From: a virus | DNA length: 42,889 nt | Reading direction: 5' to 3' (one strand) | Virus record (IMG/VR): IMGVR_UViG_3300028666_000053 | Span: 1-42,889 of that record | Shown: positions 1-42,889 of the stretch, in pieces | How positions within the stretch are numbered: the stretch's first letter is position 1 | How the letters are laid out: each line of letters opens with the position of its first letter | Translations under genes and position numbers: made by a program | Notes under the pieces: generated by a model | What the model was told of the DNA's origin: nothing | The model's database searches: none | The model's input: only the letters and a program-made list of their open reading frames with translations

Positions 1-130
1 GACCGGGGCGACAGATGACCGAGAACTCATTAAAAGAGCATTAAGCCAAATTTCATGTCGTTCTATATTCGATAGTACAACAGCCACTTTTCAAGACTTG
101 TGGGAAAATAATTCAAATCGATTAGCCGTA
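1..130. repeat. terminal redundancy, left copy
   Basis: These 130 bases recur at 42760-42889 with a single difference, c at 127 versus a at 42886. The mismatch is in the third base of an Ala codon (GCC or GCA), so it is silent. Because the primase-helicase frame continues across the junction, this is most simply an overlap left by assembling a circular or circularly permuted molecule; a genuine short terminal repeat is the alternative. Confidence 0.9.
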
Positions 131-1777
131 GCGTATCCACCGAAAAGCTCAGGACAAATTTACGACTCAAGTGCAGCTGATTTAGCGCTAGCTTCACATC
201 TTGCTTTTTGGACTGGCCAGCATCATGAGCGCATCAAAAATTTAATGATGCAATCTTTTTTAGTAAGAGAAAAATGGAATCGCTATGGGTACTTACGAGA
301 GACTATACAAAAAGCTTGCTGTCGACAAATTGAAGTCTTCAAGAAAGAAATTGCGGCACAAGCGGCACCTGTTTTACCATCTTCTAGATACAGAGCAACG
401 ACTCTGGCTGATTATGTACCTGCACAAATTTCCACAGTCACAGGCAAAACTTTAATTTCAGTAGATAATTTAGAAAAAATATTTGAAGGGTGTGTGTATA
501 TTTGTGACATACACAAGATATGGGTACCCTCGGGGTTCACTTTATCGCCCGATCAATTTAGAGTAATGTATGGCGGATATACTTTTGCCATGGATTTCTC
601 GAATGAAAAATTCACCTCCGACGCATTTAAAGCTTTTACGCAATCTCAAGCAAAAAGATTTCCAAAAGTTGATTCTTCTTGTTTTTTCACAGATCAACCA
701 CCAGGTGCAATTTTAGTTGAAAATAAAAAGAGAGTTGTAAATACCTGGTGGCCGATAGAAACTAAAAAAGTATACGGGGATATAAGTCCATTCTTAAATC
801 ACCTCAGAAAGATGTTACCGGTGGAACAAGATCAAAAGATACTATTAAGTTACATGGCTGCAGTTGTGCAATACCCTGGTAAAAAATTTGATTGGTGCCC
901 GGTAATTCAAGGCGTGGAGGGGAATGGTAAGAGCGTACTTTCTTTATGTCTCGTTGAAGCGTTAGGTTACAATTATGCTAAAACTGTCCCACTTTCAGAT
1001 TTTAGCGAAAGGTTTAACGCTTTCTTATACAAATCATTATTTGTTTGGATCGACGATGTGGGGCCCTGTAAATCTAAAATAGAAGCTATAGAATCACTAA
1101 AAACCAAAATTACTGCTACATTTACAAAGATAGAACCGAAGGGAAAAGACCAGACTTTTGAAAAAATATATTGTAATTTCATGTTAAATTCTAATCACAA
1201 AGATTGCGTGCAGAAGGCTCAGAACGAGCGTAGGTTCGCAATTTTTTATACAGCCCAACAAAAAAAATCAGATTTAGCCGCATGCGGGATGACACAAAAG
1301 TATTTGTCGGCTTTAGAGAGCTGGTTTAAACAAGACGGGTTTGCGATTGTAAATCAATTTTTATGTGACTTTGAAATCCCGGATGAATTTAACCCCACGG
1401 GTGTGTGTAAACACGCTCCAGCTACTTCTAGTATTAATGAAGTAGAATTAATCAATACTGATTTTGTTGAAATCGAGTTAAGAGAAGTGATCGAACAAGA
1501 CACCCCTGGGTTTAGAGGAGGGTGGGTATCAAGCGTCATGCTGGATAATTGGCTAGTCTCTGTGAAATTAGATAAAAAAATAAACCGGCGTCAGCGGTCC
1601 ATACTGCTAGAAAATATGGGGTATATAGTGCATCCGGGTTTAACAGACGGCCGAACGAACACTAAAGTGATGCCGGATGGCGCTAAACCCAGGCTTTATA
1701 TACACAAAGACAGCGGGTTGCAAGACATACGTAAAGATATAGCTAAAGAGTATGCTGACGCACAAGTTAAAAATTAA
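2..1777 (+). CDS. primase-helicase, C-terminal part (D5-like SF3 helicase)
   Basis: This is the downstream part of a gene starting at 42146 and running through the circle junction; the joined product is 796 aa. Seen here: an SF3-type ATPase with Walker A GVEGNGKS (about nt 910-935), Walker B FVWIDDVG, the sensor-like FMLNSNH and the arginine-rich NERRFAIFY. Phage D5/P4-type proteins of this build prime and unwind DNA at the replication fork. The frame is open from base 2, so the TTG at 98 is not the real start. The gene ends the + strand replication unit that begins with the helicase at 39728. Family call is firm; the exact domain border is inferred. Confidence 0.93.
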   Translation, partial: TGATDDRELIKRALSQISCRSIFDSTTATFQDLWENNSNRLAVAYPPKSSGQIYDSSAADLALASHLAFWTGQHHERIKNLMMQSFLVREKWNRYGYLRETIQKACCRQIEVFKKEIAAQAAPVLPSSRYRATTLADYVPAQISTVTGKTLISVDNLEKIFEGCVYICDIHKIWVPSGFTLSPDQFRVMYGGYTFAMDFSNEKFTSDAFKAFTQSQAKRFPKVDSSCFFTDQPPGAILVENKKRVVNTWWPIETKKVYGDISPFLNHLRKMLPVEQDQKILLSYMAAVVQYPGKKFDWCPVIQGVEGNGKSVLSLCLVEALGYNYAKTVPLSDFSERFNAFLYKSLFVWIDDVGPCKSKIEAIESLKTKITATFTKIEPKGKDQTFEKIYCNFMLNSNHKDCVQKAQNERRFAIFYTAQQKKSDLAACGMTQKYLSALESWFKQDGFAIVNQFLCDFEIPDEFNPTGVCKHAPATSSINEVELINTDFVEIELREVIEQDTPGFRGGWVSSVMLDNWLVSVKLDKKINRRQRSILLENMGYIVHPGLTDGRTNTKVMPDGAKPRLYIHKDSGLQDIRKDIAKEYADAQVKN

Positions 1778-1833
1778 GTTACGTTAGGCTAAAAGACTAC
1801 ATTTTTTAGTATTTTACGATGGTATTATCTTTC

Positions 1834-1866
1834 TTGACATATCGACTATTGACGAAATAGTCAATA
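1834..1866. promoter_or_regulatory. operator site 1 with nested palindromes
   Basis: TATTGACGAAATAGTCAATA at 1847-1866 is an inverted repeat with 7-bp arms and a 6-nt centre. A second, overlapping repeat, GACTATT-GACGA-AATAGTC, lies at 1844-1862. The same 20-mer, reverse-complemented, is at 3024-3043. TTGACA at 1834-1839 could be a -35 box, but no good -10 is seen at normal spacing on the + strand. It lies between the primase stop and the strong RBS of the gene at 1888. Inference: repressor site for the small-gene operon. Confidence 0.65.
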
Positions 1867-1887
1867 ACTTAACTTAACGGAGGGGTT

Positions 1888-2172
1888 ATGATTATACACA
1901 AATTTGAAAAAATAGACGATACAAAATTTTTCAAAGATTTGGCTAAAGAAGCATATGGGGTATCCCCGCATGCTTATAAAAATATCATAAAATATGAAAA
2001 AATCAGGGATCCTCTAAAATATTCTATAAGCCCGTCGCGACACGAATTAAGAAAATTATTAGATTTTTATTTAAGAGAGAGAGCTTTAGTTGTGTTTCGA
2101 ACGGCTACCAAAGATTTTTGTACATCTTACGAACGATTAGGGGGTAAAAAAAATGCAAGAATTTTATGTTAA
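1888..2172 (+). CDS. hypothetical protein, first gene of small-gene operon
   Basis: The 94-aa product is not recognised. It is Lys/Arg-rich, mostly polar and has no membrane segment or signal peptide. The start has an excellent RBS (GGAGGGG at 1879-1885). It sits directly downstream of the inverted-repeat operator at 1847-1866, so it is probably an early, regulated gene. Its 3' end overlaps the next small gene at 2153. Confidence 0.7.
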   Translation: MIIHKFEKIDDTKFFKDLAKEAYGVSPHAYKNIIKYEKIRDPLKYSISPSRHELRKLLDFYLRERALVVFRTATKDFCTSYERLGGKKNARILC

Positions 2173-2320
2173 ATTCGGCAAAGAGCTTAAGATTAGCCCA
2201 AAAATATCGGTTATTGTCATAAAACAGTCACAATGGGGGGTGCAAATAGGCACAATTGCACCTAAAAATGTATCAATTTGGAGGGAGGAAATATATAAAA
2301 AAATTAAAAAAGAGAAATAA
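2153..2320 (+). CDS. small hypothetical protein (55 aa)
   Basis: The 55-aa frame starts at an ATG preceded by TTAGGGGG at a normal distance and overlaps the end of the gene at 1888 by 20 nt. The product begins MQEFYVKFGKE and ends in a Lys-rich tail. Its opening (YVKFGKELKISP) loosely resembles the start of the protein at 4048 (YVEFNNEKHMLP), hinting at distant paralogy. No function is assigned. Confidence 0.6.
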   Translation: MQEFYVKFGKELKISPKISVIVIKQSQWGVQIGTIAPKNVSIWREEIYKKIKKEK

Positions 2321-2326
2321 TTATAG

Positions 2327-2342
2327 GTCGGCCCCGACTTAA
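2327..2342. other. hairpin of the GTCG/CGACTTAAA type
   Basis: GTCGG-CC-CCGAC followed by TTAAA lies between the small genes at 2153 and 2398. Related hairpins followed by TTAAAAATA occur at 4842 and 6327. It may be a weak terminator, an mRNA-processing element or a protein site. Confidence 0.35.
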
Positions 2343-2397
2343 ATTGATTTTTGTAATTTTTGGAGGTATAATATCTTCTTTTTGTGGAGAGGATATC

Positions 2398-2619
2398 GTG
2401 CAATTTTTAAAAACTTGGGACGACAAAAAATTAATCACAATTTCTCAGGCTTTATATGTTTTTAGCAGAATAGCTAGATGTCGGGTACGACATAAAAATT
2501 TTATAGAATTTTTAGCTAATGAGAAAATAAAGTTTTTTTATGAAAATGGCCGCCGCTACGTATTGCACGCAGATATCGTAAAAGCGGCTGAACTGTGGAA
2601 ACCTGGAGGGATTTTATGA
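2398..2619 (+). CDS. small HTH/excisionase-like DNA-binding protein
   Basis: The 73-aa product starts at GTG with GGAGAGGA just upstream; a longer frame from the TTG at 2344 is open but has a worse start. The pattern TISQALYVFSRI, then KNFIEF, NEKIKFFYENGRRYV and HADIVKAAELW resembles the winged helix-turn-helix of excisionase/MerR-like phage proteins (helix, turn, wing, final helix). It overlaps the next gene by ATGA, suggesting co-translation with a second HTH protein. The DNA-binding role is inferred from pattern only. Confidence 0.55.
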   Translation: MQFLKTWDDKKLITISQALYVFSRIARCRVRHKNFIEFLANEKIKFFYENGRRYVLHADIVKAAELWKPGGIL

Positions 2620-3029
2620 AATTGCTTATAATTTATACAGACCCGGAAAAAATAGAAAGCCTTAAAATTTTTGTTGAAAAAGCACTAAAGCGGTACTTTC
2701 TGCTGTCTAAGATAGACGAAATCCAATGCTATGTCGGTACACGGCTGAGAATAGAAGTCACGGGTGACATAGGGCGGTATTCTCACGGTCAACTGCAAAA
2801 GCTTAATGGGGAATTATACGAGCTAGAGCATAATATTACTCAAGCTTTTTGCAATGAGGTTCGTACAACTATTGAACACATAGCTAATATTTTGCATATT
2901 TCTCCTCGACATGTTCAGAGACTTTGCAAAAAGGGGGTAATACCGGCGCATAAAAATGACGGAAGATGGCAAATATCGTCTGATGATTTTAAAGACTATT
3001 TAAATATTTTTTTTAAAAAAAATTATTGA
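2616..3029 (+). CDS. HTH_17-type DNA-binding protein, candidate early regulator
   Basis: The 137-aa product has an unrecognised N-terminal domain of about 85 residues followed by an excisionase/MerR-like HTH: TIEHIANILHISPRHVQRLCKKGVIPAHKNDGRW then ISSDDFKDYL, which matches the helix, turn, helix, wing, helix layout of HTH_17. The ATG at 2616 has GGAGGG upstream and overlaps the previous stop. The gene is followed by operator site 2, which covers its own stop codon, and its operon begins next to operator site 1. This makes it a candidate for the protein that binds TTGAC-N6-GTCAA, although the TetR-like protein at 41820 is an equal candidate. Confidence 0.65.
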   Translation: MKLLIIYTDPEKIESLKIFVEKALKRYFLLSKIDEIQCYVGTRLRIEVTGDIGRYSHGQLQKLNGELYELEHNITQAFCNEVRTTIEHIANILHISPRHVQRLCKKGVIPAHKNDGRWQISSDDFKDYLNIFFKKNY

Positions 3030-3054
3030 CTATTTCGTCAATAATCAGTATTAT
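3024..3054 (+). promoter_or_regulatory. promoter overlapped by operator site 2
   Basis: A sigma70-like promoter, TTGACT (3026-3031), 17-nt spacer, TATTAT (3049-3054). The inverted repeat TATTGACTATTTCGTCAATA (3024-3043) covers the -35 box and most of the spacer, the classic geometry for repression. It is the exact reverse complement of site 1. Predicted +1 is near 3061, which argues against the ATG at 3060 and for the ATG at 3099 as the next start. Confidence 0.75.
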
Positions 3055-3098
3055 CATAGATGTCGGTAACGACAAATAACTCACTGATGGAGATTTTT

Positions 3099-3272
3099 AT
3101 GAGCATCCAATCAACATTAAACAATTTATGTTGCGGTAAACACGAAGGGGATCAAATATGTGATTATGCTGTAAACAATAACCCTACTACTCTAAATGTT
3201 ATGACGCCAGATCAGATAAATAAATTTGAAAACGCTTTATTAGAAATATTTAGATACAAAAAATGGGTATAA
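3099..3272 (+). CDS. small hypothetical protein (57 aa)
   Basis: The 57-aa product starts at ATG 3099, preceded by GATGGAG. A longer frame from 3060 would start at or before the transcription start predicted from the promoter at 3026-3054, so the shorter form is preferred. The protein has two adjacent Cys, a third Cys (LCCGKHEGDQIC) and the C-terminal stretch MTPDQINKFENALLEI. No family is recognised. It is the first gene under operator site 2. Confidence 0.6.
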   Translation: MSIQSTLNNLCCGKHEGDQICDYAVNNNPTTLNVMTPDQINKFENALLEIFRYKKWV

Positions 3273-3287
3273 ATCACTAAAGGAGAT

Positions 3288-3474
3288 ATGAAAATGAGAA
3301 GATTATATAGAGATACCTAAATTTTTAAAGGTATTAAACAATTTTATGCCGTTAAAATATAAATTTGTTCCTGAGGAGATGGGATTTGTATTAATTACAT
3401 ATTTGACCGCTGGAAAAATGGGGTTTAGAGAAAGTAAAAAAAGTCTTTTTCAAAGAATTTTCAACGGTCATTGA
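3288..3474 (+). pseudogene. small gene with apparent frameshift
   Basis: A strong RBS (AAAGGAG, 3279-3285) precedes ATGs at 3288 and 3294, but that frame stops at 3318-3320 after about ten codons. The +1 frame then reads EDYIEIPKFLKVLNN into an ATG-led stretch at 3346 ending at 3474 (MPLKYKFVPEEMGFV, ending RIFNGH). A one-base indel in the purine-rich AAAATGAGAAGA near 3293-3304 would join the RBS to one continuous 60-residue protein. It could be a real decay event, a sequencing error or a 42-aa gene starting at 3346 with a poor RBS. Confidence 0.45.
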
Positions 3475-3505
3475 TATTTAATAGATAAAGGAGATTTACA
3501 AACTG

Positions 3506-3751
3506 ATGAGTGTCCGATTTTTATTCGAGCAAAAAAGAGATTGGTGGGTTAGGAGAGCTAACCCTTTGAATTTAAAACAGTTATTTCCACAGAACGGAGG
3601 TATTTCTGATAAGGCCTTGCGCGGATATATATCTGATGATTTTTTTAATAAAACTACAGTAGCTGCAAAAATGAAAGTCAATAAAGAATTTAAAAGAATT
3701 AGGCGATTAATTTTTTTAGAAACTTTATCGAAATTGAATCTAAATAACTAA
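3506..3751 (+). CDS. hypothetical basic protein (81 aa)
   Basis: The 81-aa product is strongly basic, with an RDWWVRR segment near the N-terminus and a Lys/Arg-rich C-terminal half (KMKVNKEFKRIRR). It may bind nucleic acid, but no family is recognised. AAAGGAG lies about 12 nt before the ATG. It belongs to the operon downstream of operator site 2. Confidence 0.6.
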   Translation: MSVRFLFEQKRDWWVRRANPLNLKQLFPQNGGISDKALRGYISDDFFNKTTVAAKMKVNKEFKRIRRLIFLETLSKLNLNN

Positions 3752-3770
3752 CACAGAGGGGGAATAGATT

Positions 3771-4055
3771 ATGAATTACTATAATGACTATGATCACGAT
3801 GATCGTGATGTCTTAAAAGAAGATATCGATCAACTAGAAACATATTTTTTAAGTACTTTTAAGTTTTTATGCTCTGAACCAGAAATTGCTTTTTTTGAAA
3901 CCCACTTTAGCGCAATGCGGAAATCGTGTTTTCGGCTGGGGCGGCTAAAAACTAAAAAAGAGTTATTAGAAAAAAATTTGAACATGCACTTTTCTGACGT
4001 ATTTACTTGTTGTCAAACACTAAAAAACAGAGAAGAGGTAAAAAATAATGGCTAG
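3771..4055 (+). CDS. hypothetical protein (94 aa)
   Basis: The 94-aa product has a very acidic, Tyr/Asp-rich first 20 residues (NYYNDYDHDDRD) followed by a predicted helical region. GAGGGGG precedes the ATG. It overlaps the next gene at 4048 by 8 nt, indicating translation as one unit. No function is assigned. Confidence 0.65.
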   Translation: MNYYNDYDHDDRDVLKEDIDQLETYFLSTFKFLCSEPEIAFFETHFSAMRKSCFRLGRLKTKKELLEKNLNMHFSDVFTCCQTLKNREEVKNNG

Positions 4056-4296
4056 CTATTATGTAGAATTTAATAATGAAAAACATATGTTGCCGGCTAT
4101 GTCTTTAGCGGGCGCTAAAACTTCAGCCACAGCGGTGTTGAGAAATAATTTTTCAGGAGGAAAAGTCGGAGGAGCAGCTATATTATACGAAGAGAAAATA
4201 CCAGTCTTTTGCAAAAAACGGCAACGGTATCCGTGGGGGGTGATGTGGGACGCAGAGTGGAAAGCATTACCTGAAAAAAAGAGGGCTGAAAAATGA
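4048..4296 (+). CDS. hypothetical protein (82 aa)
   Basis: The 82-aa product has a beta-rich N-terminal half (SYYVEFNN...) and a basic C-terminal half. It loosely resembles the opening of the 55-aa protein at 2153. It overlaps genes on both sides (stop/start overlap ATGA at 4293-4296). No family is recognised. Confidence 0.65.
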   Translation: MASYYVEFNNEKHMLPAMSLAGAKTSATAVLRNNFSGGKVGGAAILYEEKIPVFCKKRQRYPWGVMWDAEWKALPEKKRAEK

Positions 4297-4565
4297 AAGA
4301 AGCTTTGGAAATAAAAAGTCTAATGATAGAGCCTTATGTGACTTTTATATCTGACTTGGATAGAGTATGTAGATTCTATGCAGAAGATGGCTTTATATAC
4401 TTAGTACTATTCATACCAGGTGGATGCTTTGCAAATCGCGTATTAGTAAGAGATGTAAAAGAAAGAAGATGTTGGCGAGGCCACAGACACAGTATTCAAA
4501 CAATACTAGAAACTGATGATGTAAAAGAAGTGTGGCTAAAGATCAAAGATCTTGAGTACGTGTAA
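4293..4565 (+). CDS. hypothetical protein (90 aa)
   Basis: The 90-aa product looks like a compact alpha/beta protein with the basic stretch KERRCWRGHRH near residue 60. The ATG overlaps the previous stop and GAGGG sits upstream. No family is recognised and there is no membrane segment. Confidence 0.65.
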   Translation: MKEALEIKSLMIEPYVTFISDLDRVCRFYAEDGFIYLVLFIPGGCFANRVLVRDVKERRCWRGHRHSIQTILETDDVKEVWLKIKDLEYV

Positions 4566-4598
4566 ATACAAGTTCGAATAAATCGTGAGGACACACAC

Positions 4599-4754
4599 AT
4601 GAAAAATATCACAGTCATGACATTCTGTCAGAAGCCAGTGGCTGAATACTTTATATATTGTCTCACAGCAATAGCTAGGATTTCGTTAATGGGTCGTGTA
4701 CTGCTTTGTGATGGAATCAGAAGTAAAAAAATAAAGAGGCAAGCGCATGAATAA
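4599..4754 (+). CDS. small hypothetical protein (51 aa)
   Basis: The 51-aa frame has GTGAGG shortly before its ATG and overlaps the following microprotein by 8 nt. The middle of the protein is hydrophobic (EYFIYCLTAIARISLM) and the end is basic (RSKKIKRQAHE), so a membrane-peripheral role is possible. No family is recognised. Confidence 0.5.
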   Translation: MKNITVMTFCQKPVAEYFIYCLTAIARISLMGRVLLCDGIRSKKIKRQAHE

Positions 4755-4830
4755 ATTAGATATTATTTTAGGGGGAGCGGTAATTTTATGTATTGTGGGA
4801 GTTATTATATTTTGTCATTACTACCCATAA
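4747..4830 (+). CDS. single-pass membrane microprotein (27 aa)
   Basis: The 27-aa frame begins MNKLDIILGGAV and is one hydrophobic helix (ILGGAVILCIVGVIIFC) ending HYYP. GAGG precedes the ATG, and its start overlaps the gene at 4599. It is the last gene before the terminator at 4886. Phage microproteins of this shape often act on membrane proteins, but nothing here identifies the target. Confidence 0.5.
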   Translation: MNKLDIILGGAVILCIVGVIIFCHYYP

Positions 4831-4841
4831 TGTAAATTTGG

Positions 4842-4875
4842 GTCGCAGACGACTTAAAAATAGGTCGTCTACGAC
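4842..4875. other. imperfect 12-bp hairpin after the small-gene operon
   Basis: GTCGCAGACGAC (4842-4853) and GTCGTCTACGAC (4864-4875) pair with one mismatch around a 10-nt loop. Its left arm plus TTAAAAATA is nearly identical to 6327-6347. Confidence 0.5.
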
Positions 4876-4885
4876 TACTCGCAAG

Positions 4886-4909
4886 AGCGCTTTAGTCGGC
4901 GCTTTTTTT
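4886..4909 (+). terminator. rho-independent terminator of the small-gene operon
   Basis: AGCGC-TTTAGTCG-GCGCT followed by a T7 run (4903-4909). It lies 55 nt after the last small gene and immediately before the gene-free region. Confidence 0.75.
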
Positions 4910-4965
4910 ACGTCTCCATTTTTATCCGCATTTATATAGTTGAGTTTAGTATGATTATGACATGG

Positions 4966-4987
4966 GCCTTCTAGGCCCCTAGAAGGC
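4966..4987. repeat. near-perfect 22-bp palindrome (10-2-10)
   Basis: GCCTTCTAGG (4966-4975), CC, CCTAGAAGGC (4978-4987). No T run follows, so it does not look like a terminator. It could be a recombination, resolution or replication-initiation site, or a protein-binding site. Confidence 0.6.
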
Positions 4988-5160
4988 TATTTATGGAACG
5001 ATAACACGATTCTAGCTCCTCAGGTACCTTTTTAGGGCTAAAAGCGCCCTGAGCGCTGTAAAGCGATTTTTTGATTTTTCCACAAAATCCTTACTAACTA
5101 TTAGTGAAATTGTATAAAATCTTCTCAATCTCCCCAAAACCCACTTTTGCTTCGAAAAAA

Positions 5161-5330
5161 CGTAAACACGTCACGGGCCACTGCGGCAGTAAGGCGCAAA
5201 TCACTTTTCCCGCAAAAAAACGTAAACACGTCACGGGCCACTGCGGCAGTAAGGCGCAAGCCACTTTTCCCGCAAAAAAACGTAAACACGTCACGGGCCA
5301 CTGCGGCAGTAAGGCGCAAGCCACTTTTCC
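5161..5330. repeat. three 60-bp tandem direct repeats (iteron-like)
   Basis: Units at 5161-5220, 5221-5280 and 5281-5330 (last one shortened) begin CGTAAACACGTCACGGGCCA and include CTGCGGCAG and AAGGCGCAAGCCACTTTT. Unit 1 differs from unit 2 by two bases near the end; a decayed partial unit precedes at about 5140-5160. Units are distinctly GC-richer than the surroundings. There is no spacer, so this is not a CRISPR array. Confidence 0.85.
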
Positions 5331-5610
5331 CCCGAAACTACCCCTTTTTTGCATACTCCTGGGTAAAAAACATAAAATATTATTTACGTCGTTAGCGACC
5401 TATTATCGTTTTCATGTTGTTTTAGTAAAGTTTTTTTTTTTACCTCCTGGTTAGCTGTTTTCACCTACTATAGCGGATTTTTTTTACTTGTGCTTATACT
5501 AGCTATAATCATATTTAATATATTTGTGTAGTTAGAATTAATAAAAAAAAAATACTAATTTTAACTAAACGAAAAAAAACGTCGCAAAAAACTCGCGAAT
5601 TCTAACTACA

Positions 5611-5627
5611 GTTAGCATTTCGCTAAC
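5611..5627. repeat. inverted repeat GTTAGC-ATTTC-GCTAAC
   Basis: A 6-5-6 perfect inverted repeat inside a cluster of TTAGC/GCTAA words (5605-5640). It may be a protein-binding site in the candidate origin region. Confidence 0.4.
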
Positions 5628-5716
5628 TCTTAGCAAAAACGATTTTAAGTTATTGATTTTGTGGTGTCGTATTGTCGGAATCTCAGACCCCGCATTTTTG
5701 TGTATATTATATACAG

Positions 5717-5776
5717 CGGGCCAAAAGTGGCTTGCGCCTTACGGCCCCTGTGGCCCGTTACGTGTCTGTGTTTTTT
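5717..5776. repeat. diverged inverted copy of the 60-bp repeat
   Basis: Read on the - strand this stretch matches the 60-bp unit across nearly its whole length, including AAGGCGCAAGCCACTTTT, with about six substitutions and a small indel. A further isolated core, ACGGGCCAC, in forward orientation lies near 5792-5800. Inverted placement 400 bp from the array suggests a functional, looped arrangement. Confidence 0.7.
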
Positions 5777-6045
5777 AGAGGTGAAATAGTTACGGGCCAC
5801 TTAAAAAAAAAAAATTATCTTACGTATCAGTAAGTTATATTTTTTCACCATTTTTTTAGGTGTATTTTTTTACTTTTTTTACTAAAACTAGCAAATCGCA
5901 TTTTAACCACCACGTTAGCAAAAAAATATTTGTCAAGTTTATTTTAGGTCGCGATGTCGCATCCTAATTTATTAATACATTTATTAGTTTATATGCGACT
6001 ATTTATGGTTTACACTATTGTAAAGTAGAAGGCTCATGAATATTC

Positions 6046-6062
6046 TCACTAAAAATTAGTGA
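6046..6062. repeat. inverted repeat TCACTAA-AAA-TTAGTGA
   Basis: Perfect 7-3-7 repeat. Related ACTAA/TTAGT palindromes are at 5097-5106 (ACTAATTAGT) and 6184-6196 (ACTAA-TTT-TTAGT), so this is a small repeated site family in the gene-free region. Confidence 0.5.
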
Positions 6063-6246
6063 ATTTATGGGGTTTTAGGAGGTTTTCGGAAATTTGCTAA
6101 ATGTAACAGAAAAAAGTGCTTCGAAAATGGCATTTTTTAGTAAATGGGTTTTCAGAAGTACGATTCACCAGTAATTAGCATTTACTAATTTTTAGTATAT
6201 AAAATAATAATAAATATATTATGGATAATAGGTTGATTTAGTATTG

Positions 6247-6269
6247 CTTTTTAGAATAATACTAAAAAG
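6247..6269. repeat. inverted repeat CTTTTTAG-N7-CTAAAAAG
   Basis: Perfect 8-7-8 repeat about 190 bp before the first late gene. It could act as an operator; the AU-rich stem is too weak for a convincing terminator. Confidence 0.4.
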
Positions 6270-6322
6270 GCATCGATAATATGAAAAGCCCGTATGTATT
6301 CAGTAGAAAATTGAGTTTGTAA

Positions 6323-6347
6323 TTAAGTCGCAAACGACTTAAAAATA
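6323..6347 (+). terminator. hairpin TTAAGTCG-CAAA-CGACTTAA, weak terminator or regulatory element
   Basis: Perfect 8-4-8 stem-loop followed by an A-rich then T-rich stretch, just upstream of the late promoter. GTCGCAAACGACTTAAAAAT differs at one base from 4842-4861. It may insulate the late operon from upstream transcription. Confidence 0.45.
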
Positions 6348-6367
6348 TTTTTAGTAGAGAAAGTTCT

Positions 6368-6397
6368 TGACTTTCCACTTTTTACTGTTCTAGTATA
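6368..6397 (+). promoter_or_regulatory. late (structural) operon promoter
   Basis: TTGACT (6368-6373), 18-nt spacer, TAGTAT (6392-6397), 38 nt before the first terminase start. It has no TTGAC-N6-GTCAA palindrome, unlike the early promoters, which fits separate control of late genes. Confidence 0.6.
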
Positions 6398-6434
6398 CTG
6401 AAAACCATTATGCGATGAAAAATAGGAAAAAATT

Positions 6435-6827
6435 ATGCAGAATAGAGATATGAACTATTTGATACCCCAAAATGACTTTATTTCAGATGAACCTGTCCCT
6501 AGAAAAACCCTATTAAAATTTAAGGATTTAGCTTATACAGCGGAAGAAGTTAAACAAACAGTCGGTTCTCTTTTAGTAATGACTTTGCCTGAGTTATATC
6601 AAATGTATAACTCTTTAAATATTACAGTACTCGAAAAAGCGCTTGCCTGTGCAGTGCTGCAAGGGATCGGGGATGGCGATATTTCTGTGTTAGATACGCT
6701 TTTGTCCCGGGCGTTCGGTAAAAGCCGGCAAGCTCCGGAGATCGCTAGAAAAGTTAAATTAGATACGATTAAATCACATATAGACCCCCTGAGTGCCGCA
6801 GCTATCTATAAAGAACTGATGGGCTAA
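6435..6827 (+). CDS. terS: terminase small subunit
   Basis: The 130-aa product lies directly before the large terminase, the usual place for the DNA-recognition subunit. The sequence is mostly helical, with a C-terminal part (SRAFGKSRQAPE, then HIDPLSAAAIYKELMG) that fits the oligomerisation and large-subunit contact region of small terminases. AGGAAAAA precedes the ATG. It is the first gene of the late operon. The call rests on position and general pattern, not on a strong motif. Confidence 0.75.
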   Translation: MQNRDMNYLIPQNDFISDEPVPRKTLLKFKDLAYTAEEVKQTVGSLLVMTLPELYQMYNSLNITVLEKALACAVLQGIGDGDISVLDTLLSRAFGKSRQAPEIARKVKLDTIKSHIDPLSAAAIYKELMG

Positions 6828-6829
6828 GA

Positions 6830-8404
6830 GTGGATTTTGATTATAGTTCGCCTGACTACACTGCGGTTTTTAATCATAGAATAGAGCGCTTACAACGTAT
6901 CAGAGAGCAACCACATAAGCTTCCGATGCTTTATAGTTACTATAGAGAACACCCGTGGCAATTCATCAATGACTGGGGTAATACATACGATCCACGGAAT
7001 TTAGCAAAAGGTTTACCGGCTACTATTCCGTTTTTACTCTTTAAAAAACAAGAAGAGTGGATAAAGTTTGTTTTTAAAAACTGGAAAGACTCGATATCCG
7101 CGCTCACTGAAAAATCTCGCGGGATGGGGCTTAGCTGGTTAGCAGTAGCTTTTTCAGCAACAATAGCTATCTTTAATGACGATGTTACAATTTCATTTGT
7201 TTCACGGGTTGAATCAAATGTTGACAAAATAGGAGACCCGGATTCTCTTTTTGAAAAAGCGAGAATGTTTATCGCACTATTACCTCCAGAATTCAGAGGA
7301 GATTGGATGGCACATAGAGACTCTTCGCATCTAAAAATATTGTTCCCAGCTACAAATTCTATAATCAGAGGGGAAGCCGGTAAAAATGCAGGGAGGGGAG
7401 GTCGGGCTTCTATCGTTTTTGTGGATGAAGCCGCGCATTTACAGCAAGCAGAGTCAGTAGAAAAGTCTTTGTCACAAACAACATTTTGTAGACAAGACAT
7501 TTCTACCCCCAATGGCCGTGCAAACCCTTTTGCTAGAAAAAGATTTAGTGGGGCTTTACCCGTTTTTACATTGCATTGGCGTGATGATCCACATAAAAAC
7601 AAAGAATGGTATGATAAAATGTGTAAAGTGCTGAATGACCCGGTTATAATTGCACAAGAACTAGATATCGACTATTCGGCCTCGGTCAATGGTATTGTGA
7701 TCCCTTCGCAATGGGTTCAGGCCGCCGTGGGGGCTTATGAAAAATTGGGTTTAAAAAGCAGTGGTCCTGGAAAAACGGCTATGGACGTAGCGGACGAAGG
7801 ATTTGATGATAACTCTATTTCGGTCAGGTTTGGGATGGAATTAAAATACTTAGAGACTTTTAGTGGGAAAGGTAGCGATATTTTTAAGTCGGTAATAAGA
7901 GCTTATCATATTTGCGATAACCATTCTATAAGCCTCTTGCGGTATGATGCGGACGGTTTAGGTGCTTCGGTGCGGGGGGACTCTAGAATGATTAATGAGC
8001 ATAGAGCCGCAGAAGGTATTTCAGAAATAATATCAGAACCTTTTCGAGGGTCAGCGCAAGTCGTATCCCCGGAATTGAAAAATGGCACGGGGGTAAAGAA
8101 TAAAGACAGGTTTCAAAATCTGAAGTCTCAAAGTTGGTGGCATCTGAGGACTCTGTTTTTAAACACTTATCGTGCAATTGTAGAAAAAATGGAGTACGAT
8201 GTGGAAAATATTATTTCTATAGACCCACGCTTGCCGGAGTTAAGTCAACTGCTTGTTGAATTGTCGCAACCGACTTATTCTCTAACAAATTCGGGTAAAA
8301 TAGTAATAGATAAAAGCCCAGACGGCTCTAAATCCCCTAATAGGGCCGATAGTGTCATGATTTTGTATTCACCGGAACGATCTAAAGGATTCTTTGATGT
8401 TTAA
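6830..8404 (+). CDS. terL: terminase large subunit
   Basis: The 524-aa product is the DNA-packaging motor. Seen: Walker A-like KSRGMGLSW (about residues 95-103), Walker B IVFVDEA (195-201), and a C-terminal RNase H-like nuclease starting at TAMDVADEG (Asp near 319) with YDADGLGAS later. Length is normal for a headful-type large terminase. It starts at GTG two bases after the small-subunit stop and overlaps the portal start. A 220-aa antisense open frame within it is a shadow. Confidence 0.95.
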   Translation: MDFDYSSPDYTAVFNHRIERLQRIREQPHKLPMLYSYYREHPWQFINDWGNTYDPRNLAKGLPATIPFLLFKKQEEWIKFVFKNWKDSISALTEKSRGMGLSWLAVAFSATIAIFNDDVTISFVSRVESNVDKIGDPDSLFEKARMFIALLPPEFRGDWMAHRDSSHLKILFPATNSIIRGEAGKNAGRGGRASIVFVDEAAHLQQAESVEKSLSQTTFCRQDISTPNGRANPFARKRFSGALPVFTLHWRDDPHKNKEWYDKMCKVLNDPVIIAQELDIDYSASVNGIVIPSQWVQAAVGAYEKLGLKSSGPGKTAMDVADEGFDDNSISVRFGMELKYLETFSGKGSDIFKSVIRAYHICDNHSISLLRYDADGLGASVRGDSRMINEHRAAEGISEIISEPFRGSAQVVSPELKNGTGVKNKDRFQNLKSQSWWHLRTLFLNTYRAIVEKMEYDVENIISIDPRLPELSQLLVELSQPTYSLTNSGKIVIDKSPDGSKSPNRADSVMILYSPERSKGFFDV

Positions 8405-9959
8405 TGTATTTTCAAGATTTAAAAAAAATAATATAGCTAGTACCGATACCGAAAAGAAAGAAAAGCCTTTTACTTTTGATAGTTGGGACAAACAAGTTAC
8501 AGACTTCTGTGTTATAGAAAAACAAAAGCATGATAAGATTTTAGCAGAAGTAAATAAAAACCAATTTAAGCCTTCTTTACCTCCTATGCTGCCGGATGGC
8601 GTTACGATGGACTCCGCGCCTCTGGCAGCACCTTATGCTACTTACTCTCCTTTCGTTCCGACGGCTTTACTGAGCTGGTTCGGTAGCCAAGGATATATCG
8701 GTTCTCAGTTTTGTGCGATCTTATCGCAGCACTGGTTGATATCAAGATGTTGTACTATACCTGTCGAGGATGCTGTTAGAAAAGGTTATGAAGTTACAGC
8801 CAATAGTGGAGAAAAAATTTCGCCGGAAATTTTAAATGACCTTCGGAATTATGACGACAAATATAGAATACACGAAAATTTAGTAGAGTTCGGAAGGAAT
8901 TGCAACATTTTCGGAATACGAATTGCTTTTTTTAACATAGAGCATGAAGACCCAGAGATGTATTATGAGAAGCCTTTTAATTTGGACGGGGTACTGCCTT
9001 ATAGCTATAAAAGCATCACGCAAAGAGATCCAAACTGGGTTACACCTCAGTTAGACATAGAGGCCGCTTCAAACCCAATATCTCCATATTTTCAAGATCC
9101 GACTTGGTGGGTAGTATCCGGACGAAAACATCATAGAGAGCACTTAGCGATAATACGTACAGAAAACCCGCCAGATTCTTTAAAACCTGCATATAATTAT
9201 GGAGGGGTCCCATTACCGCAGCGGATTTATGAACGTGTGTATGCTGCCGAAAGAACCGCAAACGAAGCACCCATGTTAGCTGTTACAAAGCGAATGTTGG
9301 TACAATCTATGGATGTTACACAAATAATCCCGAACCAACAAAAATTTGAAGAAAGAATGCGGTTACAAGAATATTGTAGAGATAATTATGGGACAAAATT
9401 CATAGGCGCTGAAGAGACTATTCAACAGTTAGATACTTCTTTAACAGATTTTGATTCTCTTATAACTTCGCAGTATCAATTAGTCGCTGGACAATCGGGG
9501 ATTCCGTTAAATAAATTATTGGGTACTCCGCCGAAGGGTTTTAGCTCAACCGGGGAGTACGAGGAATCTAGTTATCACGAAATGCTAGAAGGGGTTCAAA
9601 TAAAGCTAACTTGGTTTTTGCAAAGGCATTATGATTTATTAATCCGTTCTGAAATTTGCCCGAAATATGGAATAGCCCCTTTTAGTATAAAAATAGTGTG
9701 GGAAAAATTAGATTCACTTACAGAACAAGAAGCGGCTTTGGTAAATAAAACTAACGCGGAAACGGACGCTATCTTAATAGCCTCAAATACTATTGATAAT
9801 GTAGAATCTAGAGATCGTATAATTAAAGATCCAAATTCAGGATATAACGGACTATCTTCGGAAGTCCCCGAAGAACTTGAAGAAGATAGTATAGAAGAAC
9901 TTGAAGAAGATAGTATAGAAGAACAAGAGAATAACTATTTAGATTCTAGCGCGCTATGA
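8397..9959 (+). CDS. portal protein (DUF1073/Phage_portal_3-like)
   Basis: The 520-aa product forms the dodecameric DNA entry ring. The DUF1073 pattern is visible in the core: QHWLISRCCTIPVEDAVRKGYEV, the LLGTPPKGFSSTGEYEESSYHEML segment and the C-terminal helix with LTEQEAALVNKTNAETD. It ends with a tandem acidic repeat (EELEEDSIEELEEDSI) that is unusual. ATG 8397 has AAAGGA upstream and overlaps the terminase stop; the TTG one codon earlier is less likely. Placement between terminase and MuF-like gene supports the call. Confidence 0.88.
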   Translation: MFNVFSRFKKNNIASTDTEKKEKPFTFDSWDKQVTDFCVIEKQKHDKILAEVNKNQFKPSLPPMLPDGVTMDSAPLAAPYATYSPFVPTALLSWFGSQGYIGSQFCAILSQHWLISRCCTIPVEDAVRKGYEVTANSGEKISPEILNDLRNYDDKYRIHENLVEFGRNCNIFGIRIAFFNIEHEDPEMYYEKPFNLDGVLPYSYKSITQRDPNWVTPQLDIEAASNPISPYFQDPTWWVVSGRKHHREHLAIIRTENPPDSLKPAYNYGGVPLPQRIYERVYAAERTANEAPMLAVTKRMLVQSMDVTQIIPNQQKFEERMRLQEYCRDNYGTKFIGAEETIQQLDTSLTDFDSLITSQYQLVAGQSGIPLNKLLGTPPKGFSSTGEYEESSYHEMLEGVQIKLTWFLQRHYDLLIRSEICPKYGIAPFSIKIVWEKLDSLTEQEAALVNKTNAETDAILIASNTIDNVESRDRIIKDPNSGYNGLSSEVPEELEEDSIEELEEDSIEEQENNYLDSSAL

Positions 9960-10825
9960 AGATTGTAAAAAAAGGCAGTCGTATATTTACAAGCGCTAAG
10001 CAGTTAATGGCTTATAAAAAAAAAATAAAGGCCTGGACGAAGTCTATGCGGCGGGAAGTAGAGCGGCGGGTATTAGCTTTATTTGAAGCACCTGTGGGGG
10101 AAGAGTATCGTGAAATACAGAAGGGTCTATTAACTTTAGATGAGAGTATTTCAAGTCAATCTCGAATTTTATTAAATAGCCTAATTAAAAAGTATAAAAA
10201 ATTATTCAGTACGCGGTCAAAAGAGGCTTCTGAAATTATGGTCCGGGGCATTCTATCAGACACGAAAAAGAATTTAAATAGAAGTCTTAAGCAAGCGGAA
10301 AAAGATATAACGGTTAACTCGGGGTTAATCCCGAGCTATCTCCCTGAAAATGTAAAAGAAACGTCAAAAGCGATAGTACTTGAAAATATAGGGTTAATAA
10401 AATCAATACCTGAAGAGTATCTGAATGATATTAGCGGCGATGTTATGCGGGGCATTATTGGGGGCGGTAATCTACAAGAAATTAAAAGAGCTTTATTAAA
10501 GCATGGTCAGATAACTGAAAGACGCGCGGATATCATTGCCGAAGATCAAGTGCGAAAAGCTACAAATGCTGTGGCGGCAGAAAGGATGAAAAGTTCCGGT
10601 ATTGAAGTATTCGAATGGATACACAGTGGTGGCGGGAAAACACCCAGAAAATATCATCAAGAGCGAAACGGGAAATTTTACCGTTTTGATGATTTACCCA
10701 TAAATCCGCAGACCGGCGAGAGAGAAATACCGGGGCAAGCTCCTAACTGCCGATGCACTATGCGGCCTATTTATGAATTTGAACCCGAATTTAGTAAGGC
10801 GGAAAAAAATGACGGAAAGAATTGA
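9956..10825 (+). CDS. MuF/SPP1 gp7-like minor head protein
   Basis: The 289-aa product has a helical N-terminal half and a C-terminal MuF domain: RRADIIAEDQVRKATNAV, then the histidine-containing RKYHQERNGKFYRFDD and the hallmark GQAPNCRCTMRP. Known MuF proteins are packaged with or placed at the portal in the head. The start overlaps the portal stop and its end overlaps the next gene. No toxin domain is fused, unlike some MuF proteins. Confidence 0.88.
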   Translation: MKIVKKGSRIFTSAKQLMAYKKKIKAWTKSMRREVERRVLALFEAPVGEEYREIQKGLLTLDESISSQSRILLNSLIKKYKKLFSTRSKEASEIMVRGILSDTKKNLNRSLKQAEKDITVNSGLIPSYLPENVKETSKAIVLENIGLIKSIPEEYLNDISGDVMRGIIGGGNLQEIKRALLKHGQITERRADIIAEDQVRKATNAVAAERMKSSGIEVFEWIHSGGGKTPRKYHQERNGKFYRFDDLPINPQTGEREIPGQAPNCRCTMRPIYEFEPEFSKAEKNDGKN

Positions 10826-11897
10826 AGACCTTAATGGCTATATTGAAATCGAAGGGAATCCTATTTCTAGAGTAGGGGTATTTCCGTACTCCGGCGCGCA
10901 GATAAAAGCGCCCGGCTTAGATCCAAATAAAGTGTATTATATATATCGGTCTGAAGAAGAGTTAAGCGATCCTGAATGTATCGAGTCTTTTAAATTAATT
11001 CCATGGATTGAAGATCATGAGTTATTGGGCAAAAAAATAGGACTAGAATCCTCTGAGAAAAAAAAGATTGAAGGGGTAATTGGTGAAAAAGTATATTACG
11101 AAGATGGGTTATTGAAAGCCAATCTTAAAATTTTCACAAAAAGGATGGAAGATGTTGTAAGTAATGATAAAAAAGAGTTGTCAATAGGATATCAGTGCAA
11201 GTATACTATGACACCAGGGGTGTTTAATGGCCAGTATTATGATGGAGTTCAGACCGACCTTCGTGGTAATCATTTGGGGTCAGTTAGAGAAGGGAGAAGC
11301 GGTCCGGACGTTTCTGTTCTAGACGCTTTTATATTTACTTTTGATAGTGGGGGGATTTTAAACGTGGAATCTGAAAAAGAAGCGAAAGCCGAAATGACGT
11401 TAGAGACTTTAGCTGAAAAGTTAATGGCTCTAGAAGAAAAGATATCGAAATTTATGGCTGAAGACGATAGTGTGGAAGAACGTGAAGAATCTTCTTTTAC
11501 AAAAGAGGAACCTCAATTAGATGAAGTCGAAGAAGAAAAAGAAACTAAAAAAATTGAGGACGAAGATATGAGCAAAGGGAAATATGCGGCTATGGACGAA
11601 GCCCTTTTTGCTAAAAAAATATTTAAAGAAATAAGTCAATGCAAAAAATTAGCCGATAGTCTATCTAAAGTAGTCGGAGTTTTCGATCATGCTGAAAAAA
11701 ATCTCAATGATATCGCAGCTTACGGGGTTAAAAAGTTAGGACTGACGTGTCAAAAAGGGCATGAAATTACTGCTGTCGAATCGTATTTAAAAGCATATAA
11801 CTCGGGAAAAAATAGAGTGACTAACACAGTCGTCATGGATTCAAAGCCCGCTGGTACTGCCTTTGAACAATTCTCTAAATATTTAGAAGGGGCTTAA
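10809..11897 (+). CDS. DUF2213 capsid protease-scaffold fusion
   Basis: The 362-aa product has an N-terminal DUF2213 domain (about residues 1-200) with characteristic VFPYSGAQI, WIEDHELLG and NHLGSVREGRSGPDVSVLDA segments. It is followed by an acidic coiled-coil region (residues about 200-265) typical of an internal scaffold and a basic C-terminal part. This order suggests a head-maturation protease joined to its scaffold; catalytic residues were not assigned. ATG 10809 is preferred to 10773, which lies deeper in the MuF gene. Confidence 0.8.
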   Translation: MTERIEDLNGYIEIEGNPISRVGVFPYSGAQIKAPGLDPNKVYYIYRSEEELSDPECIESFKLIPWIEDHELLGKKIGLESSEKKKIEGVIGEKVYYEDGLLKANLKIFTKRMEDVVSNDKKELSIGYQCKYTMTPGVFNGQYYDGVQTDLRGNHLGSVREGRSGPDVSVLDAFIFTFDSGGILNVESEKEAKAEMTLETLAEKLMALEEKISKFMAEDDSVEEREESSFTKEEPQLDEVEEEKETKKIEDEDMSKGKYAAMDEALFAKKIFKEISQCKKLADSLSKVVGVFDHAEKNLNDIAAYGVKKLGLTCQKGHEITAVESYLKAYNSGKNRVTNTVVMDSKPAGTAFEQFSKYLEGA

Positions 11898-11900
11898 CTT

Positions 11901-12416
11901 ATGTCGGTACAAACAACTGTTAATTTTTTTGCGGGATTCGGAAATCCCGGTGATTTTTACGATGATAGTCCTCGTCGCGTGGAACCTTTTTTATTGCAAA
12001 GTGGCGATCCCACTCAAAATATTTTTGGACGAGCTTGTACTGTAGTCGCCGGAAATACCGGAGGAATTGCGATCGTGGGGGGCACTGGAGTTTTTGCGGG
12101 GTTCTTATGCGATTCAAAATCGGTTATCACGAACGGTACTGTTGCTGGTGGACCTCTAGCCGCGACTTTAACTGTTCCAAATAATATTAATGTTCCGCTT
12201 TGCAATTTCGGTTGCATCATTGTTAGTTTGCCCGCAGCCGCAGCGATCGGGGATTCAGTTCTATATAATACGACCACGGGCGCTTTGACTACGATTACTC
12301 CAGGCGGCACACCTCCAGGTGGTACGGCTTTTGCGCACGCTGTGGTTGATCGATTCGCAATTACTGGGGCTAGTTTAGCCGTTATTCGAATTTCTGTTGT
12401 TTCTACGCAGGCTTAA
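11901..12416 (+). CDS. capsid decoration/structural cement protein
   Basis: The 171-aa product is Gly/Ala/Thr-rich and beta-structured, with repeats of IAIVGGTGVFAG and GDSVLYNTTTGAL. This composition and the place directly before the major capsid gene fit the gp24-like cement proteins that stabilise the shell. It starts 3 nt after the protease-scaffold stop. Motif-level proof is weak, so position carries much of the call. Confidence 0.72.
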   Translation: MSVQTTVNFFAGFGNPGDFYDDSPRRVEPFLLQSGDPTQNIFGRACTVVAGNTGGIAIVGGTGVFAGFLCDSKSVITNGTVAGGPLAATLTVPNNINVPLCNFGCIIVSLPAAAAIGDSVLYNTTTGALTTITPGGTPPGGTAFAHAVVDRFAITGASLAVIRISVVSTQA

Positions 12417-12421
12417 TTACT

Positions 12422-13552
12422 ATGTCTACTCAAAATCAAGTATCTATTGAAAAATCTTTCGTCAACCCACGGTCTAGTCAGGCTCTATCAAAATTAAAAT
12501 TTAATACAGCTATGGAAGCTATTGAATTTGCGACACACCCCGAAGGCTTATTAAAGCGTGGGATCGATGTGAAAAGTATCGCTTCTCATGCGATGGATGC
12601 CGTTTTACCAACGAATCAAACTACTTCTAGTATTCCTTTCCCTGTTCAATTTTTTCAAAATTGGTTACCAGGATTTACTCATATCGCAACAGCGAGACGA
12701 AAAGCCGATGATCTAGTCGGGCTTTCGACAATGGGGGAATTTTCTGATGAACAAGTTGTACAATCTGTTTTAGAATTGCAGGGCGGCGTTGTTCCTTATA
12801 CCGACTATTCTAATATGCCTATCAGCAACTATAACATTAATTATCCTGCATATTCGGTAGTACGATTTTGGGAAGGGATTCAGGTAGGGGTGTTAGAAAA
12901 TGAAAGAGCCGCTCGTGTAAATTTAGATCCTTTTGCGGCTAAAAGAAATGCAGCCGCTATGAACTTAGATATTGAACGTAATTTTATTGCTTTCAATGGA
13001 TATAACAACGGCTTAAATAACACATATGGGTTTTTAACAGACCCTAATTTATCGGCGTATATCACAGTTCCTGTTGGCGCCGCGGGGCCAACGACTTGGG
13101 CAAGTAAGACTTACACTGAAGTCATTGCGGATATTATCTTATTTTTAAGTAATTTAAGAACGGTTACAAAAGAAGTAGTCGACCCGGATCGGGATGATAT
13201 TACTTTAGCGCTTGCAACAGCTGTAGTCGATCAATTAAGTAAAGTTTCGCAGCAGGGCCAGTCTAATTCAGTCATGATGTGGTTACGAGAGACTTACCCC
13301 CGAGTTCGTGTTGTTTCAGCCCCGGAATTAACAGCAGCTAATGGCGGCGCGAATGTAGCTTATGTATACGCAGAAACCGTAAATGATATGTCAACCGATG
13401 ATCGACGTACCTTTATGCAAGTAGTCCCAGTGACTTTAAAAAGTTTAGGCGTGAGACAAAATATAACTAATATAGAAGAAGGATATGCAAATGCTACAGC
13501 TGGGGTTTTTGTGAAAAGACCTTATGCGGTTGGGCGATATACCGGACTTTAA
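12422..13552 (+). CDS. major capsid protein (DUF2184-like)
   Basis: The 376-aa product fits the DUF2184 major capsid family: NLDIERNFIAFNGYN, TYGFLTDPNL, the P-domain segment SKTYTEVIADIILFLSNLR and the C-terminal AGVFVKRPYAVGRYTGL. It is preceded by the cement protein and followed by connector genes, the standard order. Length is typical. There is no obvious N-terminal delta domain, consistent with a separate scaffold. Confidence 0.88.
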   Translation: MSTQNQVSIEKSFVNPRSSQALSKLKFNTAMEAIEFATHPEGLLKRGIDVKSIASHAMDAVLPTNQTTSSIPFPVQFFQNWLPGFTHIATARRKADDLVGLSTMGEFSDEQVVQSVLELQGGVVPYTDYSNMPISNYNINYPAYSVVRFWEGIQVGVLENERAARVNLDPFAAKRNAAAMNLDIERNFIAFNGYNNGLNNTYGFLTDPNLSAYITVPVGAAGPTTWASKTYTEVIADIILFLSNLRTVTKEVVDPDRDDITLALATAVVDQLSKVSQQGQSNSVMMWLRETYPRVRVVSAPELTAANGGANVAYVYAETVNDMSTDDRRTFMQVVPVTLKSLGVRQNITNIEEGYANATAGVFVKRPYAVGRYTGL

Positions 13553-13575
13553 TTTTTTATTAGGAGTAAAAAAAA

Positions 13576-13794
13576 ATGTATGTAATTAAGTCGTATCTTA
13601 CGGGTGCTGTAAAATATGAAGATAAAAGCGGAATAACCGTGGAAGGACGTACTAAAAAAACAAAAGGCTATGGAGAAACTTTTGTAACTGAAGAGCAATT
13701 AGGCCTTTTACGATTGAATAGTATTTTTAAGATACATGAAGGAAACGGAAATATCGTAGTAGTCGAAGAAAATTTGGCAGATGCTAAAAAATGA
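13576..13794 (+). CDS. hypothetical head protein, paralogue A
   Basis: The 72-aa product shares a domain with the next protein: TEEQLGLLRLNSIFKIHEGNGNIVV here against TDEQLELLKNNPVFDIHLKNGFIKI there, and both open with a short beta segment containing a TG[AS]V motif. GGAGTAAAAA precedes the ATG. It lies between capsid and connector genes, so a head-associated role is likely, but the function is unknown. Confidence 0.7.
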   Translation: MYVIKSYLTGAVKYEDKSGITVEGRTKKTKGYGETFVTEEQLGLLRLNSIFKIHEGNGNIVVVEENLADAKK

Positions 13795-14210
13795 ATAAAA
13801 ATTACATATACTCAACGATGACCGGCAGTGTAGCATACGCATTATATAAACGGTTGCATGGAGAATTAATCCAAGAAGTAGAAGGTACTCGAGTTTTGAT
13901 TAATGGGAATTCTCATGTAGCCGTGGCTACAAATCCTTTAAAAACCCATTTTATGACGCAAAAAGGAGCGGTAACAGTTGTAACTGATGAGCAATTAGAG
14001 CTACTTAAAAATAATCCGGTTTTTGATATTCATCTTAAAAATGGGTTTATTAAAATAGACTCTAAAAAAGACATCGATAATGCAATTCGGGATTTAAATA
14101 AAAAAGATAAGTCTGCGCCGTATTGCCCTGAGGATTATGAAAAAAATGGAAGGCGCTATGAAAGTGGGTCTAGAGTTAAAGCCCCCTCCGTCGGAAAAGT
14201 AAATGAATGA
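13791..14210 (+). CDS. hypothetical head protein, paralogue B
   Basis: The 139-aa product contains the same small domain as the preceding gene (VTDEQLELLKNNPVFDIH) plus a charged C-terminal tail with a Cys-Pro-Glu stretch. Proteins with STMTGSVAYALY-type openings are common between capsid and connector genes of Mu-like phages. ATGA overlap upstream and downstream shows co-translation. Function is unknown. Confidence 0.7.
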   Translation: MNKNYIYSTMTGSVAYALYKRLHGELIQEVEGTRVLINGNSHVAVATNPLKTHFMTQKGAVTVVTDEQLELLKNNPVFDIHLKNGFIKIDSKKDIDNAIRDLNKKDKSAPYCPEDYEKNGRRYESGSRVKAPSVGKVNE

Positions 14211-14641
14211 CTTCAGTAACCTTTGACGTTACAAAATTTAGAGCGATGTATCCACAATTTGCGGACCCGGTTGAATTTCCAGACGTAATATTGCAGGGGT
14301 TTTGGGATTTAGCTACATGTTACATGTCCGACGAAAATTACGGTATTTTGCAGGGTAATTGTAGACAAAATGCTCTAAATATGCTGACGGCGCATTTGGC
14401 TGGATTATCGGGGGTACAAGCGGCCGGTGAGATAACAAACGTAATACAAAATGCGGTTGTAGATAAGACACAAGTTGGTTTTGTGGCACCACCTATAAAA
14501 AATTCTTGGCAGTATTGGCTGAATGAGACGCCGTATGGACAACAATTTTTAGCGTTAATGTGCGTCCTATCTGCCGGAGGATTTTATATCGGGGGATTAC
14601 CTGAGAAGTCGGCATTTAGGAAGGTGTACGGAATTTTTTAA
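14207..14641 (+). CDS. head-tail connector (DUF4054-like)
   Basis: The 144-aa product begins VTFDVTKFRAMYPQFADP and continues with ILQGFWDLATCYMSDENYG and QNALNMLTAHLAGL, a clear DUF4054 pattern. Members are adaptor-type head completion proteins that dock onto the portal. It overlaps the next gene by one base. Confidence 0.85.
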   Translation: MTSVTFDVTKFRAMYPQFADPVEFPDVILQGFWDLATCYMSDENYGILQGNCRQNALNMLTAHLAGLSGVQAAGEITNVIQNAVVDKTQVGFVAPPIKNSWQYWLNETPYGQQFLALMCVLSAGGFYIGGLPEKSAFRKVYGIF

Positions 14642-15144
14642 TGAAAATAATTCGAACTAAAACTGAGATCGGTAAGAGTCTACAGTCAGCTGTAAAGAAA
14701 TTAGAAGAAAATACAAAAGTAGGAAAAGTGGGTTGGTTTGAAAATGCAAAATACGATAGCGGGGTTCGCGTCGCGAAAATAGCGGCAATACAAGATAGAG
14801 GCTTGTCAGAAAAAAATATACCAAAGCGACCTATGCTCGAACCCACTGTGGCGAGAGAGCAGCAAAATTGGAAAAGAATATTTTTAATGGAAACTAGAAA
14901 ACTATTAAAAGATGAAATAGGTATATCCCATATCTTAGAAAGGCTAGTTAACCGCGCAGCGGGGGATGTAAAAAAAACGATTTCACAAATTATAGAACCG
15001 CCGTTGAAACCCGCCACTATACGAGCTAGGACTAGAAAATATAAAGATAAGAAAATAACAGATACTTTAAGTAAACCGTTGATTGAGACCGGGATTTTAT
15101 TAAGTACTGTTACCGGAATAGTAATTGAAGAGAGTAGCGATTAA
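14641..15144 (+). CDS. HK97 gp10-like/neck or tail-completion protein
   Basis: The 167-aa basic product has VGWFENAKYDSGVRVAKIAAIQDRG followed by IPKRPMLEPTVA; the R-P-[FM]-[LM] segment after an exposed loop is typical of virion morphogenesis/gp10-like neck proteins. The C-terminus (LIETGILLSTVTG) also fits that fold. It overlaps both neighbours. Confidence 0.72.
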   Translation: MKIIRTKTEIGKSLQSAVKKLEENTKVGKVGWFENAKYDSGVRVAKIAAIQDRGLSEKNIPKRPMLEPTVAREQQNWKRIFLMETRKLLKDEIGISHILERLVNRAAGDVKKTISQIIEPPLKPATIRARTRKYKDKKITDTLSKPLIETGILLSTVTGIVIEESSD

Positions 15145-15518
15145 TGCGCGTCCCGGGGTCTAATTTATTAAATATCGCGTTACGGGCTATTTCAAAACAA
15201 AAAGTAGGTTACTATAAATTTTCAGGTCGAGACTTAAATAGTATAGGACAATATGAAGACACCTATGACGACCCTATAAATATATATGGCAGCTTTCAGG
15301 CGGTATCGAGAAAGATGTATGCTCAGTATGATTTGGACTTTTCGAAGTATTATGCGACTTTTTATACTTCTAATGACATCTTAGCAACAGATAGAGATGT
15401 GACCGGAGATAAAATTTCGTATAATAATTACACGTGGAAGTGTGAATCTAACAATGACTGGTTCGCACAAGACGGTTGGAAAGGAGTCTTAGTTGTTCGA
15501 ATAATAGCGCCGTCATAA
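15144..15518 (+). CDS. head-closure/neck protein
   Basis: The 124-aa product has a beta-rich pattern (DDPINIYGSFQAV, FYTSNDILATDRDVTGDKISYN, WKCESNNDWFAQDGWK) seen in head-tail stopper-like proteins of contractile-tail phages. The place between the gp10-like and tail terminator genes supports this. No single diagnostic motif is present. Confidence 0.6.
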   Translation: MRVPGSNLLNIALRAISKQKVGYYKFSGRDLNSIGQYEDTYDDPINIYGSFQAVSRKMYAQYDLDFSKYYATFYTSNDILATDRDVTGDKISYNNYTWKCESNNDWFAQDGWKGVLVVRIIAPS

Positions 15519-15520
15519 AT

Positions 15521-16060
15521 ATGTACGATAATCAGTTAATACAATTATTTTTACCGATCGTGTCTGAAGGCTTAGTCAGCCAAGGATTCACTAATGTTAC
15601 TATAGCCGCAGCGGCCCAAAATTTTCAAGAAGGGGTTAATTCGGGCCCAACTGTTTTTTTTAAGAAAATTTCCGATAAACGTTGGGGATGGCCTGAAATA
15701 AAATATTGGTGGGATGATACCGCGCAATTAGAAAAAGGTAAAATATCTCAAGTCATGGAAACTACTTTCCGAATGCAAGCGCTGTATAGACAAGACCCGA
15801 ATAACGTGGACTCTATAACGGCTTCAGATGTTCTAAATTTAGTTGCAATTATTTTACAAAGTGATTCAACTGTGCAACAATTAGCGTTACAAGGGGTAGG
15901 AGTCTTAAGAATTATGGATCTACCAGCTCCATATTTTGTGGATGACTTAGATCGATTTGAGTCAGCTCCATATTTTGATTTTATATTAACGCATACTAAT
16001 TATTTGGATGTTGTGTCGAGTCCGATAACTGATATATCCGAAGGCATTTACAGGGTTTAA
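15521..16060 (+). CDS. tail terminator-like neck protein
   Basis: The 179-aa product starts at ATG 15521, two bases after the previous stop; the TTG at 15476 would require a 43-nt overlap. Segments AAAQNFQEGVNSGPTVFFKKISDKRWGWP and METTFRMQALYRQDP are typical of the LIC12616-like neck family found just before DUF3383 sheath genes. A tail terminator joins tube and connector; the role is inferred from position. Confidence 0.7.
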   Translation: MYDNQLIQLFLPIVSEGLVSQGFTNVTIAAAAQNFQEGVNSGPTVFFKKISDKRWGWPEIKYWWDDTAQLEKGKISQVMETTFRMQALYRQDPNNVDSITASDVLNLVAIILQSDSTVQQLALQGVGVLRIMDLPAPYFVDDLDRFESAPYFDFILTHTNYLDVVSSPITDISEGIYRV

Positions 16061-16064
16061 AATT

Positions 16065-17585
16065 ATGGCTATCTTATTTTCGAAATATATCCCAATTAAT
16101 AGCGTGGTGGGGGGTTCTTCGATAATTCAAAATAGAGAACTTATAGGTCGTATTATCACAACAAATCCTTTATTGCCGACTTCTACCGTCGGAGAATTTA
16201 CGAGCGCTTATGACACGGGTGTATACTTCGGGACAACTTCGGAAGAATACTTACGCGTAAGTAATGCCTATTTTAACTATATAAATTCTAAAAATTTAAG
16301 TAACCCAGAAAAAATATCTTTCGCGCGATGGGCAGATGTGGATACAGCCCCTTTAATTTTTGGATCAAAGATATCAACCACCTTAGCTCAATTTCAAGCA
16401 ATTACTGACGGAGCTTTTATTTTAACCATTTCCGGTACTTCTAATTTAATCAATGGCCTTGATTTTTCAGCGGCTGTTAGTTTAGCGGGAGTTGCTTCAA
16501 TTATACAAACTGAGATAAGAACTAACACTGGGGCGGAGTGGACTTCGGCAGTCGTGGCTTATGATAATACCCGTGGAGGCTTTAATTTTACGGGGGGTCT
16601 AACGGGTGCAGCTACTATTAGCGCTTCTTTAGCTGGATCGGGCACAGAAATATTGAATCTCATCGGCTGGAATACTTTAGCAATTTTTTCGAATGGCGCC
16701 GATGCGCAAAGTATTACTGACATGCTGACAGGGTCTACTAATGTTTCTAGTAATTTTGGTTCTTTTATTTTTGAACCGGTTTTAACTTTGGATCAAATTA
16801 TTGAAGCCACCACTTGGAACAATATAGTGCCTGATCAAAACGTAACTTATCAATATTACGTCCCTGTGTCTATTGCAAATGCCGCTTCTTATTCGGCAGC
16901 TCTGATCGATTTTTCCGGAACCGGGCTAGTGGTTTCTGAAATACCTGGAGAGTATCCAGAACAAGGGCCTATGTGTACTTTGGCTACTACTAATTATGCT
17001 TCGGAAAATGCAGTTCAAAACTACATGTACCAGATTTATAATTTTTTAACTCCCTCCGTAACAGATACTACAACTTCTAATACTCTAGATTCTTTGCGCG
17101 TCAATTATTATGGGCAAACTCAAACAAACGGTCAGCAGATTAATTTTTTTCAAAGGGGCGTGCTGACAGGGACTTCAGAAGATCCTGTGGACATGAATGT
17201 ATACGCGAATGAACAATGGTTGCGCGCCGCCTTTGGTACAGCTTTGATCAATTTATTATTAGCAGTTGGAAGAATACCTGCAAATTTAGATGGCGAAAAT
17301 CAAATTAACGCAACTCTTGTGGAAGGGCCTATTTCAGCGGCGCTAATAAATGGGACTATTAGCGTAGGAAAACCGTTAACTCTAGAAAAAAAGAATTTTA
17401 TAATAAACATTACCGGAGACTCAAATTCCTGGTATCAAGTACAAGCAATCGGATATTGGCTAAACACAACTATTACGACTTCATTAACTTCAGATAATCG
17501 TACTGAACAAAACGCGAAGTACACTTTTATATATTCAGATGATGAGGCCGTTAGGAAAATTGAAGGGACTCACGTTCTTATTTAA
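16065..17585 (+). CDS. tail sheath protein (DUF3383)
   Basis: The 506-aa product matches DUF3383 contractile sheath proteins: N-terminal FGTTSEEYLRVSNAYFNYIN, NPEKISFARW, a variable beta domain, then YMYQIYNFLTPSVTDT, DSLRVNYYGQTQTNGQQINFFQRGVL and YANEQWLRAAFGTALINLLLAVGRIPAN. It surrounds the tail tube and contracts during infection. This is the firmest evidence for myovirus morphology. Confidence 0.93.
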   Translation: MAILFSKYIPINSVVGGSSIIQNRELIGRIITTNPLLPTSTVGEFTSAYDTGVYFGTTSEEYLRVSNAYFNYINSKNLSNPEKISFARWADVDTAPLIFGSKISTTLAQFQAITDGAFILTISGTSNLINGLDFSAAVSLAGVASIIQTEIRTNTGAEWTSAVVAYDNTRGGFNFTGGLTGAATISASLAGSGTEILNLIGWNTLAIFSNGADAQSITDMLTGSTNVSSNFGSFIFEPVLTLDQIIEATTWNNIVPDQNVTYQYYVPVSIANAASYSAALIDFSGTGLVVSEIPGEYPEQGPMCTLATTNYASENAVQNYMYQIYNFLTPSVTDTTTSNTLDSLRVNYYGQTQTNGQQINFFQRGVLTGTSEDPVDMNVYANEQWLRAAFGTALINLLLAVGRIPANLDGENQINATLVEGPISAALINGTISVGKPLTLEKKNFIINITGDSNSWYQVQAIGYWLNTTITTSLTSDNRTEQNAKYTFIYSDDEAVRKIEGTHVLI

Positions 17586-17609
17586 GCTTTTTTATTTTAG
17601 GATATTATT

Positions 17610-18065
17610 ATGACTTATATTCCCGTAGCTAATAGCAAAGTTAGAATTATCGCTTCAAAAAGTTTTCCAACGGGGTTTACGGCTACCGAGTTTTCGGATG
17701 ACCAAGATGCTTTTGATATCCCTGAGAAACAAATTGCCGATGGTGCCATTGGGCCAAATGGAGATGCTGTTTATTGGTCTGTTGCCGGATTATATGAGAC
17801 TAATCTAAGCTTTACGCCAAAAAGCGCGTCCGATCTAAATTTATCTATTATTGCTCAAGCTAACACCCCGGGAAAAGGAAAATTAATAGTTAATGACGTA
17901 ATTACTCTTTCTATAATTTCTGGCGATGGGAGTAGTTATACTTTCTCTGACGGGAAATTGATTTCTTTTATGCCCGCACAAAGCGGAACAAGTGCGGGGA
18001 GATTAAAAAGTAAGGTCTATAAATTTAAATTTGCTAACTTCTCTAGTGTGGAGATACCCCAATAA
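17610..18065 (+). CDS. tail tube protein (DUF3277)
   Basis: The 151-aa product follows the sheath and has the DUF3277 pattern: GFTATEFSDDQDAF, QIADGAIGPNGDAV and YETNLSFTPKSASDLNL. It forms the inner tube. TTTTAGGATATTATT upstream gives a moderate RBS. Its stop overlaps the next ATG by one base. Confidence 0.9.
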   Translation: MTYIPVANSKVRIIASKSFPTGFTATEFSDDQDAFDIPEKQIADGAIGPNGDAVYWSVAGLYETNLSFTPKSASDLNLSIIAQANTPGKGKLIVNDVITLSIISGDGSSYTFSDGKLISFMPAQSGTSAGRLKSKVYKFKFANFSSVEIPQ

Positions 18066-18511
18066 TGCAATCTTTTTCAGAAATAAGGTCTCCCGAAGAA
18101 TTTCAGTTAAATACGAAAAAATTTTATTTATCTAAGTTAACAGCTTCCGAAGGGCGACAGATACTTATAATGTACCCGTCCTCAGCCCCGAGGCTATTCA
18201 CACATGCTGATTATGCAAATAATGAACAGATCATGCTGCAATTATTCAAGCACGTATTTGTGGAAATAGAAATCGGAAAATACTTAGCGCTTAAGACTTT
18301 AGATTTGATCGACAATCATGTGGATAATGCAATCGACTTAATAGCCCTAGAAAAAAAAATGTTCGAGTATAACTTTGGTTTTTTTCTAGAAGGCAAGATC
18401 TTCCCTGGCTTGACAGATTTTGCCGTGAAAATAGAGGAATGGGCTACAAAAATTGCGATGAGTTTTTCGGAACAATTATTTCAAGTGGAAAAGCCACGCT
18501 CCGTGAATTAA
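18065..18511 (+). CDS. tail assembly chaperone, zero-frame product
   Basis: The 148-aa product lies exactly between tube and tape-measure genes, the place of the frameshifted G/GT chaperone pair in lambda and Mu-like phages. It is helical and acidic, as expected. No separate start codon is available for the conserved-looking reading in the -1 frame that follows, so this product is probably the short form of a programmed frameshift. Confidence 0.8.
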   Translation: MQSFSEIRSPEEFQLNTKKFYLSKLTASEGRQILIMYPSSAPRLFTHADYANNEQIMLQLFKHVFVEIEIGKYLALKTLDLIDNHVDNAIDLIALEKKMFEYNFGFFLEGKIFPGLTDFAVKIEEWATKIAMSFSEQLFQVEKPRSVN

Positions 18512-18606
18512 GCACTTATTATTCGCTAGAAGATGCCTTTTATTTGTGGGAGATTGTTGTTACAAACGCATATAATGAATTTTTAGCGGTGCATAAAAAA
18601 GGGTAA
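18065..18606 (+). CDS. tail assembly chaperone, predicted -1 frameshift product
   Basis: The -1 frame is open from before 18449 to TAA at 18604-18606, six bases before the tape-measure ATG, and reads SGKATLRELSTYYSLEDAFY then LWEIVVTNAYNEFL, typical of a GT-type extension. It has no ATG or GTG. Two slip sites occur in the overlap: A-AAA-A in ACA AAA ATT (18446-18454) and the T5 run in AGT TTT TCG (18461-18469); one backward step at either joins the frames. Coordinates describe the fused span; the shift point is inferred. Confidence 0.75.
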
Positions 18607-18611
18607 GAGCT

Positions 18612-20114
18612 ATGGGTATCGCAGAAACTTTTTATATACTCTTTAAATCAAATTCGGATGATTTAGTTGCAGGTAATGAGAGAGCGGAAAAGTCTACAAA
18701 AAAAATACAAAAAGAATTAACGGCTACTGGGCAATTATCGGATAAAGTCGGAAAATCTTTCGGAGGCCTTATTGGCGCTGCGGCTAGGGCTTTTATCGCT
18801 ATAGCGGGGACGGCGGCTTTAATTGGATCAGCAAGAGCTGCGGTAAATTATGCAGATGGTTTAGGCGAACTTTCGGAAGCTTTAAATATAGATATTGAGA
18901 AACTTTCTGTGTGGGGGGATGCGGTAAAACGTAGCGGCGGAACCGCTGAAGGGTTTTTTGATACTTTAAAAACAGCGACAGCCTCTTTACAAGAATTCGC
19001 AACAAAAGGCACAAGTAGAACCGCTCCGTTCTTTCAAGCTTTAAATATTCGAATGACTGACTCGAAAGGTAAAGTGCGAGAATTTATTGATATCCTTCCA
19101 GAATTAGCCGATAGATTTTCTCAAATAGGAAAACAGGAAGCCTTTGGCCTTGGGCAAAAGTTAGGTCTTGATCGAGGAACGATCATGTTGTTGCAAAAAG
19201 GGCGTATTGAAGTAGACGCTTTAATAAGAAAGCAAAAAGAATTAGGGATAGTTACAAAAGAAGACGCCGCATTATCTGCTAAATTTAATGATCAATTAGA
19301 TGATACCTCTCATGCTTTTAGAACAATCTCTTTAAGATTAGGGTTATTGATTATCCCATCGTTGACATCGCTATTTAATAAGCTTGAAATTATTTTTGTA
19401 TTTTTTTCAAAGCATAAAGACCTAGCGGTTGGGGCGATTATAGGTATCGCCGGGGCTATAACGGCATATATGCTCCCAGCTTTAGTACGTATGGGGGTAG
19501 CTAATGTTATTGCTTTTGCTCCGTTCTATGCTGTAGCAGGTGTGATCGCAGCCGTAGGCGCGGCTATAGCCCTTGTGTATGAAGATATCCAACATTATTT
19601 GGCTGGTCAAAAATCGTTAATAGGTTATTTATTTGAAAAATTCCCTACTTTAAAAACAGTAATTGAAGCTGTCGGGAAATCGATAAGTTGGTTTTTAGAA
19701 TCACTATTGTATACCGGAAAATTTATTCTACAAGTGTGGGATGACGTCACAGGAACTTTACGGGACGCGATCGGGATTATTTTAGATTTTTTAGGACTAC
19801 TAGGAAAAGCGTACACAAAAATAAAACAAGTCTTTACTAAAAATAAGTCCATAGATATAAATTCTACGATAGCGCAAACGGGAAATGCCGCTTTGGCGTC
19901 AGCGAATAATTTACCTTTTTCACAATTCAGCACAAGTAATATTTTGAATAGCGCGAGCAAATCTTTAAGCAGAAATATAACTGTTCAAACTGGTAAAATA
20001 GAAATAGTGACCAATGCCACAGATGCCGTTGGCGTGGCTGATAGTTTAGGAGATAGTTTAAAAACGGCAATTAGACAAGCTATGGAAAACGCGGATGATG
20101 GAGTTGCGATATGA
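18612..20114 (+). CDS. tail tape measure protein
   Basis: The 500-aa product follows the chaperone pair, has an N-terminal helical region (GNERAEKSTKKIQKEL), an Ala/Gly-rich hydrophobic stretch (GGLIGAAARAFIAIAGTAALIG) and further hydrophobic segments near residues 270-325. Tape-measure length sets tail length, so 500 residues predicts a short contractile tail, roughly 75 nm at about 1.5 angstrom per residue. It overlaps the next gene by ATGA. Confidence 0.9.
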   Translation: MGIAETFYILFKSNSDDLVAGNERAEKSTKKIQKELTATGQLSDKVGKSFGGLIGAAARAFIAIAGTAALIGSARAAVNYADGLGELSEALNIDIEKLSVWGDAVKRSGGTAEGFFDTLKTATASLQEFATKGTSRTAPFFQALNIRMTDSKGKVREFIDILPELADRFSQIGKQEAFGLGQKLGLDRGTIMLLQKGRIEVDALIRKQKELGIVTKEDAALSAKFNDQLDDTSHAFRTISLRLGLLIIPSLTSLFNKLEIIFVFFSKHKDLAVGAIIGIAGAITAYMLPALVRMGVANVIAFAPFYAVAGVIAAVGAAIALVYEDIQHYLAGQKSLIGYLFEKFPTLKTVIEAVGKSISWFLESLLYTGKFILQVWDDVTGTLRDAIGIILDFLGLLGKAYTKIKQVFTKNKSIDINSTIAQTGNAALASANNLPFSQFSTSNILNSASKSLSRNITVQTGKIEIVTNATDAVGVADSLGDSLKTAIRQAMENADDGVAI

Positions 20115-20677
20115 GCCAAGAAGTTGCGCTATTAGCTTCTACTTTTATTCCGGAGGTCCCTTATTCCCAGAATTTAATAGCTGTGTATGATAGTAATTTT
20201 GAACAAGTATTCCCGTATGCGTTAATTGCCAAAGTGTCTGTACGACGCCCGACTAAATTAATGGACCACCCTTTAGAAACTGGCACTGAAACAACGGACC
20301 ACAGAGTAATTTTAAATACTGAAATTGAGCTACCTCTTATATTACGGCCCGAGTACTATAAAGAGACATATAATAATATAATTCATTTGTGGGAGACCGC
20401 AGAGTTATTAACGGTTCAGACAAAAGCAAGCGTGTTTAACAATCAAATAATCGAAGAACCGCCGCATGAAGAGTTAGCTGAAATATATAATACGATAATT
20501 ATAAATTTAAAATTGAGGCAAGTTCAGATTGCGGTTTCTGGGGTTTCAGAGAGCTATAAAAATCCTACAAAGGGGTCTACGATTGACCGAGGCTCTATTA
20601 AGAGTGAGCCTACCGAAGCAGTGCAGGAAGAAAGAATTAGCACTTTGGGAAAAATAGTCTATTCTAAAAAGATGTAA
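20111..20677 (+). CDS. Dit-like tail/baseplate protein
   Basis: The 188-aa product contains KVSVRRPTKLMDHPLETGTE, then TTDHRVILNTEIELPLIL: the hPxE-G-xxxxDH pattern of the Dit-like domain found after tape-measure genes in simple contractile tails. It probably joins tube tip to baseplate. The Lys/Glu-rich C-terminal tail is less conserved-looking. Confidence 0.78.
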   Translation: MSQEVALLASTFIPEVPYSQNLIAVYDSNFEQVFPYALIAKVSVRRPTKLMDHPLETGTETTDHRVILNTEIELPLILRPEYYKETYNNIIHLWETAELLTVQTKASVFNNQIIEEPPHEELAEIYNTIIINLKLRQVQIAVSGVSESYKNPTKGSTIDRGSIKSEPTEAVQEERISTLGKIVYSKKM

Positions 20678-20679
20678 GT

Positions 20680-20994
20680 ATGAATATCATCCCGCTAAAT
20701 CCTACACCGAATCAGTCATTATCTATTATCTTAGATAATGACTTTTATGATATTACTATTAAAGAATGTCGTGGAATAATGGCGTGTGATATTATAAGAA
20801 ATAATGAAATTTTACAAACAGGAATTAGGATAGTTAGCGGATACCCCCTATTACCGTATTTGTATCAAGTAAAAGGTAATTTTTTCGTATTGACTAATAA
20901 CGGAGACTATCCTTATTATCTAGAATTCGGGTCTACGCAATTCTTAATATATGTAAATATCGAAGAAGTGGAGAATTTCATTGCAGGAACTTGA
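20680..20994 (+). CDS. baseplate plug protein (Pam3 gp18-like domain)
   Basis: The 104-aa product begins MNIIPLNPTPNQSLSIILDN and continues YDITIKECRGIMACDI, SGYPLLPYLY, NFFVLTNNGDYPYY and FGSTQFLIYV, a close match in pattern to the Pam3 gp18-type plug domain. The family sits inside the baseplate of minimal contractile tails. The gene overlaps the hub gene. Confidence 0.85.
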   Translation: MNIIPLNPTPNQSLSIILDNDFYDITIKECRGIMACDIIRNNEILQTGIRIVSGYPLLPYLYQVKGNFFVLTNNGDYPYYLEFGSTQFLIYVNIEEVENFIAGT

Positions 20995-21802
20995 CCCAAG
21001 GCTAATTTCAATTTCCGTAGAAGTTAATGGGAAAATAAAAACTTATGACCAGAATTTTTCAATATCTGCAAAAGGGACGAAATTTGCTAACGAGCTCCAA
21101 AATGAAGCGGAAGTCACAATAACAAATTTAAATAAAGAAATCGCTAATTATATACTAACAGAGACGTCTCCTTTCAATAAAAATAAAACGCCGAAAAGAG
21201 TTACGGTGCAAGCGGGCAGAAAGTCTTGGGGGCTGACGACTATCTTTGTGGGGGATATAGCGTCTTCTATTATTTCACAACCACCTGATACTGTTTTGAC
21301 TTTAAGATGTTTGACTTCTAATTTTGATAAAGGGAATTTAATCAATAGATATCAGAGTCAGACCAGTGCATCTCAAATTGCACGAGATGTTTCAACGGAT
21401 CTGAATACAGTATTAAATTTTCAGGCGACTGATAAACAGATATCGAATTATACTTTTACCGGTGGGGCTTTAAAGCAAATTGGTAAATTAGGGGAAATGG
21501 GAGATTATGACGCCTATATCGATGATGGCGTTTTAGTAGTTAAAGATTCTCAGGTTCCTTTAAAAGAGCGAATTACAATTGTTAATTTAAATACAGGCAT
21601 GATAGAAAAGCCAGAATTTACAGAACAGGGCATAAAAGTTAAATTTTTTTTAGATGGAGTAACAGTACTGGGCGGGGCTTTAAGAATAAACAGTACTACT
21701 AATCCGGCGGTTAACGGAGATTATGTGATCTATAAATTAGGTTTTGATATAGCCAGTCGGGAAACGCCGTTCTATTGGATCGCCGAGGCCTTAAGAAAAT
21801 GA
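20981..21802 (+). CDS. baseplate hub protein (gp27-like)
   Basis: The 273-aa product starts at TTG, overlapping the plug gene; no ATG near the N-terminus keeps the conserved opening DPRLISISVEVNGKIKTY. Segments EAEVTITNLNKEIANYIL, TIFVGDIASSIISQPPDT and SASQIARDVSTDLN are typical of late-control-D/gp27-like hub proteins that connect tube and spike. It is followed by the spike gene. Confidence 0.82.
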   Translation: MQELDPRLISISVEVNGKIKTYDQNFSISAKGTKFANELQNEAEVTITNLNKEIANYILTETSPFNKNKTPKRVTVQAGRKSWGLTTIFVGDIASSIISQPPDTVLTLRCLTSNFDKGNLINRYQSQTSASQIARDVSTDLNTVLNFQATDKQISNYTFTGGALKQIGKLGEMGDYDAYIDDGVLVVKDSQVPLKERITIVNLNTGMIEKPEFTEQGIKVKFFLDGVTVLGGALRINSTTNPAVNGDYVIYKLGFDIASRETPFYWIAEALRK

Positions 21803-22431
21803 GTAACTCAAATCCGTCAATTAATCCAGCGAATAACGACGTCCTCGCTGGATTGCTAAATTTTACTTACAAAAAATATTTACAACAAACGGATTCTGCT
21901 TTGCCTGCAAAAGTAGTATCTTATGATCCACAAACGAATTATGCCCAAATACAGCCTATGATTATGATTGTGGGGACTGACGGGACGACGCAACCGCGTG
22001 GAAATATTGCAAAAGTCCCAGTGCTAATGCTGGGGGCTGGAAGCTTTTTCATTAGAGTACCTGTGAAGTCTGGAGATTTAGGATGGATAATCGCAAACGA
22101 TCGAGATATATCATTGTTTTTAAAAGATTATACTATGAACCCCCCGAATACAAATAGAATAAAAAATTTCTCGGATTGCTTTTTTATACCGCATTTAATG
22201 AAAGACTACACTGTGGCCGAAGAAGATTTTAATAATTTAGTAATACAAAATTTAGACGGATCTGTTAAAATAAGCTTAGGCGAGAATACTATAACTTTAA
22301 AAGCCGATACGATTAATATAGAAGGAGAATTGATTGTGTCCGATCGAGTGATTGCAGAGACTGATTTCGCTTCAGGCGGAAATATTACTGCGGTTGGCGA
22401 TATAACCCCACATACTCCGATACCACCATGA
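21799..22431 (+). CDS. baseplate spike protein (gp138/gpV-like)
   Basis: The 210-aa product starts at ATG 21799 in an ATGA overlap with the hub stop; the upstream frame start at 21775 lacks support. An OB-fold-like N-terminal half (PAKVVSYDPQTNYAQIQPMI, VPVKSGDLGWIIANDRDI) matches Gp138_N. The end is a beta-helical needle with short repeats (NTITLKADTINIEGEL) and a PHTPIPP tail. It pierces the host envelope. Confidence 0.85.
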   Translation: MSNSNPSINPANNDVLAGLLNFTYKKYLQQTDSALPAKVVSYDPQTNYAQIQPMIMIVGTDGTTQPRGNIAKVPVLMLGAGSFFIRVPVKSGDLGWIIANDRDISLFLKDYTMNPPNTNRIKNFSDCFFIPHLMKDYTVAEEDFNNLVIQNLDGSVKISLGENTITLKADTINIEGELIVSDRVIAETDFASGGNITAVGDITPHTPIPP

Positions 22432-22784
22432 CGATTACGACTTTAGGCATTAATGATGACAACGACTTATATTTAGGCGTGGATGGAAATATCGTTATGA
22501 AAACAGACATAGAAGCGGTACGTGATATTTGTCTGAATGTTGCACGTACTCAAAAAGGGGAATTGATCTATAACACAGATCAGGGCATTCCAAATTTTGA
22601 GACCGTTTGGCGCGGAAATCCGAATTTAATACAATTTGAAAACGCTTTAAGAGAAAATTTAGCCGCTGTGGAAGGAGTAAAACAAATTTTAGATTTAGGT
22701 CTGGCTAGGTCCGGAGACGTCTTAAATTATAAGGTGCTGATTTTAACGATATTCGGAGAGGTTGTAATAAATGGTAGCGTATAA
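22428..22784 (+). CDS. baseplate wedge protein (gp25-like)
   Basis: The 118-aa product contains GNIVMKTDIEAVRDICLNVART, GELIYNTDQGIPNFE and FENALRENLAAVEGV, the usual layout of gp25/gpW-like wedge proteins, which lie directly before baseplate J. ATGA overlap on both sides shows a tightly coupled baseplate block. Confidence 0.85.
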   Translation: MTITTLGINDDNDLYLGVDGNIVMKTDIEAVRDICLNVARTQKGELIYNTDQGIPNFETVWRGNPNLIQFENALRENLAAVEGVKQILDLGLARSGDVLNYKVLILTIFGEVVINGSV

Positions 22785-23973
22785 TTACTCGACTTTAACA
22801 GGCCTTATTATTCCGGATACCGTAGATATTCGCACAGGAGTGGAAGGGGAATACAAAGCACTGTTCGGCGCGGGATTGAATTTAAAACCCTCTACGCCCC
22901 AAGGACTTCTAATAACTGCCGAAACAAGCAATCGAGACGCGGTAGCTAGAAATAATGCGGTTATAGCAAATCAAATAAACCCAAATGTAAGCGGTGGTAT
23001 ATTTTTTGACGGGATTGGTGCGCTAACTGGATTTAAAAGAAATCCTAATTCGTATTCGGTAATACCTGCGGTAGATGTTGCGGGTATACCGAATGCTATT
23101 TTACCCGCCGGATCTCTTGCAGGGACTACTACAGGTTTTTATTTTCAAACCGTGAATCAGGTTGCTTTTGATTCAACTGGTGCCGCGAAAGTTAATTTTC
23201 AATGTACTATTGTGGGACCGGTTGCCGCTGATATCGGTACTTTAACGATAATCGTTTCAGGGCCTTTAGCCTGGGAAACAGTAAATAATACTATTGCGGC
23301 AACTTTAGGGACAGAGGAACAATCTGATGAACAAGCGAGAATTGCTAGACGAGAACAGATTGCAATTCAGGGCCAGGGGTCTTCTCTTGCAATAACTTCT
23401 GCAATTTATGCAGTTAATGGAGTGAAAACTTTAATATTTAGAGAAAATACTTCGGCTTCAACTCAAGTGATCGATGGTGTCACGATGGTGGGGCATTCAA
23501 TTTATTTAGATATCGATGGCGGACTCGATATAGATATCGCCACAACATTACAATCTGTGAAAGATGGGGGTTGTGCGTACAATGGTAATGTAACGGTGAG
23601 TGTAACTGACCCCTATAGCGGCCAAATAATTCCGGTACAATTTTCTAGGCCGGACTTAATACCTGTTTTATCACGAGTAACTATCTCTGCGAATGTTAAT
23701 AATTTAGTCCCTGACCCCGAGCAAACAGTAAAAGCCGCGATTTTAGCTTATGCTAACGGGGAATTACCGGGAAAAAAAGGATTAGGCGTAGGCATCCCCG
23801 TTTCCCCTTTTGAATTCGCCGGAGCTATAAATCGTTTAGCCCCACAGATATTTGTTCAAAAAGTAGAGGTGTCTTACTTATCTCCTATAATTTATGTGAC
23901 TACTGAATTGCCCATAGAAATTTATCAAAAAGCTACTATCAATTCTGGGGCCATACAGGTAATACTAGTATGA
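22771..23973 (+). CDS. baseplate J-like protein
   Basis: The 400-aa product has the baseplate_J pattern: N-terminal TGLIIPDTVDIRTGVEGEYKA, the middle GTEEQSDEQARIARREQIA and the C-terminal PDPEQTVKAAILAYANGELPG followed by GVGIPVSPFEFAGAINR. This forms the wedge arms. It overlaps the gp25-like gene upstream and the DUF2612 gene downstream. Confidence 0.9.
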   Translation: MVAYNYSTLTGLIIPDTVDIRTGVEGEYKALFGAGLNLKPSTPQGLLITAETSNRDAVARNNAVIANQINPNVSGGIFFDGIGALTGFKRNPNSYSVIPAVDVAGIPNAILPAGSLAGTTTGFYFQTVNQVAFDSTGAAKVNFQCTIVGPVAADIGTLTIIVSGPLAWETVNNTIAATLGTEEQSDEQARIARREQIAIQGQGSSLAITSAIYAVNGVKTLIFRENTSASTQVIDGVTMVGHSIYLDIDGGLDIDIATTLQSVKDGGCAYNGNVTVSVTDPYSGQIIPVQFSRPDLIPVLSRVTISANVNNLVPDPEQTVKAAILAYANGELPGKKGLGVGIPVSPFEFAGAINRLAPQIFVQKVEVSYLSPIIYVTTELPIEIYQKATINSGAIQVILV

Positions 23974-24650
23974 GGATCCAACAATTTGATTTTTCGAATA
24001 ATGTTTTGGATTCTATAATATGGCAATATGACAATGCCTCAAAAATAACAGGGCTTTTGCAATATAAAAATACTTGGCTAACAGAGAACCATACTGCTTT
24101 TTGGCAAAATTGGTATACCGACATTTTTAATTTAGATACCGCTAATGACTTTGGCTTAGCGGTGTGGTCTATAATTTTAGGGCTACCGTTATTTATTGAA
24201 TTAAATCCAGAATCCCCGACAAAACCTTTTTGGGCATTTGAAAATAGAAAAAATTTTGATCACGGAGTATTTTCTAATGCTACTGACAATGGGGGGATTC
24301 CAATTTTAACTACAGAGCAAAAAAGAATCGTACTTAAATTGTATTATTATAAATTATGCAGTCGTTGCGCGACATATGGTAGCTATGGTATTCCGAATAC
24401 GAATATGTTCTTAAATGCGATTTTTAAAGACTACGGACGATTTTATGTGTTAGATGGGTTAGACATGACGATTACTTACGTAATTGGGTTTAATATCGAT
24501 CCGAATCTTTTACAGGTTTTGAAAGATTATGATATACTGCCCAGGGCGGCCGCAGTCGGAATAAAGCGATACGTTATTTTAACAAGGCCCGTGTGGGGGT
24601 TTGGCCCATACAACAAGAATTTTGACAACGGGAATTTTGGCGATGACTAA
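23970..24650 (+). CDS. DUF2612 baseplate/tail protein
   Basis: The 226-aa product shows the DUF2612 signature: W.NW..DIFNLDTANDFGLAVWSIILG, FGFDNRKNFDHG-like FENRKNFDHGVFS, and LTTEQKRIVLKLYYYKLCSRC followed by the ending GFGPYNKNFDNGNFGD. Members follow baseplate J and are thought to connect fibres. Its 3' end contains the start of the fibre gene. Confidence 0.88.
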   Translation: MRIQQFDFSNNVLDSIIWQYDNASKITGLLQYKNTWLTENHTAFWQNWYTDIFNLDTANDFGLAVWSIILGLPLFIELNPESPTKPFWAFENRKNFDHGVFSNATDNGGIPILTTEQKRIVLKLYYYKLCSRCATYGSYGIPNTNMFLNAIFKDYGRFYVLDGLDMTITYVIGFNIDPNLLQVLKDYDILPRAAAVGIKRYVILTRPVWGFGPYNKNFDNGNFGDD

Positions 24651-25806
24651 ATATTATAAGTACCCTTTTGCTGAAGCGGGAACTACTGCATCTATCCCCG
24701 ATGTGGATCCAGGCGATGGAACTGTTAGCTATCAGACTGGATTTGGCCCAGATTATTCAGCGGACCCTGCCACAAATCCTTCAGCTTTATTTGTACCCCG
24801 CGCGGAATTTAATGACCTAATGCTAGACGTTACTGATAACATTCAGCAGTATCAGCAATTAGCAGTGCCTGAATTTATTACTTCAATCGATAATTTAGGT
24901 TCGCCATTTCCATATGAAGCCAAAGCTAGAGTTCGTTTTTTTAATGCTGAAGGACAATGGGGCATTTATGAGTCTTTAAAAGACAATAATACAGACGTGC
25001 CTGAAATAGCACCCTTAACGCCTTCCAAAAATTGGCAAGAAATTGCATATAAGCTGACTGCTACAGATACGGGTACTGTAAATAACATACGGGCTTATAC
25101 GGGGGCATCTTTACAAGTTTCAAGTTTCGGCGTTATTTTTATTAGTCGAGCGGCTTTTACCAATACTGGCGGACCGATGACAATACAATTGGGTAATTCG
25201 GAAGCCGTATATCCAGTTAAAACTTGTTACAATGGGGTTTTTATTGACCCCTTAGCCGGCATGTATGTGCAAGCCTCAATGCATATCCTAATATACTCAT
25301 CAGGTGGATATATCTTAGCAAACCCCTATCCGGTTTCAGCAAAGGCTATTGTCACACAAGTAACTTTTTCAGGTACCACTTCTCAAACCATAACCGGTCT
25401 TTCTACAAATGCTTTAATACAATTTGATCATGTAGATACAGACTCGATGTCATCTTGGAATAACACCACGAAAACAATACTTCCGACGATAGCCGGAAAA
25501 TATGATATTAGTGCTCAAGTATCCGCAAGCCCTATTTCCTTAAGCAGCCAAATTTTAGCCATCCGTGGATACATTGGAGGCGTTGATATACCTATAAAAG
25601 CCGCAGTAAAAAGAGTTTTTTCTGCCTCGGCTACTGATATATGGAATATCTCAGTCAATTCGATAGCCCTGAATGGTACTACTGATTACATATATGCGAC
25701 TTGGTCGAACAGCGGAATAGCTAGTACAACCATCGGTGATGTTGGAGAATCTTATGACGGACAGTACCTATGTTTTTTAAATTTAACTTTTGTTGGGGAA
25801 TCTTAA
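24643..25806 (+). CDS. tail fibre protein with C1q-like C-terminus
   Basis: The 387-aa product starts at ATG 24643, giving the common fibre opening MTKYYKYPFAEAGTTASIPD with YGPDYS-type GFGPDYSADPATNP; a start at 24601 would add 14 residues encoded inside the previous gene. The N-terminal part should attach to the baseplate. The C-terminal 140 residues (SSWNNTTKTILPTIAGKYDI) resemble a C1q/TNF-like jelly-roll trimer domain used for receptor contact. It overlaps the DUF2612 stop. Confidence 0.82.
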   Translation: MTKYYKYPFAEAGTTASIPDVDPGDGTVSYQTGFGPDYSADPATNPSALFVPRAEFNDLMLDVTDNIQQYQQLAVPEFITSIDNLGSPFPYEAKARVRFFNAEGQWGIYESLKDNNTDVPEIAPLTPSKNWQEIAYKLTATDTGTVNNIRAYTGASLQVSSFGVIFISRAAFTNTGGPMTIQLGNSEAVYPVKTCYNGVFIDPLAGMYVQASMHILIYSSGGYILANPYPVSAKAIVTQVTFSGTTSQTITGLSTNALIQFDHVDTDSMSSWNNTTKTILPTIAGKYDISAQVSASPISLSSQILAIRGYIGGVDIPIKAAVKRVFSASATDIWNISVNSIALNGTTDYIYATWSNSGIASTTIGDVGESYDGQYLCFLNLTFVGES

Positions 25807-25809
25807 ATC

Positions 25810-26208
25810 ATGGTCGTTAAAGCAATTTACAATAATACTTTTACTATAACTCCTCTTACAATTTTGTCCGGTGAAAGTTTATCTCCATTTTTAAATTGTA
25901 GAGTTGACTCGGATCTTTCCGGCATGAAAAGTCTTAGAGCTATTCAATTACCTCAAAATTTTCCGGCATGTCAATTAAATTTTTCCGTTGGTTTTTTAGA
26001 TGACGGCAGCGACTTAAGCCCGATAACTCCTACGGATGGGGTTGACACGGGGGATTTAGTAGTAGATGCTTTTGGGGATAGACAATTTATACCATTTTTT
26101 GCAAATTGGTTTGACGCGGCAGCTATAATCCAGATAAAGACGAGTATAGATATGTCTGAAGATGTAATTATTAATGCCATCTTACAGCCTATTTACGGTG
26201 GGTACTGA
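25810..26208 (+). CDS. hypothetical fibre-associated protein (132 aa)
   Basis: The 132-aa product is beta-rich (NNTFTITPLTILSGESLSPF) and ends ILQPIYGGY. It lies between fibre genes and overlaps the next small frame by ATGA. Similar short proteins in fibre loci are often virion components, but no family is recognised. Confidence 0.65.
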   Translation: MVVKAIYNNTFTITPLTILSGESLSPFLNCRVDSDLSGMKSLRAIQLPQNFPACQLNFSVGFLDDGSDLSPITPTDGVDTGDLVVDAFGDRQFIPFFANWFDAAAIIQIKTSIDMSEDVIINAILQPIYGGY

Positions 26209-26348
26209 TGAGAACCGCTATCTACATGTTACTTTTTATGGGATCTGGCGCGGGAGGCAATATACCACCCATAGGTACTTTTTTTATGATTACCGAAGAT
26301 GGGGATCGTATGATTACTGAAGATGGCGATTTCATGGTTACGGAGTAA
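26208..26348 (+). CDS. 46-aa protein with MITEDGD repeats
   Basis: The ATG sits in an ATGA overlap with the preceding stop. After a hydrophobic opening (AIYMLLFMGSGAGG) the second half is a tandem repeat, MITEDGDR-MITEDGDF-MVTE, typical of short beta-strand repeat proteins in fibre regions. The opening could be a signal or membrane segment. Function is unknown. Confidence 0.6.
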   Translation: MRTAIYMLLFMGSGAGGNIPPIGTFFMITEDGDRMITEDGDFMVTE

Positions 26349-26353
26349 AAAAA

Positions 26354-29152
26354 ATGGCAGATGTAAAATGGTCAGATAACTCAAAATTTCTAATTCGAAC
26401 TGTTGTTAATGGCACTGATTATGTGACCGGACTTCAGAGTGGGCAAAATTCAAAATGGCAATGGCAAACAATTTTTGATAAGATAATAACCATTCCTAAT
26501 TTATCACCCGCAGAACTTGTTTATGTTTCTTCTACAGGTAATGATACGACCGGAAATGGCTCTATTAGTAATCCTTATGCGACTGTTAGAAAAGCTGCTT
26601 CGGTAACATCTGGAACCACGCTTCTACCAAAGACTATCCTAGTTTCAAGCAGTCTTGATTCACCATCAAATGATGTTATGCTACCAGCTAACGTTAATAT
26701 TATTGGCGCTGCTGAAAATGTCGTCATAAATGCTTCGATAAATATGGCCGCAGCCAATGGGTCTTCATCCGTCCTATGTAACTTAATTTTTAATTATCTG
26801 AATGTTGCCACAGGTTCATCTGCGTCAGAACCTGTATTTTATATAAGTAATTGCACTATTAGAAATTATGCATTATTTGGCAGTAGTTCTCAGCATATAA
26901 CTGTGTACTTAGATAGTTGTAATTTTGGAAATAATATCAATTCAAATTCTTTTGATAACTGTACTGCATATTCAAAAAGTTGTATGTATAAAGACACTAT
27001 GGTCGCTATAGCTCAAAATGCTAGGTTCGTGCAAACTAAATTTTATTCTGAAGGCGACTCCTTCATAAATTCTACTTTATTTTCAACATACCAAGATTCG
27101 GTGTCTTTTATAAGAGACGCTCTAATAGATAATTGCGATATCGCGCTAAGAAATAGTTCTCAAACATATTTAATAACTTCCCAAGTTTCTGATTTAACAA
27201 TTACCGCCGCAAATACATCCGTTATAAATACAGATACTTTGAGTTATGTAGCAGCATCTCTTTCGAATTCCGCTGTCCAAAATTTAGTTGGTGTGCCTAA
27301 TCTACAACAAGTTTATGATGTAGGAGCTTTGATTCAATTAGACGTGAACCCTTTATTGGTTTTGGGATCTTCCGGAGATCAACTTTCTACGACTTCAGAA
27401 GAAGGCACTCAAGCCCACGCTCCTTTATATTTTATTGGCGGATCTTATAATATTGCACAAACCGATATTGATAAAATTTTTATTAACTCAGATTCTGTTC
27501 CAAGTGGACTTTATGTTGCGTTAGAAACGGGCGGATTTTTATACGCACAGAATTCAAGCTTCTATGCATTTGCTATAAATTCTCCAACAATGACCGTGGT
27601 TTTCCCAGCGGGTGTTACGCTAGATGGTGTAGATGCTGCTAATTTTATTTTAAGACAAAATGACTATATCCATTTTATCAGAACTGCACAAAATACATGG
27701 GTATCAGATCAAGGATTTACTAAAGATAAAGTTTTTAATTCTATGATTGCAGGATCTGGAATTTCTATAGCGCAGGATGGTAATGGTAATAGCATTTTTT
27801 CTTTGAGTGGAACCGGCGCCTCTACAGCTTACGGATTTTTATCAGTTCAAAACCTATCAGCGCAAATAGCATTTACGGATAATACTACATGGATGCCGAT
27901 CACGGGTGGTTTCTTATATTCTTCTGTTAACAATTTTTCTGTTGGGAACGATAGCTTAAACGGCCCTTTTTATTTGCAATACCTCGGGTCAGAAGCAGGA
28001 GTTTTTCAGATAACAGTTTCTTTTTCTTTACAGAGATTTTCATCAAATACAGCTTGTGGGTATTGGCTAAGCGCAGGTTTAAATAATTCCACTCCTATAA
28101 ATTCTGGAAAAGACCAATTAAGTTTTTGCCTTGACGGAACTGGGTTTGTGGGATTTAGAAATGCTCAAGTTGTCACCTATACAATTCAAGTGCCATTAAC
28201 TACAGGGCAAAAAATATACTATCTTTTACAAAATGCGGGATCAACTTCTTCGGTTGATAATGATGTTATGCCTAGGCAAACATTATTTACTATTCATAAA
28301 ATCGGAGACATAGGTGGTTCAACCTCTGGTGTCACTAGCCTCAATGGGCTTACTGGTGATTTAGAAATAGCCGCCGGAAATAAAGCTCTGGTGACTTTAC
28401 CAGATTCCACGACTATAAAAATTGATTATACCGGAGAAATTTCAGGAAATTTGACTTTTGTGGATACCACGGGGGCTGTTTATAATTTAACAAATCCTTG
28501 TCCGAGACAATTTAATTATACCCCAAATGGATCGGGGCAATCCGTTGTACTGCCCCCCGTACTGGTTTCTGAGGCTGTTAATTTATTAAATGTCGGAGAT
28601 GTGATAACGATAATAAATAATAATCAGACTTTCCCCTTTGACATAAAAACAAATGATGGTACTTATTTGTGCACGTGTCGACCGTGGCAAATTCAAACTT
28701 TAATTCTTCAGGATAATTCTACAGCTGCTGGGACATGGTATTTTTCGGAAAGTCCTAAAAATATTCCTATTATTATTGATTCCAGTTCTGTTCAGGTAAT
28801 GCCAAATATAAAATACATATTAAGAAATGGCTCTTTAACTAGTGTATTTTTACCGGCCAGCAACGGAGATGATGTGGTTGTTAATGAAGGAGATTGGTTT
28901 AGCTTTTATAATTTTGGCGCAGGCGGCTTTAAAATATTTCAAAGTGGAAATGGCGCTTTCACGCACGGAGATCAAATAACCTGGCTCTCTGGCCCGGCTG
29001 CAACCCGTGGTGCCGCAGGGTATGTGCAGACAACTCAGAATAACTCTTGTATTGAGATAACCTGCGCTAAATTCATTGCAGGCGGGACGGCGGACGATAA
29101 TGATTTTGATTTTATTGTGACAAATTCGCAAGGGAGTTTTAATTTCGTATGA
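26354..29152 (+). CDS. large tail fibre/spike with parallel beta-helix
   Basis: The 932-aa product starts MADVKWSDNSKFLIRTVVNG, an attachment-like N-terminus, followed by a pectin-lyase-like beta-helix (STGNDTTGNGSISNPYATVRKA, then short repeated strands to about residue 310). The C-terminal half carries beta-sandwich-like repeats (GVTSLNGLTGDLEIAAG). No glycosidase motif was identified, so enzyme activity is uncertain. It overlaps the next fibre gene by ATGA. Confidence 0.82.
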   Translation: MADVKWSDNSKFLIRTVVNGTDYVTGLQSGQNSKWQWQTIFDKIITIPNLSPAELVYVSSTGNDTTGNGSISNPYATVRKAASVTSGTTLLPKTILVSSSLDSPSNDVMLPANVNIIGAAENVVINASINMAAANGSSSVLCNLIFNYLNVATGSSASEPVFYISNCTIRNYALFGSSSQHITVYLDSCNFGNNINSNSFDNCTAYSKSCMYKDTMVAIAQNARFVQTKFYSEGDSFINSTLFSTYQDSVSFIRDALIDNCDIALRNSSQTYLITSQVSDLTITAANTSVINTDTLSYVAASLSNSAVQNLVGVPNLQQVYDVGALIQLDVNPLLVLGSSGDQLSTTSEEGTQAHAPLYFIGGSYNIAQTDIDKIFINSDSVPSGLYVALETGGFLYAQNSSFYAFAINSPTMTVVFPAGVTLDGVDAANFILRQNDYIHFIRTAQNTWVSDQGFTKDKVFNSMIAGSGISIAQDGNGNSIFSLSGTGASTAYGFLSVQNLSAQIAFTDNTTWMPITGGFLYSSVNNFSVGNDSLNGPFYLQYLGSEAGVFQITVSFSLQRFSSNTACGYWLSAGLNNSTPINSGKDQLSFCLDGTGFVGFRNAQVVTYTIQVPLTTGQKIYYLLQNAGSTSSVDNDVMPRQTLFTIHKIGDIGGSTSGVTSLNGLTGDLEIAAGNKALVTLPDSTTIKIDYTGEISGNLTFVDTTGAVYNLTNPCPRQFNYTPNGSGQSVVLPPVLVSEAVNLLNVGDVITIINNNQTFPFDIKTNDGTYLCTCRPWQIQTLILQDNSTAAGTWYFSESPKNIPIIIDSSSVQVMPNIKYILRNGSLTSVFLPASNGDDVVVNEGDWFSFYNFGAGGFKIFQSGNGAFTHGDQITWLSGPAATRGAAGYVQTTQNNSCIEITCAKFIAGGTADDNDFDFIVTNSQGSFNFV

Positions 29153-30681
29153 CAATTCAAAATCCACTGGGCATAACGCCCTTAAACGGTCAATTGGTCT
29201 CTTCTGATTCAAGCGGGAACTTGAGTAACAGCGGATCGATGCATTGGGATAATACCAACACACGGTTATTGATTGGTACCGCCTCAGGATATACTGGCGT
29301 TACCACGGATCGATTAGAACTATCGGGGGGCACTGCAGGAAGTGTCAATATTTTAGAAGTTTATCAATCCCCGCGGTCTTTTTCGGCGGCCGCCAATGAT
29401 GGATTTATGCTCTTAGGAGCAGCCACTTCCCCAGGTGTCCTGGGCAGTCATGATTATGGCGCTATCGTGATGGGTAATAACCCTAGTGTTAACAATGGCG
29501 GGGCAGGTCTTTTTCAATTTAGAGTAGGCGGCACTGCTTCAGCGAGTTCTGCCAATGGTCTATTTTTACAATGCCTCACAACGTCTGCAAACAGCATCAG
29601 TGAAATCGATTTTTATACGGGCGCCTCTGTTAAAAGAATGTCGATTGACGGCTCTGGCAATGTGAATGTGGTGAATTTAACCGCATCCCTACCGGTGTTT
29701 ACCGATGCTTCCAAAAATCTCACCAGTACTGGAACAGTCGGCGCAACCAGTGGCGGCACCAGCCAATCGACTTATACCTTAGGCGATACTTTATATGCCT
29801 CTGCCACCAATGTTTTATCGAAACTCACGGGTAATACCACGGCTGTCAAACAATATTTAAGCCAAACAGGTACCGGCTCTGTTTCTGCAGCCCCTGCATG
29901 GGCAACCATCTCTGGCGCAGATGTTACTGGCGCCGCACTAACCAAAACAGACGACACCAATGTCACCTTAACCCTGGGCGGAACGCCCGCTACTGCGTTA
30001 TTAAATGCGTCTAGCTTAACGTTAGGTTGGACAGGGCAGCTATCTATTGCCCGAGGTGGAAATAATGTTGGATCACAGACAACGAATGGGGTTTTATTTA
30101 ACAATGGCACCCAAAATACAACAAGTTCTAGCTTTAGTTACACGACCGGGCTACTAACATCTACTACGAATTCAGGCGGATTTTCTCAAATCCGGGCACA
30201 GTATACTACAACTAGCGGCGTGGCCGGACTGGTTGCGGATCGTTTTGATCAAGCGACAGGAACAGCTAGAATGCAATACCGCACAAATGGGTCAGCGGTA
30301 TGGTCTGTGGAATTACGTCCTGCTGATGCGTCTTTACATTTTTATGACGAAACGAATTCAACAGATCGAGTCACAATAAGTCAAACTGGTGATCTTACCG
30401 CATTGACTGGAAATATTTTAGTAAATACTCCAGGTAAAACAATTGAAATAAAAGAAGGCAGTAATGCATGTAAGGGCACAGTGACACTGGTTGCCGGCGC
30501 CGCTACAGTTAGCACTACAGCCGTAGGAACAAATGATATGATAGTCCTTTCTCCATTTACTGCAGGGGGAACACCAGGCAGTATTCCTTTTCCAACTATC
30601 ACGAATGGCGCTTCATTTTCGTTAGCTGGATTATCGACAGATACATCTACATACAAATGGCTAATTGTCAAAGCCGCTTAA
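29149..30681 (+). CDS. tail fibre protein, probably horizontally acquired
   Basis: The 510-aa product is Gly/Ser/Thr-rich with fibre-shaft repeats (GATSGGTSQSTYTLGDTLYAS, QTGTGSVSAAPAWATISG) and a C-terminal cap-like domain from about residue 330. Codon use and base composition over about 29150-30110 are visibly GC-richer (GGC, ACC, GCC, CTG codons) than the neighbouring fibre gene, returning to the phage average near 30120. The block looks imported, a common event for host-range modules. The ATG overlaps the previous stop. Confidence 0.8.
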   Translation: MTIQNPLGITPLNGQLVSSDSSGNLSNSGSMHWDNTNTRLLIGTASGYTGVTTDRLELSGGTAGSVNILEVYQSPRSFSAAANDGFMLLGAATSPGVLGSHDYGAIVMGNNPSVNNGGAGLFQFRVGGTASASSANGLFLQCLTTSANSISEIDFYTGASVKRMSIDGSGNVNVVNLTASLPVFTDASKNLTSTGTVGATSGGTSQSTYTLGDTLYASATNVLSKLTGNTTAVKQYLSQTGTGSVSAAPAWATISGADVTGAALTKTDDTNVTLTLGGTPATALLNASSLTLGWTGQLSIARGGNNVGSQTTNGVLFNNGTQNTTSSSFSYTTGLLTSTTNSGGFSQIRAQYTTTSGVAGLVADRFDQATGTARMQYRTNGSAVWSVELRPADASLHFYDETNSTDRVTISQTGDLTALTGNILVNTPGKTIEIKEGSNACKGTVTLVAGAATVSTTAVGTNDMIVLSPFTAGGTPGSIPFPTITNGASFSLAGLSTDTSTYKWLIVKAA

Positions 30682-30707
30682 TTTTTAAAAAAATATGAGG
30701 AAAAAAT

Positions 30708-31136
30708 ATGTCAGATTACACTAATTTTACGGGCACTCCACAGATAATTCAAAATCAGGGTGCGCCTTCCGATAATCAGATTTTGACAGAAAGTCAATTA
30801 GCGGCTTTTAATCAAGGTATTTTATTATTTTTTTGGGATAGAGAAAATACTGAATTATATTTTTTACAATTCATTGACTCTGAAACAGGACTTCAAACAT
30901 GGACTAAATTTCCAATGGATCCTGATACTTTAATGTGGATTGGATTTCTCCCGGTACTTCAAAAGCTGTACTGGTGTGTTTCGAATTCTAATCCTTCAGA
31001 TAACGAAAATATAAATCCGGTATTCTATGATAATTCATACGGCATACTTTGGTGGTGCAGGGTCACGGGTAGTGTTTTTAAAATGACGTCTTGGGATTCC
31101 GATGCGGGAACTCAGGTGTGGACACAAATAATTTAA
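30708..31136 (+). CDS. hypothetical fibre-locus protein (142 aa)
   Basis: The 142-aa product is Trp/Tyr/Phe-rich (FFWDRENTELYFLQFID, GILWWCRVTGSVFKM), with ESQLAAFNQGILLFFW near residue 30. The aromatic composition suggests a fibre tip or a fibre chaperone. GAGGAAAAAAT precedes the ATG. No family is recognised. Confidence 0.68.
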   Translation: MSDYTNFTGTPQIIQNQGAPSDNQILTESQLAAFNQGILLFFWDRENTELYFLQFIDSETGLQTWTKFPMDPDTLMWIGFLPVLQKLYWCVSNSNPSDNENINPVFYDNSYGILWWCRVTGSVFKMTSWDSDAGTQVWTQII

Positions 31137-31152
31137 TTTTTTAGGAGAGCAT

Positions 31153-31377
31153 ATGAAGATTTTTAAAATACCAGAGCAACAAATGGCACAAATAGGAGCA
31201 GAATTAGGTGAATGCCCGGCAAAGTATGTTTTTGGTATTATTGAATTTTTACGGTCTTTAAAGCCTGATGAAGAAAAAGAAGATACATCAAATAAGGATT
31301 TAAAAGTTTTAAAAAATTCGCCATTGATGGCTTCTGTGGCGGACAGCGCTAATGCAACTCAATCAACAGAGAGTTGA
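31153..31377 (+). CDS. hypothetical protein (74 aa)
   Basis: The 74-aa product has a short helical N-terminus (IPEQQMAQIGAELGECPAKYVFGIIEFL) and a charged tail. TTAGGAGAGC precedes the ATG. It overlaps the following membrane-protein gene by 26 nt. Function is unknown. Confidence 0.65.
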   Translation: MKIFKIPEQQMAQIGAELGECPAKYVFGIIEFLRSLKPDEEKEDTSNKDLKVLKNSPLMASVADSANATQSTES

Positions 31378-31729
31378 TACAACTTTCGTGACGCAGTCTC
31401 AGTTTGATAATTTTAGACGTGAGATGCAACAAGACTTTAATAAACTTCGAGACTGCGTCACGAACTTAATTACGGAAATGACTAAAACCATTTATGTTCA
31501 AGAAGAATTAACGAGAGAACTTAAAGAAATAACAAGGATTATTAAAAAAATAGAAATTGAAAGAATAGAATTAAAAGCAAAATGGAAAATATTCTGTTAT
31601 TTTAAGCCTATTTATCAGGGAGTGTTTAAAACAGTATTACTCGTTATTGGATTTTCGATCACTTTTCACAGCGGTAATGATATTCTGAACTGGGTGAAGT
31701 ATGGTTTTAAAAGTTGGTTAGGATTTTAA
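31352..31729 (+). CDS. coiled-coil membrane protein, lysis candidate
   Basis: The 125-aa product has a helical, probably coiled-coil region (QSQFDNFRREMQQDFNKLRD through KEITRIIKKIEIERIELKAK) followed by one membrane segment (VFKTVLLVIGFSITF) and a short C-terminal tail. It sits after the fibre genes, where lysis genes often lie, but it is not a recognised holin or spanin. An exact 16-bp inverted repeat occurs inside the coding sequence. Confidence 0.68.
   Translation: MQLNQQRVDTTFVTQSQFDNFRREMQQDFNKLRDCVTNLITEMTKTIYVQEELTRELKEITRIIKKIEIERIELKAKWKIFCYFKPIYQGVFKTVLLVIGFSITFHSGNDILNWVKYGFKSWLGF
31385..31464. repeat. perfect 16-bp inverted repeat within a gene
   Basis: TTCGTGACGCAGTCTC (31385-31400) and GAGACTGCGTCACGAA (31449-31464) are exact reverse complements with 48 bp between. 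The arms encode different residues (FVTQS and RDCVT), so protein conservation does not explain them. Confidence 0.9.
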
Positions 31730-31755
31730 TTTTAAATTTTTAAGAGGATACAAAG

Positions 31756-31893
31756 ATGCCTTTGAAATCAGGTAATTCTAAAAAAGTTATGTCTGGAAAT
31801 ATTAAGAAAGAAATTGAAGCCGGGAAGTCTAAAAAACAAGCGGTAGCTATTGCTGAAAATAAAGCAAAAAAGTCTAAGAGGAAAGGGAAATAA
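31756..31893 (+). CDS. small basic phage protein (DUF6496-like)
   Basis: The 45-aa product MPLKSGNSKKVMSGNIKKEI, then EAGKSKKQAVAIAENKAKK, is a familiar small lysine-rich phage protein with the [GS]NIKxE..AGK..KQAVAIA pattern. TTAAGAGGATACAAAG provides the RBS. Its function is unknown; nucleic-acid binding is plausible given the charge. Confidence 0.75.
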   Translation: MPLKSGNSKKVMSGNIKKEIEAGKSKKQAVAIAENKAKKSKRKGK

Positions 31894-31896
31894 TTT

Positions 31897-32085
31897 ATGC
31901 GCTTCGGTATTCAGTATGCATTTCACCCCACTCCGGAAGGTTTTAGAAATGCGGGGGATGTTATTTTAAATAGCCTGGGAATTACAGGGGTCTCTGTTAT
32001 TTTAGCAAATCACACAACGGCCGGTTTAATATTAACTGGAACAGGATTTTTATTTAAAATAATATCTAACCTATTTACATCTTAA
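31897..32085 (+). CDS. small membrane protein, possible holin
   Basis: The 62-aa product has two hydrophobic stretches (DVILNSLGITGVSVILAN and TTAGLILTGTGFLFKIISNLF) separated by a short polar HT turn. The AGGAAAGGGAAATAATTT upstream gives a good RBS. Last + strand gene of the late operon. The size and two segments fit a small holin, but no endolysin accompanies it, so the call is weak. Confidence 0.6.
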   Translation: MRFGIQYAFHPTPEGFRNAGDVILNSLGITGVSVILANHTTAGLILTGTGFLFKIISNLFTS

Positions 32086-32284
32086 AATTTCTTAAAGCCG
32101 ATAGGAACATATTTTTTGTGTCTGTGAGACAAATTCTTTCTATCGGCTTTTCAGTAAAAGGATTTACCTTTCCACCAAGAAAATATTTTGAGCAATTGGG
32201 ACACCGATATCTTTTAAAGTTATTAAGGGTCGTGCCGTACCTGACGGCCAGAATTTTACATGAATCGCAGATAATTCTTTTCAT
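32075..32284 (-). CDS. zinc-ribbon protein (69 aa)
   Basis: The 69-aa product has CDSC near residue 6 and KRYRCPNCSKYF near residue 30, a CxxC-CxxC zinc ribbon like those at the N-terminus of transposase/InsA-type and transcription-related proteins. The ATG overlaps the DNA polymerase stop (ATGA), so it is translated with it. Its 3' end overlaps the last late gene and carries the convergent hairpin. Role probably nucleic-acid binding. Confidence 0.65.
   Translation of the reverse strand: MKRIICDSCKILAVRYGTTLNNFKRYRCPNCSKYFLGGKVNPFTEKPIERICLTDTKNMFLSALRNFKM
32094..32150. terminator. convergent hairpin between late and replication operons
   Basis: AAAGCCGATAG (32094-32104) and CTATCGGCTTT (32140-32150) form an exact 11-bp stem, extendable by a G-U and two A-U pairs, with a loop of about 28 nt and TT following on the + strand. 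It lies where + strand late and - strand early transcripts converge, so it is likely a bidirectional terminator; it also encodes part of the zinc-ribbon protein. Confidence 0.6.
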
Positions 32285-34485
32285 TTATGATACCTCAGTC
32301 CAGTCCAACCATTTTTTGCTTTGATGGGCCAATCTTTAGCCCATTCCGGCATTTCTGACATAATTTTTTCAAATTCTTTTAAAGACCCGAAGCCCATTGC
32401 ACATTCGGCAATAATTTCATCGTACACGTGAATAATAATCTCGTACCCAGCTTCAGTTAATTTAATAATTGCATATGCCAAAATGTCCCTACTTATAGCC
32501 TGTATGACATTTTCTACTAATTTACCACCGTATGTGGTCTGCTTAATCCACCCAACGGGTCCGTTTTGTGGATTAGAATTCCATCCACAAAATGCTATCT
32601 GAGGGTACCGCAGTTCATTATATTCTATTTTAGCATCGTGGTATACGATTTTTCTTCCAGAAGGTAGAATACAAAATAAAATATTATTTTTAGTAATATA
32701 CTTTATACCATTGTATTCAAATTCTTTATTAGGATTATAAATAGAATTTCTAGCTGCAGTCTGTAAGCCATCCCACAACCCCACAATTGCCGGATTTGCT
32801 TGCCGCCAAGCTTGTACAGCGATATTTATCTCAGGGTCCGATAGATATTCTTGCGCTTTAAATCTTTTCCAAGCGCCTATCGCTCCCTGGTAGCCACTCG
32901 CTAATTCTGCGACTTTACCTATTTTTCTTTTTGGATGATGCTCTCCTGTTTTTTCTTTATAGGATATAAAGTCTTCAAAAGGAATTCCACAGATCTTAGA
33001 AGCCGTGGCTTCATAAATCTTTCCATGGCTATTAAATAAATCTATACGCCACTGTTCTTTTGCAACAGCCGCTAAAACTACTGCTTCGATAGACGAGTAA
33101 TCTGAGCAGATTAAATAATTTCCCGGCGCGGCTGTAATTAAACTGCGTAGGCAGCCAGAAATAGCGTCAAGAGCATTCGGAAAATAAAATTCAAAAAACT
33201 CCGAGGATTTAGGTTTTGCTAATTGTAAGACCTGCTCAATAGCAGCTATATTCCATTCTTTTTCAATTAAATTTATTTTATTCCCGCAATAAAAACATAC
33301 TTCCGGGGAACTTGAATATCGGCTACAACTGCATAAATAAACTACAGGACCGGAATTAGGGAAATTATGAGGCTGTAGCCCACTCCCTGTGGCCCTTCCA
33401 GTTCTAGCGCCATGATAAATAAAAAGATCATGCACTCTATTATTTTTAGCTACTTGCTTTAACATGGCATATAGTTTTTTAACGGCCGCGCTATTTATTA
33501 AATTTCGTATTTCTAATACTCTTTTGACTTTTTCAGGGAGTATTGTCTTATCTTTTAAAAGATTAGTTACGGTTTCTTCAGAAAGATCATTTACGTGAAT
33601 ATGGTACTCATACATCATCCATTTTTTTATTTTAACTATCTCTGACCCGCTATTTACTTCTCCCCCCGTTATTTCTTGTAATTTTGAAATATATTTTATA
33701 AAAATGTCATCGACTATTTTAATTAAATTTTTAACAGAAGGGATATCGATATGTATGCCTCGCCTATTTATCTCTTGATCTATCTGCCAGAATTTTAATT
33801 CGATTTCGCTTAGATCAGGTATCACAGCGGAAATTTCAGCTTCGACTTTAGTATCTGTGATATTATAGTTATAGAGCAGTTTAGCGTCTTCAGGATCTTC
33901 AGCTGGTAAAATTCTTTTTCTGGGATCTGTTTTTGTGGGGTTTTTTGGAGCACTGAATTTTTTTAATAACCTTTGTCCATCTTTATCTTTTTGTATACCT
34001 GTTTTTAAAACTAATCCAGCATTAGCTAAAGACCCTGGCAGACAATGCGCTCTTGCTTTAGCCATTGCGCACCTAATTTGACCCCGTGGTAATAGTGGGA
34101 ATCCATATTTTTTTTCACAAATATTTTCCCACACCCAGGCTTCAAAAGAAACGTTCCAGGCTTCAATTAATAAGCCGTTTGCTAAATGTTCGAATAGGTC
34201 GTAGGGCGGGGGATTCCCAGGTATCCATAATTTTACGCCTGACCCATTTTTTAAATTATATGCTAGACTTAAGACTTCCGCATCCGGATGTTCCGTATAT
34301 ACTGCCGCGCCTATGTCTAAAAGCCCTTTGCCTATCCATCTTTGTCCTTCAGTCTCCCACAGAAATCCTGCGGGAGAGTACGTTTCAAAATCGAAATCTG
34401 CAATGACCTCGGAATCCCCAAAAACCGTTTTTAATTTAGTACCATACTTTAGTTCATGCGGCGCAGGAGGCGCAGGAATTATCAT
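32281..34485 (-). CDS. family A DNA polymerase with 3'-5' exonuclease
   Basis: The 734-aa product is the replicative polymerase. The N-terminal DEDDy exonuclease has DFDFETYS (Asp 32, Glu 34), WNVSFEAWVW (about 110-119) and YNITDTKVE (Tyr 208, Asp 211). Polymerase motifs: A, CSDYSSIEAVV (462-467); B, RKIGKVAELASGYQG (Lys 524, Tyr 532); C, HVYDEI near 697. A four-Cys insert (Cys 385, 387, 397, 400) probably binds zinc. No 5'-3' exonuclease domain is present, as expected for a phage enzyme. It follows the SSB gene by ATGA overlap. Confidence 0.95.
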   Translation of the reverse strand: MIIPAPPAPHELKYGTKLKTVFGDSEVIADFDFETYSPAGFLWETEGQRWIGKGLLDIGAAVYTEHPDAEVLSLAYNLKNGSGVKLWIPGNPPPYDLFEHLANGLLIEAWNVSFEAWVWENICEKKYGFPLLPRGQIRCAMAKARAHCLPGSLANAGLVLKTGIQKDKDGQRLLKKFSAPKNPTKTDPRKRILPAEDPEDAKLLYNYNITDTKVEAEISAVIPDLSEIELKFWQIDQEINRRGIHIDIPSVKNLIKIVDDIFIKYISKLQEITGGEVNSGSEIVKIKKWMMYEYHIHVNDLSEETVTNLLKDKTILPEKVKRVLEIRNLINSAAVKKLYAMLKQVAKNNRVHDLFIYHGARTGRATGSGLQPHNFPNSGPVVYLCSCSRYSSSPEVCFYCGNKINLIEKEWNIAAIEQVLQLAKPKSSEFFEFYFPNALDAISGCLRSLITAAPGNYLICSDYSSIEAVVLAAVAKEQWRIDLFNSHGKIYEATASKICGIPFEDFISYKEKTGEHHPKRKIGKVAELASGYQGAIGAWKRFKAQEYLSDPEINIAVQAWRQANPAIVGLWDGLQTAARNSIYNPNKEFEYNGIKYITKNNILFCILPSGRKIVYHDAKIEYNELRYPQIAFCGWNSNPQNGPVGWIKQTTYGGKLVENVIQAISRDILAYAIIKLTEAGYEIIIHVYDEIIAECAMGFGSLKEFEKIMSEMPEWAKDWPIKAKNGWTGLRYHK

Positions 34486-35345
34486 GCAGATAGTCTACCG
34501 TGCTGTATCAAAAGAGCATCAGTCCAATTGGCATCGATCCAGTCTTGATATTTCGTACCTGCTGCATCTCCGATCATAATTTTTGAAGTCACAGAGGGGG
34601 GTAGCGGAGCGGGAGGGACAGATAAAATTTGAGGGTAAGGAGCAGGCTGTTGTTCTACTTGTGTAAATTGCGGAGAATAAGCAGAAGGCTTACTTTGTGG
34701 GGAATCAGTATTAACCACTTCGGCATTTAATACTGAAACCGGTGTTTGTTTAACATAATCCGGCAAAGGCTCTTGTCCAAATCCTAATTTCTCAGTATCC
34801 GGTGATAAAATGATAGGAGCGCCGTACCCGGTAAATGAAACTATGGGACAATTTAAGTAAATACCAGAGTGTATTTGTTGACCGTTCGAAGCCACGTTCA
34901 CAAAACCTTGCGCATAATTTCCCAGGCTAAACATTTCCGGGGTCACATTTTCTTTTTTTCCATTTTTGTCGCATAAAATTAACGGAAAACCGTGTTTCAA
35001 TTTTAAGATCCAAGAATTTTGAAAACCGGCACAATCACAAGGCCTTTTATTATTATTATTCGGAATAGTGCTATCCCCGTCAACAATTTTCCAATGAAAA
35101 TTTGGGTTATCTATCTGCCCATTTGGAAAAAAGGATTTAGCCAAACCATAAATTTTTCCACCCCAAGCAGTTTCGCGCCAATGACTTTCTCCGCATTTCG
35201 GAATAGCTAAAGCTACAAAATATTCATTTCGCGGGTCTCCTTTTTTTGTTACTAAAAGATTTCCAGCCATGTCTGTAGTATTTGGTTCACTAACAGAACC
35301 TTGCACTAATCTTCCCACAGGTGTGATAAAAGAATTTTCTTTCAT
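34482..35345 (-). CDS. ssDNA-binding protein (DUF2815/Enc34-like)
   Basis: The 287-aa product begins ITPVGRLVQGSVSEPN with EYFVALAIPK, WHWKIVDGD-like NFHWKIVDGDS and GYGAPIILSPDTEKLGFG, fitting the Enc34/DUF2815 OB-fold SSB pattern. A Pro/Gln-rich C-terminal linker ends in a short acidic-to-aromatic tail. It probably coats ssDNA for the polymerase encoded directly downstream. A clear RBS (GGATTATTTT) precedes the start. Confidence 0.8.
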   Translation of the reverse strand: MKENSFITPVGRLVQGSVSEPNTTDMAGNLLVTKKGDPRNEYFVALAIPKCGESHWRETAWGGKIYGLAKSFFPNGQIDNPNFHWKIVDGDSTIPNNNNKRPCDCAGFQNSWILKLKHGFPLILCDKNGKKENVTPEMFSLGNYAQGFVNVASNGQQIHSGIYLNCPIVSFTGYGAPIILSPDTEKLGFGQEPLPDYVKQTPVSVLNAEVVNTDSPQSKPSAYSPQFTQVEQQPAPYPQILSVPPAPLPPSVTSKIMIGDAAGTKYQDWIDANWTDALLIQHGRLSA

Positions 35346-35355
35346 AAAATAATCC

Positions 35356-36495
35356 TCATGATTGATTGAAAAGTTGTTGTAAAAAGTTGTCTTTGACTTC
35401 AGTTAATTTTAAAGAGCTTTGTGTGCGTGTTGAAAATTTGTCAACAGTCTTGTCAGGAATACCTAGGTTTTTTGCTTGCGCTGGCGTTATTAACTCTGGA
35501 GATTTTAACAGGTCGACATTAAATTGTCTACCTAAATTTAGCACTTCTTCAATACCATAAGCCCATTTTCGATTACTTAATTTTGATTTTAAAGTGTAAT
35601 TTTCTACAGCGATTCCGCGCTTTAAATTATTAACGGCTATCTCTTCTAACGCCATTCTTCGAGCTTCAAGTATCTTTTGTATTTTTTTTAAATTTTGCAA
35701 TTCTCTTCCCACAGAATCATTGTGCATTATTTTGTTGGGGTCGTGTTTAGCTATATCTGAAATAAAAGCGGCTGAATTTTTTAAAGTTAAACATGAAGTT
35801 TTAGCTTTACAGAAGTTACAGTGGGGGCCTGCTGAAGTCTTAGGGTTTTCGGACACCGCTAATTTTTCTATCTTTTTAAGATATGGAAAATACTTATCTT
35901 TTAATTGTTCAAAAGTCACCCCCCATCTATCTATGCCTATTTTTGAATTATAGTCACGTGGTTGGATAATAGACAGTATGATACGTGTAGTGGGCTTAAA
36001 ATTTATAAAATTTTCAGTATGTATAATTCCTGCGGCGTATTCTAATAATTGATAGTTTTCAAATGCAGAAATTGGATAATGCCCATACTTTAAGTCCCAC
36101 ACAAAAAGAGTATCTTGTATTGGTGAATAAACATAACAATCCGGCGTACCTTCACATTGTGCATGAATATTATGTATCTGTAGTTTTTTTTCAATGTTTA
36201 GAAGGTGCGGGCTTAAATTCTCTTGTTTAAGGGTTTTTATAACGTCATTAATATATAAGGATAAGTCAGTTAATAATCTAAAATTCTTATTGCACATTTT
36301 CAATAATTTATTTAAGTCTTTAGCATATTTATAAGAAGTATTTAAATTTTTTAAAATTTCAGCGGCGATTCTGTGGGCTTCTATACCTTCTTCTGCAGCT
36401 GTAGAATATGATGCCACAGAGTTCTGGCTTTCTAATTGAAAAGAGCCTGGGCACGCAATACGCCTAGAAACAGAAGAAGGTGATAAAATAGTCAT
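35356..36495 (-). CDS. DUF2800 Cas4/RecB-like nuclease
   Basis: The 379-aa product shows a PD-(D/E)XK core: EGTPDCYV (about residues 115-122) and FVWDLKYGHY (Asp 134, Lys 136). Cys 15 (RRIACPG) plus Cys 226, 229 and 235 (HCNFCKAKTSC) give the four-Cys iron-sulfur arrangement of Cas4/AddB-type nucleases. Phage DUF2800 proteins lie beside SSB and polymerase genes, as here, and are thought to serve recombination or end processing. Confidence 0.88.
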   Translation of the reverse strand: MTILSPSSVSRRIACPGSFQLESQNSVASYSTAAEEGIEAHRIAAEILKNLNTSYKYAKDLNKLLKMCNKNFRLLTDLSLYINDVIKTLKQENLSPHLLNIEKKLQIHNIHAQCEGTPDCYVYSPIQDTLFVWDLKYGHYPISAFENYQLLEYAAGIIHTENFINFKPTTRIILSIIQPRDYNSKIGIDRWGVTFEQLKDKYFPYLKKIEKLAVSENPKTSAGPHCNFCKAKTSCLTLKNSAAFISDIAKHDPNKIMHNDSVGRELQNLKKIQKILEARRMALEEIAVNNLKRGIAVENYTLKSKLSNRKWAYGIEEVLNLGRQFNVDLLKSPELITPAQAKNLGIPDKTVDKFSTRTQSSLKLTEVKDNFLQQLFNQS

Positions 36496-36496
36496 A

Positions 36497-37111
36497 TTAA
36501 ATATAACAAATTGAATTTAATTGATCTAATAAAATGGGGATAGCCTCTGGAGATTTACTTATCTCATATAAATTATTAAATCCAAATGGGACTATGACTT
36601 CTAAGATCTGTTCCATCGTTAAAGTTTTAGAGACTTTAATACGATCATTGATAATCTTCATAAAATCGTTAAAATTATTAGCCGTGTTTGGGACATTAGC
36701 TGAAATATTTTGTAATACCGGTGGTGGCGGAGGTATAATACTCTGCGGAGGTTCTACAAAATCTTGAATGATTTTAGAAGAAGTATCTTTTTGAGAAGCT
36801 AAACGCCAAGTCCCGTTTTTATTTTTAGTTTTTAATTTAGCGTGTATCTTTGAATCCCACGTCACACCCGCGGAATCTACTTGATTTAAGTCTATAAAAT
36901 CTAGATTTTTTAGGGGTTTATTCTCTTCAGATAAATCATCTTGTTCAGAAATTTCTGTTGCCGCGATATCCGAAAGTAGAACGGTACTATACCCAGCTGT
37001 CTCATATTTATTACATAACTCTCTAAAAGATTGATACAAAAAAGAGACATCTTTTTCTGTTGAACAAAGTGCACTTAGTGTAATATCTCTTTCATCGATT
37101 GTTACTTTCAT
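36497..37111 (-). CDS. conserved phage replication-locus protein
   Basis: The 204-aa product contains VDSAGVTWDSKIHAKLKTKN then GTWRLA, a motif (LD..G..WD..IH......dGtWr) widespread in phage replication-locus proteins, followed by a proline-rich linker (IIPPPPPV) and a helical C-terminal domain. AGGAG precedes the ATG. It heads the nuclease-SSB-polymerase block. The biochemical role is unknown. Confidence 0.72.
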   Translation of the reverse strand: MKVTIDERDITLSALCSTEKDVSFLYQSFRELCNKYETAGYSTVLLSDIAATEISEQDDLSEENKPLKNLDFIDLNQVDSAGVTWDSKIHAKLKTKNKNGTWRLASQKDTSSKIIQDFVEPPQSIIPPPPPVLQNISANVPNTANNFNDFMKIINDRIKVSKTLTMEQILEVIVPFGFNNLYEISKSPEAIPILLDQLNSICYI

Positions 37112-37137
37112 TTTTATCTCCTGTTTATTTTCATAAA

Positions 37138-37248
37138 TTAAAATCTGGTGCCATTTTCACCACCAGTGCCATTATCAAAGCCAGAGCCAGGGCCAAAGCC
37201 ATCGCCATAGCCATAGTCAGAGACAGAGCCGCAGTTGCTATCGTTCAT
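37138..37248 (-). CDS. GSY low-complexity protein, copy 1 (36 aa, diverged)
   Basis: The 36-aa product opens MNDSNCGSVSDYGYGDGF, sharing MNDSNC and the leader DNA with the three genes upstream, then diverges to GTGGENGTRF. It looks like the shortest or decayed member of the four-gene array. Coding status rests on the shared start region. Confidence 0.55.
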   Translation of the reverse strand: MNDSNCGSVSDYGYGDGFGPGSGFDNGTGGENGTRF

Positions 37249-37290
37249 TTTTCTCTCGAAGATGTTTGTAAGTACTTAATTTTAAATTAA
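37233..37290 (-). repeat. conserved leader repeat of the GSY array
   Basis: A block of about 58 bp containing the start codon region, CTTCGAGAGAAAAATGAACG, AAGTACTT and the 15-bp palindrome TTAATTTTAAATTAA is repeated almost exactly at about 37460-37517 and 37801-37858. It joins each gene to the next and may carry transcription or translation signals. Confidence 0.75.
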
Positions 37291-37475
37291 TAGCCAGAAC
37301 CGGAATCAGAGCCATAGCCAGAGCCATAGCCACAGCCAGAGCCATAGCCATCGTCATAGCCATCGTCATAGCCAGAGCCATAGCCATAGCCAGAGCCATA
37401 GCCAGAGCCATAGCCAGAGCCATAGCCAGAACCAGAGACAGAGCCATAATCATAACGGCAGTTGCTATCGTTCAT
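37287..37475 (-). CDS. GSY low-complexity protein, copy 2 (62 aa)
   Basis: The 62-aa product is MNDSNCRYDYGS followed by alternating GS and GY dipeptides and a few GYDD units, ending GSDSGSGY. The DNA is a hexanucleotide repeat, so length can change without breaking the frame. Leader, start and 3' end are nearly identical to copy 3. No fold or family is known; the composition resembles phase-separating [G/S]Y[G/S] domains. Confidence 0.6.
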   Translation of the reverse strand: MNDSNCRYDYGSVSGSGYGSGYGSGYGSGYGYGSGYDDGYDDGYGSGCGYGSGYGSDSGSGY

Positions 37476-37513
37476 TTTTCTCTCGAAGATGTTTGTAAGT
37501 ACTTAATTTTAAA

Positions 37514-37816
<303 letters not shown>

Positions 37817-37854
37817 TTTTCTCTCGAAGATGTTTGTAAGTACTTAATCTTAAA

Positions 37855-38103
<249 letters not shown>

Positions 38104-38198
38104 TTTGTTCTCGAAAGGGTAAGCTAAAAGCTGAGACTAATAATAAACAGAGCTTGAAGCAAAACTAGAATCAGCGCTAGCATCAGAACTGTAGACAT
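38104..38198 (-). other. decayed spacer, possible array remnant
   Basis: One - strand frame reads VYSSDASADSSFASSSVYY and stops, without a start codon, resembling a degraded Ser/Tyr array member. Another - strand frame at 38124-38198 would give a 24-residue hydrophobic peptide whose ATG abuts the previous stop. Neither can be called a gene with confidence. Confidence 0.3.
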
Positions 38199-38492
38199 TT
38201 ATGATATCTTCCAGGGATTAACATTTAAAATACTTTCTTTTGCAAAATCTGTAACGGGTATTATTTCTATCACATTGAATAAAGTTATTTCATGTACCGG
38301 AATAGCAAATTTGCAGTTTTCCGGGTCTTTAGTCCCTTCCATAGCTAATTGAGATAAAGAACACGCACCGCTCCAAAACCAAATTCTAGTTGCATCTAAT
38401 AGTATGACCTCGTCTTTATCCTTAGCTTTCAGATACCCTGTGAAAACGCCTGCTGAGTAGGTACGTATCAGTACATAAGTTAATTCGTTCAT
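38199..38492 (-). CDS. hypothetical accessory protein (97 aa)
   Basis: The 97-aa product (LIRTYSAGVFTGYLKAKDKDEVILLDATRIWFWSGACSLSQLAMEGT) matches a widespread small phage protein pattern with R[IL]W[FYS]W.GA.SLSQLA. GAGGCG precedes the start. It is transcribed from the promoter beside operator site 3. The role is unknown. Confidence 0.75.
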   Translation of the reverse strand: MNELTYVLIRTYSAGVFTGYLKAKDKDEVILLDATRIWFWSGACSLSQLAMEGTKDPENCKFAIPVHEITLFNVIEIIPVTDFAKESILNVNPWKIS

Positions 38493-38578
38493 TTTCGCCT
38501 CGTTGTTTGTTGAAAGAAATAGTATTTAAAAGTATATTGACGAACATGTCAACAACTATTTTAAGAGATTATCAAATA
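38488..38578. repeat. 91-bp direct repeat, copy A (promoter/operator)
   Basis: Matches 39670-39760 with five differences over 91 bp. It carries operator site 3, divergent promoters and the first 11 codons of the helicase gene (MSTTILRDYQI), after which homology stops. This is a duplicated control region, not a gene. Confidence 0.85.
38510..38552. promoter_or_regulatory. divergent promoters with operator site 3
   Basis: Operator TTGACGAACATGTCAA at 38537-38552. On the - strand TTGACA (38552-38547), 18-nt spacer and TAAATA (38528-38523) drive the gene at 38492. On the + strand TTGAAA (38510-38515), 17-nt spacer and TATATT (38533-38538) point into the truncated helicase start. Confidence 0.65.
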
Positions 38579-38610
38579 CATGCAGCTCTATACCTATGTT
38601 TTTTAAATCT

Positions 38611-39306
38611 TCAATTGCTTGTTTCATTTTTAAGTTCCTCTAAATTAAGTTCTTTAATAACATCAATTCCTGAAATTTCTAAAAATACCTTAGGACAAAA
38701 ATTTGGAAGATTTAAGACCAATTGTCTATCATCATCTGATGTGTTATTCCAAGATTTACGCCAAGCTTCTTTATACCCATTTATCTTTAAATAACCCCCT
38801 GAAACAAAAAAATTAGGATTATTTATTTTTTCTTGATCTGTCATATTTTTTTTAGAGATCCATTCAGTTAATTTAAAAAATATAAAATTAGGTTTAATAC
38901 ATTCGCTCCATATTTTAGATGAGCACAATTTATTAAATACTAAAATTTCATCTGGGGTTGTTGTGTTAAAAAATCCACTGTTCCAGTTCCCACTGTTCCA
39001 GTTCCCACTGTTCCAGTTCCCACTGTTCCTGTTCCCACTGTTCCAGTTCCCACTGTTCCTGTTCCCACTGTTCAAGTCCCCGCTATTCCTGTTCCCACTG
39101 TTCAAGTCCCCGCTGTTCCAGTCCCCACTGTTCCAGTCCCCACTGTTCCAGTCCCCACTGTTCCAGTCCCCGCTGTTCCTGTTCCCACTGTTCCAGTTCC
39201 CACTGTTCCTGTACCCACTAGCTATTATTGTAGCTTCATAGATATTAATTTTCTCCTCGTCTTGTTGGCATTTTTCAGATAACCATGGAATTATTTTTTG
39301 ATTCAT
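38611..39306 (-). CDS. NSGNW pentapeptide-like repeat phage protein
   Basis: The 231-aa product has an N-terminal helix, then about 18 tandem NSG[NDF][WRL]-type repeats (residues about 34-112) that may form a right-handed beta structure, and a C-terminal domain ending PNFFVSGGYLKINGYKEAWR, LVLNLPNFCPKVFLEISGIDV that is a common phage pattern. The 15-bp DNA repeats allow in-frame length change. It lies between the 91-bp direct repeats. Confidence 0.75.
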   Translation of the reverse strand: MNQKIIPWLSEKCQQDEEKINIYEATIIASGYRNSGNWNSGNRNSGDWNSGDWNSGDWNSGDWNSGDLNSGNRNSGDLNSGNRNSGNWNSGNRNSGNWNSGNWNSGNWNSGFFNTTTPDEILVFNKLCSSKIWSECIKPNFIFFKLTEWISKKNMTDQEKINNPNFFVSGGYLKINGYKEAWRKSWNNTSDDDRQLVLNLPNFCPKVFLEISGIDVIKELNLEELKNETSN

Positions 39307-39674
39307 TCCATTTCCCCCAAATAATTCCAGGCACGGATTAAATGCAATTTACATTTATGACTAGGAATTTCATGACGGGAAGAAAATAATTTTTTATCAC
39401 AAGTGTTATCACTACAGGCTATAAAAAATCTACCTACATTTGTTTGGTTACATTCGGCTATGCTATCACAGCATGAACAATTAGCTATTGATATCTCCTC
39501 CACTTCCCATTTTTCAAAAAACATACTTGCTAATTCCGCCGGTTTATTAAATAACCAATCTCCAACTGATTTAAAATCAACTGGATCAAATCCATAGCTC
39601 AGACTTGGTGTGGGCCTGGGTCTAATTAAAGCCCCGATCTCTTTAGCTATTTTTGCGGCTTCATAAATATTCAT
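39303..39674 (-). CDS. Lar-like zinc-finger protein
   Basis: The 123-aa product has CSCCDSIAEC, FIACSDNTC and the C-terminal HKCKLHLIRAWNYLG, an arrangement like Lar-type restriction-alleviation and related phage zinc proteins ([C-x2-C]...C-x4-C...[AI]..WN). If so it could modulate host restriction; function is not shown. It shares NIYEA near the N-terminus with the next gene. Confidence 0.55.
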   Translation of the reverse strand: MNIYEAAKIAKEIGALIRPRPTPSLSYGFDPVDFKSVGDWLFNKPAELASMFFEKWEVEEISIANCSCCDSIAECNQTNVGRFFIACSDNTCDKKLFSSRHEIPSHKCKLHLIRAWNYLGEME

Positions 39675-39760
39675 TTTCGTCTCGTTAGTTGTTGACAGAA
39701 ATAGTATTTAAAAGTATATTGACGAACATGTCAACAACTATTTTAAGAGATTACCAAATA
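39670..39760. repeat. 91-bp direct repeat, copy B (promoter/operator)
   Basis: The intact counterpart of 38488-38578. It holds operator site 4, both divergent promoters, the start of the Lar-like gene and the first codons of the helicase. Confidence 0.85.
39692..39734. promoter_or_regulatory. divergent early promoters with operator site 4
   Basis: + strand: TTGACA (39692-39697), 17-nt spacer, TATATT (39715-39720), an excellent promoter. Operator TTGACGAACATGTCAA at 39719-39734 covers the -10 edge, the start point and the helicase ATG. - strand: TTGACA within the operator (39734-39729), 18-nt spacer, TAAATA (39710-39705). Confidence 0.78.
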
Positions 39761-41350
39761 AATCTCATCAATCAGATATACGCGGCCTGGGACACACAAC
39801 AAAATGTTTGTGTTCAATTAGCAACGGGCGCAGGTAAAACCGTGTTATTTAGTAAAATACTAGAAGTGCATGACGGGCATGCCATTGTTGTTGTGCATAG
39901 ATGCGAGATTCTAGAACAAATATCTATCACTTTAGCAAAATTAAATATTAAGCACGACATCATTGCTTCAGATAAAACTATACGCCGACTTATTTCTGCG
40001 CATTTATCTTCATTTAACGAATCGTTTTATCAAGCTCAAAGTAGTATTATAGTAGCAAGTGTAGACACTTTACGTAATAAAGTCGATTCAAGATTTAATT
40101 TAGTAACTCTCTTAATACAAGACGAGGGGCATCATGCTCTTAAAAAAAATAAGTGGGGGCAAATAGCGGAACTGTTCGAAAAAGCAAAAGGCCTTTACCC
40201 TACGGCTACGCCTTGTCGTGCAGACGGAAAAGGCTTAGGCCGTCATGCGGACGGTATGATAGATTGTCTAATTGTCGGACCTGGCGTTCGTCAATTGATC
40301 AACGCCGGCTATTTGTGTGACTATATCATATATGCGCCCGCGGGCGATTTAGATTTAAGTCAAGTCCCGGTTGTCGCCGGCGGTGATTACAGTCAAAAAA
40401 AATTACAACAAGCGGTTAAAAAGTCACATATTGTGGGCGACATCGTTAGTCATTACGTGAAGCACGCTAGCGGTAAGTTAGGATTAACGTTCGCCACAGG
40501 TATAGAAAATGCTACAGATATAGCTAAAGCGTATAGAGAAGCGGGAGTCCCGGCAGAAGTAATTAGTGGAAAAACTCCGGACGCGATTCGAATAGATTTA
40601 TTAAAGCGCTTTAAAAATAGAGAAATCCTACAATTAGTGAGTGTGGATATTTTTGGAGAAGGCGTAGATATACCTGGAATTGAGGTTATTTCGTTCGGTA
40701 GGCCCACAGAAAGTTATGCAGTTTATATGCAACAATTCGGTCGTGCGTTGAGGCCAATGCCTGGAAAAACCCATGCGATAATTATCGATCATGCAGGTAA
40801 TGTCATGCGACATAAATTACCCGATACTTTTAGGCATTGGACTTTAAATCGCAGAAATAAAAAAGAAAATAAAAAAGAAGAGAATTTTATAAAAATTTGC
40901 GGGAACGAGTCTTGTTGTGCGGTGTATTCTAAATTATTAAAAAAATGCCCATACTGTGGATTTTTCACTGAACCGATTTCACGTGAAAGTCCCGAGCATG
41001 TAGATGGGGATCTTATTGAATTATCACAAGAAATCTTAGAAAAATTACGTGGGGAAGTACGACGTATAGATAATGCTTGCATTGTGCCGGGTCATTTAGA
41101 TATGATCGCTAAGCTGTCTTTACTTAAAAAGCACAAGGAGAGGCAGCTGGCGCAAAAACAATTGCGTGAAGAGATCGCAAAATGGGCTGGATTTGAGAAA
41201 CATAGAAATAAAGAGGACTCAGAAATATATAAATTATTTTATTTAAAATTTGGAATTGATATATTATCAGCGCAGGCTTTAGGCAGAACAAGAGCTTTGG
41301 AATTATCAGAATTAATTAAAACTGATTTGGGGGGCATAGGATGTTCTTAG
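39728..41350 (+). CDS. SF2 DEAD/DEAH-like helicase
   Basis: The 540-aa product has Walker A LATGAGKT (about residues 31-38), DEGH in place of DEAH (132-135), a TATPCRADGKG motif III, VDIFGEGVDIPGIEV, and motif VI YMQQFGRALRP; a C-terminal four-Cys zinc knuckle follows (CGNESCC and CPYCG). This is the phage SF2 helicase seen beside VRR-NUC and primase genes. The start is ATG 39728, not upstream, because the promoter's +1 falls at 39727-39728; no RBS precedes it, so the mRNA may be leaderless. Confidence 0.9.
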   Translation: MSTTILRDYQINLINQIYAAWDTQQNVCVQLATGAGKTVLFSKILEVHDGHAIVVVHRCEILEQISITLAKLNIKHDIIASDKTIRRLISAHLSSFNESFYQAQSSIIVASVDTLRNKVDSRFNLVTLLIQDEGHHALKKNKWGQIAELFEKAKGLYPTATPCRADGKGLGRHADGMIDCLIVGPGVRQLINAGYLCDYIIYAPAGDLDLSQVPVVAGGDYSQKKLQQAVKKSHIVGDIVSHYVKHASGKLGLTFATGIENATDIAKAYREAGVPAEVISGKTPDAIRIDLLKRFKNREILQLVSVDIFGEGVDIPGIEVISFGRPTESYAVYMQQFGRALRPMPGKTHAIIIDHAGNVMRHKLPDTFRHWTLNRRNKKENKKEENFIKICGNESCCAVYSKLLKKCPYCGFFTEPISRESPEHVDGDLIELSQEILEKLRGEVRRIDNACIVPGHLDMIAKLSLLKKHKERQLAQKQLREEIAKWAGFEKHRNKEDSEIYKLFYLKFGIDILSAQALGRTRALELSELIKTDLGGIGCS

Positions 41351-41823
41351 AAGAATGGTTCAAAAAATATAATATACCACAAGAGGCGATTCATGAATTT
41401 AAAGTTATGACGTTTAGAGTAGAAGGGGTTTTAAAAAGTCCGGAGGGCGATTTAACAGAATCTTATATACAAAAAATGATAAGGCTAGAAGCGTGTGCTG
41501 TAGGAGGGAGGTTGTGGCGGAATAATGTTGGCGCGGTACATACTTCAGATAATAGATTTATTAGATTTGGCTTAGCGAATGAATCTAAAAAAGAAAATCT
41601 AATTTTAAAGTCTTCAGATCTAGTCGGCATAAAGCCTGTTAAAGTCACGCAAGAAATGGTCGGTCGTACTTTCGGACAATTCTGGTGTAAAGAAGTAAAA
41701 ACAAAAGGATGGCGATATTCTGAGGGTGATGCCCGAAGTCGCGCACAATTAGCGTGGATAAATTTAATAAATACTTTAGGAGGCGACGCTTGTTTCGCTT
41801 CAGGAGCTGAGTCAAAGCTATGA
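41341..41823 (+). CDS. VRR-NUC nuclease
   Basis: The 160-aa product matches the VRR-NUC fold of PD-(D/E)XK nucleases: GGRLWRNNVGA (about residues 55-65), the conserved FGLANES, SSDLVGI (Asp 93) and FWCKEVKTKGWR (Glu 118, Lys 120), then ARSRAQLAWINLI. Phage members act on branched or flap DNA. It overlaps the helicase stop upstream and the TetR-like gene downstream. Confidence 0.88.
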   Translation: MFLEEWFKKYNIPQEAIHEFKVMTFRVEGVLKSPEGDLTESYIQKMIRLEACAVGGRLWRNNVGAVHTSDNRFIRFGLANESKKENLILKSSDLVGIKPVKVTQEMVGRTFGQFWCKEVKTKGWRYSEGDARSRAQLAWINLINTLGGDACFASGAESKL

Positions 41824-42119
41824 GAAAAAACCCAGGTGATCGACGTAGAGAAATTCTGAATTGCGGTATAAAGATTGCTAAAAAATGTGGGTATAAAAAG
41901 ATAACGATGCAAAAAGTTTCTAAAAAATTAGGAATATCCCCGCCGCTTATGCACCACTATTTTAATAATGTGGAAGAACTAAAAAATGAGATTATTAAAG
42001 AAGCTCTAGAAAATGGTATTGTAGAAATTATAGCCCAATTGATGGTATTTAAAGACGCTCGGGTTAATAATATTTCTGATACTACTAAAAAACAGGCCAT
42101 AGACTTTATTTCATCTTAG
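41820..42119 (+). CDS. TetR-type HTH protein, short form
   Basis: The 99-aa product carries a complete TetR_N HTH (GIKIAKKCGYKKITMQKVSKK, LGISPPLMHHYFNNVEELKN) but only about 45 further residues, far short of a normal TetR ligand domain. It overlaps the VRR-NUC stop by ATGA. It is a candidate for the repressor that binds the shared TTGAC-N6-GTCAA operators, one of which controls its own operon. Target and effector are unknown. Confidence 0.75.
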   Translation: MRKNPGDRRREILNCGIKIAKKCGYKKITMQKVSKKLGISPPLMHHYFNNVEELKNEIIKEALENGIVEIIAQLMVFKDARVNNISDTTKKQAIDFISS

Positions 42120-42145
42120 ACTAAAATTTACGCAAGGATGTTGCC

Positions 42146-42889
42146 ATGAAAAGATTACCGCAAGCTCTTAAAGGGCTTGAAAAATACTCTCAGTTTATTT
42201 TGTATCGAGTTATTCCCAGCCAAAAAAGACCGGGAAAAACTGATAAAATAACCGTCGATTATAAAACGGGGCTAAATGTAAATCCGTATACGCCCGGGGT
42301 TCAAACCGATTTTACTACATTAGCTAATATACTTCCCGCTTTTTCAGATGACTTTCGGATTGGGTTTATCTTATCGGAAGACGACCCCTTCTTTTTTTTA
42401 GACATAGACGATTGTCTCATATTAGAAAAAGATAAGTCAGAATGGAATAAAATAGCAAAAGAGGTATGCTCTACTTTTTCCGGCGCTGCTATAGAAATAT
42501 CTACGTCTATGCGCGGTCTCCACATCATTGGGAAGTATGCTAAAAATATCCCGCATGCTTGTCGCGATCAGAAAAAATTAAATTTAGAATTATATACTAA
42601 AAAAAGATTGATCGCGCTAACAGGTATATCCGCTGTGGGGGATGTGAATTTTGAATGCACTGATAAATTAGAAAATTTAATTCAAGACTATTTCACTGCC
42701 CAAATTTCGGAAATTATTAAAAAAGAAAATATCTGGAATTTAACACCGCGCCCGGATTGGACCGGGGCGACAGATGACCGAGAACTCATTAAAAGAGCAT
42801 TAAGCCAAATTTCATGTCGTTCTATATTCGATAGTACAACAGCCACTTTTCAAGACTTGTGGGAAAATAATTCAAATCGATTAGCAGTA
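42146..42889 (+). CDS. primase-helicase, N-terminal part (AEP primase)
   Basis: The frame is open from ATG 42146 (AAGGATG upstream) to the window end and continues at base 2 after removing the 130-base overlap. Seen: archaeo-eukaryotic primase motifs FFLDIDD (Asp 86 and 88) and STSMRGLHIIG (His near 126), followed by the helicase in the C-terminal part. It is the final gene of the helicase-nuclease-regulator operon. Confidence 0.92.
   Translation, partial: MKRLPQALKGLEKYSQFILYRVIPSQKRPGKTDKITVDYKTGLNVNPYTPGVQTDFTTLANILPAFSDDFRIGFILSEDDPFFFLDIDDCLILEKDKSEWNKIAKEVCSTFSGAAIEISTSMRGLHIIGKYAKNIPHACRDQKKLNLELYTKKRLIALTGISAVGDVNFECTDKLENLIQDYFTAQISEIIKKENIWNLTPRPDWTGATDDRELIKRALSQISCRSIFDSTTATFQDLWENNSNRLAV
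42760..42889. repeat. terminal redundancy, right copy
   Basis: Matches bases 1-130 except at 42886 (a here, c at 127). The silent mismatch near the very end may be an assembly-edge or population difference. Confidence 0.9.

Follow-up and report, generated by a model that had tools for sequence, protein, structure and literature searches.

The window analysed here, a complete IMG/VR virus record, is 42,889 bases long. Positions 1-126 are identical to 42760-42885, with one base differing among the last four beyond this overlap; the assembly is therefore circular, with a variant, and the primase gene spans the join. With its two parts put together, the primase has 796 aa and matches the helix-bundle domain of the NrS-1 polymerase (PF22763, 1.5e-16), DUF5906 (PF19263, 4.4e-16), a VapE-like domain and the solved structures of NrS-1 Prim/Pol-HBD and helicase (PDB 7rr4, 6k9a and 6k9e). 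By these Pfam and PDB matches, the Prim/Pol, helix-bundle and AAA+ helicase regions are all present. The genome resembles Jedunavirus (Klebsiella phages) in its replication genes. A divergent point at 39.68 kb separates the genes for a family A polymerase, a Gp2.5-like SSB and an exonuclease, on its left, from those for a helicase, an endonuclease and the primase, on its right. The large terminase subunit (TerL) is nearest to those of Burkholderia phage Magia and Bordetella phage IFTN9 (about 55%), and a family match was not found for the probable small subunit (terS) that precedes it. Neither tRNA genes nor matches to Rfam families were found in the window, and single-protein scans with TerL or primase did not find close relatives.

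About 3.4 kb downstream of the primase, a set of repeats lies within a gene-free stretch of about 1.6 kb that runs from about 4.83 kb to terS, i.e., from the early operon to the terminase genes (Table 1). A first-pass annotation of the sequence had described the setting as gene-free and AT-rich, and at an ORF threshold of 70 aa the intervals 4566-5093 and 5455-6434 are indeed empty, while between 5093 and 5455 there is nothing but frames running through the repeats. The region of the likely early terminator (4825-4925) has a fold z of -4.5, and because this terminator lies upstream of the repeats, the array is probably outside the early transcript. No DnaA box was found in the gap. Just before the terminator, at 4838-4882, two copies of the palindrome GTCGNNNNCGAC are mutual inverted copies and make up a long hairpin. 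At 4960-4990, likewise free of genes, a strong perfect hairpin, GCCTTCTAGG-CC-CCTAGAAGGC, is not followed by a T-run.

Table 1. Genes, repeats and signals of the window (positions in the window; strand where assigned).
Feature	Position	Strand	Basis or remark
NrS-1-type primase-polymerase-helicase, C-terminal part	98..1777	+	N-terminal part 42146-42759, across contig ends
Palindrome GTCGNNNNCGAC	2327, 2480, 3062, 4842, 4864, 5388, 6327; 8263		8263 is inside terL
HTH protein (HTH_17), candidate small DNA-binding protein	2595-3029		
Likely intrinsic terminator of early operon	4884..4912	+	AGCGC hairpin, then T7
Remnant of an additional repeat (CCACTTTT... tail)	5138..5159 (about)	+	repeat search, TRF 3.2 copies
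Three 60-bp direct units	5160-5219, 5220-5279, 5280-5339	+	TRF
AT-rich spacer, proposed unwinding region	5338..5716	.	GC scan
IHF-consensus site WATCAANNNNTTR	5646..5658	-	consensus match
Inverted unit	5717..5786	-	81% over 70 bp to direct units, E about 1e-14
Lone core GTTACGGGCCAC	5789..5800	+	inverted partner of 5750-5761, 11/12 bp
Second IHF-consensus site in gap	6226..6238	-	consensus match
Sigma-70-like late promoter candidate, upstream of terS	6367..6396	+	weak
Probable small terminase subunit, terS	6435..6827	+	position before TerL only
Large terminase subunit, TerL	6830..8404	+	PHROG 2; ~55% to Burkholderia phage Magia

A repeat array on both sides of an AT-rich spacer

The three near-exact direct units reported in the first-pass annotation were recovered by TRF as a match at 5141-5331 (period 60, 3.2 copies, 94% matches, score 340), compared with a score of at most 51 for periods of at least 20 in 100 first-order Markov shuffles of the gap. 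The third unit diverges at its end. A decayed fourth unit had also been proposed at the left; a remnant is present there, but it is merely a fragment of about 20 bp and not a whole unit. The inverted unit was found again, reaching the full span given in Table 1, as was the isolated core at 5792, although its inverted pairing with the core of the inverted unit had been overlooked. The window has exactly five copies of this core, ACGGGCCAC, all of them within the array: once in each direct unit (5173, 5233 and 5293), at 5750 on the minus strand, and at 5792. Units 2 and 3 each carry GCCACT twice, 23 bp apart. The GC content of the units (0.52-0.55) is above that of their surroundings. GTG is strongly one-stranded: all 13 copies in the direct units are on the minus strand, and in the inverted part five are plus and one is minus, although these counts are inflated by repetition, three of them coming from copies of a single unit.

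The spacer between the direct and inverted units contains the AT minimum, a 60 bp segment starting at 5504 with 10% GC. It carries GTTAGC/GCTAAC four times, two of the gap's four plus-strand copies of TTTTYACC, and one copy of the latter on the minus strand. At the density of the rest of the genome, 0.16 IHF-consensus sites would be expected in the 1.6-kb gap, which has two (Poisson p about 0.01); taken alone, the IHF evidence from the window is modest.

A search for the unit in other genomes, as the first-pass annotation had advised, returned no relative. Blastn found none in phages or plasmids, the array translated as protein had no match in plasmids, and exact and degenerate patterns gave only chance-like matches in IMG/VR. 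The core pattern had a single chance-like match among 84,980 bacterial and archaeal genomes. Altogether, the 31 pattern matches of the unit were single, short, chance-like and not extendable. Within the collections searched, the unit appears to be private to this phage, and having no relatives, its function is therefore to be judged by its place and layout.

Corresponding modules downstream of related primases

A scan with a primase alignment returned 80 IMG/VR loci. Of these, 57 are non-redundant and contain non-coding stretches of at least 180 bp (together 32.9 kb) that follow the primase and precede TerL or portal. Among all 6- and 7-mers of this DNA, the top over-represented words were TACCCCG/CGGGGTA, with 54 copies where shuffles gave 5.8, and GGGGTA, with 104 where they gave 27; 18 loci carry at least three copies of GGGGTA (1.7 expected). 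The wider class TACC[ACT]C was found 173 times against 59, and for the IHF consensus 24 sites compare with expectations of 1.6 (shuffling) and 2.1 (locus density). The non-coding DNA upstream of the primase at the same loci, with the same GC, served as a control and gave 3 against 1.1 for TACCCCG, 16 against 13.7 for TACC[ACT]C, and 0 against 0.6 for IHF.

The orientation of the sites was compared at the 16 loci with at least four of them in one gap. Before the AT minimum the ratio of plus to minus sites is 35/11, and after it 25/30 (Fisher p = 0.002), while the IHF sites lie mostly 20-90 bp past the minimum. Examples of the module are found at L061 (10897-11197), L067 (15450-15800), L081 (15411-15600) and L086 (8508-9119), the last of which additionally has a 30-bp GC-rich tandem in 3.5 copies.

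The TACCCCG site of the relatives is absent from the window, and the 60-bp unit shares no site with the TACCCCG family. Two more direct links between the window and these loci were considered and discarded. A 60-bp tandem is not present in all relatives, tandems occurring only in some (30 bp in L086 and 40 bp in L063), and a shared TAGCGG or AGYGGC motif was dropped, since its mild enrichment (28 against 15) came from few loci. Two other loci, L017 (5732-9102) and L031 (12276-15856), carry near-identical direct repeats of 35-90 bp scattered among small genes downstream of the primase, and these are probably repeated promoter or leader sequences.

A parallel to the window's layout was found at L131, the one locus in the set from the TerL-alignment scan that has both a window-type TerL (54%) and a relative of the primase (40% over 637 aa); its GC content of 0.38 is also alike. 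The 457-bp gap downstream of its primase contains CCGAAC six times against 0.06 expected, a number reached in 0/500 shuffles. CCCGAAC is present four times in the gap and nowhere else in the locus, the three direct copies lying before, and the inverted copy behind, a palindromic AT-rich stretch. This is the plan of the window (three direct, an AT-rich core, one inverted) in another spelling, so that between lineages the sequence of the repeat changes and its place and layout are kept. L131 is without an IHF-consensus site and does not share the one-stranded GTG feature.

A probable replication origin and its alternatives

The region of about 5.14-5.80 kb, probably with its flanks to 6.24 kb, is read here with moderate confidence as the replication origin of the phage, in which lineage-specific iterons would flank an AT-rich core. 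The support for this is comparative, i.e., the place and layout seen in relatives and not the sequence of the unit. An iteron-type origin was also the proposal of the first-pass annotation, and it stands as the best-supported reading by way of the arrays of the primase relatives, evidence which that annotation did not have. As in iteron origins, a replicon-specific repeat is present in several copies in a short non-coding stretch, an AT-rich region (10% GC over 60 bp) adjoins the repeats, IHF-consensus sites are found (at 5646 and 6226), and a replication gene is linked, the site module following the primase. Helical phasing of about 20-22 bp is not seen, the period being 60 bp with GCCACT at 23 and 37 bp, nor is a change in GC skew across the gap, the sign suggested by the first-pass annotation: the skew at fourfold-degenerate sites is 0.247 to the left and 0.245 to the right.

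The alternative that is harder to dismiss than packaging is transcription control, in which the units would be operator or enhancer sites for a phage regulator (e.g., the HTH protein at 2595-3029) and serve a late switch at terS, perhaps by looping. It is considered unlikely, but the gap lies exactly between the early terminator and the late operon, IHF serves promoters too, and the operator-like palindrome GTCGNNNNCGAC is clustered in and around the gap. This palindrome is found eight times in the genome against 0.12 expected; seven copies occur at 2.3-6.4 kb, within 4 kb near the small HTH genes and the gene-free stretch, and several are followed by CTTAAAAAT. The sites are probably operators of a phage regulator. 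The Klebsiella phage KpV52 (L007) offers a further point, as it has two copies, 95% identical, of a non-coding 302-bp module that combines TACCCCG sites with an AT-rich core: one before terS (47275-47405 plus 1-170) and one in the late/structural region (14040-14340), where it precedes another late gene block. Two origins are possible in this genome, and two regulated promoters equally so. Against transcription control, the module follows the replication primase and not late genes, an AT-rich core between inverted arrays together with an IHF site exceeds the needs of a promoter, and promoter-like sites in the gap are no commoner than in shuffles.

Recognition by the small terminase subunit as a packaging site (pac or cos) would suit the location of the array directly upstream of terS and terL, and repeats with IHF sites are known at lambda cosB, but this is an improbable reading. 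Enough upstream DNA was available for 49 TerL loci, and in the 48 that are without an NrS-1-type primase, TACCCCG occurs once upstream of terL against 1.9 expected, and the IHF consensus not at all against 2.4. TACC[ACT]C is mildly raised there (44 against 28, in a set of 48 loci that was not made non-redundant). Magia, IFTN9 and Omnitron, which have the window's TerL type and other replication genes, are without a repeat-rich stretch of such size upstream of terL. Conversely, the sites are present in phages with the primase but with an unrelated or barely related TerL, and most of the loci that have the clearest arrays (L061, L067, L081, L085, L086 and L037) are without a detectable window-type TerL in the DNA examined. 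The module goes with the primase and not with the terminase, and its not being kept with a shared TerL is therefore not what would be expected of a packaging site. The TerL test covers the site family of the relatives and would apply to the window's own unit by analogy only.

That the array is a selfish element or a repeat of host origin (REP or MITE-like), acquired by the phage and of no function to it, is more improbable still: the units have a higher GC content than their surroundings and are unique among the relatives, but no copy was found in phages or plasmids, nor, except for the one chance-like match, in the bacterial and archaeal genomes, and analogous arrays are kept at the same place in relatives. 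The least credible alternative is a structured RNA or small repeat protein, given that a single unit folds no better than shuffles on either strand (z -0.04 and -0.46), that there is no Rfam match, that a terminator lies upstream of the array, and that most differences between the two orientations of the unit are non-synonymous, whichever frame is read. In its favour, open frames traverse the array, and pairing between direct and inverted units is possible over 70 nt (fold z -6.9). The frames are by-products of the repeat period, as the first-pass annotation had supposed.

As parts of a replication origin, the 60-bp units and their inverted copy would be iterons, initiator sites particular to the lineage, placed to either side of the AT-rich region. 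The initiator would most likely be the phage's NrS-1-type primase-polymerase-helicase; alternatively, the initiator might be a small DNA-binding protein of the phage that recruits the primase, or the two might act together, the HTH_17 protein (2595-3029) being one candidate. The arrays would be bound by the initiator, the DNA bent by IHF, and the AT-rich core opened at about 5.34-5.72 kb; the ring helicase would then be loaded and primers laid, and extension would be carried out by the phage family A polymerase. The identity of the initiator, its binding, the opening and the start of synthesis at the array are steps that we infer. Looping between the direct and inverted units is possible.

The NrS-1 enzyme, which belongs to the same protein family as the window's primase, initiates de novo on TTTGGTTA and does so more efficiently where the template has GTGG or GTGA (PMC8718748). 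The NrS-1 genome has just two TTTGGTTA sites, suggested as its origin (PMC7102993), and no described array. In the window, TTTGGTTA is absent from the gap and occurs only at 29939 and 39443, which is below chance, whereas the units are dense in one-stranded GTG. Since the strand that carries GTG changes from minus in the direct units to mostly plus in the inverted part, an NrS-1-like enzyme might prime inward from both sides, although this is speculative. It is proposed tentatively that an undescribed class of origin accompanies NrS-1-type enzymes, in which inverted, fast-changing arrays would surround an AT core with IHF, and the GTG-bearing units would be inward priming sites.

Several known systems share parts of this arrangement. 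In phage P4, the alpha protein is a primase-helicase initiator with two separate repeat-bearing sites, ori and crr, much as is proposed for the window, but the P4 type I iteron (GGTGAACA) has no match in the window. At iteron origins the initiator binds the repeats, IHF or HU bends the DNA, the AT-rich region opens and the helicase is loaded (PMC5043065). Those of pSC101, R6K, RK2 and ori-lambda likewise have replicon-specific repeats beside an AT-rich region, several being assisted by IHF or HU (PMC5043065). Plasmid and lambda iterons, however, are of about 20 bp and phased, as is usual for plasmid iterons (PMC5043065), whereas the window has 60-bp units, one of them inverted beyond the AT-rich core, and no DnaA box in the gap. 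The plasmid pRN1 encodes ORF904, a related enzyme in which an AEP prim-pol is fused to a helicase, and it replicates from an origin situated in the non-coding DNA immediately behind that gene (PMC4234260). The prim-pol-helicase initiator and the position of the origin are as proposed for the window, but the pRN1 origin has a stem-loop and no iterons, in place of repeats and an AT-rich core. In the PLE of Vibrio cholerae, a non-coding region with several repeat types is required for replication and RepA binds one of these types (PMC7145576); the repeats in non-coding DNA are a likeness, but RepA is a RepA_N protein and not a prim-pol.

No description of a Jedunavirus replication origin was found in the searchable literature, in which the replication start of phages with NrS-1-type primases, Jedunavirus among them, is undescribed, two candidate sites having been suggested for NrS-1. 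The comparison gives a concrete candidate origin module for dozens of phages, of which some are represented in culture, and opens the question of how one protein might recognise, open and prime an origin whose repeats change spelling by lineage.

Repeats of other kinds are found elsewhere in the window. A long array of 6/12/18-bp repeats (AGCCAG/CAGAGCCATAGC) is located at 37163-38081, with several frames open through it, and adjoins a 227-bp tandem. At 38975-39219, within the ORF at 38611-39306, the 15-bp repeat CCACTGTTCCAGTTC is present 16 times.
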